A DNA stretch of 61,754 bases from Nitrospinota bacterium (lineage in GTDB: Bacteria; Nitrospinota; Nitrospinia; JACRGO01). The stretch spans positions 1-61,754 of the forward strand of contig JACRGO010000042.1 in the NCBI GenBank assembly GCA_016212295.1, in the 5' to 3' direction. Under the pieces are notes generated by a model. The model made no database searches, was not told the origin of the DNA, and saw only the letters and a list, made by a program, of their open reading frames with translations. A program made the position numbers and the translations under genes. Shown here piece by piece: positions 1-61,754 of this stretch (positions within the stretch are counted from its first letter, which is position 1; the number at the start of each line of letters is the position of its first letter).

Positions 1-160
1 GAAGAAAAAACTGAACGTCCAACATCGAACATCGAACGTCCAACATCGAAGTAAGAAAAATTCGTTTTACGTTTTAAATCCTTTCTTCCTTTTTCGACGT
101 TCGACGTTCAATGTTGGATGTTCGATGTTCAATTCTTTAAACTCCGCCCGAAGGGCGTTA
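1..160. repeat. Dispersed repeat, family D, inverted arms
   Basis: AACATCGAAC/ACGTCCAACATCG words in the first 50 bases face TTCGACGTTCGACG and TTGGATGTTCGATG words at about 93-130, forming a long imperfect inverted repeat. The right part, about 76-160 (CTTTCTTCC...TTCGATGTTCAATTC...CCGCCCGAAGGGCG), recurs almost word for word at 53727-53822, and its tail recurs near 27446-27470. No open frame is supported here. The element ends a few bases before the start codon at 167. Confidence 0.8.
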
Positions 161-166
161 ATTTAA

Positions 167-577
167 ATGAAATTCAAAATCGAGGGGACAACCGCTGATA
201 AACGCCTGATCGCCTTTGGAGGCAGCCGCGAGGAGCTCTTCCAAAACGCCGCTATTGGAATGTATTCCGGGATGGTGGACTTAGAGGAAGTCCCGGAGAG
301 CGGGGCCAGGGAAATACAGATAGAAGACGCCGGGGACCTGGAAGGGCTCCTTGTGGGTTGGCTCAACGAGCTTCTCTATCTTTTTGACAGCGAGGGTTTC
401 GTGGGAAAGAGGTTCGACTTGAGGTTTTCGGAGAATGGGCCATTGAAGGTCCGGGCATACGGCGCCGTGGTTTCCCCGGATTTAATCTTCGGAGAAATAA
501 AGGCCGCCACCTACCATGAGATTCAAATAATGGAAAAGGACGGGGCTTTCGAGGCCAGGGTCATTTTGGATGTTTAA
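167..577 (+). CDS. Archease-like protein
   Basis: A 136-residue protein with the archease layout: an N-terminal TTADKRLIAFG strand, the EELFQNAAIGMYSGM helix near residues 22-37, an acidic DLEGLLVGWLNELLYL helix near 56-71, and a C-terminal GEIKAATYHEIQI strand near 108-120. Archease is known as a small activator of the RtcB tRNA/RNA ligase and of some methyltransferases; it binds calcium through acidic residues. No rtcB lies in the window, so the partner is unknown. The start is taken at ATG 167. Upstream is repeat DNA with no clear ribosome site. It converges with the next gene and overlaps its stop by 4 bases. Confidence 0.85.
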   Translation: MKFKIEGTTADKRLIAFGGSREELFQNAAIGMYSGMVDLEEVPESGAREIQIEDAGDLEGLLVGWLNELLYLFDSEGFVGKRFDLRFSENGPLKVRAYGAVVSPDLIFGEIKAATYHEIQIMEKDGAFEARVILDV

Positions 578-1167
578 TTATAATACCTGGGGGTTTGGAC
601 GGAATGGCCGTGTAGGAGACTCCCCTTCAGCGGGAGGCTGCCCTTCCGGATGGCCTCGTTAAGTTGATCAGGGAAGGCGCGGTCGAAGTCGTTTAAATAT
701 TTCATGACTGAAATGCCCCAATATTTTTCGTCCGGGGATTGAATAATCGTAATATTCTTATTTTCGTAAAATTCCAGGACTTGTTTCACGGCCGCGTCCA
801 GGGCAGGCCCTTCAGTTTGGGACTTTATGGAAAAGGGCCTCACAGGGTCGACTTGCAGGACTTCCATCCCCTTCAGGTCTTCCGGGATCTCGCTGATTAA
901 ATCCTCGATGGGGATGCCAACGCCGCCTTCCCTTCCGAAAGGATTCATCAGTGTTGCAAGGTATAAGGAAGAATTTAAAATTCTGGCATGCTGCGCGTAT
1001 CCTTCCCGGATCACTGAAGCGTTTTTGGACGACGGCCCAACAACCACGAAATCCCAATGCCCATGAATAAGGTCATCCTGGGTCCTTAATATTTTCGTGC
1101 CGTCGATGATCTCCTGGAGCTTTTCAAATGACTTATAGTCCTTTGGCTTCAGGTGGAATCTGGACAT
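574..1167 (-). CDS. Hypothetical soluble protein
   Basis: A 197-residue protein that I do not recognise. It has no signal peptide or membrane segment and mixed alpha/beta character. Visible landmarks are HWDFVVVGPSS near residues 38-48, a MNPFGREGGVGIPIEDL loop, and KYWGISVMKYLNDFD near the C terminus. The frame stays open upstream to 1275, but those residues come from AT-rich DNA, while ATG at 1167 is preceded by GAGAGGAAAAG, a fair ribosome site, so I use that start. It converges with the archease gene and is divergent from rluD. Confidence 0.6.
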   Translation of the reverse strand: MSRFHLKPKDYKSFEKLQEIIDGTKILRTQDDLIHGHWDFVVVGPSSKNASVIREGYAQHARILNSSLYLATLMNPFGREGGVGIPIEDLISEIPEDLKGMEVLQVDPVRPFSIKSQTEGPALDAAVKQVLEFYENKNITIIQSPDEKYWGISVMKYLNDFDRAFPDQLNEAIRKGSLPLKGSLLHGHSVQTPRYYN

Positions 1168-1262
1168 ACAACTTTTCCTCTCGAAAAAAAAAACAATATA
1201 TGCTGTTTTTTTAAAGAATAACACGCAAGGCCGGAAATTGTAAAGATTCCTGTAATGAAAAT

Positions 1263-2210
1263 ATGAAATCAACATCTGAAACTATAAAGGAAATAACAAC
1301 AGGGCCGGCGGACGCCGGGCAAAGGATAGACGTCCTGCTTTCCAGATATTTGGACGGTTGGACCCGGTCCCGAGCGGCAAAACTGATAAGCGAAGGGCTG
1401 GTCTTGATGGATGGGAAGACGGCCAGGGCCGGGAACAAGGTCAAGGCCGGTTCCAAGTTGACCGTGCGTATCCCGGAAGCCAAGCCCGCCTCCCTGGAAC
1501 CAGAAGCCATTCCTCTCAGAATCGTGTATGAAGATGACTGCGTTATCGTGGTGGATAAGCCTCCTGGCATGGTGGTCCATCCCTCAGCCGGGCATTCCAC
1601 CGGCACCCTGGTCCACGCCCTTTTGCATCATGGACGGTCGCTTTCCACCACCGGCGGACTGGAAAGGCCGGGGATAGTGCACCGCCTGGACAAGGACACC
1701 TCCGGACTCCTTATCGTGGCGAAGGACGAGCAGAGCCATTTGGCGCTTTGCAGGCAATTGAAAGAAAGGACATTGAAGCGGTCATATTACGCCGTGGTCC
1801 ACGGGACCTTCAAGGAGGACTCCGGGACCATTGAAACCGAAATAGGCAGACACCCCACGGACAGGAAGAAGATGTGGATCAATCCCAAGCGCGGAAGAAT
1901 GGCGGCCACCGGCTTCGAGGTGGTGGAACGGCATCCGGGCTTTACCCTTTGCCGGTTGAGCCTGAAGACCGGGCGGACTCATCAAATTCGTGTGCACATG
2001 GCCTGCAAGGGGCATCCGGTGGTGGGGGACAGCGTCTATGGCGGAAAGAAGAAGGAAAGGCATAAGGGAGTGGACCGGCTGCTGATCGGCCGCCAGGCCC
2101 TCCACGCTTATAAACTCGGCTTCCTCCATCCCAGGGACGGAAGATACCTGGAACTGGAATCCCCTTTGCCGGAGGACATTGTTGCGCTGCTGGAAAAGAT
2201 TCGTAATTAA
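1263..2210 (+). CDS. rluD: RluD-family 23S rRNA pseudouridine synthase
   Basis: A 315-residue protein with an N-terminal S4 RNA-binding domain (about residues 18-75, SRAAKLISEGLVLMDGK) and a RluA/RluD catalytic domain. The signature HRLDKDTSGLLIVAK near 141-155 holds the catalytic aspartate, and GRTHQIRVHM near 237-246 is the second conserved motif. The family converts uridines to pseudouridine in large-subunit rRNA (RluD: helix 69), in the cytoplasm. Length is typical. RluC or RluB-like specificity cannot be excluded from sequence. The gene ends in a 4-base overlap with truA on the other strand. Confidence 0.9.
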   Translation: MKSTSETIKEITTGPADAGQRIDVLLSRYLDGWTRSRAAKLISEGLVLMDGKTARAGNKVKAGSKLTVRIPEAKPASLEPEAIPLRIVYEDDCVIVVDKPPGMVVHPSAGHSTGTLVHALLHHGRSLSTTGGLERPGIVHRLDKDTSGLLIVAKDEQSHLALCRQLKERTLKRSYYAVVHGTFKEDSGTIETEIGRHPTDRKKMWINPKRGRMAATGFEVVERHPGFTLCRLSLKTGRTHQIRVHMACKGHPVVGDSVYGGKKKERHKGVDRLLIGRQALHAYKLGFLHPRDGRYLELESPLPEDIVALLEKIRN

Positions 2211-2947
2211 TAAAAAACCCTTTCCAGGCAAAGCCCATGCGGAGGGGCGGTCCTGCCGGCTTTTTTTCTGTCCCTGGCCTCAATGATCTCCTTCATCTCC
2301 TCAGGCCTTTTTTTACCGCAGCCAAAATCCACCAGGGTCCCCACCATGATCCTCGCCATGTGCTTCAGAAAACCATTCCCCTCGAAAAACAACAATATAG
2401 TGTCCCCGCTCTTCACTATATCGAGCGAGGTAAGGTCCCGCACAGTACTTTGGGTCTTGCTCTTGGCCGCCTGAAAGGAGGCGAAGTCGTGGGTCCCGGC
2501 CAGATGCCGCGCCGCTTCCCGCATCAGGTCCATATCCAGGTTATTTGGAAATAACCAGGCAAAGGGGCGGAGAAAGGCTGAAGGATATTTCCGGTTCAGG
2601 ATGGTGTAGCGGTAGCGCTTTCCCCTGGAGGAGTGCTGAGCGTGGAATCCCGCCGGCGCCTCCACGGATTCACTGATGACGATATCCTCCGGTAGAAGAT
2701 GGTTAAGCGCCCTTTGAAACAAAGGCGCTTCCAGCGCGGCCTCAGTTTTGAAATGGGCCACCTGTCCCTCTGCATGGACCCCTGAGTCAGTCCTGCCGGA
2801 CCCATATACCGTCACCTTCCGGCCGGTGATCTTTTTCAGGCGGTCTTCCAGGACCTCCTGTATGCTCACTCCGTTGGGCTGGAACTGCCACCCGCAATAA
2901 TTGGTTCCTATATATTCGATGGTTAACTTTATGGTTTTTTGAGGCAT
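2207..2947 (-). CDS. truA: tRNA pseudouridine(38-40) synthase TruA
   Basis: A 246-residue cytoplasmic enzyme that modifies uridines 38-40 of the tRNA anticodon arm. The catalytic aspartate lies in GRTDSGVHAEGQVAHF near residues 51-66. The N-terminal YIGTNYCGWQFQPNG strand and the C-terminal FLKHMARIMVGTLVDFGCG motif are also diagnostic. Length is normal. The start at 2947 gives a sensible N terminus (MPQKTIKLTIEY). The gene converges with rluD and the two stops overlap, so two RNA-modification genes share a 3' end. Confidence 0.95.
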   Translation of the reverse strand: MPQKTIKLTIEYIGTNYCGWQFQPNGVSIQEVLEDRLKKITGRKVTVYGSGRTDSGVHAEGQVAHFKTEAALEAPLFQRALNHLLPEDIVISESVEAPAGFHAQHSSRGKRYRYTILNRKYPSAFLRPFAWLFPNNLDMDLMREAARHLAGTHDFASFQAAKSKTQSTVRDLTSLDIVKSGDTILLFFEGNGFLKHMARIMVGTLVDFGCGKKRPEEMKEIIEARDRKKAGRTAPPHGLCLERVFY

Positions 2948-3014
2948 GGTTCGAGCGATAGTTTTTCAATGTCCAGCATTGTCCCCTTTCCATATCATTA
3001 TGTATAATTAATCC

Positions 3015-4172
3015 ATGCCTGACAAACCGCCTATAGATATATGGGAAGTTGATAAACTCCTTCAGTTTGACCAGCCCCTTTCAGAGGATGATCCCAAATA
3101 CGTCCATACAGAAGCCGGGCGCGGAGATATCAATTTTGAAAGAATTTATAAAACTCTCTGCGTGGATTCCAAAACATTCACATTCAAGTCCATTCCTGAA
3201 AAGAAGTATATCCTGTTTTGCGGCCACAGGGGATGCGGAACTTGACCCCAATAACCTCCAGTACTCTGATATCATAGGACACGGTGGATTATTTCATCAA
3301 GCATTCCGGGGGATGTCCGAGAGAGCTTTTAAAACTCCTCCGCTATGCCTTCCTGAGAGCGGAAACAGACCAATTTGACAGGACGTCCGCTGAAAAGGCC
3401 GTCCTCGACCTAGCCTCCGATTATAAGAGAATCCTCGATTCCGAGGATTACAAAATCCTCCATGCAATAGACAAATCTCCCTCTTATGATTCTTCAGAAA
3501 AGGTCCGCAGACTCCTTTATAACCTCGCCCTCCTGGAATACAACCATTTGCTGAAAGACCTTGCCAAGGCCAATACTCTTATCCATCTCGTTAACCTGGA
3601 AAACTGGCTTTTCCCGGAAGGCTCAAAGTCCATGGTGGTGGGGTTCAACTACCAGCGGGAGTCCATAGCCAGGGAATGCCCGGCATAAAGACCTTTGCCA
3701 TTGACGCCCCGGACATGTGGGCCTGGCGCTCCGCTGTTCTGGATTTTTCCGTGGAAAAGGCCGGGATAGTCCATGAACCTGCCAGGGAATCCAGCCTGAT
3801 GGAAGGGTTGCCCTTGAAGTCCAGGATAAAACGCATCAACGAGATAAAGGAGTTTCTCGCCAATAAACCGGAAGACCTGCCCGCCTCCCTTTCCTCGTCC
3901 TTGCTTAATGAGCTTGGCCGTCTCTTTAGCAGCATAGGCAAATACGAAGTGGCCCTGAAGCACTTCAAGGAGAGTCTGAAAATCTGGAAAGAAACAGGAA
4001 ACCGCCGGGAGAGGGAGTTTCTCTTTGGAACATGGGCCGAATCTTAATGAACAAGGACAGGAAGTCGGCAATTGCTTACCTGGAAGAGGCATTGAAGATT
4101 GATAAAGAACTCAAAAATCCCGATTACGAAAAAAATAAAAAGCTCTTGGAAGAACTAACCAAAAATATTTGA
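3015..4172 (+). pseudogene. Decayed AAA ATPase with TPR tail
   Basis: Four coding fragments in different frames make one broken gene. Fragment 1 (3015-3245) starts normally and reaches a P-loop-type GHRGCG, then stops where GKST is expected. Fragment 2 (about 3242-3688, with an in-frame TAG at 3275) resumes far downstream in the ATPase at IKHSGGCPRELLKLLRYAF, so most of the nucleotide-binding core is deleted. Fragment 3 (3676-4047) carries TPR-like helices (KYEVALKHFKESLKIWKE). Fragment 4 (about 4032-4172) continues the TPR (SAIAYLEEALKIDKELK). An intact relative would be an STAND/KAP-like ATPase with TPR repeats; the exact family is uncertain. Sequencing error alone would not explain the missing core. 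Confidence 0.75.
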
Positions 4173-4219
4173 GATTCAAACATTTTATAAAAATCTCCGC
4201 GTCTCTGTGTCTCCGCGGT

Positions 4220-5836
4220 TCATTTTTTGGATAATTTTTTCTTTGTGATCCTTGTGCCTTTGTGTAGGGAGGACAAAAACCCGCAGTCCATGCATCCCTT
4301 TTCATTAGCGGCGCAAAATTTCTTATACACATGAATAAGGCCCTGCTGCCTCATGGCGCTGTTGGCCGCAGGGGAGCGCCGGGACCGCTCCCCAAGAAGC
4401 CAGGTGTTCATGAAGCCCTGGACGGAATTTTCCGGTAATAGGGGGAAATTAGAATAAATAGCGCCGACCCTGGCCTCCAGGTTCGCGTCTCCGGCCTTTT
4501 GGGAATAAGCCGACAGCGTAGGGAGGATGGCGTTCCACAGGATCACCAAGGCCCTGTCCCGGCCTATCAGCTTTCTGGGTCTGGGTGATTTCCGGCCCGC
4601 CCAAGAATGATGGGAAGACCAAAAATCCGAAGGCTCATCCACCGCCAAGTGAAGGGCGAGTTTTCCAGCGGCCTTTCTGGAACAAACCTCCCTTGCGTCC
4701 ATGCCTGAGATTAAGTACATGAAAAATTTTAAAGGTCCTCCCTCCCTGAACCTCTCAAGAAGATAAGCGGCCCCGGCAAGCCTCACCTGCGGATAGTTGG
4801 CCGGCCTGCACCCGGCGAACAGGAATTTTTCCGGGGCATGGTTGCGGAAAATTTCTTGTCCAATGGTGGCGCTTCTTGTATTCATGGCCATTCGGGCGTA
4901 TTCCTCGGCTTCCCCGGTTCCAACGCCCTTTTCCTCATCCAGTGCAATGGGAAAAAAACCAGCGGCGGAAAGAAAAAGGGACTGCAACTCCATGGCCGCC
5001 TCTTTTTTATTAAGCCCCTCAACCACTGAAATCACGGTTTCGCACGGGACACGCCTTGCCAGTTCCAAAAAAACCGGGCCGTTGTTCTTATATCCCAGGG
5101 CCTCCATCATCCCTTCATAACAAACCTGCTCAAACCCTCCAGGCCCTGAACTTTTCAGGCGGCAGGCCGCCTTCTCCCTCATCCGGTCCTCCCCTGCCGA
5201 GTCCAAAAGGCCGGCGATCACCTCCGGATCAAGTTTTTGCAATGCCGGGCAGCAACGGCCAAGCACACTTTCACTGCGCAGCGGATAGTCGTCAGGGTCC
5301 ATTTCATCCTTCAACTCCGCTATATTTTTTCTGAGGAAGGGGGCGAGTTCAATCTGGAGCGCCTTGGACCGCGTCCGCCCCTTGCCGCCGTCGTTATTGA
5401 AAAAAACATGGAGGGCCAGTGGCTCATAGTTTTTGTCGCCGCCGTGGGAGTGGCGGTCCCAGTCATTTTTATTCACATGGACCTCCACGTTGCCTCTCTG
5501 GACCTTCCCATCGGCGTCCCTGAATACCGCGTTCAGGAAGTCAGGCCCCGCGCCGCGGTTCCACCAGCCGGGGGAAAGGATGGTAACGCTCTTCCCATCC
5601 AGCGTCTTCAAGGGCTGAAAAAATTCCTTGTCGAACCAGATGCATTTTAAAAGTTTTTCGGAGATCCTGTCTGGACCACTGAGATACGGCGCATTTTCTT
5701 CCCTCACTTCACAGGCTGGAGGGGCGCAAAAAGGCACATGCTTAGGGTTTTGCCGCCATGAATGGAGAAAGGAGGGCGCGGCCTCATTGAGGCTGTTTTT
5801 TCGCGGAAATATATGCCTGGACGCGAGAGTGGCCAT
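4220..5836 (-). CDS. DUF2851 family protein
   Basis: A 538-residue protein of the DUF2851 family, function unknown. Features typical of the family are SEKLLKCIWFDKEFFQPL near 58-75, then SPGWWNRGAGPDFLNAVFRD, GNVEVHVNKNDWDRHSH and LALHVFFNNDGG. The arrangement of acidic and histidine residues resembles nuclease-like folds, but no activity is established. The C terminus ends CMDCGFLSSLHKGT with a CxxC and a basic tail. It stands alone on this strand between repeats. The ATG at 5836 gives the longest sensible frame; no strong ribosome site is visible. Confidence 0.8.
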   Translation of the reverse strand: MATLASRHIFPRKNSLNEAAPSFLHSWRQNPKHVPFCAPPACEVREENAPYLSGPDRISEKLLKCIWFDKEFFQPLKTLDGKSVTILSPGWWNRGAGPDFLNAVFRDADGKVQRGNVEVHVNKNDWDRHSHGGDKNYEPLALHVFFNNDGGKGRTRSKALQIELAPFLRKNIAELKDEMDPDDYPLRSESVLGRCCPALQKLDPEVIAGLLDSAGEDRMREKAACRLKSSGPGGFEQVCYEGMMEALGYKNNGPVFLELARRVPCETVISVVEGLNKKEAAMELQSLFLSAAGFFPIALDEEKGVGTGEAEEYARMAMNTRSATIGQEIFRNHAPEKFLFAGCRPANYPQVRLAGAAYLLERFREGGPLKFFMYLISGMDAREVCSRKAAGKLALHLAVDEPSDFWSSHHSWAGRKSPRPRKLIGRDRALVILWNAILPTLSAYSQKAGDANLEARVGAIYSNFPLLPENSVQGFMNTWLLGERSRRSPAANSAMRQQGLIHVYKKFCAANEKGCMDCGFLSSLHKGTRITKKKLSKK

Positions 5837-5906
5837 GTCTACTTATACTTCTTGATTAAAAATCTTGAAGGAATCATGAGGCTGAAAATGTTTCTTCTAT
5901 TCTGAA

Positions 5907-6917
5907 TTATTCCAGCATCCTGAAATAAGTTCTCGTTTCCAGCCTTTGCGCTTCGACGCCGCCTCCGTATCTGCTCACGAATTTGACCGTTCCGTCGCAA
6001 ATGAATTTTTCGTGGTATTCATCGAAAATGCACTTCTCGTTAAAATGGCCTGCTCCCAATTTGGCGGACTTGGAATATTTCCTGGTGAAGTTGTAGCCCC
6101 TGGTCCATTCAAACTCTTCTCCTTCTCCGCACCCAAGCAGGCAGTTTATTTTTGGAGAATCATTTTTCAGGGTAACCTCTATTATGCATCCCGCTTCCTG
6201 GCTCTGCCACTTACCTAAGACCAGGGCCGCCAAATCCTTCTTTTCCTCCTTTGCGCCTTTTACGGGTTCATCGGGTCCGCCGGATTTTTCCAGCAGGGCC
6301 TGAATCGCGTACTTCTCCTTGAAATTGGCAATGCAGCGGTCCCGCCTGAAAACATCCTTCTCGTACTTTTCATCGCAAACACTGGACTTTGCGTAAAGGA
6401 ACCCCTTGATATTTTCAGCGTCTGTCTTCCACGCCCTTAAAAAGTCCTCCGCCTCCCTTGGATATTTTTCACGAAAATCATTCCACGAATTTTTTTCAAG
6501 ATAACATAGAGCCCGCTGTTTTCCAGCCGATTCCTCGCAACCTCTGATCAGCGTCCCCTTCCATTCCTCGCATCCCCTGGCTTTTTTGCATTCGTCGACA
6601 GAGGCTTTTATCTTGTTCCTGGCCTTGTCGTGGACCTCCCGGACTTGGGACCGGTCTTTCATGTCGGCGAAATCAAGGCAGTAATTGTAGAGAGAGTCGG
6701 GCTGGGATGCGGTCTTGTCAAGACATTCCAAAAAAAGGACCTGAGGGTCCGTCTCCCTGGAGTCTTGAATCCGCTGGAAACGCTTGTCGGCCTCTTCAAG
6801 GGATTTTTCAAGGAAGGAGCAGTCGCATTCCTTGCCCTCCAAGAGACTAGTCCAAGGGGGTTGGCAGGCCAGGAAGGCCAGAAAAAATAAAAATTTTTTT
6901 ACCCTATGGCCCATCAT
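5907..6917 (-). CDS. Secreted cysteine-rich protein
   Basis: A 336-residue protein, not recognised. The N terminus (KKFLFFLAFLACQPPW) is a basic-plus-hydrophobic signal peptide; a lipobox is possible (FLAC) but not convincing. The mature part is rich in charged residues and carries about sixteen cysteines, often near KxC or CxxxxxC spacings, suggesting several disulfides in the periplasm. The C-terminal third (LGKWQSQEAGCIIEV...GCGEGEEFEW) looks like a small beta domain. The start overlaps the stop of the flagellar gene upstream in an ATGA, so the two are co-transcribed; a role near the flagellum or envelope is only inference. Confidence 0.6.
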   Translation of the reverse strand: MMGHRVKKFLFFLAFLACQPPWTSLLEGKECDCSFLEKSLEEADKRFQRIQDSRETDPQVLFLECLDKTASQPDSLYNYCLDFADMKDRSQVREVHDKARNKIKASVDECKKARGCEEWKGTLIRGCEESAGKQRALCYLEKNSWNDFREKYPREAEDFLRAWKTDAENIKGFLYAKSSVCDEKYEKDVFRRDRCIANFKEKYAIQALLEKSGGPDEPVKGAKEEKKDLAALVLGKWQSQEAGCIIEVTLKNDSPKINCLLGCGEGEEFEWTRGYNFTRKYSKSAKLGAGHFNEKCIFDEYHEKFICDGTVKFVSRYGGGVEAQRLETRTYFRMLE

Positions 6918-7627
6918 GCCTTCAGGTCCAAAACCGTGCCTATCATCTGGTCCTTTGTCTTGATCGCCTTGGCTGACGCCTTGAATCCGGCCCCTGCCAC
7001 TATCATATTGACGCTCTCCCTGGCGATGTCAACATTGGACGCCTCAAGAAACCCGCTCAACAATTCCCCCCGGCCGCCGGCGCCCGGGGCGCCTGCCAGG
7101 GGAGATCCAGATGCATCGGTTTGAAGAAAAATATTCCCGCCGGCCGCCGCCAGTCCGTCCGGATTGGGAAATACGGACAAATTGATTCGGCCCAGGGGAA
7201 CGGCGTTACCTCCAACCATCGCTGAAACCACGCCGGACCTGTCAACCGAGACCCCGGTGGCATTGCCGGGAATGGTGATCGGGGGCTGCAGGACATTGCC
7301 GTTGGCGTCGGCCAATTGGCCCTGGGCGTTTGTGGAAAAACTCCCATTCCGGGAAAAACCGGCCTTTCCGCCCGGGACCGCGAGATTAAAGAACCCCTGG
7401 CCCAAGATGCTTATATCCAATGGATCGCCGGTCTGGAGCAGCCCTCCAGCTTCCTTGCTGATAGTGACGGAGGCTATATTCACGCCCCCCTGCGCGAGCG
7501 GCTGCTGGTCCGCGCGGCGGCTTTTATAACCGGAGGTTGATATGTTGGCGAGATTATTAGAGGAGGTCTCTATTTGCCTGGCATAGGCGTCCAGAGCGGA
7601 AGCAGAGGCCCCAAATCCATTAATCAT
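6914..7627 (-). CDS. Flagellar basal-body rod/hook protein, FlgG/FlgF-like
   Basis: A 237-residue member of the FlgG/FlgF/FlgE axial family. The N-terminal rod signature is present (ETSSNNLANISTSGYKSRR, residues 20-38), followed by the D1 entry GDPLDISILGQGFF near 67-80 and the C-terminal SNVDIARESVNMIVAGAGF helix near 193-211. It lacks the longer stalk region of FlgE and is a little shorter than usual FlgG, so FlgG versus FlgF is unresolved. A GGGAGAA ribosome site lies just before the ATG, and a good sigma-70-like promoter is upstream. It is separated by 13 kb from the fliK-flgD-flgE operon. Confidence 0.8.
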   Translation of the reverse strand: MINGFGASASALDAYARQIETSSNNLANISTSGYKSRRADQQPLAQGGVNIASVTISKEAGGLLQTGDPLDISILGQGFFNLAVPGGKAGFSRNGSFSTNAQGQLADANGNVLQPPITIPGNATGVSVDRSGVVSAMVGGNAVPLGRINLSVFPNPDGLAAAGGNIFLQTDASGSPLAGAPGAGGRGELLSGFLEASNVDIARESVNMIVAGAGFKASAKAIKTKDQMIGTVLDLKA

Positions 7628-7652
7628 TTATTTTCTCCCTTATATACTAACC

Positions 7653-7681
7653 AATATATAACCACTTATTACCCATGTCAA
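7653..7681 (-). promoter_or_regulatory. Sigma-70-like promoter of flgG-like operon
   Basis: Read on the minus strand, TTGACA (7681-7676) and TATATT (7658-7653) are separated by exactly 17 bases, about 25 bases before the ribosome site of the FlgG-like gene. The -35 box is perfect and the -10 box differs from consensus by one base. This is a sequence match only. Confidence 0.6.
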
Positions 7682-7802
7682 ATACGAAAAATCCAGGCGG
7701 ACAGGTGATTTTCTTTTTTAAGGGATTAGTACCCTGATGACACGGATTAAAGCGGATAAAATTTCAAATCGCAATTGTCAAATAACAATGCGCGGCCCTT
7801 CA

Positions 7803-8325
7803 TGAGACAACCAGGCAAGGCTGGCGCGGAAGAGCAAAAAATTGAATGATTTTCTTCTTCTGCCCACCTCTTGCCGCCATTGCGAGGACCCCTCCTGCAT
7901 GTCCAGGTGTCCGACCGGCGCGATCTCCAGGGACTTTTCAGGAGAGATTTACCATAAGGATTTCTGCGCTGGCTGCGGGAATTGCGCGAAGAATTGTCCA
8001 TACGGAAATATCTCGATGGGCACGGTATCGGACAACGGCCAGGAGGAAAAAATTACTTAATAGGCTTTTTCCCTTCTTCAAAAATAGCGAAAAGGCGGGG
8101 GAGGCCGCGCTTCCAACAAAATCCGCGCGGTTTGTGTTTCCCGGAGACAGGGACATGATCTCGGACGCTTCAGCTCAAAGGAAAAGTAAGACACGCAGGA
8201 AGGCCGCGAAATGCGATATGTGCAGGGATTATCCCTTCATGGGCTGCGTTTACAATTGTCCCTCTGACGCCGCCAGGAGGGTGGACCTAACGGAATTCTT
8301 CGCGGATTTGGCGGCTGTTGGTTGA
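7803..8325 (+). pseudogene. Decayed 4Fe-4S dicluster ferredoxin gene
   Basis: Two reading frames together encode a ferredoxin-type protein. In the first (a TTG at 7842; open back to a stop at 7803, no good start) CRHCEDPSCMSRCPTGAI and CAGCGNCAKNCPYG give two full cluster motifs, ending at a stop at 8060. The second frame picks up at about 8045 and contains RRKAAKCDMCRDYP, CVYNCPSDAARRV and ends at 8325. CxxC-CVYNCP-type motifs of this kind occur in proteins that join a cyclic-nucleotide-binding domain to ferredoxin clusters. The missing N terminus and the frameshift indicate a remnant. Confidence 0.65.
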
Positions 8326-8504
8326 TTAATGAGGATACAGCCAAGGCCGGGGACTTGGCGGACCAGAAGCTGCCGTCCGTCGCGAAATGCCAGGGGTGTC
8401 ATGAAAAGAATTTGATGTATAATGATTGCGGCGCTTGCCATGGATTCCATTTGCGTGAGCGTGGCAAGTCGCACAAGAAAGAATTGATGCATGAAAAGAC
8501 GTAA
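8322..8504 (+). CDS. Short di-haem c-type motif protein, possible gene fragment
   Basis: A 60-residue frame starting at TTG 8322 and overlapping the stop of the ferredoxin remnant. It carries two CxxCH haem c attachment motifs, CQGCH near residue 24 and CGACH near residue 36, in a hydrophilic context without signal peptide. CxxCH haem attachment normally needs export, so this is best read as the tail of a larger redox protein that once included the ferredoxin part, or as a remnant of a multihaem cytochrome. A genuine stand-alone gene is less likely. Confidence 0.45.
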   Translation: MINEDTAKAGDLADQKLPSVAKCQGCHEKNLMYNDCGACHGFHLRERGKSHKKELMHEKT

Positions 8505-8548
8505 GAAGCCAGGTTTCAGGGGGCAGGGGGCAGAATATATATAACCCT

Positions 8549-8665
8549 GCATAGCGCGACATGCGCGGTAATGGAATTATTGGGGCATTCGGTAATTGTA
8601 ATTTGTGATTTATTTGTAATTTGTTGTTTGTCATTTGGGATTTGGGATTTGGGATTTGGGATTTT
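8549..8665. repeat. Family A fragment followed by family B repeat
   Basis: ATAGCGCGACATGCGCGG at 8550-8567 is a partial family A element. It is followed by AT-rich family B words (GGTAATTGTAATTTGTGATT, TTGTTTGTCATTTGG) and four tandem copies of GGGATTT at about 8638-8665. The frame of the next gene is open through this DNA but the residues encoded are low-complexity. Confidence 0.75.
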
Positions 8666-8707
8666 GTTTTCCTTTTGGCTGCGTCTCCGCGGTTAATAAA
8701 AAAAACA

Positions 8708-11632
8708 ATGTCAACCGAAATAAAAAAATTGTGGGTCTCCATGGGACTGCATTTCGCGGCGGTGGCTAGCATCATGCTCTGCAGGACCTATGTTGATTTA
8801 TTGTTTCTGTCCACATACCCGAAGTCCTGGCTCCCTTTTTACTTCATGGGGCAGACCGTCGCGACCCTTGTTCTCACCTACATCATCACCCCGCAAATAT
8901 CAAAGGGATCACGTTTAAGAATCTTTCTGAACCTTGTCATCTGCTCCCTGACCCTTGTCGCCGCCATATTCCTAATGGACCTTGAAATAGACTATTTCCC
9001 CTTTGCCCTTTGCCTGTGGCTGGCCGCGTTTTCGGTCCTACTGGGCGTGATCTCCTGGAATTGCGTCGGGGACGCCTTTGACGCCAGGGCCTTTAAAAGG
9101 ATCATTCTATGGATTAACGTCGCCGGGAGCGTCGGCGGATTGGTGGTGGGCCTGCTCATCCCCTCCATAATTTACTGGTACAGCGCGGACATGCTCTTGT
9201 ATATATTGATCGTGCTGACCCTTGTCCAGGGATGCCTGGTATACATGCTGGAGCCTTTGCCGGCCTCCTCCAGGAAGATGAAGGGCGGGCAATCGCCGAT
9301 GAATTATACCCTGTTCAAGAGCCTGGCCGTGGGCGTGTTTCTGCTTTTTGTAGTTGACACATTCGCCGACTACGCGCTCAAGGCCGAGGTGGGCGCGGCT
9401 TACACCAAGGAAGGTATCGGCAAATTCATGGGGCCGTTTTACGGCCTTTCAAGCGTACTCATCCTGGCTGTCCAGTTTGGCGGGACCAATCATCTTATAA
9501 AATATTTCGGGATCGCGGGGCTTCTGGCGGTTTTGCCCGGGTTCTGTCTTCTCGTTAATCTGGGTATGATAGCGTATCCCGGCCTTTGGGTCGCCGCCGC
9601 CTTCCGCATGGGGGAGATGGTGTTCCGCTACAGCGTGGACAACATAGGCCGCGAGCTTGCCGCCAATCCGTTGCCAAGCCCCATACGAAAGGCCGGAAAG
9701 CTTTTCCTCAAGGGAGTGGTCACGCCCATCGGCTCCGGGGCCGGAGCGGTGGTCCTGTGGCTTCTGGCCGAAACTTTCGGGCTTCGCGGCATAGCCTTCG
9801 CCACGGTGGCGGTTTCAGGGTTCTGGATGCTTGCTAACAGGCAGACCAGGAACGCATATCAGTCCACCCTGGAAGAAACGGTAAAGCAGAAGCGCTTTAT
9901 CGCTGACATGGATGGAGATGATCCGGCTAGCCGGGAGGCGTCAATGGGCGTCGCTTTACAGGCCCTTGGGGAAAAGGACCCGGACTCCATACGCTTCGGG
10001 TTGGCCTTGCTTGAGGACATTAAATTTGACAAAATACCCCAACCGGCCTTGGAGCACCTGAATTCCGAACACCCGGACATAAGGGCCTCGGTGCTGAAAT
10101 TGGCGATGAGGGTACAGGACACTGGCATTGTCCCAAGGCTTGTGAAACAGCTTGAGGCGGAGCGGGAGCCGGAGGTCGTCTGGCGGCTGCTGGACGCCTT
10201 GGCAGCCATTGACCCCGCCTCAGCCTCGCCCTTCGCGGAAAAATTATTGAAAAGCCAGGACGCCGAGATCAGGGCCAGCGCGATCCTGGTCCTGATGCTG
10301 GCCGGGAGCCTTAGCCTGCTGGCGGAAGCCGTCAATTCCTTGAAGGACATGGTTTTCAGCTCTGATCCCTTGATGCGCAAGGGGGCCGCCCGCGCCATGG
10401 GCGCTTTAAAAGGGGGCAAACTCGGACAGGAACTGCGGTTATTGATTCACGACCCTAGCGAGGACGTGTGCATAACCACCATCAGGTCCGCTTCCCAGCG
10501 CCAATCACTGTGCCTGATTGAGGACATAGCCTCCAAATTGGGGCGGGGAAGGACGTCGCACTACGCGAGCCGGGCCCTGGCGGAATTGGGAGTGGCCACG
10601 GTCCCGCACCTTCTGAAGGCAGCGCGCCAGGGAAAGGAAAGGACCATTCGCGCCGCTATAAAGACGATGGCCATGATCCCCGGGGAAGAAGTGGAAGACG
10701 CCCTGGCGGAGGTCGCCTGCTCTGAAATGCCGCTTACCAGGAACATCGTGGCCAAGGAGTCGGCCTTGCGCGCCGGCCGCATGCCGGTTTCCAAGGCGTT
10801 CAGGAAAAAGGCCATTGGCTTCGTGGAAGAAGAGGCCGGCGCGATCAGGATATTGAAATCCGGAAGGACCTTGGATTCACTTTCGGGCTTCGTGAAGTCC
10901 GAGCTGTCGTGCCGCCTGGGACTGGCCCAGACCAGGCTGCTTCATTGGTTCGCGGTCTGCACGCGGCCTGCCGAGGTGATGGGGGTGATGCCCCTGGTCC
11001 TTTCCGGCGAAAGGTCCAAGGACACGGCCGCGCGTCGCGGCGCCGCAATGGAATTGCTTGACACTCTTGCGTCCGACAAGAGGTTGAAGAATTCCATATT
11101 GGAGTTTGAAAAGGAGGCCCGCGCCAATGGGAACGCGGAAAAACTCATGGAGGAACTTAAAAATCTGAATGACCCGTGGCTCAGGAGGGTCCTTTCAGAC
11201 GAATTTCATGAATATAAAGGAGTCCCGATGAATATAGCCCAAAAGGTAATGGCGTTTAAAAAGGTCAAATTATTTGAAAGTCTGCCAGGCGAAATATTAA
11301 TGACCATCGCCGAGGAAAGCGAAACCCGGGAAATGATAAAGGGCGCTAAAATAGTGTCAACCGGCGAGGCCTCTGACGGCCTGTATATAATCGCTTCAGG
11401 GACCGTGCGCATTGAAATAAACGGCCAGCCGGTAAGGACCTTGGGGGAGAGCGATTTTTTCGGCGAGGTTGGGCTTTTGGATGATTCAGCCCGGGCCGCT
11501 GACGCAGTGGCCAACGAGGATGGGCTGCTATTTTTCATAGGAAAGGAAACCTTCGGCGCGATCACGGAAGACCTGCCGGAAGTCATGCGCGCCGTGGTCA
11601 AGACCATCATCGGTTATCTCAAGAAAAAGTAA
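8708..11632 (+). CDS. NTP-translocase-like membrane protein fused to HEAT repeats and a cNMP-binding domain
   Basis: A 974-residue fusion. About residues 8-410 form 11-12 hydrophobic helices resembling the NTP/NDP exchange transporter (ATP/ADP translocase) family, including SWNCVGDAFDARAFKR and GSVGGLVVGLL. Residues about 420-830 are alpha-helical HEAT-like repeats (for example HPDIRASVLKLAMRV, DAEIRASAILVLMLAG). Residues about 855-970 are a cyclic-nucleotide-binding domain with GEASDGLYIIASGTVRIE and SDFFGEVGLLDDSARAADAV. The membrane part would be in the inner membrane with the rest cytoplasmic. The frame is open to 8621, but that part is translated repeat DNA, so ATG 8708 is chosen. Substrate and ligand are unknown. 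Confidence 0.8.
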   Translation: MSTEIKKLWVSMGLHFAAVASIMLCRTYVDLLFLSTYPKSWLPFYFMGQTVATLVLTYIITPQISKGSRLRIFLNLVICSLTLVAAIFLMDLEIDYFPFALCLWLAAFSVLLGVISWNCVGDAFDARAFKRIILWINVAGSVGGLVVGLLIPSIIYWYSADMLLYILIVLTLVQGCLVYMLEPLPASSRKMKGGQSPMNYTLFKSLAVGVFLLFVVDTFADYALKAEVGAAYTKEGIGKFMGPFYGLSSVLILAVQFGGTNHLIKYFGIAGLLAVLPGFCLLVNLGMIAYPGLWVAAAFRMGEMVFRYSVDNIGRELAANPLPSPIRKAGKLFLKGVVTPIGSGAGAVVLWLLAETFGLRGIAFATVAVSGFWMLANRQTRNAYQSTLEETVKQKRFIADMDGDDPASREASMGVALQALGEKDPDSIRFGLALLEDIKFDKIPQPALEHLNSEHPDIRASVLKLAMRVQDTGIVPRLVKQLEAEREPEVVWRLLDALAAIDPASASPFAEKLLKSQDAEIRASAILVLMLAGSLSLLAEAVNSLKDMVFSSDPLMRKGAARAMGALKGGKLGQELRLLIHDPSEDVCITTIRSASQRQSLCLIEDIASKLGRGRTSHYASRALAELGVATVPHLLKAARQGKERTIRAAIKTMAMIPGEEVEDALAEVACSEMPLTRNIVAKESALRAGRMPVSKAFRKKAIGFVEEEAGAIRILKSGRTLDSLSGFVKSELSCRLGLAQTRLLHWFAVCTRPAEVMGVMPLVLSGERSKDTAARRGAAMELLDTLASDKRLKNSILEFEKEARANGNAEKLMEELKNLNDPWLRRVLSDEFHEYKGVPMNIAQKVMAFKKVKLFESLPGEILMTIAEESETREMIKGAKIVSTGEASDGLYIIASGTVRIEINGQPVRTLGESDFFGEVGLLDDSARAADAVANEDGLLFFIGKETFGAITEDLPEVMRAVVKTIIGYLKKK

Positions 11633-11812
11633 TGGAGACAGCCCTCATCAGGGAACAGGATAGCGCATAAAAATTAAGCGGTTTTGGCCTTGGAAAAAAT
11701 TCGCGCGCTTGGCCGCGAATTTTTACAGAGAGAAACATGATTTTATGTATTTTTTGGTTTAAAATATTTTTGGATGTTTTATATTTTGGCCAATATATAA
11801 AAATTTGCGGTT

Positions 11813-12091
11813 ATGAAGTATTTCGACTGGAATGATGAGAAAAATGAAATGCTTAAAAAAACGCGCAATGTATCATTTGAACAGGTTGAATTGGCAATTG
11901 TATCAGGAGACTTGATAGATAGACTAAAGCATCCGAATTCGGCAGAATATCCAAATCAGAAGGTATTTCTGGTGAAGATTGAAGATTATATTTACTCCGT
12001 GCCATTTGTTGAAGATAGCGAAAAAATATTTTTGAAAACAATAATACCGAACAAAAAGGCAACAAAAAAATATCTGGAAGGCAATAAATGA
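11813..12091 (+). CDS. BrnT-like toxin of a type II toxin-antitoxin pair
   Basis: A 92-residue basic protein with the BrnT/DUF497-like pattern: FDWNDEKNEMLKKTRNVSFEQV at the start and a KIFLKTIIPNKKATKKYL end. BrnT proteins have a RelE-like ribonuclease fold and are held by a ribbon-helix-helix partner. The gene overlaps the next one by an ATGA at 12088-12091, the usual tight coupling. Both genes are more AT-rich than their neighbours, suggesting transfer. Toxicity is inferred from family and pairing; the toxin-first order matches brnTA. Confidence 0.7.
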   Translation: MKYFDWNDEKNEMLKKTRNVSFEQVELAIVSGDLIDRLKHPNSAEYPNQKVFLVKIEDYIYSVPFVEDSEKIFLKTIIPNKKATKKYLEGNK

Positions 12092-12363
12092 AAAAAACAA
12101 CGTTAGACAAAGAAGAAATCGGGCTATCAAAATCACTTGAGAGCGAAGAGTGGGTTTCCGACCTGACGGAAAAAGAGAAAAAGCAATATGAAGAATATGC
12201 TCAATATAGTCTTAATAAACAAAGACGCATTAATATTCAAATAACCGAGCGGGATTTAATGAAAATCAGGGCCAAGGCAATCGAAGAGGGCATCCCGTAC
12301 CAATCACTTATTTCCATGATAATTCATAAATACAATGAAGGGAAAGTATCAATTAACCAGTGA
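12088..12363 (+). CDS. Antitoxin, ribbon-helix-helix type
   Basis: A 91-residue protein following the toxin with a 4-base overlap. The acidic N-terminal half (ESEEWVSDLTEKEKKQYEEY) is the likely toxin-binding part, and RRINIQITERDLMKIRAKAI with EGIPYQSLISMIIHKY near residues 46-82 is the CopG/MetJ-like DNA-binding part. Such antitoxins usually repress their own operon. A GAGGTGAT ribosome site for the next gene overlaps its stop. Confidence 0.75.
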   Translation: MKKTTLDKEEIGLSKSLESEEWVSDLTEKEKKQYEEYAQYSLNKQRRINIQITERDLMKIRAKAIEEGIPYQSLISMIIHKYNEGKVSINQ

Positions 12364-12369
12364 GGTGAT

Positions 12370-13128
12370 ATGAAAAAAATATTGTTCATTATTTTCAGCT
12401 TTGTTCTAATCGGCTCCTCCCATGCGGGCGAGACCTTTAAATGCTCGAAATACGTCCCGGAAAATTTCCGGCTGGAAAAACCGGCAGAGTGTGACGACAC
12501 CGTGGTCTGGCATTATGATCTGCCGCAAACGGCCGATAAAAGCAGCGACAAGTCATTTGAAACCAGGGTGATTGACAATGTCATGGAAACCTCGAACATG
12601 GGGGGCGCGTCATTCACCTTTCCCTCAGGGGTCAAGAAAAACGTTTACCGGTCCTCTTTTCTGACCGGGAAGGAGGCATGCCTGTCAAGCCTTATAAAGG
12701 ACGCCAAGGTCGGCAGCATAATCAATTACTACTATGGCACCCTGAAAAGCGCCGACAACCTCTCGGAGGAAGAACGGAAGATGTTCGCGGACCTTGGGGG
12801 CAAGGTTTATATCCGGCCCTTGAATTACCAGTATAAGTTCAAGAAATTGCCCAAGGAGGAAATTTTCGCGAAGGTCGTGGAAATTATCAATCTGGTTGAG
12901 CACGCCCCCGGCAATGTGATAGTGCACTGTTACGGCGGGATTCACAGGACCGGGGTGTTGTTCGGCGTAATGCAGAAATGCCTGAACAAAGTCCCGGTGG
13001 AGGATGTTTTAAACGAATACAAATGCCACGCCGCATGGGAAAGCGAAAAGCGGCCAGGCGGCGCGGACCCGGATAACGAAACTGTTATCAGGGAATTCCC
13101 ATGCGAAAAAATAAATGACATGAAGTAG
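12370..13128 (+). CDS. Secreted protein tyrosine/dual-specificity phosphatase-like protein
   Basis: A 252-residue protein with a clear signal peptide (KKILFIIFSFVLIGSSHA). The catalytic P-loop is VIVHCYGGIHRTGVLFG, a CX5R motif with C187 and R193. This is the active-site signature of cysteine phosphatases, and the flanking VKVYIRPLNYQYKF-like region fits the fold. Secretion of such an enzyme to the periplasm is uncommon; substrates could be phosphoproteins, inositol phosphates or lipids. A GAGGTGAT ribosome site precedes ATG 12370. It follows the toxin-antitoxin pair closely but is probably unrelated to it. Confidence 0.75.
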   Translation: MKKILFIIFSFVLIGSSHAGETFKCSKYVPENFRLEKPAECDDTVVWHYDLPQTADKSSDKSFETRVIDNVMETSNMGGASFTFPSGVKKNVYRSSFLTGKEACLSSLIKDAKVGSIINYYYGTLKSADNLSEEERKMFADLGGKVYIRPLNYQYKFKKLPKEEIFAKVVEIINLVEHAPGNVIVHCYGGIHRTGVLFGVMQKCLNKVPVEDVLNEYKCHAAWESEKRPGGADPDNETVIREFPCEKINDMK

Positions 13129-13146
13129 GCGCTTATCCGCCTGCTC

Positions 13147-13173
13147 ATAGCGCGGCATGGCCGCAATCAAAAC
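13147..13173 (+). repeat. Family A element
   Basis: ATAGCGCGGCATGGCCGCAA followed by TCAAAAC. It contains the near-palindrome GCGGCATGGCCGC and lies 18 bases after the phosphatase stop codon. Confidence 0.8.
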
Positions 13174-13207
13174 GTAATATATAAAGCCTTTTCCTGCTAT
13201 TCCTAAA

Positions 13208-14116
13208 ATGAAAAAAGATTTTGACGACGATGACGATTTAGAGGAATTGGATGACGATGGCTTCGATGGAGAGAAGAACGGGTCTGATTCCGAGGATTAT
13301 GATTATGATGACGACCTCGATGACTTAGAGGAGTTGGAGGACGAGGAAGACGTCAAGGCCAATGTGAAAACCGGCGCACCCCCTTTCCCCGCAAAGGAAA
13401 AGGCGGATGATCTGGCGGAAGCGGAAGAGGACGCATGGGAGGAAGAAGAGGTAAGGAAAGCCCCTTCTTCCGCGAAATTGGAAAAGAAGAAAGACGATGA
13501 CGACTCCTCATTTTTCGAGGAAGCGCCGGATGAGGAGGATGATCTTGGCATCACAAAGGGGCCGGCCGCGCATGTGGCGGAGCCAGTAACAGCAGCGTTC
13601 AAGGTCCCCGCTGCTGCCCCTTTCCTCGCCGCTGAAGCCGCCAAACCAGCCGCGAAAGGGGTCCAACCTGTTTTAATCATTCTTCCGGCGATAGCCATTC
13701 TGCTGGGTATCGGGCTCTACTTTTTCAAAGGAGGGAAAAGCGGGGACTTGGCGCCCGGCCAGCCATCGCAACAGGAAAAAACGGTCCCGCCAATCCAGAC
13801 GCCCGCTTTTAAAAAACCCAAAATCGATGATTCCATCCCTGACCATTACGAGGAAATGAAGAGAATTGAGATATCCGACCCTCTTAAAATCGCTTCGCTT
13901 GCCGATCGCGGTTTATTGAAAAAAAACGCCGAGGATTCCAGCCGGGAAGTAGGGAAGTTGACGCTTGTTCTTTATAAAACGGATGTTCGATATGTGGTCT
14001 CCCAGACCTATCATTATGCCGATGGCGGCAAATGGACGGTGGAAACACAGTTTTCCGACCTTGGCGCGGACCCGGAAGAGGTGGCCAAGGCGTTCGACGA
14101 TGTTTACGCGGGTTAA
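13208..14116 (+). CDS. Acidic single-pass membrane protein
   Basis: A 302-residue protein, not recognised. The first 120 residues are extremely rich in Asp and Glu with no hydrophobic stretch. An Ala/Pro-rich linker follows, then one membrane helix near residues 157-175 (VLIILPAIAILLGIGLYFF) followed by KGGK, so the acidic part is cytoplasmic or outside depending on orientation. The C-terminal ~125 residues form a small domain (HYEEMKRIEISDPLK...ETQFSDLGADPEEVAKAF). The acidic arm could bind basic proteins or metal ions; this is only a guess. Confidence 0.6.
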   Translation: MKKDFDDDDDLEELDDDGFDGEKNGSDSEDYDYDDDLDDLEELEDEEDVKANVKTGAPPFPAKEKADDLAEAEEDAWEEEEVRKAPSSAKLEKKKDDDDSSFFEEAPDEEDDLGITKGPAAHVAEPVTAAFKVPAAAPFLAAEAAKPAAKGVQPVLIILPAIAILLGIGLYFFKGGKSGDLAPGQPSQQEKTVPPIQTPAFKKPKIDDSIPDHYEEMKRIEISDPLKIASLADRGLLKKNAEDSSREVGKLTLVLYKTDVRYVVSQTYHYADGGKWTVETQFSDLGADPEEVAKAFDDVYAG

Positions 14117-14178
14117 AAAAAATCGTAATAGTTCAGCCCTGTCTAATCCAAATGAGCTGTTATGCTGGTTTTTAATAA

Positions 14179-14314
14179 CTCCGCCATTTATGGCGGAGAA
14201 ACGAAAACAACTACCAGGCTTTATCCATGACTTTACTGCCCGCGCATCGTGCGCTGACAGGCGAATACAATCAGGGCTAAAGCCCTAGTTAGTTTGTTCG
14301 CAGGCTCCAGCCTG
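14179..14314. repeat. Three small palindromes in an intergenic stretch
   Basis: The convergent gap 14117-14336 holds three hairpins: CTCCGCCATTTATGGCGGAG at 14179-14198, AGGGCTAAAGCCCT at about 14273-14286 and CAGGCTCCAGCCTG at 14301-14314. Any of them could end transcription from either side, but none is followed by a good T run. No gene is seen. Confidence 0.55.
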
Positions 14315-14336
14315 TATCGTGTATCCTGCGTTTCCT

Positions 14337-15290
14337 TCATCTCATTTTAATAAGGACCTTCAACGCGCCTTTCCTTGAGGCGTGCTCGAACGCCTCAACC
14401 CCTTCCTCCAGGGAAAAGGTCTTTTCTATCAAGGGGCGGACGTCAACGGTTTTCATCCGGAGGGCCCGGATGGCGGGCCCGAACCGCCCGCACCTGGACC
14501 CCAGCAGAGTAATTTCGTTTATCACCAGGAAATTTAAATCCAGGCACTCCCAATGGGCAAGGGTGGTCTTCAGAACGATGGTCCCGCGCGGCTTCACTAT
14601 TTTCACGGCGAGCTTCATTCCCGAAGGCGAGCCTGCGCAGTCCACCACGAAATCAAACTCCCCTTCGGAAAAATTTGGCTCCAGCGCGGTTTTTATCCCC
14701 TTGCCTTTCAACAATTCCAATTTTTTTTCATGCCTCCCAACCACAAAAAGGTCGCAGCCGGTGAGGGAAAGGACCTGCGCCGCCAAAAGGCCCAGCCTGC
14801 CGTCCCCAAGGACGCAAACCCTGTCCCCTGGTTTTATATGGATCTGCTGGAGGATTTCAAAGGCCGCTGCAAGGGGCTCAATGAAGACCGCCTCCTCGTC
14901 TGATACGGAACCGGGTATAAGGTGGAGGTTCCTGGCAGGGAGAGTCAGATAGTCGGCGAAGGCGCCGTCCTTGTTCAGGATGCCCAGCACGGTCCGGTTA
15001 GGGCAATGGTTCCGCATCCTGTTCAGGCAACAGGGGCACACCCCGCAGCCAAGGTTGATCTCACCCGCGACCCTCTTCCCAAGAAGCCGCTCGTCTGCGC
15101 ATTCCTCAACAGTCCCGGCGAACTCATGGCCTGGTATCCCGTTGAAGCCCATGTAGCCACGGACGATTTCCAGGTCCGTGCCGCATATTCCCGCCACTGA
15201 GACCCTGACCAGGGCCTCGTTGTACTTGGGCTTGGGGACCGGGTGGTCCGTCAGGAATTGAAGTTTGTCCTTGAATAGTAAGGCGCGCAT
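14337..15290 (-). CDS. Zinc-dependent alcohol/polyol dehydrogenase (MDR family)
   Basis: A 317-residue medium-chain dehydrogenase. The catalytic zinc ligands are visible as C36 (GICGTD) and H55-E56 (GHE). The structural-zinc cysteines are in CGVCPCCLNRMRNHC near 82-96, and the nucleotide-binding turn is VLGDGRLGLLAAQV near 162. It is most like threonine or sorbitol-type dehydrogenases, but is 20-30 residues shorter than usual and the substrate is open. It starts directly after the aldehyde dehydrogenase stop with a GGGAG ribosome site, so the pair could oxidise an alcohol to an acid. Confidence 0.8.
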   Translation of the reverse strand: MRALLFKDKLQFLTDHPVPKPKYNEALVRVSVAGICGTDLEIVRGYMGFNGIPGHEFAGTVEECADERLLGKRVAGEINLGCGVCPCCLNRMRNHCPNRTVLGILNKDGAFADYLTLPARNLHLIPGSVSDEEAVFIEPLAAAFEILQQIHIKPGDRVCVLGDGRLGLLAAQVLSLTGCDLFVVGRHEKKLELLKGKGIKTALEPNFSEGEFDFVVDCAGSPSGMKLAVKIVKPRGTIVLKTTLAHWECLDLNFLVINEITLLGSRCGRFGPAIRALRMKTVDVRPLIEKTFSLEEGVEAFEHASRKGALKVLIKMR

Positions 15291-16775
15291 TTAATCTCCC
15301 ATCTGTGCCTTTTGCAGTCTCCCGCTAAAATCCACATATATGGTCTTCCACTCCGTGTAGGCGTCGAGGACTGTCGGGCCGCCGTCGCGATAACCGTTCC
15401 CGGTGCCCTTCACGCCCCCGAAGGGCAGGTGGACTTCAGCGCCGATGGTGGGGGAGTTGACGTAGGAGATACCGGTTTCCAAACGCCCGGCAACGGAGAG
15501 GGCCTTGTTGATGTCCTTGGAGTAAATGGAGGCTGAAAGACCATAGTCGCAATCATTGGCTGTCTCCATCGCCTCTTCCAAGCTTCCGGCAATGAGGATG
15601 GATAGGACCGGACCGAAGATCTCTTCCCTCGCGACCCTCATGGACTTGTTCACGCCGGAAAATATGGTCGGCTTGAAAAACCAGCCGTTGGCGCATTCGG
15701 GGCTCATGCATCTCTCTCCGCCCAGCAAAAGGTTGGCGCCTTCCTTTAGACCGATATCCACATAGGCCCGGACTCTATTAAGCTGGGACTCGTTTATCAA
15801 GGGGCCGATCTGGTTTCTTTCATCCAGGCCGTTCCCGCATTTCAGTTTCCAGGCCTTTTCAACAAGCATGTCAGTGAATTTTTCCGCTATATTTTTGTGA
15901 AGTATCAGCCTGCTGGTGGAAGTGCATCTTTGGCCGGTGGTGCCAAAGGCGCCCCATAGGACGCCCTCCAAGGCGAGATCCAGGTCCGCGGCCTCGTCGA
16001 CAATCACCGCGTTCTTCCCTCCCAATTCCAGTGAAAACCGCTTCATGTTTTTTCCGCATGACTCAGAGACCTTTTTGCCGGTTTCATTGGATCCGGTGAA
16101 GGCGACCATGTCAATCCCAGGATGCCGCGCCAGGGACGCGCCCAGCTCCGGGCCGGTCCCGCAGACAAGGTTGAGCGCCCCGGGGGGGAGTCCGGCCTGT
16201 TCCAAAATTTCCACAAGGCGCAAGGCGGAGAGCGGGGCAGCAGGCGCGGGCTTTAAGACAACCGCGTTTCCGGCAAGGAGGGCCGGGAATATTTTCCAGG
16301 AAGGGACCGCCATTGGAAAGTTCCACGGAGTGATTGCCGCCACCACGCCCAGGGGGACCCTCATGGACATGCACCACTTGTCCTTCAGTTCCGAGGGCGT
16401 GGTATGGCCGAGAAATCTCCTTCCCTCCCCTCCTATATAGAAGGCCATGTCAACCGCCTCCCGCACGTCCCCTTCCGCCTCCTTGAGGATTTTCCCCATT
16501 TCGCGGGTGAGCTCCACGGCAAAAGAAGATTTTTTTTTCGACAGCAATTCTCCAGCGCGGAAGAGGACCTCTGCCCTCTTTGGCGCCGGGGTATTCTTCC
16601 AGGACGGAAACGCCTCCCTGGCCGACCTCACGGCTGAGTCTATATCCTCCGGCCCTGAATCCGGAAAAATACCCACGACTTCCCGCCAGTCGGCTGGATT
16701 GCGGTTCTCGTAGGTCTTGCCGGACCTGGACCCGGCCCATTTTCCGCCGATGAAATTTAAAAATACAGAGGACAT
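15291..16775 (-). CDS. NAD(P)-dependent aldehyde dehydrogenase
   Basis: A 494-residue ALDH-superfamily enzyme. TPWNFPMAVPSWKIFPAL is the coenzyme and substrate channel motif, AFTGSNETGKKV the nucleotide-binding turn, LELGGKNAVIV contains the general-base glutamate, and GQRCTSTSRLI the catalytic cysteine; the C-terminal PFGGVKGTGNG is also conserved. Semialdehyde or glyceraldehyde-type substrates fit. The frame is open to 16931, but the extra 52 residues are translated repeat DNA; ATG 16775, with AGGA 9-12 bases before it, gives the normal family N terminus. It is followed at zero distance by the alcohol dehydrogenase. Confidence 0.9.
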   Translation of the reverse strand: MSSVFLNFIGGKWAGSRSGKTYENRNPADWREVVGIFPDSGPEDIDSAVRSAREAFPSWKNTPAPKRAEVLFRAGELLSKKKSSFAVELTREMGKILKEAEGDVREAVDMAFYIGGEGRRFLGHTTPSELKDKWCMSMRVPLGVVAAITPWNFPMAVPSWKIFPALLAGNAVVLKPAPAAPLSALRLVEILEQAGLPPGALNLVCGTGPELGASLARHPGIDMVAFTGSNETGKKVSESCGKNMKRFSLELGGKNAVIVDEAADLDLALEGVLWGAFGTTGQRCTSTSRLILHKNIAEKFTDMLVEKAWKLKCGNGLDERNQIGPLINESQLNRVRAYVDIGLKEGANLLLGGERCMSPECANGWFFKPTIFSGVNKSMRVAREEIFGPVLSILIAGSLEEAMETANDCDYGLSASIYSKDINKALSVAGRLETGISYVNSPTIGAEVHLPFGGVKGTGNGYRDGGPTVLDAYTEWKTIYVDFSGRLQKAQMGD

Positions 16776-16835
16776 AATGAAATATCCTAACCCGAATAAA
16801 CCGGAAAAGAAAAGGAATGGAACGCGGATGACGCG

Positions 16836-17000
16836 GCGCGGCATGGCCGCAACCAAAATGAAAACAAAATCCCAAATGACAAATAGCAAATAAATTACAA
16901 TTACCGAATGCAAAAAACAATTCCTTTTCATTGTTTTTCCTTGTAATTTTGGTTATTGAGATTTATTTGTTATTTGACAATTGTTATTTGGAGTTTCATA
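16836..17000. repeat. Family A element joined to an inverted family B pair
   Basis: GCGCGGCATGGCCGCAACCA at 16836-16855 is a family A element. It is followed by two facing family B arms: AAATGACAAATAGCAAATAA / AATTACAATTACCGAATGC, then TTATTGAGATTTATTTGTTA / TTTGACAATTGTTATTTGG. The arms can fold into a long hairpin. The right arm contains TTGACA at about 16975. Confidence 0.8.
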
Positions 17001-17093
17001 AAGAGTTTTCTTGCATTTTCGCTAGATTTGCCCTTAACATTAAAAGATAAAATTTGATATTTCATCGCAAAGCTTTGCGGTTATTAATATTTT

Positions 17094-19130
17094 ATGGCCA
17101 TCAACCACAAAAGATCGCTTCAGGATATCCTGAATTGGGCGGAATCCTTCACAGGCATAGGGATTTGCGTCAAGAACGGTGAAGGCGGCTTGGTCTGCCA
17201 AAGTCCGGGATTTGGACAAAAGGGAGAGATAATTCCCCCGGCGGACCGGACCTTCCGGCCTGACATCGGGAAGGATTCCCCGGAGTGGAAAATTTCCTTT
17301 GATCCGCAACCGGACGGCCCCTTGCCGGACAGAATCCGCGACTTCATCAACGCCTCCTTTTCCCATGTAATTTTTCAGGAGAGGTCCATTGAGTCCTTGA
17401 GCCGGGAAGTAGTGGAGAGCTATGGGGAGATCAATCTCTTTTATAAGCTCAGCGAGACCCTTCTGGATATAACGGATATCCAGAAAATCTGCCGGAACAT
17501 TCTGGACCAGGCCCTGGAGCGTATTCCTTCCCTTAAGGGGTCCATTCTTCTCCTGAAGCCGGAAGACGGACATTTGGATTTGGCAGCGGCCCAGGGCGAT
17601 GGACTGGAGGAAAAAGTAGGGGATGATTTTTTTTGCGCAATAAAAGGCTGCATCCTTGAAACCATATTGGAAACAAAGAAGCCGCTTTTCACTAACAATT
17701 TGGCCGGCCTTTCCATGACCGCCGGACATGAGTGCAGCCAATTGTTGGGCAGCCACTCCGTCCTGGCGGTCCCGCTGCCGATGCCTTCCGAACCGGGCAG
17801 GGACCTGCCTAAAGAGTTTTTAGGGATGATCGTCCTTTCCGACAAGAAAGCGAACGGGCACGGGTTTACGTCCCCCGACCTTAAACTCCTTTTGTCCCTT
17901 GCCTCCCAGGCCGCGCTGTCCATTACCCATTCCAAGACCCTGGCAAAGGTGCAGTCCTCGAAAAAAGCGCTGGAGGAGACTTACAACGAATTGATGCGCA
18001 CTTATGAAAGCCTTCAAAAACACGCGTCCTTGAACGAGCAGATCAACCAAATCAGCAAGCGCATACACGCCACTCAAAATATCCGCTCCATCTTCAGCGC
18101 CCTCGCGGATTACTCCAAGAACCTCCTCAGGGCCGAATTCGGCCTGGCGGTGTACAAGAAGGAGGATGAATCCATCGAATTGCACGCCACCTCTGGATTC
18201 AAGGAACACGGTAAAATAAAGGAGCTTTCAGGAAACCTGAGGCCGGGGCATTTCAGGAACATCCTGGAAACAGGGAAAAGCCTTTCCTTTTGTGAAACCC
18301 TGGACGGGGGCCTCGATTTGGGCCTGGGCCTGGAGGAAACCCCCATAAAGAGCTTTTTGGGTATTCCCATTTTTTACCACGGGGCGCCAAGGGGGATGAT
18401 CGCGGTTTTCAACAACGAAGGGACCGAGGGGTTTTCCGGGGACGATTTGGAACTGCTCAACAGCCTCGCGCTCCAGGCGTCCACGGTTTTGGAAAACGCC
18501 GCGCTCATAAATAAATTAAAGGTGGCCCAGCACACCACCATGATCAAGCTCGCGGAGTTGGCGGAAAAAAGGGACCCCGAGACCGGACTCCATCTGGAAA
18601 GGATGAGGCACTACAGCCGGGCCCTGGCCTTGACGCTTCGGGAAAATCCGAAATACCGGGAGGTCCTCACGGAGGATTTCGTGGAATCCATCTTTCAATC
18701 AAGTCCCTTGCATGACATAGGCAAAGTGGGGATACATGACTCCGTGCTCCTCAAGCCCGGAAAGTTGACCGATGAGGAATTCGAGGTGATGAAGACCCAT
18801 GCCCAGATCGGGGGAGAGATACTGGAAGGCCCTGATTTTTTGAAGATCGGACGCAACTTGGCCCTCTGCCATCATGAAAAATTCGACGGGAGCGGCTATC
18901 CCAAGGGATTAAAAGGAGATGAAATTCCCATCGAGGCCAGGATACTTTCCCTGGCCGATGTGTTTGACGCCCTGACGTCCCGAAGGGTTTATAAGGAACC
19001 ATTCCCATTCGATAAGGCGTATTCCATTATCATGCACGAAAAAGGCCGCGGCTTTGATCCAGACGTGGTGGAGGCATTCAATAACTGTTTGGAAAAATGC
19101 AAGGAAATCCAGGAGAAATATGGAGACTGA
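17094..19130 (+). CDS. GAF and HD-GYP domain signalling protein
   Basis: A 678-residue cytoplasmic protein. After an unassigned N-terminal region, GAF-like domains occupy about 125-290 and 320-480, joined by a coiled coil near 285-325. The C-terminal HD-GYP phosphodiesterase domain (about 485-670) has HLERMRHYSRAL, HDIGKVGI and HHEKFDGSGYPKGLKGDEIP, so the metal-binding and GYP residues are intact. The family hydrolyses cyclic di-GMP, and some members cGAMP. GAF domains would sense a ligand. The downstream receiver gene overlaps its stop, so the two are probably one module. The start has no clear ribosome site. Confidence 0.85.
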   Translation: MAINHKRSLQDILNWAESFTGIGICVKNGEGGLVCQSPGFGQKGEIIPPADRTFRPDIGKDSPEWKISFDPQPDGPLPDRIRDFINASFSHVIFQERSIESLSREVVESYGEINLFYKLSETLLDITDIQKICRNILDQALERIPSLKGSILLLKPEDGHLDLAAAQGDGLEEKVGDDFFCAIKGCILETILETKKPLFTNNLAGLSMTAGHECSQLLGSHSVLAVPLPMPSEPGRDLPKEFLGMIVLSDKKANGHGFTSPDLKLLLSLASQAALSITHSKTLAKVQSSKKALEETYNELMRTYESLQKHASLNEQINQISKRIHATQNIRSIFSALADYSKNLLRAEFGLAVYKKEDESIELHATSGFKEHGKIKELSGNLRPGHFRNILETGKSLSFCETLDGGLDLGLGLEETPIKSFLGIPIFYHGAPRGMIAVFNNEGTEGFSGDDLELLNSLALQASTVLENAALINKLKVAQHTTMIKLAELAEKRDPETGLHLERMRHYSRALALTLRENPKYREVLTEDFVESIFQSSPLHDIGKVGIHDSVLLKPGKLTDEEFEVMKTHAQIGGEILEGPDFLKIGRNLALCHHEKFDGSGYPKGLKGDEIPIEARILSLADVFDALTSRRVYKEPFPFDKAYSIIMHEKGRGFDPDVVEAFNNCLEKCKEIQEKYGD

Positions 19131-19500
19131 CGACGCCAAGGGCATACTGATAGTAGACGACGAGTTATGCATTGTCCACGCCCTCGCTTTTTTGTTCGAG
19201 GAGGCGGGTTATCGGGTTTTTCGCGCATCGAGCGCCGGTGAGGCCGAGGAAATTCTCGACAGGGAATGTCCCGGGCTGATCTTCCTTGACGTCAATATGC
19301 CTGAAAAGGACGGCTTTGCCCTATGCCGGGATATTCGCCGGAGGCCGGAGCTCAAGGACGTCCACATCATAATGCTTTCCGCCATGGGCCAGGAAATAGA
19401 CACAAAGCGCGGGCTGGAGGCCGGGGCCAATGAGTACATCACCAAGCCCTTTGAGCCTTCCCTGCTTCGCAAGAAAGCCAGGGAAATCCTGGGGTACTGA
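19120..19500 (+). CDS. Stand-alone response-regulator receiver domain
   Basis: A 126-residue single REC domain. The acidic pocket is VDDE near 12-15, the phospho-acceptor is D57 (FLDVNMPEKDG), the switch residues are MLSAMG with serine in place of the usual threonine, and K107 lies in ITKPF. With no output domain it probably works by protein contact. ATG 19120 lies inside the last codons of the HD-GYP gene and follows AGGAG, so translation is coupled. Confidence 0.85.
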   Translation: METDDAKGILIVDDELCIVHALAFLFEEAGYRVFRASSAGEAEEILDRECPGLIFLDVNMPEKDGFALCRDIRRRPELKDVHIIMLSAMGQEIDTKRGLEAGANEYITKPFEPSLLRKKAREILGY

Positions 19501-19501
19501 G

Positions 19502-19687
19502 CCATGCGGCATGGCCTCAACCCTGGTAATCCGGCAGCCTACGCTTTTTTCACTTAGAAAATTTTTCCTGCCTTCCTAAGAGAATACTCTAATAAGGAAT
19601 GCAGGAAACCAGGAGCCAGGAGCCAGAATATGCAAAAATTCGTAATTATTCAGGGTCTCATGCGCACTGAATAACTGCAAAAATTTT
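19502..19687. repeat. Family A fragment and CCAGGAGCCAGGAGCC inverted repeat
   Basis: GCCATGCGGCATGGCCTCAA at 19501-19520 is a degenerate family A copy directly after the receiver stop. AACCAGGAGCCAGGAGCC and AGAATA at about 19608-19630 face TATTCTGGCTACTGACTCCTGG at about 19694-19715, inside the lipA 3' end. No gene is seen. Confidence 0.7.
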
Positions 19688-20557
19688 TCATTTATTCTGG
19701 CTACTGACTCCTGGGTTCTTTTTTGTTCGTTTGAGAAAAATCACTCCAGCGTTGAAGGAGCTTCGGACAAATGGTCCTGAGGCCACGTGGAGAAATCCCA
19801 TCCCCTCTCCTATCTCCCTGTACTCCTCGAATCGTTCCGGGGGGACGTAGGCGGCCACTGGACGTTGTGATTTGCCAGGCTGCAGGTATTGTCCTATGGT
19901 CGCCACATCGCATCCCGCGGCCCTTAGATCTTTCAGCGCTTCAATAACCTCTTCATGGCTTTCCCCCAATCCTAGCATGATTCCGGATTTTGTTATCAGG
20001 GCCGGATTTCTTTCCTTTGCGCGTTTCAGGAGGTCAAGGGACCTATTATAATCAGACGAGGGGCGGACGGCAGGGTAAAGCCTTGGCACGGTCTCTATGT
20101 TGTGGTTGAAGACGTCCGGCCGCAGGCAGGTTTCCGGAAAAAAATCGGGGACCAGTATCTCGATGGTGGCCTGCGTCCTTTGCCGCAGCATTGATATGGT
20201 ATCGGCGTAATGGGAGGCCCCGCCGTCCGGGAGATCGTCCCGCGTGACCGATGTAATGACCACGTGTTTTAGTCGCAATTCCCCGGCCATCCTTGCCACC
20301 CGATGCGGTTCCTCCCTGTCCACCGGAAGGGGCGCGCCTTTATTCACGCCGCAAAAACCGCATGCGCGCGTGCATACGTCGCCAAGGATCATGAAGGTGG
20401 CCGTGGATCTGGAAAAACATTCATGGATATTCGGGCACGACGCCGATTCGCATACGGTGTGGAGCCGGAGCTCACGCAGCCTTTTTTTCAAAGCATGCGA
20501 TTTTCCGGAGGACGGAAAACTTTTTATCAGCCACGAGGGTTTTCTGGGAGAAGACAT
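19688..20557 (-). CDS. lipA: Lipoyl synthase LipA
   Basis: A 289-residue radical SAM enzyme that inserts two sulfurs into octanoyl groups to make lipoate on dehydrogenase complexes. The auxiliary cluster cysteines are in CESASCPNIHEC (CX4CX5C) near 35-46, and the radical SAM cluster is CTRACGFC near 62-69; the C-terminal family motif is GPFVRSSFNA. Length and motifs are standard. The stop lies within repeat-like DNA, so the last few residues (KKNPGVSSQNK) may be drifted. Confidence 0.95.
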   Translation of the reverse strand: MSSPRKPSWLIKSFPSSGKSHALKKRLRELRLHTVCESASCPNIHECFSRSTATFMILGDVCTRACGFCGVNKGAPLPVDREEPHRVARMAGELRLKHVVITSVTRDDLPDGGASHYADTISMLRQRTQATIEILVPDFFPETCLRPDVFNHNIETVPRLYPAVRPSSDYNRSLDLLKRAKERNPALITKSGIMLGLGESHEEVIEALKDLRAAGCDVATIGQYLQPGKSQRPVAAYVPPERFEEYREIGEGMGFLHVASGPFVRSSFNAGVIFLKRTKKNPGVSSQNK

Positions 20558-20574
20558 GGGTTGGCGAGCTTTTT

Positions 20575-20690
20575 TTCACCACAAAGACACCAAGCGCGCA
20601 AAGAAAAAATTATAAAAAAGTTTGTGGCCTTGGTGTCTTTGCGGGGAATTCTTGGTTCTCTTGGTTGCGGCCACGTTGCGCTATGGTTTT
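20575..20690. repeat. Family E inverted repeat plus family A element
   Basis: ACCACAAAGACACCAAGCGC at about 20579-20598 faces CTTGGTGTCTTTGCGGGG at about 20630-20647. A reverse-oriented family A element follows at about 20658-20686 (CTTGGTTGCGGCCACG ... GCGCTATGG). The rest of the 20558-20980 gap is AT-rich and holds the fliK promoter. Confidence 0.75.
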
Positions 20691-20927
20691 AAAAAAATCA
20701 TAACGGCGGCAAGCCCGGGAAGTCAAGGAAGGGGACGCGCAAAGACCACAAAATTTTTAAAAAATTTCAAAAATATGAATATTTTACCGATAAGCTGAAT
20801 ACTGGAGTTTTCTTCCCGTCCGCATAGGAAACAATTTCCCCTTTTCCCCTTCTCTTCAATAGTATTTCTTCCCCCTTAATTTGCCTAACTGTTTGTTTTT
20901 TAAGCGTTTTTGGAGTTGCGCCATATT

Positions 20928-20944
20928 TTGGCACGAGAGATGCT
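20928..20944 (+). promoter_or_regulatory. Sigma-54 promoter for fliK-flgD-flgE
   Basis: TTGGCACGAGAGATGCT matches the -24/-12 consensus: GG at 20930-20931 and GC at 20942-20943 are 12 bases apart, as required. It lies 37 bases before the fliK start. Sigma-54 control of middle flagellar genes is common. This is a sequence match only. Confidence 0.75.
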
Positions 20945-20980
20945 TATAACAGGACAAGTCAAAAACTTTTAGAAAGGCAG

Positions 20981-22831
20981 GTGAGACAGGCTTTGAATAC
21001 CAACTCAATACAACTCGAAAGCGCCGCTAACCTTTTAAATTTTTCCGCTAACTTGAATCAGGTCCAGAACATTGCCGGGGACCAAAAGTTTGATCAGGTG
21101 TTCCGGGAGGTTTCTCAAAAACCGCTGGCTTCTCCTCAAGAGCCCAAAAAGGCCAGTTCCATGGAGAAGGCCGGTTCCGCTCAAGGCCAGGGAAATTCCA
21201 AGGCCGCGGAAACAGAAACCAGCAAACCGGATCAAGCGGTTTCCAGGAAACAGCCTGAAACGGATAATAAAGGTAGCGAGATTGCGGCAGCAGCCGATTC
21301 CGCTGGACCGGAAAAAAAGGATTTGCCGGAAGCGGAATCCGCCAATAACGTGGAAACCAATCCAGCGGACGCGCAGGCGGGCATTTCAAGCGTTGACCAA
21401 GGAATTATCCTGGCGGCTGGAGCCGCTGAGGCCTTGAAAGCCGCCTTGATGCTGCAATCAGACGCAAACGCCGCGAACGGCGTCATGAACGCCAGCGCCG
21501 ATATTAATTCCCTGTTGACGGAACCTGGAAAGGCAATGGCTTCTTTCATTAATAATAATGAGCAATCCGGCAGCGCACAGGGAATAATGCCTCAAGACGT
21601 TTTGCAGAGTCCTTCTCAAACCCAGGAGGCGGCTATTGAATCCGCGAACAACGTGAATCAGCAATTGGCGGAAGTTCTTTCCTCCGCCACGCCGGCCGAG
21701 ACCGCTTCTTCCCTTGAGAAAACCCTTGCTCCAGATTCAACCGGATTGAATGCCATGGGCATTGACAGCCGGACCCGGCAAGCGGATATGGCCGCTTCGT
21801 CCCAGGCGGAAGACGCCATTAATCAAAGCCAGGCGGAAGCGTCAAAGGCCAAGAGTGATGCTGCGCAGGTTGTGGACGCGGCTAACGCCCAGGCCAAGGT
21901 TGATTCAGGGCAGGCTATTAATAACTCTCAAGCGGCTGCCGAGGCCAACAAGGGCCAAGAAGCAGCCCTGCCTGCCGTAGCAGCGCAATCTTCAAGCAAG
22001 GAAATCTTCAAGGTGGATCCTAAAGCGGAGCCTGTGAAGGGTCCCGATCCGCTGAAGCAAAAATCACTGGAACATTTAACAAAGCAGGTCCAACCGGAAT
22101 CCTCATTGCAAAAAAACACGGATGGGGAAAATTCCGGCGGAAATGTTTTTTCCATGAATGCCTTGAAGCGGCCGGAGAAAACGGAAAATTCACTGGACCC
22201 CGGAGCAGGCAAAATTGAGTTTCAGTCCTTTGCGGTTCAGGAAAATGCCGTAAACCAGCCAACAACGGAACCGGCCCCAACCGCCAATACATTGGGGACA
22301 GCCTCCGTAACTGGCGAGATCCGGCGGGGGGACTTTCATGCTTCGCATCTCTCGGAAAAGGCCGCCATGAAGGGCGAAATAAAGCCACAGGAGGTTTTTG
22401 AGAGGTCGGTCCTGGACCAGATAGTTTCCAAGGCGTCCCTTATCAACCGGAACGGACAAAATGAGATGCGGATTCAACTCGATCCGCCCTCCCTGGGAAC
22501 CATAAAGGTCCAGGTTTCCGTTGCCGGTGACAATGTGACCGCGAAGTTAATGACGGACAACTCCATCGCCCGTGATATTCTGGAAAAGAACATCCATCAG
22601 CTCAGGGACAGTTTTTCCGAGCAGGGTTTGAAGGTGCAGCAGATGTCGGTCCATGTTGGAAACGATCCAAGGCAGCAGGCAGCGGACCATTTCCGGCCCT
22701 TTTACATGGAAAAGGGTTTTTCCAGAATGAACTCAGCCGGGGCCGGGGAAGACGAGCAAATGAACCAGCCGGTCCTTTCCAGGAACGGCGCCGGGTATAG
22801 TGATAAAGGCGGCATCAGCGTTTTTGCGTGA
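20981..22831 (+). CDS. fliK: Flagellar hook-length control protein FliK
   Basis: A 616-residue protein with the FliK layout: a long low-complexity Ala/Ser/Gln/Asn-rich N-terminal ruler (about 1-470), then a conserved globular domain (about 480-575) with NEMRIQLDPPSLGTIKVQVS and LRDSFSEQGLKVQQMSVHVG. FliK is secreted through the flagellar export apparatus and sets hook length before the switch to filament export. The start is GTG 20981 after AAAGGCAG. It is the first gene of an operon with flgD and flgE, behind a sigma-54 promoter. The low-complexity part has clustered AAGGCC/GCGGCC codon repeats. Confidence 0.9.
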   Translation: MRQALNTNSIQLESAANLLNFSANLNQVQNIAGDQKFDQVFREVSQKPLASPQEPKKASSMEKAGSAQGQGNSKAAETETSKPDQAVSRKQPETDNKGSEIAAAADSAGPEKKDLPEAESANNVETNPADAQAGISSVDQGIILAAGAAEALKAALMLQSDANAANGVMNASADINSLLTEPGKAMASFINNNEQSGSAQGIMPQDVLQSPSQTQEAAIESANNVNQQLAEVLSSATPAETASSLEKTLAPDSTGLNAMGIDSRTRQADMAASSQAEDAINQSQAEASKAKSDAAQVVDAANAQAKVDSGQAINNSQAAAEANKGQEAALPAVAAQSSSKEIFKVDPKAEPVKGPDPLKQKSLEHLTKQVQPESSLQKNTDGENSGGNVFSMNALKRPEKTENSLDPGAGKIEFQSFAVQENAVNQPTTEPAPTANTLGTASVTGEIRRGDFHASHLSEKAAMKGEIKPQEVFERSVLDQIVSKASLINRNGQNEMRIQLDPPSLGTIKVQVSVAGDNVTAKLMTDNSIARDILEKNIHQLRDSFSEQGLKVQQMSVHVGNDPRQQAADHFRPFYMEKGFSRMNSAGAGEDEQMNQPVLSRNGAGYSDKGGISVFA

Positions 22832-22852
22832 TCAAATAAGGAGGTTAAAATA

Positions 22853-23518
22853 ATGATTGTTACGAAAAGCGCCGAGGTCGGCTCGGCGGCTACCACAACG
22901 GCGCAGACCGCCACCGCGAAAAAGTCCATGGGAAAAGATGATTTCATGAAGCTCCTGGTGGCCCAGTTGGAGCACCAAAATCCTCTGGAGCCGATGCAGG
23001 GAACGGAATTCACCGGCCAATTGGCCCAGTTCAGCACGGTGGAACAGATTTTCAAGATGAACGAGACCCTGCAGGGCATTAAGGATTCCAACAGCCAGTT
23101 GAATTCTTCCCTGGCCTTGAACATGATAGGCAAGCAAGTGGAAGCGGATGGAAACCAGGTCAGCCTGGGGAAGGCCGGTTCAAGCGCCCTCACCTTTAAT
23201 TTAGCGGACAAGGCCGCGAACGCGGATATCCTGGTCTACAATTCCGCCGGAGACTTCATAACAAAGATCACCCAGGAAAACCTCTCTGCTGGCAGGCACG
23301 AGGTGGTTTGGAATGGAAAAGACTCCCAGGGCGTCCGCGTAGCCGATGGAAATTACAACTTCCGCGTCACGGCAACTGACGCGGACGGCAAGGACGTGCA
23401 GGCAGCCACGTACACCAGGGGGACCATTGACGGGATCAGTTATGAAGGCAAGCAGGTCTACGCAACCATAGACAACAGGCGAATACCGGTGGAATCCATC
23501 ACCGAAATTAAACAATGA
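22853..23518 (+). CDS. flgD: Flagellar hook-cap assembly protein FlgD
   Basis: A 221-residue hook scaffolding protein. The conserved N terminus is GKDDFMKLLVAQLEHQNPLEPM near residues 24-45 with TGQLAQFSTVEQ just after. The C-terminal part has the FlgD Ig/TUDOR-like fold with GRHEVVWNGKDSQGVRVADG near 145-164. It caps the growing hook. It follows fliK by 21 bases with a strong AGGAGG site and precedes flgE by 25. Confidence 0.93.
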   Translation: MIVTKSAEVGSAATTTAQTATAKKSMGKDDFMKLLVAQLEHQNPLEPMQGTEFTGQLAQFSTVEQIFKMNETLQGIKDSNSQLNSSLALNMIGKQVEADGNQVSLGKAGSSALTFNLADKAANADILVYNSAGDFITKITQENLSAGRHEVVWNGKDSQGVRVADGNYNFRVTATDADGKDVQAATYTRGTIDGISYEGKQVYATIDNRRIPVESITEIKQ

Positions 23519-23543
23519 TTTGATTTAAAGGAGGCGCTTTAAA

Positions 23544-24803
23544 ATGGGATTAGTTACTTCAATGTATTCGGGCGTGAGCGGCATCGCCGCCAACTCGCAC
23601 AATCTGGAGGTCATCAGCAACAATATCGCGAACGTGAACACCATAGGTTTTAAATCACAGAAGGCGGTTTTCTCGGATGTTCTGAGCACGGTGCTGCATA
23701 ACGGGTCAACCGCCATGCAGTTCGGACACGGCACCCAGATCAGCGCGATCAACTCCAGCTTCCAGCAAGGGTCCTTTGAAACAACCACTAACGCGACCGA
23801 CCTTGCCATTGACGGAAACGGGTTCTTTGTTGTAAACAACGGGCGGGGAAATGTTTACACGCGGTCCGGACAATTCAGGATCAGCAATCAGGGAAAACTG
23901 GTAAACCCGCAGGGCTACACCCTGCAAGGCTACACCATGAGCAACGGGGTCGCGGGAAACACGGTGGGAGACATTGACCTCACCGGCGTCCAGTCGAAGC
24001 CCCAGGCATCCACTACCTTCACCGCCGGGATCAGCTTGAATGCCGCCGCCACTGCCACGACCACTTTCAACACCCCGGTCACGCTGTATAATTCAGTTGG
24101 GCAACAGGTGATCATGAACATCACATTTACCAAGGTAGCAGGTTCCAACACCTGGACTTTCGCGCCGGCCTCGTCCGTTGGGACCGTGACAGTAGGCGGC
24201 GCGGCGTCAGGGACTGTCTCCTTTGACACCAGCGGGAACCTTGCCACCATTAACGGCGCCACGGTAGGCTCCGGGGCCGCGGAGCCGGTTTTTGCCTTTG
24301 ACTTCAGCACAGCGGACCCGCCAGCGGCCGCTATGTCCGTTACCTGGGACCTGCTTGACACCGCCGGCACAGCCACCAACGGAAAGGTGACAGGTTACTC
24401 AGCGCCTTCGAACAACAGCTCCCTGGTGCAGGATGGTTTTACCACCGGCGTATTGACAGGGCTGTCCGTTGATTCCAGCGGCATAGTCACGGGACTGTTC
24501 GACAACGGGCAAACCGAGCAGCTAAATCAGGTCGTTTTGGCTGATTTCCTTAATCCAGGGGGATTGACAAAACTGGGTATGAACATTTTCTCCGCTTCAG
24601 TGGAGTCAGGGGAAGCGACTCTTGGCACAGCCAGGACCGGCGGTTTTGGCGGTGTGCTTGGCGACACCCTTGAACTCTCCAACGTTGATCTGGCGTCAGA
24701 GTTTGTTAAGATGATCACGACTCAGCAGGCATACCAGGCCGCGGCGAGGACCATAACAACATCGGACGACCTCATGACAGAGGCCATCAATCTGAAACGG
24801 TAA
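23544..24803 (+). CDS. flgE: Flagellar hook protein FlgE
   Basis: A 419-residue hook subunit. The N-terminal rod helix is SHNLEVISNNIANVNTIGFK near residues 18-37, the C terminus ends SNVDLASEFVKMITTQQAYQ and AARTITTSDDLMTEAINLKR, and the middle is a Thr/Gly/Ala-rich beta domain of usual size. It is exported and forms the hook outside the cell. A good AAAGGAGG ribosome site precedes ATG 23544. It is the last gene of the operon, followed by a strong terminator. Confidence 0.95.
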   Translation: MGLVTSMYSGVSGIAANSHNLEVISNNIANVNTIGFKSQKAVFSDVLSTVLHNGSTAMQFGHGTQISAINSSFQQGSFETTTNATDLAIDGNGFFVVNNGRGNVYTRSGQFRISNQGKLVNPQGYTLQGYTMSNGVAGNTVGDIDLTGVQSKPQASTTFTAGISLNAAATATTTFNTPVTLYNSVGQQVIMNITFTKVAGSNTWTFAPASSVGTVTVGGAASGTVSFDTSGNLATINGATVGSGAAEPVFAFDFSTADPPAAAMSVTWDLLDTAGTATNGKVTGYSAPSNNSSLVQDGFTTGVLTGLSVDSSGIVTGLFDNGQTEQLNQVVLADFLNPGGLTKLGMNIFSASVESGEATLGTARTGGFGGVLGDTLELSNVDLASEFVKMITTQQAYQAAARTITTSDDLMTEAINLKR

Positions 24804-24862
24804 TAGCTCATGGTAAGCGTTTTTTAACCTGTCTTTTGAGTTTATCATGGTTCAGGCTTAAG

Positions 24863-24934
24863 GACCTGAGGCCAGGCGCGGGGACCGGGAAAATTATTTC
24901 CGGCCCGACATGCCCGGCCTCAGGTCTTTTTTTT
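24863..24934 (+). terminator. Rho-independent terminator after flgE
   Basis: GACCTGAGGCC at 24863-24873 pairs perfectly with GGCCTCAGGTC at 24916-24926, and eight T bases follow. The loop itself can fold further around GGGACCGGG / CCGGCCC. Confidence 0.9.
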
Positions 24935-24961
24935 GTGGCCGCCGCGCAAGTTGCGAACCAT

Positions 24962-25042
24962 GTAATGGAATTTTATAATTATTGAAATGTATATTCCATT
25001 ACGTTCAGAAATTTATTTTGATCGCGTCCGTACCTCGCTATG
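24962..25042. repeat. Small inverted repeat and degenerate family A element
   Basis: GTAATGGAAT (24962-24971) and ATTCCATTAC (24993-25002) face each other. A reverse family A copy, AAATTTATTTTGATCGCG at about 25009-25026 then TACCTCGCTATG, ends in the ATG at 25040 that starts the next gene. Confidence 0.7.
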
Positions 25043-25504
25043 AATTACCACGGATATACCTTAATAATACACATCGCCTCGGCCTCGGCTTTCGCCATGG
25101 CCATGATCATCATGCAACTGGTTGTGGCGAACGTGATGAAGCGGATTCCGGATAGCCCCGGAAAAAAGGACGCCTCTCTTTTCATACAAAAAAAATGGCA
25201 TCCGGTAGTGGACGGCATAATCATTGCCGTCGGGGCCTCGGCTGCGGTCCTGGCCGCTTCAAGCTGGGGGGTAATACAATCAAGTCCGATCTTGTCAGCC
25301 AAGGCGGCCTTCGGTTCAGCGGCCCTCTGCTCGGCATACGCCAATCATTTCGTGTTCCGGTACTGGAAAAGGGGGCTTAGCGCGTCTGGAAAAAATCCGG
25401 GCCTTCTGAAAAAACTTGGAAAGACCACCGCTGTCCTTGACAAGACGGCCCTAGTCTGCGGAGTTATCACGGTTTGCCTCGGCTGGCATTGGGGGCATGG
25501 TTAG
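25040..25504 (+). CDS. Small multi-pass membrane protein
   Basis: A 154-residue protein with about four hydrophobic helices: near residues 5-30 (HIASASAFAMAMIIMQLVVA), 57-75, 85-105 and 133-150. A histidine-bearing loop (KKWHPVVDG) and a C-terminal WHWGHG are notable and could bind haem or metal. I do not recognise the family. Its ATG is the last three bases of a family A element, so the true start could be different. It overlaps the next gene by 8 bases. Confidence 0.6.
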   Translation: MNYHGYTLIIHIASASAFAMAMIIMQLVVANVMKRIPDSPGKKDASLFIQKKWHPVVDGIIIAVGASAAVLAASSWGVIQSSPILSAKAAFGSAALCSAYANHFVFRYWKRGLSASGKNPGLLKKLGKTTAVLDKTALVCGVITVCLGWHWGHG

Positions 25505-27266
25505 AATTTTGAGAGCATCTTCTAAATCCATTTCCTTCCTTACGCTGTTCCTCCTCCCGCTCCTGGCCGTCCTTCTCTATGGCCATACGTTTAAGAGCCC
25601 CTTTCATTTCGACGACAAGGACCTGATAAAAAACAATCCGGCCATTCACGATTTATATGACCCGGAGCGCGCCATGGCCTACAACCGTCCCCGTCCGGCG
25701 TTGATGGTCTCCCTGGCCTTCAGTTACCACTTCAGCGGGACCAATGTCTTCGGCTATCACCTGTTCAATATCCTGCTGCATTGCCTGTCCTCTATTATTA
25801 TTTTTTGTGTCTCTCGTTTACTGCTCCATTCATCTGGAAAAAAAGGGCGGCTCCACGCCGCTTTCCTTGGGGCCTCATCACTTGGGGCCATGTTTTTCCT
25901 GGTCCACCCCATGAACACAGAGGCAGTGACCTATATCAGCGCAAGGTCGGATCTCCTGGCCGCTTTTTTCCTGCTGTTGTCATTTTATTTTTTTTTCAAG
26001 GCGAGAATATGTCCAGGCGCAGCATTAAAGAGCGCCTATATGGTTGCGGCTTTTCTGGCTTATTGCCTTTCCATGGCCTCAAAGGAAATAGGCGTTGTTC
26101 TTCCAATCCTTGTCCTTGGGGCGGATTACTATCTTTTCCGTTCACCTGAAAATGAAAATCACGGGCGGCCCTCTGGATTTATTGAATATTTAAAAATCCG
26201 GGGACCAGCCCTGCTTCCTTTTTTCCTGATGGTCCTTGTCCTCTTCGTCGTCCGCTACCAGTGGGAGGGCTCCTTTCTGGAAAAAAAATCGGCCTTCCTC
26301 TCCATGCACTCCAGGGCCGCTTACGTCCTTACCCAAGTGAACGTCATCCCCTGGTACTACATCAACAGGATGTTTTTTCCAGAAAATCAAAACGTTGATA
26401 TTTATTTTCCCATTTACAAAACTTTTTTCAACCTTTCCACCGCGGCGGGCGCTATATGCCTTTCAGGCATGGTTTTCCTTGCGGTCCGGAGGCGTTTTTC
26501 CAGCGCCCTGCTTTCCTTCGCGGTCTTCTGGTTCGTGGCGTCCCTGTCCCCCACATCAAGCTTCATTCCCATCACGGACGTGGCCGTGGAACGCAGACTG
26601 TATTTGCCTGGGATCGCCATGTCCTTCATGGTTGCCCACATAATGTCCGGGCCGGGCCTTCGGAAATCCATCACGCCCCTGGTGGTATTGCTCCTCTTCT
26701 GTTCCCTTGGCATAAACAGGAATTACGTTTACAGGGATGAATTGTCGCTGTGGACGGACGCGGCAAGTAAAGCCAAGGCAAATGAAAGGGCTCGCAATAA
26801 TCTTGGGGACGTCTATAACGGGTTGGGCCTGTATGAGGAAGCGGCGGCGGAGTTGAGGGAGGCGGTCCGCATTGAGCCGCGTTACGCTGAAGCGCATTAT
26901 AATCTGGGCGTGGTTTATGGCAGGATGGGACGCCGCCAGGAAGCGCTTCGCGAGTTGAGATTGTCCGAAGTCCACCATTACTCGTCCCCTGAGCTTTATT
27001 ATAATCTTGGGGTCCTGTACGAGGAGACGGGCCTGTTGGACAAGGCCGAGGAAAAATATCTCATTGCCGTTAAATTAAATCCCGGGCATTCGCGGGCCTA
27101 CAATAACCTTGGAAACATTCATGCCAGGCAGGGCAGGCTGGAGGAGGCGGCAGCGGAGTGGAAGGCCGTCTTAAGGATCGACCCGGATTTCAATGGCGTC
27201 CGGGAACGCCTGGAAAAGATTTCCATGATAACCGCAAATGACAAAGAACATAGCTTAGCAAACTGA
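25497..27266 (+). CDS. TPR-containing GT-C-like membrane protein (TMTC-like)
   Basis: A 589-residue protein. About 10-13 hydrophobic segments cover residues 15-410. The first loop contains FHFDDKDLIKNNPAI, the acidic FxxDD motif of GT-C glycosyltransferases related to protein O-mannosyltransferases and eukaryotic TMTC proteins, and PMNTEAVTYISARSDLL is another family motif. The C terminus (about 425-570) carries four TPRs (for example ARNNLGDVYNGLGLYEEAAA and YNNLGNIHARQGRLEEAAAE). A role in transferring sugar from a lipid carrier to protein is likely by family; the acceptor is unknown. The TPR part faces the periplasm if topology follows TMTC. Confidence 0.75.
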   Translation: MVRILRASSKSISFLTLFLLPLLAVLLYGHTFKSPFHFDDKDLIKNNPAIHDLYDPERAMAYNRPRPALMVSLAFSYHFSGTNVFGYHLFNILLHCLSSIIIFCVSRLLLHSSGKKGRLHAAFLGASSLGAMFFLVHPMNTEAVTYISARSDLLAAFFLLLSFYFFFKARICPGAALKSAYMVAAFLAYCLSMASKEIGVVLPILVLGADYYLFRSPENENHGRPSGFIEYLKIRGPALLPFFLMVLVLFVVRYQWEGSFLEKKSAFLSMHSRAAYVLTQVNVIPWYYINRMFFPENQNVDIYFPIYKTFFNLSTAAGAICLSGMVFLAVRRRFSSALLSFAVFWFVASLSPTSSFIPITDVAVERRLYLPGIAMSFMVAHIMSGPGLRKSITPLVVLLLFCSLGINRNYVYRDELSLWTDAASKAKANERARNNLGDVYNGLGLYEEAAAELREAVRIEPRYAEAHYNLGVVYGRMGRRQEALRELRLSEVHHYSSPELYYNLGVLYEETGLLDKAEEKYLIAVKLNPGHSRAYNNLGNIHARQGRLEEAAAEWKAVLRIDPDFNGVRERLEKISMITANDKEHSLAN

Positions 27267-27471
27267 TTAATGAAAAACCTGGAACCACGAATGACCACGA
27301 ATTAAATAGTATAGGAATTTCCATTTTTTCCGCTTATAAATCAAATAGTTGCGTGTTAGCGACATCAGGCGATAGTCATTGGTCAATAGTCATTTCTCAT
27401 TGATAAACAGGAAGACACCCTAATGGCCAGTGACCAATGACTCTTTAAAGTCCGCCCGAAGGACGCTTTGT
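27267..27471. repeat. Intergenic repeat patch
   Basis: The convergent gap carries ACCACGAATGACCACGAATT, an inverted pair around GGTCAATAGTCATTTCTCATT / CAGTGACCAATGACTC, and the tail of family D (CTTTAAAGTCCGCCCGAAGG) at about 27442-27463. The ACCACGAAT words recur near 49288. No gene is seen. Confidence 0.65.
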
Positions 27472-28596
27472 TCAGCGATTTGGTTTGGTTCCAAATTTTT
27501 TGTCATAAAATCTCCCTATTTCCCTTCCATCAAAATCCACCAGAATACATTCCACGGAAGCTGTTCCTTCCACTATTTTGAGGCAATGCCCAGCGGCCTC
27601 AGCGCACAATTCCCTTGCAAAACGGGGGACCAGGCTGCCCGGCATGATTTCATAAACATGCCTGGCCGTCCGCCCTATTTTAATTTCGTCCATCACTTCC
27701 TTGGCTGCTCCGATTTTTTCCGCCAAGCGGGCCAGGGCGTCCATTTTCAAGGTTGATTTTCTCGCGTGGGTCTGGCGGGCGCCGGACGCGATCTTCGACA
27801 TTTTCCCAATCATGGCCACGACTATTATTCTTTTTATCCCGGCCCTGGAAGCCGACTTCAAGGCGTGTCCCGCGAAATCGCCCATTTGGATGAATGCCTC
27901 TTCCCCAAGATCAATTAATTTCCTGGCGGCCTTCTCAGTCCTGCTCCCGGTTGTCAGCGCAATGGCGTCACAGCCGGAGGCCACGGCCACGGAGATGGCT
28001 TGGGACACGCAGCATTTATAGGCGCTGGTGGAATATGGAATCACGGTCCCGCGCGTTCCAAGTATGGAGATCCCTCCGATGATTCCCAGCCTGGCGTTAA
28101 GGGTCTTCCTGGCGATTTCTTCCCCGCCAGGGACGGAAATAACGGCGTCATAGCCCGCGCCGCTGTTGTCCGCGGAGCGAATGGCCTGCTCTATCATTTT
28201 GCGCGGGACGGGATTTATGGCAGGGTCCCCGATTTTCAGTCCGAGTCCAGGCTTGGTCACCACCCCCACGCCTTCTCCGCCGAGGATTTTGATTTCCGTG
28301 CCGCTGTTCCTCTTGGCCTCTGCGAAGATTTCCGCGCCGTGGGTAACGTCAGGGTCGTCTCCCGCGTCCTTTATGATGGAGCATTTGGCGGAACCGGAGT
28401 TAAAGCTTGTGAAATGGACAGGGAAGGAAACCCTTTCCCCTGTGGGAAGGAGGATGTCTACCGTTTCGGCCTTGGATTGTGACATCAGCGCCAGCACTGC
28501 GGCCTTGGCTGCCGCCGCTGCGCAAGCTCCGGTCGTATAACCGGTCCGAAGGCCCTTTCTGGATTTTATTTTTTCCCGTGAAATATTAAGAGGCAT
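27472..28596 (-). CDS. cbiD: Cobalt-precorrin-5B C1-methyltransferase CbiD
   Basis: A 374-residue enzyme of the anaerobic cobalamin route that methylates C1 of cobalt-precorrin-5B using S-adenosylmethionine. The family signature is at the N terminus, RKGLRTGYTTGACAAAAAKA near residues 13-32, followed by DAGDDPDVTHGAEI near 75 and GGISILGTRGTVIPYSTSAY near 173-192. Length is typical. It is followed on the same strand, reading away from cbiX-cbiC, as the third gene of a likely operon. Its start is 8 bases from the stop of the radical SAM gene. Confidence 0.95.
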   Translation of the reverse strand: MPLNISREKIKSRKGLRTGYTTGACAAAAAKAAVLALMSQSKAETVDILLPTGERVSFPVHFTSFNSGSAKCSIIKDAGDDPDVTHGAEIFAEAKRNSGTEIKILGGEGVGVVTKPGLGLKIGDPAINPVPRKMIEQAIRSADNSGAGYDAVISVPGGEEIARKTLNARLGIIGGISILGTRGTVIPYSTSAYKCCVSQAISVAVASGCDAIALTTGSRTEKAARKLIDLGEEAFIQMGDFAGHALKSASRAGIKRIIVVAMIGKMSKIASGARQTHARKSTLKMDALARLAEKIGAAKEVMDEIKIGRTARHVYEIMPGSLVPRFARELCAEAAGHCLKIVEGTASVECILVDFDGREIGRFYDKKFGTKPNR

Positions 28597-28604
28597 GTTT
28601 TTTT

Positions 28605-30017
28605 TTACTTCGCCATGATTTTTCTTATGAAAAACAGGGATTTTATGGCGACTCTGGACAGCCCCATCCCCTTGATTATTTTCTTCGCCAGGGAACGGAG
28701 CTTGTATTCCCTGGGAATGATGCCGTGAAGAAATTCATAGTCAACTCCCTTTATCCTGGCTGAGGTGGGAAAGCGCACGCCCAAATTCCTGGTTTCATAA
28801 TCCAGGACAAGCCCGTTTTTCAAACACCAGTCCGCCAGCCAGGAGCCTGGCATGGGGGTAAAAAAGGACACTGATCTGATGTCCGGCTTTATCTCCTTTA
28901 TCGCCCGGACTGACTCAAGGTCGTCCTCCGGATGCCATTTCCCGTCCGAGTACGGCATCCCTAAAATGACATTGGCGTAAATCTGGATGCCTAGTTTCCT
29001 GCATATCTCCACGGCGCGGAAATTCTGCTCCACAGTGCCTCCCTTTTTCATCCATTCCAGCATTCTCCCGGAAAAGGACTCCAGGCCTATGCTCAGCATC
29101 TTGGCCCCGGCGTTCTTCATCATTTCAAACAATTCCTCGTTCTTGCATATAACGTCCGGGCGCGAGGCGGCCCACCAGCGAATCCCCTTTTTCACCAGAC
29201 CGGAATCGTGCATGGCCCGGCAAAACTCTTCCACCCATTTCACGTTGATAACGAACTGGTCATCATGAAACACAATGCTGCGGAATCGATACTTTTCGTA
29301 AAGGCCCAGGAGTTCCCGCATGACATTTTCCACGCTCCGGCTCCTGAAGACAGGCGCCCTCTTGCCGTCCTTTTCAATGGTGAAAAGGTTCTGCTCCCCT
29401 GGTCCGCAGCAGAACCTGCATTTCCATGGACAGCCCCTCTTGGTCAGCGCCTCCACCATTGGCGGCAGAAACGGGTCTCTGCCTGTGACGAAGAGCGGAT
29501 ACTTTATCCTTTCCCTGTAGTCGGGCCATAGCTCCCTGTCCTCGAATGGGACCTTGTCCAGGTCCGGGGTCTCGCCCCAAAAATGAGGACTGAAACTCTC
29601 CGGCCTTTCCACCAGCTTTGGAAAACTCAACTCCCCTTCACCCTTCAGCACGAAATCCACATCTTTATTTTCCAGGCATTCATCAGGAAACATAGTGGGA
29701 TGAATTCCGCCGATTACGGTTTTGATTTGCGGTAGGACCTTCTTGGCCCTTCGCAGGCATTCAAGCGAGGCCTCGAACTCGCAGGTGTGCATGGTGACGC
29801 CCAGGAAATCCGGCCGCTCCCTTCTTACGGCTTCTTCATAGGCGTCCCATCCGCGCATGGAACGGAGGTCCATGAGGCAAACCTGGTGTCCGGCCCCCTT
29901 CAACGCGGCGGAGAGAAAGGCAAGACTGTGGCGGATCAAGGTGTCATCAGGGAAGCCGATGGGAGCGGCAAAGGAACTCGTGACGATCTGAGGGTTTACT
30001 AACGCGACTTTCGGCAT
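28605..30017 (-). CDS. B12-binding-domain radical SAM protein
   Basis: A 470-residue class B radical SAM enzyme. The N-terminal cobalamin-binding-like domain (about 5-135) has PQIVTSSFAAPIGFPDD and GGIHPTMFPDECL. The radical SAM cluster is in TKRGCPWKCRFCCG near 197-210, with CPWKCRFC as the CX3CX2C motif. Substrate is unknown; such enzymes often methylate or rearrange lipids, tetrapyrroles or natural products. Its place between cbiX-cbiC and cbiD suggests it could act with cobalamin, but that is weak. The frame extends to 30047 into a family A repeat; ATG 30017 avoids that. Confidence 0.8.
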   Translation of the reverse strand: MPKVALVNPQIVTSSFAAPIGFPDDTLIRHSLAFLSAALKGAGHQVCLMDLRSMRGWDAYEEAVRRERPDFLGVTMHTCEFEASLECLRRAKKVLPQIKTVIGGIHPTMFPDECLENKDVDFVLKGEGELSFPKLVERPESFSPHFWGETPDLDKVPFEDRELWPDYRERIKYPLFVTGRDPFLPPMVEALTKRGCPWKCRFCCGPGEQNLFTIEKDGKRAPVFRSRSVENVMRELLGLYEKYRFRSIVFHDDQFVINVKWVEEFCRAMHDSGLVKKGIRWWAASRPDVICKNEELFEMMKNAGAKMLSIGLESFSGRMLEWMKKGGTVEQNFRAVEICRKLGIQIYANVILGMPYSDGKWHPEDDLESVRAIKEIKPDIRSVSFFTPMPGSWLADWCLKNGLVLDYETRNLGVRFPTSARIKGVDYEFLHGIIPREYKLRSLAKKIIKGMGLSRVAIKSLFFIRKIMAK

Positions 30018-30024
30018 TGGGTCG

Positions 30025-30060
30025 AAATTTATTTTGGGTGCGGCCACGCCGCGCTATAAT
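30025..30060 (-). repeat. Family A element
   Basis: AAATTTATTTTGGGTGCGGC then CACGCCGCGCTATAAT lies between the radical SAM start and the cbiX-cbiC stop, in reverse orientation, and overlaps the last codons of the cbiX-cbiC frame (TTATC...). Confidence 0.8.
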
Positions 30061-31154
30061 TTATCGAACAACAACAGCACTGCGTTCATTATGGCCGCGG
30101 CTATGGGACTACCGCCTTTTCTTCCGCGGACCGCCACGCAGGGAATGCCGCTCTGGATAAGGGCGTCCTTGGATTCCTCGGCGTCAACGAATCCCACCGG
30201 CGTGCCGATGACGAACCCGGGCCTGAAGCCTTCCTTCTTATGCAGCCGGACCACCTCCCGCAGGGCCGTGGGGGCGTTCCCGATCAAGACTCCTCCGACG
30301 TTGGGCAGAGAGGCGCCTTTGCGGATGCCTAAGCAGGACCTGGTCAGTCCCGTCCTCTCCGACTCCGCCTTCAAGCCTTCATCGGAGATGAAACAATGCA
30401 AATCCATCCCGTATTTGGCTGTGAGTTTCCTGTTCACCCCTGCCATTACCATATTAACGTCCGTTAAAAGGGCCTTTGAGCCGGATATCGCTTCCTTCGC
30501 GGCCTCAAGGAAACCGGGATGAAAGTAGATCAACTTGGCGAATTCCAGATCGCCGGAGGCATGGACCGCCCTTTGGACAATAGGCAGTTCGTTTGGGCTG
30601 AAATGGTTCTCCCCCATTTCCTCCAGGATTATTCTAAAACTTTCCGCTTCGATTTCATCTGGTCTGAATTTTCCCACAGCGCGCGCAAGGGCCGGCGCGG
30701 CCTTGGCCTCGGCGTCATTTACTATTACGGCCTCCGAGGGGATCTCCGCCTCCCGGATGTCCTTGAAGGACGCGGCCTCAGCCAGGCGTTCGAGAAGTAT
30801 GTCCACCAATAGCGGGTGGAATCCGATGTTCCTGGCATAGGTGATCCGCATGTCCGGATATTTCAGCGCCTCCTGCTTGATTATCTCCGGGAGGTCCCTC
30901 CTCACGTGCATGCCCATGTGAAGAAAATACGGGGCCACGATGATTTGCTCCGCGCCCTTTTCCGCGCATGCCCTTATGCCTTCAGGGATGTCCGGGGGGC
31001 ATAGTTCCAGAAAGGCCGTCCGCACCGTGAGGAAGACGCCCTTTTCCTCCAACGACCTGGCCACCCTGAGCATATTGCCATTGGCTTCCTTCACCCGGCT
31101 CCCGTGTCCGAGAAGAAGGGCCGCTGTTTTTTTTCCCGCGAATTGATTGTCCAT
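30054..31154 (-). CDS. cbiC: CbiX-CbiC fusion: sirohydrochlorin cobaltochelatase / cobalt-precorrin-8 methylmutase
   Basis: A 366-residue fusion of two cobalamin-synthesis enzymes. Residues about 8-130 are a short CbiX chelatase: ALLLGHGSRVKEAN with the catalytic-type histidine, and IIVAPYFLHMGMHVRRDLPE with its histidines. Residues about 150-366 are CbiC: HFSPNELPIVQRAVHASGD holds the active-site histidine, then DVNMVMAGVNR and GFVIGTPVGFVDAEESKDAL. CbiX inserts cobalt into sirohydrochlorin and CbiC moves a methyl group in cobalt-precorrin-8 to give cobyrinate, so an early and a late step are joined. It is first in the cluster with the radical SAM gene and cbiD. No cobalamin riboswitch was recognised upstream. 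Confidence 0.9.
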   Translation of the reverse strand: MDNQFAGKKTAALLLGHGSRVKEANGNMLRVARSLEEKGVFLTVRTAFLELCPPDIPEGIRACAEKGAEQIIVAPYFLHMGMHVRRDLPEIIKQEALKYPDMRITYARNIGFHPLLVDILLERLAEAASFKDIREAEIPSEAVIVNDAEAKAAPALARAVGKFRPDEIEAESFRIILEEMGENHFSPNELPIVQRAVHASGDLEFAKLIYFHPGFLEAAKEAISGSKALLTDVNMVMAGVNRKLTAKYGMDLHCFISDEGLKAESERTGLTRSCLGIRKGASLPNVGGVLIGNAPTALREVVRLHKKEGFRPGFVIGTPVGFVDAEESKDALIQSGIPCVAVRGRKGGSPIAAAIMNAVLLLFDKL

Positions 31155-31220
31155 TAATCGCCTTTAGTTAATAAGAAAAAATTCAATAGATAAAGAAAAG
31201 TTGATTTTTTTAATAGAACA

Positions 31221-31252
31221 TTGCGCGGCTTCGCCGCAACCAAAATAAATTT
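31221..31252 (+). repeat. Family A element
   Basis: TTGCGCGGCTTCGCCGCAAC followed by CAAAATAAATTT, with a perfect GCGGCTTCGCCGC hairpin. It sits at the left edge of the restriction island. Confidence 0.85.
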
Positions 31253-31329
31253 TCCGTGCATCAAGGCATTTGATGATATTATAATACCAGACCAAACGCC
31301 AAGCCAGAACCAACGGGAGAAAATTCCGA

Positions 31330-33870
31330 ATGCCGGAAAAAGAAGCCACGGCCCGTATCAAGATCAACAAACTGCTCGAAGCCGCCGGTTGGCGCTTCTT
31401 CGCTGACGGCAACGCGCCCGCCAACATCCGCCTGGAACCCAGCGTCACCATCAAATCCTCCGATCTCGACACTCTCGGCAATAACTTCGAGAAGACGGCC
31501 AAGGGCTGCATCGACTTCCTGCTCCTCGACGCCAAGGGCTTCCCGCTTATCGTTTTGGAGGCCAAATCAGAGGACAAGAATCCCCTCGCCGGCAAGGAGC
31601 AGGCTCGCAAATACGCCCGCTCCCAGAACTGCCGCTTCATTATCCTGTCCAACGGCAACCTGCACTATTTATGGGACCTGGAACGCGGCAATCCCTGCAT
31701 CATCACCTCCTTTCCCACGCCCGGCTCCGTGGCGGGCTGCCAGAAGGTCACTCCCAACCCCCAACGCCTTATCGAAGAACAGGTGGCCGGCGACTACATC
31801 GTCCTCACCCAGCGTCCGAATTACCAATCCGAGGCCGCATGGCGGAACGAGGCGGAACGTCCCGGCTACATCCGTACCAACAAACTTCGCTTTCTCAGGC
31901 CTTATCAATTGAAGGCCATCCACGACCTGCAACAGGCCGTAAAGGACGGCAAGGACCGCTTCCTGTTCGAGATGGCCACCGGCACGGGGAAGACCCTCAC
32001 CGCCGCCGCCGTGATAAAACTCTTTCTTCGTTCCGGCAATGCCCGGCGCGTCCTCTTCCTGGTGGACCGCCTGGAACTGGAGGATCAGGCGAGGAAAACC
32101 TTCGCCGCCCTGCTCTCCGCCGATTTCAAGACGGTGATTTACAAGGAGAACCGCGACGACTGGCAACGCGCTGAGATCGTGGTCACCACCGTGCAATCTC
32201 TACTATTCAACAACAAATACCAGAGGCTCTTCTCGCCCACGGACTTCGACCTGGTGATCTCGGACGAAGCGCACCGCTCCATCGGCGGCAACGCCCGCGC
32301 CGTCTTCGACTACTTCATCGGCTATAAACTCGGCCTCACCGCCACCCCCCGTGACTATCTGAAACGGTTTAATTCAACCAATCCATCCACCCGAGATCCC
32401 CGCGAGGCGGAGCGGCGGCTCCTCCTGGACACCTACCGCACCTTCGGTTGCGAGAACAGTCTCCCAACCTTCCGCTATTCACTCCTGGATGGGGTGAAGG
32501 AATGTTATCTGATCAATCCCACGGTGGTGGACGCTCGCACTGAAATCACCACGGAACTACTCTCCGAGGAAGGCTTTGTCGTCTCCGTCACCGACGACAC
32601 GGGCGAGGACCAGCAGGAGGCGTTCAAACAGCGCGAGTTCGAGAAACGTTTTTTCGCGGACGCCACAAATCGACTTTTCTGCAAGACCTTTCTCGAAAAT
32701 GCCCTGCGCGATCCCGTGAGCGGCGAGATGGGCAAGTCCGTCATTTTCGCCGTGAGCCAAAGCCATGCCGCCAAGCTGTCGCATATTCTCAATCTGATGG
32801 CGGACCGCATGTTCCCCGGCAAATACCGGTCCGACTTCGCCGTGCAGGTAACCTCACAGGTCCCCGACGCCCAGCAATTCACCATTAACTTCGCCAACAA
32901 CAACCTGCTCGGCTCGGCCAACTTCCTCCCCGCCTACAAGACCAGCAAGGCCCGCGTCTGCGTGACCGTGGGCATGATGACCACCGGCTAAGACTGCACC
33001 GACATCCTCAATCTCGGCCTCTTTCGTCCCATCTTTTCGCCCACCGACTTTATCCAGATCAAGGGACGCGGCACCCGCAATCATGACTTCCGCGACCAGC
33101 TTTTCGACGAGGGCCTGAAAGAGATTGTTCGGGAGCCGAGGAAGACCGCCTTCAAGCTCTTCGACTTCTTCGCCAACTGCGAGTATTTCGAGGAGGAATT
33201 CAACTACGACGAAGTGTTGAAACTGCCCCGACCCAAGGGCAAGGGCGGCGATGGGCCAGGAGGTGACGGACCTGTGATCCTGGACGGCGCCTACGAACAC
33301 CTGGGAGAGGATATCCTCTCCGAAATAAAGGAAGAGACCATCGGACGGGAAGGCATGAAGATCGACCGCATGTTCTTTGAAAAATTCGAGGACACGGTGC
33401 GCGAAGACCCCAACATAGCCCAGGCGGTGGAGGCCGGACACTGGGACCGCGTCATTGATTACGTCAACCGCGAGGTCTTTAATAAACCCGAGGAATATTA
33501 TAATCTGGAGAAACTGCGCCAGGCCGCCGCCGTGGATCGCCGCCTGACTCTTCGCGAAATCCTGGAAAAGATCTTCGGGCTCATCCCGCGCTTTAAATCC
33601 AAAAACGAACTGCTGGAGGAGGAGTTCGCCAAGTTCGTGGCGGACGCCAAGCCGGAGGAGGCCGAGGCCATCCCGGCCATCAAGAATTACTTCAAGGCCT
33701 ACGTCACCAGCGACCAGGTGCGGCACATCATCGAAAGCAAACTCTTCACCGACCTGGCCACCAATCCGGTCTTCTCCTCCCGCGACTTCAAGGCCGTGCC
33801 GCCGAAGTATCACTCCATCATCCCGGATTACGTCAAGGACTATGTGTCCCTGAACCAGTTCGTCCTTTAA
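31330..33870 (+). pseudogene. hsdR: Type I restriction endonuclease R subunit (hsdR), broken by an in-frame stop
   Basis: One frame from 31330 to 33870 (847 codons) encodes a type I R subunit but has TAA at 32989-32991 (codon 554). The nuclease part has the PD-(D/E)XK residues in CIDFLLLDAK and VLEAKSED. The helicase part has ATGTGKT at about 216-222, SDEAHRS and GLTATPRD. The stop falls in helicase motif V, TTG-stop-DCTDILNLGL, where relatives have tyrosine; the same frame then runs on with FIQIKGRGTRNHDF and a normal C terminus. One base change (TAC or TAT to TAA) explains it. Read-through or a very recent mutation is possible, and so is sequencing error. Confidence 0.9.
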
Positions 33871-33882
33871 ACGGAAAGACCT

Positions 33883-34599
33883 ATGTCCGAGAAAGAGACC
33901 CTCATCCCCAAACACGGCGGCTACCGGAAGCTGAAAAGTTTTCAAATAGCGCAATTGGTTTTTGATATTACCGTGCGCTTCTGCGAACGTTACATAGACA
34001 AGCGCAGCCGGACCACCGACCAGATGGTCCAGGCGGCGCGATCGGGGGTGCAGAACATCGCCGAGGGGAGCCAAGCCTCCGGGACCTCCAAAAAAATGGA
34101 ACTCAAACTCACCAACGTGGCCCGCGCCAGTATCGAGGAACTGCGCCTGGATTACGAGGATTTTCTAAGACAAAGAAACCTCCCCCTCTGGGGCCGCGAA
34201 GACCCCCGAAGACAAGACCTGATAAACAGGAGGTGTTCCACCGCCGATGAAGTGGCCCTCTGGGTAAAGGAAATACACGACCGTGGACGCCATGGACGGA
34301 GTGGACAGGGCAAACTCAAAGATCAGAATCATTCGTCCACAGCGTCCAATAGGTCCACCTCGTCCACTGTTTTTACTTCGTCCACCTATCCCGAAATCAC
34401 GGCGAATGCCGCCCTGACGCTCATTGCCGTGGCGCGCAGCCTCCTTGACCGCCAGCTTGCCGCTCAGGCAAAATCATTTGAAAGAGAAGGCGGCTTCACC
34501 GAGCGCCTCCACCGGGTGCGCTCCCAAAAACGCTCCTCCGCATCCGCCCGGTCCACGAAGTCCATTCCGTCCACCAAGAATAAAGGAACCCCATGTTAG
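33883..34599 (+). CDS. Four-helix-bundle (23S rRNA-intervening-sequence-type) protein
   Basis: A 238-residue protein. Residues 14-150 are the four-helix-bundle family also found in rRNA intervening sequences (FQIAQLVFDITVRFCERY, TTDQMVQAARSGVQNIAEG, SGTSKKMELKLTNVARASIEE, and LRLDYEDFLRQRNLPLW). These are often carried between restriction-modification genes; the function is unknown. The family helix with ADEVALWVKE is split from the last helix (ANAALTLIAVARSLLDRQL) by a Ser/Thr-rich stretch coded by 9-bp GTCCA repeats. Another repeat makes the C terminus. It overlaps hsdM by 7 bases. Confidence 0.75.
   Translation: MSEKETLIPKHGGYRKLKSFQIAQLVFDITVRFCERYIDKRSRTTDQMVQAARSGVQNIAEGSQASGTSKKMELKLTNVARASIEELRLDYEDFLRQRNLPLWGREDPRRQDLINRRCSTADEVALWVKEIHDRGRHGRSGQGKLKDQNHSSTASNRSTSSTVFTSSTYPEITANAALTLIAVARSLLDRQLAAQAKSFEREGGFTERLHRVRSQKRSSASARSTKSIPSTKNKGTPC
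34284..34388. repeat. 9-bp-period GTCCA repeats within coding sequence
   Basis: Three TGGACNNNN units (34284-34310) face six 9-base slots (34335-34388), five of which begin GTCCA. All stay in frame, giving the residues HSSTASNRSTSSTVFTSSTY. A related trio lies at 34551-34577 in the same gene, and four more units lie at 35897-35932 in the hsdM-hsdS gene. Confidence 0.85.
34551..34577 (+). repeat. 9-bp-period GTCCA repeat
   Basis: GTCCACGAA, GTCCATTCC and GTCCACCAA follow each other exactly. They code for the last Arg/Ser/Thr-rich residues of the four-helix-bundle protein, just before the hsdM start. Confidence 0.8.
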
Positions 34600-37163
34600 A
34601 CACCGGCACCAAGCGCCGCATCGACACCGCCCGCGACATCCTGGTGGGGAAGGTCCCCGACCCCAAGTCCCAGGTCGAACAGATCACCATCGCCCTCATC
34701 TATAAGTTCATGGACGACATGGACGCCGAGAGCGAGGAGATGGGCGGCAAGCGCAAATTCTTCGCCAAGGAATTCGCCCGCTACGGCTGGGCCAAGCTCA
34801 TGCGCTCCGGCCTGGGCGGCCATGAAACCCTCAACCTCTACGCCGAGGCCATCGCCCGGATGCCGGAGAACCCCGGCATTCCGCCTCTCTTCCGCGACAT
34901 CTTCAAGAACGCCTATCTCCCTTACCGCGACCCGGAGACCCTGCGCGCCTTCCTTAAGATCATTGACGAGTTTACCTACGACCATAGCGAACGCCTGGGC
35001 GACGCCTTCGAGTATCTGCTCTCCGTCCTTGGCTCCCAGGGCGACGCAGGACAATTCCGCACCCCGCGCCACATCATCGATTTTATCGTGGAGGCCATCG
35101 ACCCGAAAAAGAACGAGTCCGTGCTGGACCCCGCCTGCGGCACCGCAGGGTTCCTGATCTCGGCGTACAAACACATCCTGAAGAACAATTCGGAAGAATT
35201 ACGAATGACAAATGACAAATTACGAATTGAAAACAATGGTTCCCCACCATCCGTAATTCGTAATTCTCAATTCGTAACTAATCTCACGCCCGACGACAAG
35301 GGACGTCTGGCAAAAAACTTCAAGGGTTACGACATCTCTCCCGACATGGTGCGCCTCTCCCTGGTGAACCTGTACCTACACGGCTTTACCGACCCGCACA
35401 TTTACGAATACGACACCCTCACTTCGCAGGAGAAATGGAACGAGTGCGCGGACGTGGTCCTGGCCAACCCGCCCTTTATGTCGCCGAAGGGCGGCATCAA
35501 GCCCCACAATCGTTTTTCCGTGCAGTCGAAGCGGAGCGAGGTCCTCTTCGTGGACTACATGGCCGAGCACCTGACGCCAAAGGGCAGGGCCGGGATCATT
35601 GTCCCGGAGGGGATTATCTTCACGAACCATACCGCCTACAAGCAACTGCGCAAGATGCTAATGGAGAATTCCCTCGTGGCCGTGGTCTCGCTCCCGGCTG
35701 GGGTGTTTAATCCCTATTCTCCAGTAAAGACCTCGATCCTGATTCTGGACAAGGTTCTTGCCAAACGAAGTGACTCCATCGCCTTCTTCAAGGTGGAAAA
35801 CGACGGCTTCGGCCTCGGCGCCCAACGCCGCCCCATCGAGAAGAACGACCTCCCCGCCGCTACCAATTTTCTCAAATCCTGGTTCCAGTCCCTTCGATCC
35901 ACCGCGTCCACTCTGTCCACTTTGTCCATACCCAACGGCCTCATTGTGGAAAAGGCAAAAATAGCGGCGAATGGGGAATATAACCTGAGCGGGGAGAGAT
36001 ATAGGGAGAATGGGGTTCTTGATCATGTCTTTCCACTGGTCAGGATAGGAGATGTATGCACTATCAACCCGCGTAAAAGCCAGTTGACCGATGTGGCGAC
36101 GGATACTCGCATTTCGTTTGTGCCCATGACCGATCTGAACGAACACTGCATGGCATTCAAACCCAGAGAAGAGAAACGACTTTCTGAGGTAGGGGCAAGC
36201 TACACTTACTTTGAGGACAATGATGTTCTTCTCGCTAAGGTGACCCCATGTTTTGAGAACGGAAAAGCTGGCATAGCACGTGGTCTTCTCAACGGAATTG
36301 GATTCGGTTCCAGCGAGTTTTATGTCTTACGGCCGAACGATCTGGTTTTGCCTGAGTGGATCTACTTCTGCGTGATGCACCCATCGTTCAGAGATGCCGC
36401 CGTCGCCCAAATGACCGGCACCGGTGGATTACAACGTGTTCCTAAAAGTTATGTGGAAGGATTTCAAATCCCCCTCCCCCCTCTGGAGGTGCAAAAGGAA
36501 ATCGTTTCAGAGATCGAGGGCTACCAGAAGGTCATCGACGGCGCCCGCGCCGTCCTCGACAACTACCGCCCCCACATCCCCATCCATCTTGAATGGCCGA
36601 TGGTGGAGTTGGGCGAGGTGTGCTTTTTATTTGGCGGTGGAACACCTTCGAAGCAAAGAAAGGAATATTGGAGTGGTGGAAAAATAAAATGGATATCTTC
36701 TAAACACATTAATGAAGAAGGTAAAATTACTGGTTATGAAACAATAACCAAGGAAGCTGTGAATTCTTCTTCTACCAAAGTTATTCCAAAAGGTTCGACA
36801 GTTGCGATTACAAGGGTGTCCGTCGGTAAAATTGCGTTTGCCGATGATGATTATGCAATTAATCAAGACTTAACTGGGCTTACTTCAAAAAACACAGCCC
36901 AATTGAATGAAAGTTTTTTATTTTACTCAACAAGACGATTGGGTGCGGTAATTGACAAAAATGCTCAAGGAATAGGGGTAAGAGGAGTCACAAGAGATTT
37001 TCTTTCCAAATTGAAAATCCCCCTCCCGCCCCTCGCCACGCAGAAAGCCATCGTCGCCGAGATCGAAGCAGAGCAGGCGATAGTTTCGGCCAACCGCGAA
37101 CTCATCTCCCGCTTCGAGAAAAAAATTCAAACCACTCTCGCCAGAGTATGGGAGGAGTCATGA
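34593..37163 (+). CDS. hsdM: Type I restriction-modification methylase-specificity fusion (HsdM-HsdS)
   Basis: An 856-residue fusion. The N-terminal helical domain (1-140) and N6-adenine methylase (about 150-440) are typical HsdM, with the SAM motif DPACGTAGF at 179-187 and catalytic NPPF at 292-295. The C-terminal ~390 residues are HsdS: a first target-recognition domain from about 480, the helical spacer IPLPPLEVQKEIVSEIEGYQ, a second recognition domain from about 668, and a matching IPLPPLATQKAIVAEIEAEQ end. The enzyme would methylate adenine in a bipartite site. In-frame repeats interrupt it near residues 202-230 and 435-447. The second recognition domain is much more AT-rich than the rest, suggesting exchange. 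Confidence 0.9.
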   Translation: MLDTGTKRRIDTARDILVGKVPDPKSQVEQITIALIYKFMDDMDAESEEMGGKRKFFAKEFARYGWAKLMRSGLGGHETLNLYAEAIARMPENPGIPPLFRDIFKNAYLPYRDPETLRAFLKIIDEFTYDHSERLGDAFEYLLSVLGSQGDAGQFRTPRHIIDFIVEAIDPKKNESVLDPACGTAGFLISAYKHILKNNSEELRMTNDKLRIENNGSPPSVIRNSQFVTNLTPDDKGRLAKNFKGYDISPDMVRLSLVNLYLHGFTDPHIYEYDTLTSQEKWNECADVVLANPPFMSPKGGIKPHNRFSVQSKRSEVLFVDYMAEHLTPKGRAGIIVPEGIIFTNHTAYKQLRKMLMENSLVAVVSLPAGVFNPYSPVKTSILILDKVLAKRSDSIAFFKVENDGFGLGAQRRPIEKNDLPAATNFLKSWFQSLRSTASTLSTLSIPNGLIVEKAKIAANGEYNLSGERYRENGVLDHVFPLVRIGDVCTINPRKSQLTDVATDTRISFVPMTDLNEHCMAFKPREEKRLSEVGASYTYFEDNDVLLAKVTPCFENGKAGIARGLLNGIGFGSSEFYVLRPNDLVLPEWIYFCVMHPSFRDAAVAQMTGTGGLQRVPKSYVEGFQIPLPPLEVQKEIVSEIEGYQKVIDGARAVLDNYRPHIPIHLEWPMVELGEVCFLFGGGTPSKQRKEYWSGGKIKWISSKHINEEGKITGYETITKEAVNSSSTKVIPKGSTVAITRVSVGKIAFADDDYAINQDLTGLTSKNTAQLNESFLFYSTRRLGAVIDKNAQGIGVRGVTRDFLSKLKIPLPPLATQKAIVAEIEAEQAIVSANRELISRFEKKIQTTLARVWEES
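35196..35282. repeat. Inverted repeat inserted in frame inside hsdM
   Basis: GAATTACGAATGACAAATGA and AATTACGAATTG face CCGTAATTCGTAATTCTCAA and TTCGTAACTAAT. The words match the AT-rich intergenic elements. Translation gives SEELRMTNDKLRIENN ... VIRNSQFVTN between the SAM motif and motif X-like helices, where HsdM proteins have no such insert. Confidence 0.85.
35897..35932 (+). repeat. 9-bp-period GTCCA repeat in the HsdM-HsdS linker
   Basis: ATCCACCGC, GTCCACTCT, GTCCACTTT and GTCCATACC run in frame and encode STASTLSTLSIP at the methylase end, just before the start of the specificity part. Confidence 0.8.
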
Positions 37164-39457
37164 TTACGAAAATCAAACGACTTAAAAACATTGGAAAATT
37201 TTATGACTTTTCGGCACAGGCAAACGCCCTCGACTGGCATAAGAACACATTTGTTTTAGCCCCTAATGCTTATGGTAAAACAACCCTTGTCAATGTTCTT
37301 CGCTCGCTCTGTGATAATAACCCAAAGTTGATCCGCGCCCGAAAAACCCTGGGCTCAACCACCGAACCTGAAGCGATAATTGTGATTGACAGCGCGAACT
37401 ACGTTTTCAATGGCACAAGATGGGATCAGCCATATCCAGCGATTCAGATTTTCGACGCGCCCTTCATTCACGCCAATATCCTTACGCACGAAATCGGCCA
37501 TGAGCACAAGAAGAACATCCATAAAATCATCATCGGCGCGGAAGGGGTCAAGCTGGCCGATGAGCTTTCAAACCTGAAAGCGAAGGAAAAGGCGAAGAGC
37601 CAGGAAGTTGTAAATCTTGCCAAACAGTTCACTCTGGGAGGGTTCATCACCTTGTCGTTCGATGCATTCCTTGCTCTTCATCCCAACGAGGAAGCAGCCG
37701 TTGGCCCGCGCATTCAACAACTGGAACAAGACATCAAGTTGAAACAATCAGAGGGGGCCGTTCAAGGACTTGACTTCCCTCGTACAATCGAGGCCCCGGC
37801 GTTCGATTCAACCGGCATGAAGGCGACTGTCGCCAAGAAGTTGACCGCCACGCATGAAACCGCTGAAAAGCGTATGCTTGAACATATTGACTGGAACTTC
37901 AAAGACAAGGCTCACGCAAAGCAATTTATCCGCCTAGGCCTTGACCATGCACAGGCGAATTGCCCTTTTTGCGGGCAAGACCTCAAAAACGCTACGGACC
38001 TGTTAAAGGCATACAGGGAATTTTTCGACGATGCATTCCGGACGTACCAGCAAAGTATTGTCCAACAGCTCGCCGCGGTGAGTGGGTGGAATATCGATAA
38101 CGACCTCACTGCCTTGGTTTCAGCGCACAATTTAAACCTTGCTACGTTGAGACAGTGGGAGCCTTACCTCGGCACAATTGCGTTACCGGATGTCGTCACA
38201 GCAGTTGACTCATGCCGATCCAGATTAGTTGAGTTGAAAGGCAAGATTCAATCCGAACTGGAGAAGAAGCAGAAAGACCCCAATACCGACGCAGACCAGT
38301 CGCAATTCGACGCTCTTACCACTGAACTTGCCTGGTTGAAGACTGCTGTCGAGGGGTACAACGCCGCAGTGTCCTCTTTTATCGAGAAAGCCAAACAGTA
38401 CATTGCCAATCTCCCGAAGTCGGACATTACTTCACTCCAAGGTGCATTGGCTAAAGAGAAAGAAATAAAAAAATGGTTTGAGCCCGGATGGAAAAGATTG
38501 GCTACCGATTACCCAGCGACAAAGAAGGAGGCTGATGCTCTCATCAACCAAAAGAATGCGAAACAGAAAGAACTTGAGACATACGGTAAGGCCATTTTCG
38601 ATACTTATCAGAAGCGGATCAATGAATTACTCGTGACATTAGGAACCGACTTTATCATCACAGGTTTGGCCGGGAAGACAGATGCACGGGCAAATGAAAG
38701 TTACACCGATTTCGGTTTCCTCATTCTGAAACAAACAGTTCCGCTGGCAACTCGCCAGGATGATGTGCCTTGTTTCAAAAACACGCTCAGCGAAGGCGAC
38801 AAGAGCACTCTTGCTTTTGCTTTTTTTATCGCAATGCTGGAGAAGACCCCGGAACTTGAAAAACAAATCGTCGTCCTCGATGACCCGCTTTCCAGTCTGG
38901 ATGAAACACAGAGGGAGGCAACCGCCCGATTACTATTGGCCTTATCACCTGCCGTGAAACAGATTACAGTATTCACACATAAACGGGACTTTCTGTATAT
39001 GCTTTGCGATAAGATACCAGAAAACCAAGTCCTACAGATCCGTTCGGACAAAAAAAGCGGTAGCCGATTTGAGTTTTTCAACTTGGAGGAAGAGCGCAAA
39101 AGTGATCATGCCCGTATAATCGAGGATATGGAGCGCTATATTGATGAAGATTTTGGTCCAACTACCGATTCGATGCAAGGCAATATTCGGAAGCTTTTTG
39201 AAGTTGTTCTCAAAACCAAGTACTACAGCACCCTTGCCGTGGACATAAAGGCCAATCGTGGTTTATCATCCCTTTTAACCACTCTTTTCAATGCCGGGCT
39301 TCTGGATACTACCTTGAAACCACGCTTGTTTGACCTGTGTTCAGTGGCAAATGGCCCTCATCACGGTGAAATAGTTGATGCAACTCCAAGGAGGCTCAGC
39401 AGAGATGAACTTATCTCTTTAATACGGGAAGCCCTTGATCTTGTGCAAAAAGTCTAA
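37160..39457 (+). CDS. AAA/ABC-type ATPase resembling anticodon nucleases RloC/PrrC
   Basis: A 765-residue protein. A Walker A-like loop APNAYGKTTLVN lies near 36-47. A long alpha-helical middle contains CPFCGQ at 268-273, a Rad50/RloC-type zinc-hook motif, within predicted coiled coil. The signature and Walker B are LSEGDKSTLAFAFF and VVLDDPLSSLDE. The C-terminal part has R677-X3-E681 and H734-H735, compatible with the Arg-Glu-His triad of PrrC/RloC tRNA nucleases, though the spacing to histidine is longer than in PrrC. Such nucleases cut the tRNA anticodon loop and are often kept by type I restriction loci. ATG 37160 overlaps the hsdM-hsdS stop (ATGA) after GGAGG. ATPase is sure; nuclease is inference. 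Confidence 0.65.
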   Translation: MITKIKRLKNIGKFYDFSAQANALDWHKNTFVLAPNAYGKTTLVNVLRSLCDNNPKLIRARKTLGSTTEPEAIIVIDSANYVFNGTRWDQPYPAIQIFDAPFIHANILTHEIGHEHKKNIHKIIIGAEGVKLADELSNLKAKEKAKSQEVVNLAKQFTLGGFITLSFDAFLALHPNEEAAVGPRIQQLEQDIKLKQSEGAVQGLDFPRTIEAPAFDSTGMKATVAKKLTATHETAEKRMLEHIDWNFKDKAHAKQFIRLGLDHAQANCPFCGQDLKNATDLLKAYREFFDDAFRTYQQSIVQQLAAVSGWNIDNDLTALVSAHNLNLATLRQWEPYLGTIALPDVVTAVDSCRSRLVELKGKIQSELEKKQKDPNTDADQSQFDALTTELAWLKTAVEGYNAAVSSFIEKAKQYIANLPKSDITSLQGALAKEKEIKKWFEPGWKRLATDYPATKKEADALINQKNAKQKELETYGKAIFDTYQKRINELLVTLGTDFIITGLAGKTDARANESYTDFGFLILKQTVPLATRQDDVPCFKNTLSEGDKSTLAFAFFIAMLEKTPELEKQIVVLDDPLSSLDETQREATARLLLALSPAVKQITVFTHKRDFLYMLCDKIPENQVLQIRSDKKSGSRFEFFNLEEERKSDHARIIEDMERYIDEDFGPTTDSMQGNIRKLFEVVLKTKYYSTLAVDIKANRGLSSLLTTLFNAGLLDTTLKPRLFDLCSVANGPHHGEIVDATPRRLSRDELISLIREALDLVQKV

Positions 39458-39589
39458 GGGTGAATGCTGTATGGAAAAAGCCATAGAACTTGAAAATCAC
39501 GGGAGGCCATGCGGCGGATATAACCAGACTGCTTCAGCGACTCGTGGGAAAAAACGCCTTGACCCAGGAAGGCCAAGGCTAAAATGTTA

Positions 39590-39660
39590 CGATTTTGTAA
39601 TTTTGGTATTGAAATTTATTTGTTATTTGACAATTGTGATTTGAAATTTTATCCGCGATA
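39590..39660. repeat. Family B repeat
   Basis: TTTTGTAATTTTGGTATTGA, then ATTTATTTGTTATTTGACAA and TTGTGATTTG. It is one arm of the AT-rich element, at the right edge of the restriction island. The 39458-39685 gap otherwise shows no supported gene; a short frame from 39471 is unconvincing. Confidence 0.75.
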
Positions 39661-39685
39661 ATCCGCGTTATCCGCGTTCTATTTT

Positions 39686-41077
39686 TTATTTTTGGTTCGC
39701 TAAAGGCAATGCGCCCTTGCATGCCCCTACGAAATTTCCCGCCATTCCGGGCTGAGAGCCGAAATGCGCGTGGATATATGACCCCAAGACATTTTTATAC
39801 GAAAACCCTTCCAGCATGTCCCCTTCACCCGCCCTTTTTGTAACGGAATATTTCATATGTACAGGCGCGGGCTCGTTTTCAATTGTGGAGTAATGGAACT
39901 CGTGTCCACGGAAAACCATTCCCTCCTCTCCCAGGATGGAATCTTCCAGAAGTCTGGCTTCCACGTACCCAAGGGCCTTCCTCTTTTCCAGCATTCCGCA
40001 TTGAAAGGGGAAAACGCCGGCCATTGGAAAGCAGTTTCCATCCGTCAATTGGATGGACCGTGACAAATACATAAGGCCCCCGCATTCAGCGTACACTGGT
40101 TTTCCCTCTTCCGCGAATTCCAGCACCGCATTCCGCATGGGCCCGTTGGAGGCGAGCCGGTCCGCGAAGATCTCCGGATATCCGCCGCCAAGATAAATCC
40201 CGCCAAGGTCCTCCGGGAGCTTCTGGTCCCTGATAGGCGAAAAGAAGATTAATTCAGCCCCTGCCTCCTCCAACAGCCGGAAGTTTTCTTCATAATAAAA
40301 GCTGAATGCCTCATCGCGGGCCACTCCGATTCTGCACCGCTTTTTCTTCCTGGAACCAGCCTTGGAATTTAGCTTTTGGACAGGCGGGGCATTGATTTTC
40401 CCGGAAGCATCGAGTATGGCGTCCAGGTCAACATGCTTTTCTATTTGAGACGCCAAGGACTTCAGCGCTCCCTGGTTCAAGGCCCCTTCCGTAGCTGGAT
40501 GCAGGCCCAAATATCTTTCCGGCAGCCGAAGGGATTCGTCCTTGAGAAGTCCGCCGAAAACGGGCAGTCCGATGTTTCCGGCCACCGCCTCCCTCAGCAG
40601 GCCCAAATGCCGCTCGCTTCCTAAGTTGTTAAAAAGAACCCCGGCGAATTTTACTCTTTTATCAAAGGACATGAAGCCTTTCAGCACGGCGCACGCGGAC
40701 CGTCCCATGCCCCTGGCGTTCACCACCAGTATCACCGGGGCGTCCAGCCATTTCGCGATCTGGGCGGAGCTCCCATCCTCGGAATGGGCGCCGAACCCGT
40801 CGTACAGACCCATCACCCCTTCGATGATGGAAATATCCGCGTCCAGTGACGCGTCCAGGAACAGCCGGCGGACATATCTTTTGTCCGTCATCCAGCCGTC
40901 CAGGTTATGCGCCGCCCTTCCGGTGATCTGGCGGTAATAGGTGGGATCAAGAAAATCCGGCCCCACTTTAAATCCCTGGACCCTCATTCCCCTTTTCACC
41001 AGGGCCGCCATGAGGCCGATGGTTCCAGTGGTCTTGCCAGCTCCTGATTGCGCTCCGGCGATTAGAATTTTTTTCAC
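39686..41077 (-). CDS. cbiA: Cobyrinate a,c-diamide synthase CbiA
   Basis: A 463-residue glutamine-dependent amidase that amidates the a and c side chains of cobyrinate. The N-terminal P-loop is AGAQSGAGKTTGTIGLMAAL near 7-26, followed by KVGPDFLDPTYYRQITGR. The C-terminal glutaminase domain has the nucleophile cysteine in PVYAECGGLMYLSRSI near 333, and a HAHFGSQPG end with the histidine partner. It belongs with the cbiD and cbiX-cbiC genes 8 kb away on the same strand, separated from them by the restriction island. Length is standard. Confidence 0.95.
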   Translation of the reverse strand: MKKILIAGAQSGAGKTTGTIGLMAALVKRGMRVQGFKVGPDFLDPTYYRQITGRAAHNLDGWMTDKRYVRRLFLDASLDADISIIEGVMGLYDGFGAHSEDGSSAQIAKWLDAPVILVVNARGMGRSACAVLKGFMSFDKRVKFAGVLFNNLGSERHLGLLREAVAGNIGLPVFGGLLKDESLRLPERYLGLHPATEGALNQGALKSLASQIEKHVDLDAILDASGKINAPPVQKLNSKAGSRKKKRCRIGVARDEAFSFYYEENFRLLEEAGAELIFFSPIRDQKLPEDLGGIYLGGGYPEIFADRLASNGPMRNAVLEFAEEGKPVYAECGGLMYLSRSIQLTDGNCFPMAGVFPFQCGMLEKRKALGYVEARLLEDSILGEEGMVFRGHEFHYSTIENEPAPVHMKYSVTKRAGEGDMLEGFSYKNVLGSYIHAHFGSQPGMAGNFVGACKGALPLANQK

Positions 41078-41309
41078 GGAAAATGAATACGGCTAAAGGT
41101 TTATAATTGGCATGACAGCCATTATGCTTCAAAGCGCTTTATGGCGGCGCTTTCCAGTCCATATCCACCCACTTAAGAACTTAAAATATAAATAATGAAT
41201 GCGGGAAACCAGGAAAAAACGGAAAGGCATAAAAACCATAAAAATTTTTCTTGCCTTCCTTAGAAAAAAGATTATTGCAAACAAAAATTTTAACTATCCT
41301 TGGCTAGGC

Positions 41310-42218
41310 CTAACTCTTTTTTTTCATCTCAAAAGGAGGGGTGAATACAGGCTCAAGAAATGGAATGTACGGATTTTTTTTTCTACGGCGCCTTTGTTCC
41401 ATGATCATGGGAAGGTCCAGGATGTTTCTCCAATAGGATTTCAACAATGCCACGGCCAACCCTTCCCGGAATGAATTGAAAAAAATCAGCGCAAGCCCAG
41501 GCGCGTACCGGACCAACTGGAACATATTCAAATTAATTAACATGCTGCGCAGCCTGTGAGTATTGGCCAGTAAATATGTTTTTTCTTTTCCAAGGTTGGC
41601 CTTGGAAGTTACGGAATGGTAGTGCGCGATCAGACATCTGGCGGAACGCATTATTTTATACCCCTTGCTCCTCGCCCTGTAGTTCCAGTCCATCTCTTCT
41701 CCGTAAATCGGGGAAAAATGCTCGGCGTCAAGGTAGCCGATTTCCTCAATGGTTTTTTTTCTCAACACCCACGCCACCGGGACGGTCATGACGGTCCTGT
41801 CCCTTCTCCCCTTCAGCTTTCGCAAGGCATGGGGATCATCGAGCTGTTCCTTGTTTATCTCCGTGCAACCCGCAAGGGCTATTTTAGGATCGGATTCAAG
41901 GGTTTTCAGCGCCTCCTCGATCCATCCCTCCGTGACTTCAGTATCGTTATTCAGATGAAAAAGATAATGGCCCCTTCCTTCACGATACCCTTGATTCACC
42001 CCATAGGCGAACCCCTTGTTGAATTCATTTTTAAGAAGATGAATTTGAGGGAATTCCGCCTTTAACCTTTCAGCGCTGCCGTCCGTGGAACCGTTATCTA
42101 TTAAAAGAATTTCATAATTCGGATAAACTGTGTTTTTTTCCACTGACCGCAGGCAGTCCCTAGTTATTTCGTATCCGTTCAAATTCAAGATAATTATGGA
42201 GACTAATTTATTTTCCAT
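41310..42218 (-). CDS. Family 2 glycosyltransferase
   Basis: A 302-residue GT-A glycosyltransferase. SIIILNLNGYEITRDCLRSV begins the fold, IDNGSTDGSAERL holds the first aspartate, and FHLNNDTEVTEGWIEEAL carries the DxD-like motif near 96-98; EEMDWNYRARSKGYK is the acidic ED-type motif near 175. It resembles rhamnosyl or lipopolysaccharide-type transferases, with a hydrophobic C-terminal stretch (YAPGLALIFFNSF) that may lie at the membrane. It stands alone, so the glycan is unknown. Confidence 0.88.
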   Translation of the reverse strand: MENKLVSIIILNLNGYEITRDCLRSVEKNTVYPNYEILLIDNGSTDGSAERLKAEFPQIHLLKNEFNKGFAYGVNQGYREGRGHYLFHLNNDTEVTEGWIEEALKTLESDPKIALAGCTEINKEQLDDPHALRKLKGRRDRTVMTVPVAWVLRKKTIEEIGYLDAEHFSPIYGEEMDWNYRARSKGYKIMRSARCLIAHYHSVTSKANLGKEKTYLLANTHRLRSMLINLNMFQLVRYAPGLALIFFNSFREGLAVALLKSYWRNILDLPMIMEQRRRRKKNPYIPFLEPVFTPPFEMKKKS

Positions 42219-42334
42219 AGCGCGCGTGGCCTATTAATTTTTAAAATTAAAATTTTATCACATTTTATTTTATCAATGCCTGTTTTCAGCCTCACCCAGT
42301 CGCAGTATTGCATTTTGGTCAAGATTATGGAAAA

Positions 42335-42949
42335 ATGTATTCCAAAAAATTAACGCGGAGAAAAAAATTGGGAAAAAAGAAAGCTAAAAAAACGGCACGG
42401 AAGGCCGCGAAAGCAGGCAAGGCAAGCAAACCAGCAAAATCACCGAAACCAAAAAAGGTAGAAGGCATCAGCAGGATAGAGCCATCGGACGGAAAAACCA
42501 AGGGGTGGTATGTCCGCGTCTATTACAAAGGAAAGACCTGTTCCAGCAAATTTTTCAGCGATAAAAAATTCGGTGGAAAGAGCAAGGCGTTGGCCGCCTC
42601 AAAGGAATTCCGTGAAAAAGAGATTGAGGCATTGAAGAAAAAACACCCTGATTATGACCAGGCTTGCAGAAGAAGGGTCAAAACCACCCACAGCAACACG
42701 GGAGTCCTGGGGGTTTCCCGTGTGGAATATTATGATAAAAGGCGAAACAAGTATTATGATTGTTTTTCGGTTTCCTGGAGGCCGGAACCCGGCAAGGCCA
42801 AGGTCACTAAATTTTCCGTGAATAAATACGGGGAAAAGCTTGCCTTCAAAAAAGCCTGCGCCCTCAGGAAGTCAAAAGAAGGGGAGATTTACGGCCCTGA
42901 AAAAGCAGGCAGAAAAAAACGGCAGCCGAAGGCCCTGAAAAAAAGATAA
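42335..42949 (+). CDS. Basic protein with histone-like tail and two AP2-like domains
   Basis: A 204-residue very basic protein. The N terminus (about residues 1-45) is Lys/Ala/Pro-rich like a histone H1 tail (KKAKKTARKAAKAGKASKPA). Two domains with the AP2/ERF pattern follow: GISRIEPSDGKTKGWYVRVY with FFSDKKFGGKSKALAASKEF near 45-100, and GVLGVSRVEYYDKRRNKYYD with KFSVNKYGEKLAFKKACALR near 126-185. AP2 domains bind DNA, and bacterial ones are often tied to mobile elements. A nucleoid or DNA-targeting role is inference. The start could also be TTG 42308; ATG 42335 has a weak GGAAAA site. Confidence 0.7.
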   Translation: MYSKKLTRRKKLGKKKAKKTARKAAKAGKASKPAKSPKPKKVEGISRIEPSDGKTKGWYVRVYYKGKTCSSKFFSDKKFGGKSKALAASKEFREKEIEALKKKHPDYDQACRRRVKTTHSNTGVLGVSRVEYYDKRRNKYYDCFSVSWRPEPGKAKVTKFSVNKYGEKLAFKKACALRKSKEGEIYGPEKAGRKKRQPKALKKR

Positions 42950-42951
42950 TA

Positions 42952-43080
42952 ATTCACCGCAAAGACGCAAAGGCCGCAAAGTTTTAATTTTTTGAAGAAG
43001 AATGCCGCCATCAGGGCTTTTTTATAATTTGCTGATTTTCCTTTGCGTTCTTTGCGTCTTTGCGGTGGGGCTGAACTAAT
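42952..43080. repeat. Family E inverted repeat
   Basis: CACCGCAAAGACGCAAAGGC at 42955-42974 pairs with CTTTGCGTCTTTGCGGTG at about 43052-43069, with an inner copy (GCAAAG / CTTTGCGTTCTTTGC). It sits between convergent genes and may act as a bidirectional hairpin. Confidence 0.8.
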
Positions 43081-43092
43081 ACGGAAAAAGTA

Positions 43093-45459
43093 TTAGTTTG
43101 TGCCAAACTTTTTTTGTAGTTGTTTTTCGCATTCCGGCCGCGCCTCCTTGAACCATTCTTCAAGGGATCCGCAACGGGCGGCGAATTCTCTTTTTCCTAT
43201 TGGCCGTCCGTCCGCGAAGCTGTAACCGAAGTCGATTAAGGGAAGAAGCCGCTTCATGAAGGTAAAATGGTAATTCACGGCCTTTGCCGGATGAAAATAT
43301 TCCAAATGGGGCCAATCCAGCCTGTTTACCGGCGTTTGCTCTTTAACTCCAAGAGCTTTCAAGCACCTGGGCTCCAATACGTTGGGGATCAAAGCCCGCT
43401 CCCTCAACCGTTCCCTAAGTCCCTCCCCCATCACCTTTTCATACCCTGCCAATGGCAAATCCCCTTGGTCAAATATTTCCATTTTTGCCTTCAGCGGCCT
43501 GTCGGAACAGGCCAGGACGTAATAAGCGTCGTAGACATAGTTCATCGCGCAAAATGGAAAACTCCTGTTCAAGGTTTTTAATAAAATAGGCACGGCCTGA
43601 GGATGGAGGCGGACGTCGAACCAAAGGCTCAGGATGCCCCCAGGGTTCAAGTGCTCCACGGCCAGCCGGTAGAATTCCTCCGTATACAACTTGCTGGAAG
43701 CGGGAAAGAAGGGCGCGGTCACGGAATTGATTATCATGTCGTATTTCTTCTTGCTATTAATCAAATACTGAAAGCCGTCCCCCTGGAAAATCCGGGTCTT
43801 CGGGAGCCTGTGGACGTTGAAATTGATGTCCGCGAAGCGGTCCTGCAGCCGGATCACCTCCGGATTCAGTTCCACCATATCCACGCGCTCAAAAAAAACC
43901 GCGGCGGCGCCCGCTGACATCCCTGTCCCGAAGCCCAAGACCAGCAGATCCTTTCTTCCATCAGCATACATGGCCGCCACGCTTCCCGCCGTGGCTTCCT
44001 CGGAAGGAAGGTCCAGGCTGACGTACCCGTCCATGAAATATTTTTGCCGCTCCCTGTTTTCCTTCGGGGAGAAATAATGCCTTAAGGCAAAGGTCTGGTC
44101 ATTGGAAGGAAACTCTTCCACGAGGACCGTAAGGCGTTCTTTCTTTTGCAAGACCGAAAAGGACCTGAAGCCATCCAGACTTATAAAATAAAGGGCCTGG
44201 TTCCAGGCAAAAAAACCGCAAAATAAAAAAAGCAGCGTGATGGAGGAATACAATATCTTGAGTTTCACGGGCGTCCCGGGCAGAAAAAGAAATGAAAAAA
44301 CCGCCGCCATGGACCCGACAACAAAGACGATTTTAATCGGCAGATTTGGGTGCAGGACAAGAGTGAAAAGAAGATAACCAAAAACGTTTCCAAGCCCGGA
44401 CACAAACAGAAGCAGACCTGAGTCCCTGCTGACGGCTTCGCTTGATTGCAGGCAAGCAGGGACCGAGGCCCCAAAAAAAAGCAGGGGAAATCCCAGCCAT
44501 AGCGGGGCCAGAAACCAAGCTATCTCAGCAGGAAGGGAAAGCTTTATGGCAATGGAATTCAGGATGGCCACGGAATATAACATCGCGGGTTGGGCCAAGA
44601 ACCAAAAGGCGGTGGAAACAGCCGCCGCGGGAAATACCCGCATGGACAAGGAAGGTTTTTTCTGGACCAGCCAGGTCCCGGCGGATAGGTAAAAAAATAC
44701 CGTGGCCAGGGCGAGCGCGAAATTGGAGTTAAACCTTCCAATGGTGTAATAGACCGTTTTCAAGAAAAATAATTGGAAAATAGCGCTGGAAACGGAAATG
44801 ATGAAAAGCGACAGAAGCAACGTTGGCCGGAATGCCTTTCTCCATTCAACCGCTGCCTCGGAAAAACCGGTTTTCCGTGACAGGATAAACACGGAAAAAC
44901 CGGCAAAAAGGTTCATGGTCCCCATGATATAGGCGGTCCGGCTCACGGGCGTGGCCCTTAATAAAATAAATTCAATGAAAAGCACTCCTCCTATGGCGCC
45001 AAGGTTATAGGCGATATAAATAATCCGGAAAGGGTGTTCCCTGAAATATTCCTTGATATAACGGGCGAACATTGGAACCGACATGCCGACTAGTACCGCC
45101 GGAGCGAAAGTCAGCAAGCTGGCGCCGGCCAGGGCCGAGGAATGGGAAATGGAAAAGAGGTGAAGAAACTTGGCCCCGCCATAACTCCCGGTTGCGGAAA
45201 TAAGCCCGAAAAAGGCCATGGTGTAAAGTCCAAGCCCGGTCTCCACCAGCCACAAATAACGGATGAACTTGTGGGCCAAAAGCCCTCCGAGCGCAATGCC
45301 TGACAGAAAGGAAACCAGAATCGCGGCATTCACGGAAAAGGTATGGCCCAATACGCTGGTCAGCGCGCGGTTGTAAAGGACCTCGTAGCCTGTCCCGCAA
45401 GCCCCGGAAAGGGTGGCAAGCAAGAGGTAAAAAATCCGAATGAAATGAGTGGGATTCAT
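43093..45459 (-). CDS. Membrane protein fused to spermidine-synthase-like methyltransferase fold
   Basis: A 788-residue protein. About 14 hydrophobic helices (residues 8-430) begin FYLLLATLSGACGTGYEVLY, like other membrane-anchored spermidine-synthase-type proteins. The C-terminal soluble part (about 470-720) has the nucleotide-binding VLGFGTGMSAGAAA, VDMVELNPEV, and IFQGDGFQYL motifs, with KYDMIINSVTAPFF replacing the usual DxxxxD catalytic loop, so true polyamine synthesis is doubtful. The frame is open to 45546 but ATG 45459 directly follows a family A element and gives the usual N terminus. Substrate is unknown. Confidence 0.75.
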   Translation of the reverse strand: MNPTHFIRIFYLLLATLSGACGTGYEVLYNRALTSVLGHTFSVNAAILVSFLSGIALGGLLAHKFIRYLWLVETGLGLYTMAFFGLISATGSYGGAKFLHLFSISHSSALAGASLLTFAPAVLVGMSVPMFARYIKEYFREHPFRIIYIAYNLGAIGGVLFIEFILLRATPVSRTAYIMGTMNLFAGFSVFILSRKTGFSEAAVEWRKAFRPTLLLSLFIISVSSAIFQLFFLKTVYYTIGRFNSNFALALATVFFYLSAGTWLVQKKPSLSMRVFPAAAVSTAFWFLAQPAMLYSVAILNSIAIKLSLPAEIAWFLAPLWLGFPLLFFGASVPACLQSSEAVSRDSGLLLFVSGLGNVFGYLLFTLVLHPNLPIKIVFVVGSMAAVFSFLFLPGTPVKLKILYSSITLLFLFCGFFAWNQALYFISLDGFRSFSVLQKKERLTVLVEEFPSNDQTFALRHYFSPKENRERQKYFMDGYVSLDLPSEEATAGSVAAMYADGRKDLLVLGFGTGMSAGAAAVFFERVDMVELNPEVIRLQDRFADINFNVHRLPKTRIFQGDGFQYLINSKKKYDMIINSVTAPFFPASSKLYTEEFYRLAVEHLNPGGILSLWFDVRLHPQAVPILLKTLNRSFPFCAMNYVYDAYYVLACSDRPLKAKMEIFDQGDLPLAGYEKVMGEGLRERLRERALIPNVLEPRCLKALGVKEQTPVNRLDWPHLEYFHPAKAVNYHFTFMKRLLPLIDFGYSFADGRPIGKREFAARCGSLEEWFKEARPECEKQLQKKFGTN

Positions 45460-45482
45460 AACGCGACGCGGCCGCAAGCTTC
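45457..45482 (-). repeat. Family A element, partial, touching a start codon
   Basis: CATAACGCGACGCGGCCGCA at 45457-45476 contains CAT, the reverse complement of the start codon of the membrane spermidine-synthase-like gene. Confidence 0.7.
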
Positions 45483-45637
45483 TGAACGTTATAATTGTAT
45501 TCCGGCAATTGCCGCCTATCATAAGATTCAGGGTGAGCGGAGTCAACAGGCAAATTAAAAAAATTAAAATTTTGCTTCAATAGCGCATGGGGTGAAAAGC
45601 CGTCTTTGATTGTGTTAATATCATTAAATGTTTTAAT

Positions 45638-45677
45638 GCATCGAAAATTTATTTGGTTGCGGCAACGTCGCGCTATG
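45638..45677 (-). repeat. Family A element touching a start codon
   Basis: GCATCGAAAATTTATTTGGT then TGCGGCAACGTCGCGCTATG. The last three bases are the ATG of the DUF2062 gene. Confidence 0.85.
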
Positions 45678-46127
45678 TATCGATATTTCAGCAGAATAAA
45701 AGAACACTTCCTGCAGATTCTTATTTTAGATGGTTCACCTCACAAGGCTTCCCTGGCCTTTGCGATTGGGGTGTTCATCGCCTTTGCTCCTCACTTAGGC
45801 CTGCATACGGTCTCGGCCGTTGCCCTTTCCTGGCTTTTAAGGCTGAATCTTCCAATCATGCTGATAGGGGCGTTTTTAAATAATCCCTGGACCATTATTC
45901 CACTGTATGGATTTTGCCTGTGCGTGGGTAACTATATGCTTGGGAATGGATTCATTTGCCTTCCCGCCGGGCTTTCCGGGGACGAGCTGCTTGATTTCCT
46001 GAAAACCACCCCCCTTCCATTCGTGGCCGGGACATTAACGACTGGATCCCTGGCCTCGGTTATGAGCTATTTCATCTCGAAAAGGGTCCTGGCCCTGGTG
46101 CATCCGGCAACAGACAAAAGAACATAG
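45675..46127 (+). CDS. DUF2062 family membrane protein
   Basis: A 150-residue protein of the DUF2062 family, function unknown, often near lipid or cell-envelope genes. DGSPHKASLAFAIGVFIAFAP with the HLGLHT turn lies near 20-45, and three hydrophobic segments follow, with GAFLNNPWTIIPLYGF near 67. The frame extends to 45606, but the upstream residues are translated family A repeat, so ATG 45675 is used. No strong ribosome site. Confidence 0.8.
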   Translation: MYRYFSRIKEHFLQILILDGSPHKASLAFAIGVFIAFAPHLGLHTVSAVALSWLLRLNLPIMLIGAFLNNPWTIIPLYGFCLCVGNYMLGNGFICLPAGLSGDELLDFLKTTPLPFVAGTLTTGSLASVMSYFISKRVLALVHPATDKRT

Positions 46128-46300
46128 CTTAGCGCGGCATGGCCGCAACCAAAAACAAGAAATAACCACAAAGGACACAAATTTGAACGCTTTGTGGTAA
46201 AAAATACTCTAGCCAGAATTACAAATGACAAACAAGGAAATGGAATTGTTTTGGGCATCCGGTAATTGTAATTTGTAATTTGAACGCCGTCTTAATTTTT
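46124..46300. repeat. Family A element followed by family B arm
   Basis: AGCTTAGCGCGGCATGGCCG then CAACCAAAAACAAG at 46126-46160 directly overlaps or follows the DUF2062 stop. Further on, ATTACAAATGACAAACAAGG and GGTAATTGTAATTTGTAATT form a family B arm. AGGAGG at 46303 then leads into the next gene. Confidence 0.8.
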
Positions 46301-46322
46301 TTAGGAGGTTTTTGGTCCCGCT

Positions 46323-47594
46323 TTGGACGAGTCTATAATTATTCGATTAATATTTCTCGGGGCCCTGCTTGCCCTTTCCGCCTTTTTCTCCGGCTGCGAG
46401 GCGGCCTTTTTTTCTCTTAGCAGGCTGAAGGTCGACAACCTTGAATCCCAAAAGGGCCGAAGGGGGAAAATGGTCGCCGCCCTCCTCGCCAACCCCAGGC
46501 TGCTCCTGACCGTTATTTACGCCGGCAATGAGATGGTCAACGTCGCGGCGGCAGCGGTTGTCACCTCTGTTTCCATCCATTTCCTTGGCGACTCCGGCGT
46601 CGGCTTCGCCATAGGCATCGGGACTTTGCTGATCCTGGTCTTTGGGGAAATCACCCCTAAAACGCTTGTATTGAGACACGCCGAGAGCTTCGCCCTGGGC
46701 GCCGCCCCCTTTCTCAATATTTTCTCCCTTCTCATTAAGCCAGTGAACCAATTATTGGCCCGCATCGCCGATCTTTCCGTGCACATCTTTTTACCTATAC
46801 ATAGAAAAAAGGGAGAGCTTACCGAGGGAGAAATCAAAACCATCGTCACGGTCGGGGAAGGGGAAGGGGTCATCGAAGCCGACGAAAAGGACCTTATCCA
46901 CAACATCTTTGAATTTGGAGACACCACCGTCTCGGAAATAATGACCCCGAAGAACGATGTTTTTTCCCTTGACGCCAACACCTCGGTCCCGGATATCATC
47001 TCACGCGCGAAGAAAACCTTTTTCTCCAGAATTCCGGTTTACGAGGACAATAAGGAAAATATCATCGGCGTCCTTTATATGAAGGACATCCTGAGGCTGC
47101 ATATTTCCGGCAAAAAAGATCTGTCTCTTCGCCAGATGCTGCATCCGGCCTTCATCATTCCCGAATCAAAGAAGGTGCGGGACCTGTTGAGGGACTTTAA
47201 AATCAAGAAGGTCCACCTTGCCGTGGTCTACGACGAATACGGCGGCCTGGAGGGAATCGCTACCCTTGAGGACGTCCTTGAGGAAATAGTAGGGGAGATT
47301 GAAGGGGAGCGGCGAAGGGACGATGTGCCTGTCATCAAGATGAATGAGAATGAATATGCCGTCCTTGGCAATGTGCCGATTCAGGACTTCAACGAGGAAT
47401 TCGGCTCTTCCCTGCCGGACGAGGAATACAACAGCATAGGAGGATTTGTTTTCAGCCTGCTTGGAAGGCTCCCCATCAAGGGAGAATCTGTTTCCCATGA
47501 AAACATGCGGTTTATAGTGGACAAGGTGAAGGGACCCAGGATTTTAAGGCTATTGCTGAAGGTGAATATTAAACCGGAAGAAAAGGCAGCATAG
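46323..47594 (+). CDS. CNNM/CorC-type transporter with CBS domains (HlyC/CorC family)
   Basis: A 423-residue membrane protein. The CNNM domain (about 1-180) has three to four helices with LSAFFSGCEAAFFSLSRLK and GEITPKTLVLRHAE. Two CBS domains (about 200-330) follow, with VSEIMTPKNDVFSLD and ATLEDVLEEIVGEIEGE. A CorC/HlyC C-terminal domain (about 340-418) ends it. Members export magnesium or other divalent ions. The start is TTG 46323, 14 bases from AGGAGG, somewhat long. The stop TAG (47592-47594) is the first TAG of a family A element. A paralogue lies at 49551. Confidence 0.88.
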   Translation: MDESIIIRLIFLGALLALSAFFSGCEAAFFSLSRLKVDNLESQKGRRGKMVAALLANPRLLLTVIYAGNEMVNVAAAAVVTSVSIHFLGDSGVGFAIGIGTLLILVFGEITPKTLVLRHAESFALGAAPFLNIFSLLIKPVNQLLARIADLSVHIFLPIHRKKGELTEGEIKTIVTVGEGEGVIEADEKDLIHNIFEFGDTTVSEIMTPKNDVFSLDANTSVPDIISRAKKTFFSRIPVYEDNKENIIGVLYMKDILRLHISGKKDLSLRQMLHPAFIIPESKKVRDLLRDFKIKKVHLAVVYDEYGGLEGIATLEDVLEEIVGEIEGERRRDDVPVIKMNENEYAVLGNVPIQDFNEEFGSSLPDEEYNSIGGFVFSLLGRLPIKGESVSHENMRFIVDKVKGPRILRLLLKVNIKPEEKAA

Positions 47595-47790
47595 CGCGAC
47601 GCGGCCGCAATCAAAAGGAAATGGGAAACAAAATTACAAATGACAAATATCAAATTACAAATAAATTCCAAATTACAATTACCGAATGTCCAAAACAATT
47701 CCATTTCCTTGTTTGTCATTTGTAAATTTGGTTATTGAGATTTATTTGTGATTTGGCAATTGTGATTTGGATTTTCATAACACTTTGCAA
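47590..47790. repeat. Family A element and inverted family B pair
   Basis: GCATAGCGCGACGCGGCCGC at 47589-47608 supplies the CorC stop codon. Then ACAAATGACAAATATCAAAT and TTACAATTACCGAATGTCC face CCTTGTTTGTCATTTGTAAA and TTATTTGTGATTTGGCAATT, a near-complete long hairpin of family B. Confidence 0.85.
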
Positions 47791-47830
47791 AAAAAACAAA
47801 GTGTTATACGTTTGTAGTACAGGAGGAGAC

Positions 47831-49213
47831 TTGAAATTCTTCAGCAATCAATTCAATAAGGGCCTGCATGGTATGTTTTTCCGCGCCCTGCCTGGATGTG
47901 CATTGTTAGTTGTGCTGTTTGGATGCTCCAAACCGCCGGCTGAAAACCTGCTCTTTATTTCCTTTGACACCACGAGGGCGGACCACCTCTCGGCTTACGG
48001 CTATAAAATTAAAACTTCGCCCAATATCGACGCCCTTGCCGCCCAGGGCGTCCTTTTCCAAAGGGCCTTTTCCCATGCGCCTTCCACCCTGCCGTCCCAT
48101 GCTTCCATGTTTACAGGAAAACTACCCCCGGACCACGGCGTTCGCTGCAACGGCAAATTCACGCTGCCGGAAGAACAATTAACGCTTGCGGAAATACTAT
48201 ACGGCAACGGATTTGAAACCGGCGCGGTATTGGGGGCCTTTCCGTTGGACAAGCGTTTCGGACTGGACCAGGGATTCAGTTTTTATGATGATGATTTCAG
48301 ATTGTCACAATTAACTTTAAAACACCAGGCAAGCGAAAGGGTAATGGACAAAGTGGGCTTCTGGCAGGGGCAAACTTATTTGGATTTTGAGCGCAATGCG
48401 TATGAGGTCACAACCCTTGCCACAAAGTGGCTGCAAAAAACAAAGGGAAGGTGGTTCCTTTTCGTTCATTATTTTGATCCACACGAGCCTTATGAACCGC
48501 CCCCGGCTTGGAGGACGCTCTTTGAAAATCAGTATGACGCTGAAATCGCCTTCGCGGACCGCCAGTTAGGGAAGCTCCTGGAGACCGTGAATTCGATGCC
48601 TGGGAAGACGTTAATAGTTTTTACCGCTGACCACGGACAGGGATTGGGAGACCATGGGGAGATAACCCATGATCGCTATCTGTACGACTCCACCCAATGG
48701 ATCCCCCTCGTCTTTTGCATGAAAGATAAGATTAAAGCTGGGAGCAAAATCATAAATCCTGTGAGCCATATAGATGTAATGCCGACCATTCTTGATTTAT
48801 TGGGCGTTCCTTCCACCGAAGGCATTCAAGGAAGGTCATTGGCCAAGGCCATCCTTGCCGGGGAAGACCTGGAAAATAAACCCATTTACATGGAATCCCT
48901 TAGCCATAAACTGGAAAAGCCTGAAGGCATTGACGTCAGGGGCCTGGTGCGGGATAACTGGAAATTCATACTCACCAATGAAGAACATGGGGGTAAAAAG
49001 ACTATAAGGAAAGAGCTTTATGATCTGGACTCCGGGGGGGGGGGGGGGGGGGAGAACGCCGATTTGTCATTAAAGGAAGCGGGCCGCGCCGCTGAGATGG
49101 ATAAAAAATTGTCAGGCTGGGTGGAAAAACTGGAACATGAAGGGGCTAAACCAAACCCCCTTAAAATCAGCGAGGAAACAAGGCAAAAGCTGAAAAGTTT
49201 GGGGTATTTATAA
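47831..49213 (+). CDS. Sulfatase-fold (alkaline phosphatase superfamily) lipoprotein with poly-G tract
   Basis: A 460-residue secreted enzyme. TTG 47831 follows a perfect AGGAGGAG site. The N terminus is a lipoprotein signal (RALPGCALLVVLFGCSKPP, lipobox LFGC). The superfamily core is FISFDTTRADHLSAYGYK for metal binding, STLPSHASMFTG at the nucleophile position, and FTADHGQGLGDHGE for the second metal site. It has STLPSH instead of the C/S-x-P-x-R formylglycine motif, so it is probably a Ser/Thr-nucleophile phosphohydrolase-like member, not a classical sulfatase. Nineteen G bases encode SGGGGGGE before the last ~50 residues. Confidence 0.8.
   Translation: MKFFSNQFNKGLHGMFFRALPGCALLVVLFGCSKPPAENLLFISFDTTRADHLSAYGYKIKTSPNIDALAAQGVLFQRAFSHAPSTLPSHASMFTGKLPPDHGVRCNGKFTLPEEQLTLAEILYGNGFETGAVLGAFPLDKRFGLDQGFSFYDDDFRLSQLTLKHQASERVMDKVGFWQGQTYLDFERNAYEVTTLATKWLQKTKGRWFLFVHYFDPHEPYEPPPAWRTLFENQYDAEIAFADRQLGKLLETVNSMPGKTLIVFTADHGQGLGDHGEITHDRYLYDSTQWIPLVFCMKDKIKAGSKIINPVSHIDVMPTILDLLGVPSTEGIQGRSLAKAILAGEDLENKPIYMESLSHKLEKPEGIDVRGLVRDNWKFILTNEEHGGKKTIRKELYDLDSGGGGGGENADLSLKEAGRAAEMDKKLSGWVEKLEHEGAKPNPLKISEETRQKLKSLGYL
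49034..49052 (+). repeat. Homopolymer of 19 G bases inside coding sequence
   Basis: Nineteen consecutive G bases near the 3' end of the sulfatase-like gene, following LYDLDS, where relatives have an LYDLxxDPGE-type motif. Gain or loss of a base shifts the frame to early stops, so slippage would delete the C-terminal ~50 residues. Confidence 0.95.
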
Positions 49214-49550
49214 GAAGATGCTTGCACGGAATATCCGGGAATTCGTCTCTTATCAATTAAAACCAGGAAAAAAATAAAAGATTTTTAACCACGAATGGAC
49301 ACTAATGAACACTAATTATTTTTAGTAGTTTTATAAAATTCGTGTTAATTCGTGGTTCAGGTTGCCTTTTTTTCAAACAGCTAAAATGTTACAAAATTTC
49401 AAATATTTTAGGATAGTTCTTAGTGTTTCTTGGCGGCTTTGTGTCTTAGTGGCAAAAAAAATGGTAAACACAAAACCACGAAGAAACACGAATATTCTAT
49501 GAAAACACACCTTTTGATCTTTAGAAACAATTAGCGCATAAATTATAAGA
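49214..49550. repeat. Gene-free gap with inverted repeats
   Basis: AACCACGAATGGACACTAAT at about 49289 faces ATTCGTGTTAATTCGTGGTT at about 49338. A second set, TGTTTCTTGGCGGCTTTGTG with AAACACAAAACCACGAAGAA, lies at 49424-49490. These are accessory hairpin repeats. No gene or promoter is convincing. Confidence 0.7.
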
Positions 49551-50810
49551 ATGGACCCGAACATAAGCATCATCATAATAGTCCTCTGCCTGGTTATCGA
49601 GGCGTTTTTTTCCGGCTCGGAAATCGCCTTCATTTCAGCAAACAGATTCAAGCTCAAGCATAAGTCTGAATCCGGCTCCATCGGAGCTAGGCTGGCTGAC
49701 AAACTGTTGGACCGCCCGGAACGGATCTTCGCCACCACTTCGGTGGGGACAAACCTGGCGGTAGTCACCGGCACCGCCCTTTGCACCTCCATGCTGGTTG
49801 GCCCTTATGGCGACAAGGCCGACCTCTATTCCACCCTTATCATGGTCCCCGTCATATTGCTTTTCGGCGAGATCATACCCAAGGCCATATTCCAGGAAGC
49901 GGCGGACGCGCTTTGTCCCAGAATCGCGCGCCCTCTCCAATGGTTTATGTCCATTTTTTATCCAGCGGTCGCGCTCATGTCATGGGTCACTAATACCTTT
50001 CTGAAAAGTATTTCCCAGGACCAGTTGGAGAAGGGACAACTCCTCACGAGAGACGAGCTTCAGCAGTGGCTGCAAATAGGGGGCAAGGAATCCGAACTGG
50101 ACGATGAAGAAAGAAAAATGATCCATAATATCTTCCGCTTCAGCGAGATGTCCGTGGAGAAGTGCATGGTACCCCTGATCCATACCGTGGCGGTGGAAGA
50201 GAACTCCACCGTAAGCCACGCCCTCAAGGTTTTTGAAGAATCGCAAAGCACGTACTCGCGCATGCCTGTATTTCAAAACCGCATATTCAATATCACCGGG
50301 ATTTTGAACACTTTCGATTTCCTCGATTGCACGGAGCCCGATCAAGCCATCAAGCCCTTTCTCCGCCCGGCCTATTTTGTGCCAAGGACCAAGCCCATTG
50401 ACGATCTTCTAAGGGAGCTGCAGAACATGAGGATGCACATGGCCATTGTGGTGGATGAATACGGGGGCGCCATAGGGCTCGTCACCATGGAAGACCTTCT
50501 TGAAGAGATTGTCGGAAAAATCGAGGACGAGTACGACGAGGAAGAAAAGCCTTATGAAAAGATATCGGATTATAGATACGTCATGGACGCCGCCGTGGAA
50601 ATCGACGCCATAAACGATGATCTGTCCCTGGACCTGCCTGTGGGCGACTATGAGACCCTTGGGGGATTTATCCTGGACATAATCAAGCGGATACCGAAAC
50701 AAGGGGAAAAAATAGACTTTGAAAACTTCGCCTTCCGGATCAAGGAAGCGGACCCAAAACGCATACTCTCAGTGGAGGTGTTGATCAAACCGGCGAAAAA
50801 CGCGGAGTGA
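49551..50810 (+). CDS. CNNM/CorC-type transporter with CBS domains, paralogue
   Basis: A 419-residue relative of the 46323 gene. The CNNM domain has [20 protein letters not shown] and [20 protein letters not shown] domains contain [16 protein letters not shown] and [19 protein letters not shown]; a CorC/HlyC domain closes it ([19 protein letters not shown]). Two such genes 3 kb apart suggest duplication or a pair with different ion preference. The ATG at 49551 has no strong ribosome site. Inner membrane, cytoplasmic CBS and C-terminal domains. Confidence 0.87.
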
Positions 50811-50849
50811 AGGGTCTCCACGGATTGCCGCAGCGCTGCTTCGACGCAA

Positions 50850-50960
50850 CCAAAATGAGAGCAAAATTTCAAATCCCAAATAGCAAATTACAAATAAGTT
50901 CCAAACTACAATTGCATAGAGCGGCATGGCCGCAACCAAAATAAATTTCGATGCATTCAG
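50850..50960. repeat. Family B arm and family A element
   Basis: AAATTTCAAATCCCAAATAG and CAAATTACAAATAAGTTCC are family B. GCATAGAGCGGCATGGCCGC then AACCAAAATAAATTTCGATG at 50914-50953 is one of the longest family A copies; its tail matches the copy at 57152. Confidence 0.85.
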
Positions 50961-50990
50961 GGCTGGGCCAGCAGGATAGTAAGGGAAGAG

Positions 50991-51860
50991 TTGGAAAAGA
51001 AAGATGCCGCCCCATTCAGACACTGGCGCCTGGCTGCCCAGTCCCTGCTGGATATCCACAAGGACAATAGGGACGCGGATGTGGTGCGTCTTGCAAGGCA
51101 AAGATTACAGTTTATTCTTACAGCGAAAGAAACCCCGAAAATCAAGGCCGAGGCGGGTGAGATTTTGGGGTGGCTGGGTGACCCCAGGGGGGACCTGGAG
51201 GAGCTAGTCAGGATAAAAGGGGGAGAATATGAGTTGGAGGATTTGGGCAAGGCAAATTTAAAACCCTTCGGGATAGGAAAATATCCGGTGGCCAACCAGT
51301 GGTTTGAAAAGTTTATTCAGGCCGGAGGGTATAAAGAAGAAAATTGGGAAAGATACTGGACCCCGGAAGGAAGAAAGTGGATGAAGGAGAATAAGCCCCA
51401 GGCCCCTCTGTATTGGCACGAGCGGCAATGGAATTGCCCCAACGCTCCGGTGGTGGGGGTGAGCTGGTACGAGGCGGACGCCTTTTGCCGTTGGCTCACG
51501 GAAGAAAGGAAGGATGGGTTTGTTTATCCCAGGAGTGGCAGGCTGCGGCAGCCGGAAAGGGTGAAAAGGAAAGAGAATATCCTTGGGGGGAATGTGTGGG
51601 AGTGGACAAGATCGGATTACCACGCGAGGACGGAGCGCGATGATTTTTTGTTTGATGAGGAAATACAAAAACTCTATGATACGGAGAGTAGGGATGAACT
51701 ACGAAAGAAATGGCAAGAGAAAAATCGTCAATTGCCGTCGCTCCGGGGCGGTTCGTGGTACTTCTACCGTTGTTTCGCCGGGTGCGCCTACCGCTACTGG
51801 AACTACCCGTACGTACGGTACTTCGATATCGGGTTTCGTTGCGCCAGGACTTCAAAATAA
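50991..51860 (+). CDS. FGE-fold protein with C-terminal variable region; damaged DGR-target-like gene
   Basis: A 289-residue frame. Residues 1-75 are helical and end in GWLGDPRGDLEEL, common before formylglycine-generating-enzyme (FGE)-type domains. The FGE-like domain has LYWHERQWNCPNAPVVGVSW then YEADAFCRWL, GGNVWEWTRS and LRGGSW, and ends GFRCARTSK. Between FVY and GGNVWEW the normal motif is missing: the next 20 residues are read out of frame, while the +1 frame has EWQAAAAGKGEKEREYPWG, so two indels cancel. The codons also run upstream of TTG 50991 with no start, so the 5' end may be lost. The C-terminal codons look DGR-diversified. Confidence 0.7.
   Translation: MEKKDAAPFRHWRLAAQSLLDIHKDNRDADVVRLARQRLQFILTAKETPKIKAEAGEILGWLGDPRGDLEELVRIKGGEYELEDLGKANLKPFGIGKYPVANQWFEKFIQAGGYKEENWERYWTPEGRKWMKENKPQAPLYWHERQWNCPNAPVVGVSWYEADAFCRWLTEERKDGFVYPRSGRLRQPERVKRKENILGGNVWEWTRSDYHARTERDDFLFDEEIQKLYDTESRDELRKKWQEKNRQLPSLRGGSWYFYRCFAGCAYRYWNYPYVRYFDIGFRCARTSK
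51741..51846 (+). other. Candidate diversity-generating-retroelement variable region
   Basis: From LRGGSW to GFRCA the constant codons flank 23 codons of which seven are TAC, three TTC and one AAC, separated by GCC, CGC, CCG and CGG. That is the pattern left when AAC codons in a template repeat are changed at adenines. The motif RGGSW...CAYR...GFR is the usual C-lectin/FGE variable-region frame. No template repeat or reverse transcriptase is in the window. Confidence 0.6.
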
Positions 51861-51923
51861 TCTTTTCCCTTTTACTCTTTTACCCTTTTGGGTTTTCTGT
51901 TTTTTGTTTTTTTGTTTTTCTTT

Positions 51924-51950
51924 GCCGCCGAAGGCGGCCGGATTTTTTTT
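51924..51950 (+). terminator. Hairpin with T run after the FGE-fold gene
   Basis: GCCGCC GAA GGCGGC at 51924-51938, followed by CGGA and eight T bases. It is a good rho-independent terminator and is about 80 bases after the variable region, where DGR target genes can also carry a hairpin. Confidence 0.75.
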
Positions 51951-52160
51951 CTTAAATTCCCCTCTGGAGAGGGGTGGCCGAAGGCCGGGGTGTGTCTTTT
52001 CTCGTTCCCAGGGTTGTCATGAAAAACCGGAGAAAACCTCATTATCTATTTTTTACATCCCCCTTGGTCCCCCATTGCTAAGGGGGAATTAAAACAGGGC
52101 CTATTTTTGGGGTTTTTCCCGTATTCCCCATTAGCAAAGGGGGACCAAGGGGGATGTTGT
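51951..52160. repeat. Inverted CCCCCTTGGTCCCCC repeat
   Basis: ACATCCCCCTTGGTCCCCCA at 52055-52074 with TTGCTAAGGGGGAATT faces ATTCCCCATTAGCAAAGGGG at 52123-52142 and GACCAAGGGGGATG. A shorter AATTCCCCTCTGGAGAGGGG hairpin precedes it. The arms are those of a small mobile-type repeat. 51861-52297 otherwise shows no gene. Confidence 0.75.
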
Positions 52161-52297
52161 TTCACCTGCAATTGAGCATGAAGCTGTTTTCCATGATATC
52201 CCGTGAACAGTTACCTTTTATCTTTTCTTCGCGACCTTTGCGGCTTTGCGCGAGAAAAAGAGTTTAACCTACAAGAAACATCAACAAGGAACTTTTA

Positions 52298-53449
52298 TTG
52301 AACAACCTTAAAATCCTCATGGTCGCCGGGGAGGCGTCAGGCGACAGGCATGGCGCGGACCTGATTCAAAATCTTTCCAGGACCTTTCCGGGTCTCAAGG
52401 TGGCCGGGATCGGCGGCGATAGAATGGCGGGACGGGGCGCGGAGATATTTTTTCATATCCGCGACACCGCGGTGGTGGGCCTGGTAGAAATTCTTGGAAG
52501 CGTCGGCTTCTTTTATGGCCTATACAAAAGGATGCTCCGGGAGATTGACGCCGGGGGATACGACGCGGTTGTACTCATCGACTACCCCACGCTCAATCTC
52601 CGCCTCGCGGCCAGGGCTAAAAAACGGGGAGTCCCGGTCTTTTATTACATCTCCCCCCAAGTGTGGGCCTGGCACGGGAGCCGGGTGAAAAAGCTTGCCC
52701 AAACCGTTACCAAAATGCTGGTGATCCTCCCCTTCGAGGAAAAGATTTACAGGGACGCGGGTCTTCCCTGCGCCTTTGTGGGCCATCCCTTCCTGGACAT
52801 AGTGAAGCCGGATGTTTCCAGGGAAAAATTCTGTGAAAAACATGGACTCGATCCCGCTCGGAAAATCGTGGGACTCCTCCCCGGCAGCCGGAATAACGAG
52901 ATCAACTCCCTGCTCTCCGTGATCCTTCAGTCCGCTGTGATAATCAAAAAAGAAATCCCCGGAATTCAATTCGTCCTCCCGCTGGCGCCCACCATCTCAA
53001 GGGACCGCGTGGCCCCTTTCCTGAAATCCGCCCCGGTCCAGGCCGACTTGGTGGAGGGGGAGACCTTTGACGCCATGAACGCCGCCGACGCTCTTATCAT
53101 CGCCTCAGGCTCCGCCACCCTGGAGGCGGGACTCATCGGGACCCCGATGGTAATAGTATACAAGGTGAGCCCGCTCACCTACTTTCTGGGGAAGAGGCTG
53201 GTGAAGGTCCAGTACATAGGACTAGTCAACATAGTGGCCGGGAAGGCGGTTGCGCCTGAACTCATCCAGCACGAGGCGAACCCTGAACGCACCGCGGACC
53301 TGACCCTTGAATACCTGCGGGACGAGGAGAAAAATTTCCGGACCAGGGAGGAGTTGAAGAGGCTCAGGGAATCCCTTGGCGAGAGCGGCGCTTCAAGACG
53401 CGCGGCCGGGGAGATAGCGGAGAGGCTTAAGAAGAGGAAAGGAAATTGA
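52298..53449 (+). CDS. lpxB: Lipid-A-disaccharide synthase LpxB
   Basis: A 383-residue GT19 glycosyltransferase that joins UDP-diacylglucosamine and lipid X to form the lipid A disaccharide, peripheral to the inner membrane. ILMVAGEASGDRHGADLI at the start, GIGGDRMAGRGAE, VLIDYPTLNLRLAARAKKRG, and YYISPQVWAWHGSRVKKL are diagnostic; ASGSATLEAGLIGTPMVIVY holds the sugar-nucleotide site. It shows the organism makes lipid A. The start is TTG 52298 after AAGGAA; length is usual. Confidence 0.95.
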   Translation: MNNLKILMVAGEASGDRHGADLIQNLSRTFPGLKVAGIGGDRMAGRGAEIFFHIRDTAVVGLVEILGSVGFFYGLYKRMLREIDAGGYDAVVLIDYPTLNLRLAARAKKRGVPVFYYISPQVWAWHGSRVKKLAQTVTKMLVILPFEEKIYRDAGLPCAFVGHPFLDIVKPDVSREKFCEKHGLDPARKIVGLLPGSRNNEINSLLSVILQSAVIIKKEIPGIQFVLPLAPTISRDRVAPFLKSAPVQADLVEGETFDAMNAADALIIASGSATLEAGLIGTPMVIVYKVSPLTYFLGKRLVKVQYIGLVNIVAGKAVAPELIQHEANPERTADLTLEYLRDEEKNFRTREELKRLRESLGESGASRRAAGEIAERLKKRKGN

Positions 53450-53615
53450 AAATTTGAAATTGTAAATTGAGGACCTTGCCGGCTCCATAATCCCGCAAGG
53501 GCGAAAGAGCAATTCCGCCAATTTAAACTGCAAGAGTGATTTTTGCGGTTTTTTCTTTTGTCGTTTTAATGGGATAAAGGTATAATAAGTTTCCTGCCAA
53601 TAAAGAAGAAACAAA

Positions 53616-53900
53616 ATGAAGGCATTGATAGTTGACTTAAAAGACAAAACGAACGACGTGCTTTATAAGAAGCGGCGGGAGAAGGATTTAAAGAACCACC
53701 CTTTTTTCGGAATGTTGGAAGCGGACAAGGTAAATCCTTTCTTCCTTTTTCGACGTTCGATGTTCAGCGTTGGATGTTCGATGTTCAATTCTTTAAAGCC
53801 CGCCCGAAGGGCGTTAAATTCTAATCCAACCTTGGGGCCGCTGACGCCATCATAGCCGCGACCGCGGTTGAGAATGATTTAACCCTTCTGACGTCTTTTC
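53616..53900 (+). pseudogene. Remnant of a VapBC-type toxin-antitoxin locus, split by a repeat
   Basis: ATG 53616 begins KALIVDLKDKTNDVLYKK and KNHPFFGMLEADK, the N-terminal strand and HPFFGM motif of VapB-like antitoxins; about 38 residues in, the frame enters a family D repeat (53727-53822). After the repeat, in another frame at 53831, comes LGAADAIIAATAVENDLTLL, the C-terminal acidic motif of PIN-domain VapC toxins. The rest of both genes is gone. The repeat lies exactly at the junction. Confidence 0.65.
53727..53822 (+). repeat. Dispersed repeat, family D copy
   Basis: AATCCTTTCTTCCTTTTTCG then ACGTTCGATGTTCAGCGTTG, ATTCTTTAAAGCCCGCCCGA and AGGGCGTTAA: about 90 bases nearly identical to 70-160 at the left end of the window. 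Confidence 0.9.
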
Positions 53901-53918
53901 TCCAGGCCGGAACGCGCC

Positions 53919-56900
53919 ATGTCCGACATACAAAAATACATTTCCTTTCTAAAGGTCCACCCTCCGTTCAACCAGATGCCATACGATCTCGTGGAAAAGG
54001 TGGCCTGGACGCTCCAGGTCCACCACTATGGGGCCGGCCGGACCATCTTCCGCAAAGGTGAGGAGGCCATGATCTTCTACATCATCCACAAGGGGGTCGT
54101 CAGGGAACTGGTCCGTGGAGATGACGGGAAGGAAACGGTTATTTCCCTGCTCAGGAGCGGAGAGTGTTTCGGGGCAATATCCATCCTGACAGGCCAGAGG
54201 CGGAGGCTGGACGCGGTGGTGGAGGAAGACGTGGAGCTGTACGTCATTTATAAGGCCGACCTTGAGCGTCTGTTTTCCGAAAATCCCGGCATGATCATGT
54301 ATTTCAACCGGATACTCACCTTCAAGCTCAACATGTTTTTTGAGTATTTTGACAGGGGAATGATCACCGTGGCAGGTAAGGACAGGTCCACCGAGGAATT
54401 GGCGAGGGAACTTTCCGCCATGGATGAAATCGCCAAAATACTGAGCGCGGAGGGCGATGTTGAGGACTCCTTGCAGCAGGTGGTGGAGATCCTCAGGGAG
54501 TGGACCCGGACGGACGCCTGTTCCATGTTTCTTCTTGATAATATGTCGGACCGCCTGGAACTCAAGGCGTCCTCCGGTTTTGATATCCCGGAGGGCAAGC
54601 CGGTCATCATGAAGGCCAGCGAGGGAATAACCGGGTGGGTAGTGAGGAACTGCGAGCCGGTGAAGCTCGAAAACGCCTCTTCCGATCCGCGGGCCAAGTT
54701 CATCGCCGAAATCCATGAGGAGCGTTTTAAATCGATCCTCTCCGTGCCCCTGGTGGCTGGTGGGGAATCCTTCGGAGCGATCAACTTCCATACAATCCGC
54801 CCCAGGAAATATAAATACGAGGAGGTAAAGGGGGTGGCCATAGCCGGAGGGCACATAGCCCTGGCCCTCTCCAACGCCAAGCTCAAGAAGAGGATAGAGG
54901 TGGACACTGATATCCTGCGGCTTGAAAAGGGGGCGGAGCCTGACGACTTCGTCGGGAGGAGTCCGCTGTCGAAAAAAATAAACGAATTCGTGGACAAGGC
55001 CGCTGGTTCCAGTTCACCGGTCCTTATAGAGGGGGAGGCGGGCACCGGGAAGGAGCTCATCGCGCGGCTTATCCATTCCAGCGGGACCAGAAAGGGCGGC
55101 CCGTTTCTGGAGGCCGACTGCGGCCAATTCGCCGCGGATAGCTGGGGCGCTGAATTATTCGGCATGGAAGGGGAAGAGGCGGGGCCTGCAAGGATACTGA
55201 GGCGGGGTTATGTGGAAATGGCCGAGGGAGGGATTCTCTTTCTAAGGAATATCGAGAAACTGAACGGCGTCTGCCAGATGGCCTTGTTCAACTTCCTGGA
55301 ATCGGGGTTCTTCAATCGGGTGGGGAGCAAGACGCAGATCGGCGGCAATGTAAGGATAATCTGCTCCTCCAAGGCGTCTCTCAAGGAGCTGGCGCACAGT
55401 GGTTCTTTTAATAAAAACGCTTACGAGGCATTGAGCAGGTTCGAGTTCAAGCTGGAGCCTTTGCGGAAGCTGAAGAGATTCGTGCCGGAATTGTGTGATT
55501 ATCTTCTCAAGAGGATCGGCAGGCAGATAGGCAAGGAAGGCATGGCCCTCTCGGCGCCTGCCGTGGAAAAAGTCCTCTCTTACGACTGGCCAGGAAACGT
55601 GGCGGAATTAGAAAACGTCCTGAAAGGCGCCGCGATCCTGACGGAAGGGAAGGTGATAGGCGCCGGGCAGCTCTTCTTCCCGGCCCGGTCCTTAAAGGAC
55701 AAGCCTGTATATGACCTCCTTGCCCATTCGTGGTTGTCGAATTTTCTGCGGGGCAGGTTCTTCCCGGACTATCTGGGGAAGGGGATGTTTTTCATTTTCG
55801 CCGTCCTGCTGGGCTATCTATTAACGCACCCGGATGAAAAATTCTTTACCTCCGGGATTTGGGCTATTGGATGGTTCTCCATCTTTTTAAGCGCCTTTTT
55901 CCTGGGCCGGGTCTTTTGCGCCGTGTGTCCCTTCATGGTGGGCGGCGACCTCCTGCGAAAGGTCAAATCATTCAACCTGAAGTGCCCGCCTTTCATTTCC
56001 AATCATGGCGAGGCCGTTGCCGCTGCCTTGATCTTCGTGGTCCTGTGGATGGAGGGGGCCTTCGGATTCCATTTCACTCCCTTGTACACAGCGGGCTTGC
56101 TGCTATTCATCGCCCTTGGGGCAATGGCGTGTTCCGTTCTCTTTCAGAGGCGGGTGTGGTGCCGCTATCTGTGTCCAATGGGGAGCTTCATAGGGACCTT
56201 TTCCCTGACCTCGTTTTTGTCCGTAAGCGCGGACCGTTACGTATGCACCTACCGCTGCGCCAATCATGAGTGCTATGTGGGCAAGGGGGACTCACCTGGC
56301 TGCCAGTTGTTCTTGCATCCTTACGGTATGGAAAGCCAGGCCCAGTGCGTTTTGTGCATGCAGTGCCTGAAGAATTGTCCCTTGGGCGCGGTGAACCTGA
56401 ATCTCCAATTTCCGGCCACTGGAATCATTGCAATGGTGAAGCCCTTCATGGCCGCGGCTTTGGCGTCCTCCGGACTGCTGGGCGTCATGCCAGTGGAAAC
56501 AAAGGCCATACTTGGCCCAGGATCGTTTTTCTTCGACGATTTTAAGTCCATGGCCGGCATGGGCGCGGCGCCGCTTTACACCGTTATTTTCCTGTGCGCC
56601 GCCGTTCTGCCAGCCTTTCTTTTCTTTTTAGTGGAGAAGGTCCTGGGCGGACACGGCTTCAGGAAATCCATGGCCCGCTTTGCGTGGATAGGGTATTCGG
56701 CGCTCCCCCTTGCCGTATTGGGACACGCGGCCTTTTACTGGAAGAAGGTCGTGATGTGGGTAGAGGACGGGATGCAGGATTATGGAATACTGCCTATTGA
56801 TTTTCTTTCGGCCAACCTGATTTTTTACGCCTTGTATTTCGCGATAATGATTTTAGGGGCGCTGGGTTCCATCCATACCTTTCTAAGGCTAAGCCGCCAT

Positions 56901-56996
56901 GAACCGCGGCTGCTTCAAACCGGCGGGAAGGTCAAGGCCGGTTACCTGGGCATCCTGATGTTTTATATGTTCCTCTACATCCTTTCCGTTGCCTGA
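53919..56996 (+). CDS. Membrane fusion: cNMP-binding, GAF, AAA+ and polyferredoxin domains
   Basis: A 1025-residue fusion. Residues ~15-130 are a CRP-like cNMP domain (GEEAMIFYIIHKGVVREL, SGECFGAISILTGQRR). ~165-320 are GAF (SMFLLDNMSDRLELKASSGF). ~335-590 resemble the AAA+ of sigma-54 activators: Walker A EGEAGTGKELIARLIHSSG and YDWPGNVAELENVLKG, but the GAFTGA loop is replaced and Walker B is FLRNIEK. No helix-turn-helix follows. From ~620 there are membrane helices with FixG/NapH-like clusters: CAVCP, WCRYLCPMG, CTYRCANHEC and CVLCMQCLKNCPLGAV. It may couple membrane redox state to a cytoplasmic output; that is inference. Confidence 0.8.
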   Translation: MSDIQKYISFLKVHPPFNQMPYDLVEKVAWTLQVHHYGAGRTIFRKGEEAMIFYIIHKGVVRELVRGDDGKETVISLLRSGECFGAISILTGQRRRLDAVVEEDVELYVIYKADLERLFSENPGMIMYFNRILTFKLNMFFEYFDRGMITVAGKDRSTEELARELSAMDEIAKILSAEGDVEDSLQQVVEILREWTRTDACSMFLLDNMSDRLELKASSGFDIPEGKPVIMKASEGITGWVVRNCEPVKLENASSDPRAKFIAEIHEERFKSILSVPLVAGGESFGAINFHTIRPRKYKYEEVKGVAIAGGHIALALSNAKLKKRIEVDTDILRLEKGAEPDDFVGRSPLSKKINEFVDKAAGSSSPVLIEGEAGTGKELIARLIHSSGTRKGGPFLEADCGQFAADSWGAELFGMEGEEAGPARILRRGYVEMAEGGILFLRNIEKLNGVCQMALFNFLESGFFNRVGSKTQIGGNVRIICSSKASLKELAHSGSFNKNAYEALSRFEFKLEPLRKLKRFVPELCDYLLKRIGRQIGKEGMALSAPAVEKVLSYDWPGNVAELENVLKGAAILTEGKVIGAGQLFFPARSLKDKPVYDLLAHSWLSNFLRGRFFPDYLGKGMFFIFAVLLGYLLTHPDEKFFTSGIWAIGWFSIFLSAFFLGRVFCAVCPFMVGGDLLRKVKSFNLKCPPFISNHGEAVAAALIFVVLWMEGAFGFHFTPLYTAGLLLFIALGAMACSVLFQRRVWCRYLCPMGSFIGTFSLTSFLSVSADRYVCTYRCANHECYVGKGDSPGCQLFLHPYGMESQAQCVLCMQCLKNCPLGAVNLNLQFPATGIIAMVKPFMAAALASSGLLGVMPVETKAILGPGSFFFDDFKSMAGMGAAPLYTVIFLCAAVLPAFLFFLVEKVLGGHGFRKSMARFAWIGYSALPLAVLGHAAFYWKKVVMWVEDGMQDYGILPIDFLSANLIFYALYFAIMILGALGSIHTFLRLSRHEPRLLQTGGKVKAGYLGILMFYMFLYILSVA

Positions 56997-56999
56997 GGG

Positions 57000-57310
57000 G
57001 GAAACCAAATTTCAAATGACAAATAACAAATCCCAAATAAATTCCAAATTACAATTGCTGAATGTGCTGAGCAATTCCTTTTCCTTGTTTGTTCTTTGTA
57101 ATTTTGGTTATTGAGATTTATTTGTGATTTGACATTTGTGATTTGGAGTTTCATGGCGCGGCACGGCCGCAACCAAAATAAATTTCGACGTATTCAAACG
57201 CCCATGAAGCGTTGACGATAGTTCCGCGCCCTATCTTCTTTTCATTACTAAATCCCTGGCTCCTGATCCCTGACACCCGTGAACTATTACCGAGAATTTA
57301 ACGGGCGCGG
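57000..57310. repeat. Family B pair and family A element
   Basis: CAAATGACAAATAACAAATC and ATTCCAAATTACAATTGC face CTTGTTTGTTCTTTGTAATT and TTTATTTGTGATTTGACATT. GGCGCGGCACGGCCGCAACC then AAAATAAATTTCGACGTATT at 57155-57194 is a family A copy. CCTGGCTCCTGATCCCTGAC at about 57251 is a loose CCAGGAGCC-type word. No gene is seen. Confidence 0.8.
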
Positions 57311-57964
57311 TCAAACCTGTTTCAGCCTTTCCAGGTCTTCATCCTTGCCCAATACCACGAGGACGTCGCTGTCCTTTATTATAAAATCAGGGCTTGGAAT
57401 TATATTGAACTTTTCCGGGACAAGCTCCCTTATCGCCACAACCTGCACATTATAATCACTTCTTATTTTCAGGCTCTTGATCGATTTGCCGATAAATGAT
57501 TGGGGAGGGGCTATTTCCATTAAACTGTAGCCGGGCGAGAGCTCGAGTTGATCCAGGACATTCGCGGAGCTCAGGGTGTCGCCCAGCCTTACCGCCATGT
57601 CCCTTTCCGGGAATATTATGCTGGAGGCCCCTATTTTGCTCACTATCTTGGCATGGTCCTCGTTAAGCACCTTGACAATGACTTCCTTTATCCCCAATTC
57701 CTTCAGATACAGGGTGATCAATATGCTGGCGCTCATATCGCTGCCAAGGCTTACTATCACTCCATCGGCCTTTTCCAGGCCGAGGGATTTGAGGGTCTCC
57801 TTATCGCAGCCGTCCGCCACGATGGCCTCGCTGACATAATCCTTTACGTCCTGTATCTTGTCCTTGTCAATATCCAGGACCATCACCTCGCAACCATTGT
57901 TCGCCAATTGCAAGGCAAGGTGGTGGCCGAAACTGCTGAGCCCGATGACAACAAACTGTCTCAT
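57311..57964 (-). CDS. trkA: Potassium-channel regulator TrkA/KtrA (RCK domains)
   Basis: A 217-residue cytoplasmic protein. The Rossmann RCK_N has VVIGLSSFGHHLALQLANNG near 5-24 (GLSSFGHHL replacing GxGxxG) and VLDIDKDKIQDV; VSLGSDMSASILITLYLKEL follows. RCK_C (about 138-215) has SLMEIAPPQSFIGKSIKSL and DSDVLVVLGKDEDLERLK. It gates the TrkH-type channel in response to nucleotide (ATP/ADP or NAD). AGGAGG precedes ATG 57964. It is on the same strand as trkH, 230 bases away across a repeat. Confidence 0.9.
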   Translation of the reverse strand: MRQFVVIGLSSFGHHLALQLANNGCEVMVLDIDKDKIQDVKDYVSEAIVADGCDKETLKSLGLEKADGVIVSLGSDMSASILITLYLKELGIKEVIVKVLNEDHAKIVSKIGASSIIFPERDMAVRLGDTLSSANVLDQLELSPGYSLMEIAPPQSFIGKSIKSLKIRSDYNVQVVAIRELVPEKFNIIPSPDFIIKDSDVLVVLGKDEDLERLKQV

Positions 57965-58019
57965 TTTTTATCCTCCTGATTACGGTATATAAATTCCTAC
58001 ACTACCATTCCTAAAAGCT

Positions 58020-58195
58020 TTGTTTTTTTAACAAAGTTTCATGAAAATCCAAATAACAATTGTCAAATAACAAATAAATTGCAATAACCAAAATTGCAAA
58101 AAAACAAACAAGGAAATGACATTATTTTGGACATTCGGTAATTGTGATTTGTAATTTATTTGTCATTCGGAATTTGCCATTTGAGATTTTATTTT
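58020..58195. repeat. Family B pair between trkH and trkA
   Basis: AATAACAATTGTCAAATAAC and AAATTGCAATAACCAAAATT face ATTCGGTAATTGTGATTTGT and TTATTTGTCATTCGGAATTT. The arms form a long hairpin, separating trkH from trkA. Confidence 0.8.
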
Positions 58196-58197
58196 CC

Positions 58198-59574
58198 TTA
58201 TCCCGCCATAAGCTCTTCTTCCGGATAACCATATCTTGCAAAATGTTCCTTCTGCCCCATTACCACGGCAACGGAAAGGGGGCCTACTCTCCCTATGAAC
58301 ATCATAAAGGTGATTATCAATTTCCCAAGCGGCGTCAGGCCGGCGGTTATTCCCATGGAAAGCCCGACCGTTCCGAAAGCGGAAATGGTCTCGAATAGTA
58401 TTTCCAGGAAAAACCCCCTGCTTGCCTTATGAGACAACCAACCTGCCTCTGTAATGCAAAGGGCCATTGTGACAAAGACCACGGCCAGACTGGAAACCAC
58501 TATCAATGATACGACCCTTAATACGGTTTGGGAAGATATTGTCCTCTTGAAACACACCGCGACGTCGCTGCCCCTGAATTTTGAAATCACGACCGCGGCC
58601 AGCACCCCCAGGGAGGTGGTCTTTATTCCGCCGCCGGTGGACCCTGGAGAAGCCCCGACAAACATAAGCAGAAGCATTAAAAAAAGAGTGGGATTGGCCA
58701 GCATGCCGATGTCCACCGTATTGAATCCAGCGGTCCTTGGCGTCACCGCCTGAAAATAGGAAATAAGGAGCTTGCTCTTAAGCGGAAGGCCTTGGAGGAC
58801 ATTTTCCTTTTCGAGAATAAAAACAAAAAACGTCCCTCCTAAAATCAGGACCGCCGTGGCCGTCAGGGTAATTTTGGTGTGAAGGGAAATTTTTCTGAAA
58901 TTGGCGTTATTGCCGCGGTTTTTGAAGTAGTCCGCCAATTCCATCAGAACAAAAAATCCCAGCCCCCCCAAAATAATCAGAGAGGTTATCACAAGGTTCA
59001 CGGCCAGGTCATCCTTGAAAGCGCAAAGATTATCCGGGAACAAGGCAAAGCCCGCGTTGCAGAAAGCGGAAACCGAGTGGAACACGGCAAAATATAATGA
59101 TTTTCCAGGTGAATATAAATCCATCCACCTCAACCATAGAATAAACGCCCCGCTCCCCTCTATAACAAAGGTCAAAAAGACCACGCCTCTTAAAAGAGAC
59201 CGGAATTCCTTTTCCGGCGTAGGGGCAAAAGAGCCGGTTACTATTTTTCTGTCCCTGAAGGAAATCTTTTTCCCCATGGACCAGATAAAGAAAGTTGATA
59301 GGGTAATTATTCCCAGTCCTCCGACCTGAATAAGCGCCATTATTATGATCTGTCCGAATTCAGTGAAATAAGTTCCGGTGTCCACCACCGTGAGCCCTGT
59401 CACGCAAACGGCGGAAGCCGAGGTGAAGAGGGCGTCGATAAAGCGCATGGACCCTCCCACAGTCGCCAACGGGAGCATAAGCAAAAAACTCCCGATAAGA
59501 ATGGTGAGGGCGAAGCTTAGGGCAATAACCCTGGCGGGATGAAAAGTTAAAAATGATCTTTTTCTTTTTTTCAT
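58198..59574 (-). CDS. trkH: Potassium uptake channel TrkH/KtrB
   Basis: A 458-residue inner-membrane K+ transporter with about ten helices. Selectivity-filter-like turns include ASAVCVTGLTVVDTGTYFTE near 59-78, HSVSAFCNAGFALFPDN, TPRTAGFNTVDIGML and ETISAFGTVGLSMGITAG, the four pore repeats each with a G-type filter. It pairs with trkA downstream. ATG 59574 gives the family N terminus; TTG 59595 would add 7 residues and neither has a strong ribosome site. Confidence 0.93.
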   Translation of the reverse strand: MKKRKRSFLTFHPARVIALSFALTILIGSFLLMLPLATVGGSMRFIDALFTSASAVCVTGLTVVDTGTYFTEFGQIIIMALIQVGGLGIITLSTFFIWSMGKKISFRDRKIVTGSFAPTPEKEFRSLLRGVVFLTFVIEGSGAFILWLRWMDLYSPGKSLYFAVFHSVSAFCNAGFALFPDNLCAFKDDLAVNLVITSLIILGGLGFFVLMELADYFKNRGNNANFRKISLHTKITLTATAVLILGGTFFVFILEKENVLQGLPLKSKLLISYFQAVTPRTAGFNTVDIGMLANPTLFLMLLLMFVGASPGSTGGGIKTTSLGVLAAVVISKFRGSDVAVCFKRTISSQTVLRVVSLIVVSSLAVVFVTMALCITEAGWLSHKASRGFFLEILFETISAFGTVGLSMGITAGLTPLGKLIITFMMFIGRVGPLSVAVVMGQKEHFARYGYPEEELMAG

Positions 59575-59708
59575 TGAAATAATCGCGCCGGACAAGGAGC
59601 AGGGAGATTAAAGGCGCTTCCAATACAATCCCGCTTTTTTTAAAAAAAGAAGCAGAGAGCATTTTACCGCAAGCGACTCAAAATTGCATTTAAATAGTCC
59701 CTGGCCAA

Positions 59709-59738
59709 TTGACATCTTTTATCAAAAGCATATATTAT
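59709..59738 (+). promoter_or_regulatory. Sigma-70-like promoter before the hydrogenase genes
   Basis: TTGACA at 59709-59714 and TATATT at 59731-59736 (16-base spacer) or TATTAT at 59733-59738 (18-base spacer). It lies about 100 bases before the small-subunit start. A degenerate family A element lies between. Confidence 0.55.
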
Positions 59739-59740
59739 TA

Positions 59741-59797
59741 CGTGCAGAAATTTACGTTTTTCGCGCAAATTTTTAAGCCGGCCACGTCGCACTATGC
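59741..59797 (-). repeat. Family A element, degenerate
   Basis: ACGTGCAGAAATTTACGTTT, then AAGCCGGCCACGTCGCACTA and TGC. It keeps the GGCCACGTCGC core and the CTATG end of the family. Confidence 0.65.
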
Positions 59798-59839
59798 TTT
59801 ACATGATGCAAAAACCTATTTTTTGAGGAGCCGCCCGCT

Positions 59840-60748
59840 ATGGCTAAATTCATAGGCAGAAGGGAATTTTTGAAATCCATAGGCGCCACCGTCGCAGGGA
59901 TTTCCTTGACCCAGGTTTATAATCCCCTGGTGGCCAAGGCCTTGGCCGAGGTCGTTCAAACCGCGCCGCCCGTCATCTGGTTCGCCGGGGGGACCTGCGG
60001 GGGATGCTCCATTTCCGCCCTCAACGCCATGGCCCCCCAGATCGACGAAATCCTCCTGAAGATGATCACCCTGCACTACCACATCAATATAAGCGCCTCC
60101 TCCGGGGAAACCCTCATGGAGCATGTCTACAAGGTCATGGAGGAGCACAAGGGAAAATACATTTATATTCAGGAAGGGGTGGTCTCCACCGCGGCGGAGG
60201 GACGCTTTTGCGTGGTGGGAGAGTACAAGGGAAAGAAAATCGCCATGGCCCAGCTTGCGAAGGAATTGGCGCAAAACGCGCAAGCCGTGGTCGCGGTGGG
60301 CAGTTGCTCCGCCTTTGGGGGCATTCCCTCCGCCCCGCCCAATCCAACGGGAGTCAAACCCTTAAGCGAGGTTGTGGACAAACCCGTGATCAATATCCCC
60401 GGCTGCCCGGCCCATCCCGATGACGTCTTCGGCACATTGATTTACTATTTAAAAAACGGATTGCCCGAACTGGATCAGCACAACAGGCCAAAGCTCTTCT
60501 TCGGCGAGGAAATCCACCAGAAGTGTTTCCTCAAGCCCCAATTCGACGCGGAAAACATGGCCGAAAATTTCGGTGAGCAGGGAAAATGTTACGCCCTGCT
60601 GGGGTGCCTGGGGCCGAAAACGCATTGCAACTCCTGGAAGCGCGGGTGGAATAGCAACATCAACTGGTGCGTGAAGAGCGGGTCCCATTGCATCGCCTGC
60701 ACGGAGCCGACCTTCTCGAAAACAAAGGCCGGGATGTACGCGTACTGA
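59840..60748 (+). CDS. NiFe hydrogenase small subunit
   Basis: A 302-residue electron-transfer subunit. A Tat signal with GRREFLKSIGATVAGI begins it, so the enzyme is exported folded with its partner. Proximal cluster cysteines are in GTCGGCSISAL near 53-63, GSCSAFGGIPSAP and GCPAHP. Medial and distal ligands lie in EEIHQKCFLKP, CYALLGCLGPKTHC, and GSHCIACTEP. It fits group 1 uptake hydrogenases. There is no long C-terminal membrane helix (it ends AGMYAY), so a membrane partner would have to bind otherwise. GAGGAG precedes ATG 59840. The large subunit follows one small gene later. Confidence 0.93.
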   Translation: MAKFIGRREFLKSIGATVAGISLTQVYNPLVAKALAEVVQTAPPVIWFAGGTCGGCSISALNAMAPQIDEILLKMITLHYHINISASSGETLMEHVYKVMEEHKGKYIYIQEGVVSTAAEGRFCVVGEYKGKKIAMAQLAKELAQNAQAVVAVGSCSAFGGIPSAPPNPTGVKPLSEVVDKPVINIPGCPAHPDDVFGTLIYYLKNGLPELDQHNRPKLFFGEEIHQKCFLKPQFDAENMAENFGEQGKCYALLGCLGPKTHCNSWKRGWNSNINWCVKSGSHCIACTEPTFSKTKAGMYAY

Positions 60749-60757
60749 CGAGGCATT

Positions 60758-61066
60758 ATGAAAACGATTGCATTTGACACTCATTTATATATTAAGAAAT
60801 TAAAGGCAGTTGGAGTTCCCGAAGAGCAGGCGGAGGTGCAAGCGGAAACCATTGCCGAATTGCTGGAAGACAATTTGGCCACGAAGCGGGACTTGAAGGA
60901 GCTTGAGCAGGCCACGAAACGGGACTTGAAGGAGCTTGAGCAGGCCACGAAACGGGACTTAAAGGAACTTGAAACAAACCTTATTATGCGGTTGGGGAAG
61001 ATGTTGGCCGTCACGGCAGGCATCATTATCGCCGCGCTTTCGGCGTTGATAAAAATCCTTGTTTAA
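60758..61066 (+). CDS. DUF1640-like coiled-coil membrane-anchored protein
   Basis: A 102-residue protein of the DUF1640/CCDC90-like type: FDTHLYIKKLKAVGVPEEQA, then a coiled coil with three 11-residue units (ATKRDLKELEQ), ending in one membrane helix (AVTAGIIIAALSALIKILV). Function is unknown. It lies between the small and large hydrogenase subunits with a GAGG ribosome site, so it is co-transcribed. A structural or membrane-tethering role for the hydrogenase is only a guess, since such genes also turn up in unrelated operons. Confidence 0.7.
   Translation: MKTIAFDTHLYIKKLKAVGVPEEQAEVQAETIAELLEDNLATKRDLKELEQATKRDLKELEQATKRDLKELETNLIMRLGKMLAVTAGIIIAALSALIKILV
60878..60976 (+). repeat. Three 33-bp tandem coding repeats
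   Basis: Three nearly identical 33-base units, each starting GCCACGAA(G/A)CGGGACTT and encoding ATKRDLKELEQ, at 60878, 60911 and 60944. The first two differ at one base, so they are recent duplications that could change number. Confidence 0.95.
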
Positions 61067-61082
61067 TAAAAAGGGGGACGCA

Positions 61083-61754
61083 ATGCAAAAGGAAATTTCC
61101 GGCAGAAAAGTCATCACCGTGGACCCGGTGGGCCGCACGGAAGGCCATCTTGGAATCACCCTATCCATAGAAAATAACAAAGTCGCCGAGGCCCACGCCT
61201 TCAGCCCTGTTTACCGGGGCTTTGAAAAAATCATGATCGGGCGGGACCCCCGCGAGGCCCAGGATCTGCCCACCCGGATTTGCGGCGTGTGCCCGATGGT
61301 CCATTCCGTTTGCGGCAGCAAGAACCTGGAAAAACTCTTCGGCGTCCCGTACAACGAAAACGCCCGGCTGATGCGGAACATCGCCCATGCCACCACCATG
61401 GTGGGCGACCATGTCCTGCATTTTTACCACCTGGCCTCCCTTGACTTCGTGAAGGGACCGGACAAGCCCCCCTTCATTCCCAGATATGGAAATGATTTCA
61501 GAATCCCCCAAAAGGAAAATGACGAGATCGTGGGCCATTACATTCAGGCCCTGGAAATCCGGCGGATAGCCGAGGAGGCGGCGGCCCTCTTCGCGGGAAA
61601 GCTCCCGCACGCCATCACCTTTGTCCCCGGCGGGGTGACGGAGACCCCCACCAAGGAAAAGGTTGCGGCCTGGAAGGAACGGTTCGTAAGGCTGCGGTCC
61701 TTTGTGAATGACGTCTGGCTCAAGGACGTGGAGGCAGTTGCGAAATATTATCCC
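61083..61754 (+). CDS. NiFe hydrogenase large subunit, 3' end outside the window
   Basis: The first 224 residues of the catalytic subunit. The frame has no stop before the window edge. ATG 61083 follows AGGGGGACGCA, a good ribosome site. The N-terminal TVDPVGRTEGHLGITLSIEN is family standard; RICGVCPMVHSVCGS near 61-75 is the L1 motif RxCGxCxxxH whose two cysteines bind nickel and iron. The L2 motif (DPCxxC) and the protease-cleaved tail lie beyond the edge. Together with the Tat-exported small subunit it forms a group 1-type uptake hydrogenase on the periplasmic side. Confidence 0.95.
   Translation, partial: MQKEISGRKVITVDPVGRTEGHLGITLSIENNKVAEAHAFSPVYRGFEKIMIGRDPREAQDLPTRICGVCPMVHSVCGSKNLEKLFGVPYNENARLMRNIAHATTMVGDHVLHFYHLASLDFVKGPDKPPFIPRYGNDFRIPQKENDEIVGHYIQALEIRRIAEEAAALFAGKLPHAITFVPGGVTETPTKEKVAAWKERFVRLRSFVNDVWLKDVEAVAKYYP

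Follow-up and report, generated by a model that had tools for sequence, protein, structure and literature searches.

The window, by which we mean the whole analysed stretch of 61,754 nt, contains an open reading frame at 50991–51860 that encodes a protein of 289 residues with the FGE fold (Pfam FGE-sulfatase match of 94 bits). The 3' end of this gene resembles the variable repeat (VR) of a target of a diversity-generating retroelement (DGR), in which a reverse transcriptase (RT) and a template repeat (TR) would be expected to act on it. The features of the locus are the following:

50991–51860, + strand: FGE-fold open reading frame with a TTG start, probable C-terminal remnant of a gene of the DUF4062-NACHT-FGE type
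51500–51610, + strand: damaged FGE core, from the DNA alignment with the homologue on contig C649 of the same-genus genome G001 and from direct reading of the sequence
51744–51845, + strand: putative VR, RGGSWYFYRCFAGCAYRYWNYPYVRYFDIGFRCA, from its codon pattern and its fit to the TRs of the clade
51828–51852, + strand: IMH-like 3' end of the VR, ATCGGGTTTCGTTGCGCCAGGACTT, the same as the VR and TR ends of this DGR clade
51861–51892, + strand: pyrimidine tract, the tail element of the VR, with units of about 8 nt, TCTTTTCCCTTTTACTCTTTTACCCTTTTGGG, scoring 40.3 bits with a weight matrix
51924–51938, + strand: GC hairpin GCCGCC-GAA-GGCGGC with a T run behind it, a possible target-site hairpin and/or transcription terminator

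The nearest homologue of the window gene is the 925-residue DUF4062-NACHT-FGE protein of G001 C649, G001 being the only further genome of the genus that the comparison covered. With tblastn, residues 639–951 of the C649 protein were aligned to positions 50958–51851 of the window (45% identity, E 7e-73). Homology to this intact relative starts at about 50958, in the linker before the FGE domain, and the sequence upstream is unrelated. The NACHT half, which the same-genus homologue keeps, is absent upstream of the window gene. Of the features of a NACHT-FGE sensor, an NLR-like conflict protein, the window gene has therefore lost the STAND/NACHT NTPase domain that should precede the FGE domain. 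Two deletions were found in the FGE core. The first, of 13 nt at about 51528, shifts the reading frame; the second, of roughly 110–125 nt at about 51595, restores it, leaving a wrong-frame segment in between. The damage was read from one MAG consensus, to which assembly errors could contribute. Synteny between the window gene and the C649 gene was not found and the flanking genes differ, so that we make no claim of orthology by position. The truncation itself is shown, and the window gene is best regarded not as a normal gene but as a damaged, 5'-truncated remnant of the NACHT-FGE sensor kind; the sensor function is inferred.

A sequence-only reading of the locus had proposed an orphan DGR target, based on an FGE-fold gene with a codon-biased RGGSW...GFR end. 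It had missed the 5' truncation, the internal deletions and the pyrimidine tract at 51861–51892 after the stop codon; the description of the gene and its end held. The putative VR comprises a stretch of 34 residues at the C-terminus, just before the RTSK end of the protein. It thus sits where a DGR target carries its VR, at the C-terminal end of a C-type-lectin/FGE fold. The 11 TAC, TTC or AAC codons counted between RGGSW and GFR were confirmed, albeit among 24 codons and not 23. Such codons have a background of 6.2% (P = 6e-8, codon use of the window), and no other stretch in the long open reading frames of the window matches 11 per 24. The Tyr and Phe codons end in C in 10/10 cases inside the stretch vs 5/19 in the remaining gene (P = 2e-4); a C in the third position is found in 16 of the 24 codons inside and 49 of the 265 outside (P = 1.4e-6). 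This bias lies in synonymous third positions and thus separates derivation from a template from mere selection for aromatic residues.

Fifteen columns hold Asn codons in real templates of this type. There the window VR has NNY in 14 and NNC in 12, and two TR-proven VRs have 15 and 14 pyrimidine-ending codons at the same columns. Two more target-gene tests are met, namely NNY at the template AAY positions with the third base conserved, and an IMH with a downstream cis element as in the VRs of the clade. The codon signature is shown. Of the 15 putative mutated codons (51759–51830), 12 start with T and none with C, a skew that exceeds free adenine mutagenesis and that could possibly be explained by selection for aromatic residues.

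In the phylum, an RT of this type was detected in 5 of the 77 genomes searched. Contig C67 of G001 carries bAvd, a DGR RT (GIPIGNLTSQ, YMDD) and an AAC-rich TR, and begins inside a VR. The TR/VR pairs on G013 C275 and G025 C5, both of the same class, differ at 15 and 18 template adenines, respectively, and at no other position; adenine-only pairs are thus shown in relatives. The window VR could be aligned with the TRs of the clade without gaps, and its mutable positions fall exactly at template Asn/AGG codons. The nearest templates are of the 'ARCANRNRNNP...GFRCAR' type with 15–17 non-A mismatches, the best having 15, vs 25–34 for seven non-VR paralogues of the same genome. The TR of G001 was ruled out as the template of the window VR (28 non-A mismatches). 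The adenine rule is not directly applicable to the window VR because its own TR was not found, and with one genome per species and neither reads nor strains, codon-confined variation rests on no strain-level data.

We considered whether the gene could code for an ordinary FGE protein that owes its aromatic-rich C-terminus to normal selection, the likeness to a DGR target being convergent. The RGGSW...GFR frame is common to many FGE paralogues, and some non-DGR paralogues (e.g. L047) are C-rich at third positions too. Against this alternative stand the synonymous-site bias of the Tyr and Phe codons, the larger distance of the seven non-VR paralogues from any TR, and the absence of the tail tract behind those paralogues. 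We regard convergence as very unlikely and retain the reading as a DGR target.

It had been claimed that the window holds neither an RT nor a template repeat and that the element would act from elsewhere in the genome or be lost. The first part held, as neither a TR nor a DGR RT was seen within the window. Concerning the second part, a genome-wide search for a near copy of 51741–51846 beside a DGR-type RT gave none in the assembly, a MAG of 3.74 Mb in 237 contigs with 90.5% completeness. Even when up to 3 mismatches were allowed, a TR-compatible pattern matched nothing in this assembly but the VR itself; BLAST gave no further match longer than 17 nt, and a translated Asn-rich query only retrieved FGE genes. 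No DGR-type RT with the [LIV]GxxxSQ motif was found in the assembly, and a DGR RT query gave no real match. The only RT of the assembly, on contig C142, was rejected as a DGR RT, since its motifs QGGVISP and YADD are of the group II intron type; it adjoins a degenerate FGE-like gene (L001/L129). The search of the assembly for the accessory protein Avd turned up no more than two four-helix proteins below the threshold, neither of them related to a TR or an RT. These candidates, on C215 and C48, are ordinary four-helix proteins amid unrelated genes and were rejected. All tests for a complete DGR (RT, TR, Avd) are therefore unmet in the assembly. The orphan status is supported as far as the genome is assembled, but with an incomplete assembly loss of the DGR cannot be separated from its non-assembly.

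Two further VR-like FGE ends were identified in the same genome, which resemble the VRs of other templates. On C104 (L123), a second NACHT/FGE locus of this genome, an FGE open reading frame behind a NACHT-encoding one reaches the contig end; its VR-like end is RGGAFYLNVRLARCAARDWNYPSYWFRSFGFR, and the little flanking sequence that remains on the contig holds no tract. The FGE gene on C115 (L013, 1426–2370) has the VR-like end RGGSWHYEPRNVRAANRF...GFRLA, followed by a tract of 36 bits and a hairpin. This end resembles the TR type of G054 C87 and constitutes a third orphan candidate. Derivation of both ends from the same TR as the window VR was ruled out by reading, as the IMH sequences differ.

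It is possible that the target is still live and that a DGR on contigs missing from the MAG diversifies the C-terminus from afar. The incompleteness of the MAG and its 237 contigs speak for this, as does the fact that DGR repeats break assemblies: the DGR contig of G001 starts in a VR and the VR-like gene on C104 ends at a contig end. In addition, the frame and the tail of the window VR are intact, and the ends on C104 and C115 are present in the same genome. Arguing against a live target, the NTPase half and the FGE core are lost and there is no good start, so that diversification would serve little; moreover, none of the 237 contigs carries a DGR RT or TR. A relic remains the preferred reading.

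The pyrimidine tract, with the consensus CCTTTGnnCTTTTACnCTTTTACCCTTT, follows directly after the stop codon. The matrix with which it was scored had been trained on other phyla, and the next non-overlapping match in the window reaches only 12.5 bits. The GC hairpin, claimed to lie about 80 bases beyond, was confirmed: it starts 79 nt past the VR, or about 78 nt past position 51846, at which the repeat had been taken to end. Its role had to be corrected, however. Only some tract-bearing tails have a GC hairpin with a GNA loop; it is an optional part of a longer tail, of which the tract is the better conserved part.

When the 3' flanks were compared, the tract was present after VR-type ends and absent after TRs and non-VR paralogues. 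By pattern search, exact CTTTTACNCTTTTAC occurs in the genome of the window only as the window copy. All six copies in G013 follow VR-type ends. In G015 seven of the eight copies follow or appear to follow such ends. The eighth is found at a DGR RT gene (C7, L068/L136), where the tract and VR-tail sequence lie directly behind the RT gene in place of a VR, giving the impression that a VR tail was attached to this gene. The four copies in G001 all belong to a different repeat family. G001 harbours an abundant inverted-repeat family, CTTTAACTCTTTTACTCTTTGTGA (e.g. L145, L149, L158), which is tract-like and not near VRs.

When GTDB genomes were scanned for a VR end with the tract behind it, 28 matches at 27 loci were obtained. 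Of these matches, 27 are FGE C-termini of the VR type, mostly belonging to large NACHT- or KAP-NTPase proteins; the match in Syntrophaceticus was taken as chance. The matches come from at least 10 phyla (labels as in the record titles), among them Brocadia, Verrucomicrobia, Desulfobacterota, Nitrospinota, Nitrospirota, Desantisbacteria, Bacteroidota, Poribacteria, Aminicenantes and Elusimicrobia. The loci were partly chosen by the tract itself, and for some VR-like ends no TR was found. In 10/10 tract-bearing proteins checked, a NACHT or KAP NTPase domain precedes the FGE domain; some add metallophosphatase or TCAD9 domains, and several resemble PADLOC candidates.

DGR RTs 39–55% identical to that of G001 were found in 10 of the 19 genomes searched. 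Nine RT-adjacent TR/VR pairs (L187, L188, L189, L190, L191, L192, L195, L200 and L071) have 0 non-adenine mismatches, and the tract lies behind each VR and never behind the TR, the sole exception being a loose match (up to 2 mismatches) in the TR spacer of L191. Among RTs sampled regardless of the tract, cyanobacterial and Chlorobi plasmid DGRs carry variant tracts, and the tract is absent at the DGRs of Ideonella, G025 and G013 C103. The viral DGRs for which a TR/VR pair was found (among 28 RT relatives) have no tract after their VRs, and the pattern of VR end plus tract had 0 matches in viral_contigs. A viral source of the window VR and tail was rejected on these grounds. A crude count of CTTT in the tails did not significantly separate cellular from viral VRs (P = 0.08), and the weight matrix was used instead.

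In a maximum-likelihood tree of the RTs all 19 tract-bearing systems fall into one clade of 23 rows (support 100/98), which further includes one tract-less system and three rows not scored. The tract label requires 2 changes on this tree vs 13.8 in shuffles. For the sampled RTs the tract thus follows one well-supported, mainly cellular RT clade.

A different explanation is that tract and hairpin do no more than terminate transcription, or that they were passed down with the gene family as its 3' end, without being a DGR element. The T run behind the window hairpin, the fact that the tract-bearing genes are all FGE-domain genes, and the separate tract-like family of G001, which is without VRs, are in its favour. 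On the other side, the tract is conserved at the nucleotide level over at least 10 phyla despite differing NTPase and N-terminal domains, it tracks the RT clade on the tree, and it follows VRs and not TRs, with the sequence beyond it not conserved among the loci. We consider this explanation the weaker one. The balance leans, without being decisive, towards the bolder reading that the tract CCTTTGnnCTTTTACnCTTTTACCCTTT acts in cis as a hitherto undescribed element of the target site, shared over at least 10 phyla by one cellular clade of DGR RTs, its function being inferred. Under this bolder reading the tract could be bound in the manner of an iteron, or it could unwind easily and so serve cDNA integration.

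Taken as a DGR target, the window VR is supported by its codon pattern, its agreement with the TRs of the clade and a tail that marks proven VRs; the orphan status proposed initially is supported, for the assembly, by the lack of a TR and of a DGR RT. We conclude that the C-terminus is very likely a decayed or remote target of a cellular DGR of the NACHT/KAP-FGE type, most likely a relic. The codon signature and the tail are shown, whereas past mutagenic homing at the locus, loss of the DGR, sensor function and a role of the tract in target choice are inferred. In DGRs of this type the RT miscopies the adenines of the TR RNA, and the resulting cDNA takes the place of the 3' end of a target gene bearing a matching IMH and tail. 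At this locus the target would have been the ligand-facing FGE domain of an NLR-like protein. The tract may help to choose the target, either because the RT/Avd complex or a host factor binds to it or because it keeps the site open; such a function has not been shown. The sensor domain would have been diversified in the past, followed by decay of the gene with loss of the NTPase half and damage to the FGE core. The present locus would most likely be a relic no longer diversified; that a DGR on a contig missing from the assembly still targets it from a distance is less likely.

NACHT/STAND-FGE targets are known from the cellular DGR clade 5D (Dore et al. 2024, PMC10907252). Like the type of the window gene, these are STAND NTPases with a C-terminal FGE/CLec domain containing the VR; they are proposed antigen sensors and, as here, there are often several loci per genome. 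Unlike them, the window gene is truncated and its assembly has no RT or TR. The main text of that paper mentions neither a hairpin nor anything 'downstream' of the VR. The target site of BPP-1 (Guo et al. 2011, PMC3240598) likewise has an IMH at the VR 3' end and then a cis element with a GC hairpin, which has a stem of 7–10 bp and a GRNA tetraloop and lies 4–34 bp from the VR. In the tails described here, by contrast, the pyrimidine tract precedes any hairpin, whose loop is often a GNA triloop and whose distance from the VR is larger (79 nt in the window). In nanoarchaeal DGRs (Paul et al. 2015, PMC4372165) the VR is also followed by hairpins whose loops are GRA trinucleotides, but these lie inside the target gene, and no tract appears in the passages of that paper bearing on it. 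The remote variable proteins of cyanobacteria (Vallota-Eastman et al. 2020, PMC7517822) are similar in that VR genes are far from the RT; they are at least 50% identical at the nucleotide level to a VR of the same genome, whereas no local VR/TR pair exists for the window. No description of the tract was found in the open-access literature searched, key DGR papers included; subscription papers were outside the scope.

Remote VRs are hard to find because surveys seek near-repeats beside an RT, and targets far from the RT are missed (Roux et al. 2021, PMC8144416). If the tail signature does mark VRs alone, distal and relic targets could be listed in whole genomes by sequence, be they live, remote or orphan, and it would reveal which immune-like sensor genes were ever diversified. 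Known target-site work is on phage BPP-1, and the tract offers a concrete candidate for target recognition by cellular DGRs. The window locus itself may give a picture of a diversified sensor once the mutator is gone or missing.

Downstream of the tail, the window contains a 43-bp repeat (51954–51996) and a 208-bp intergenic repeat (52012–52219). The latter is 91% identical to positions 7305–7512 of L129 and is thus also present on C142. Together, the two look like dispersed non-coding repeats.
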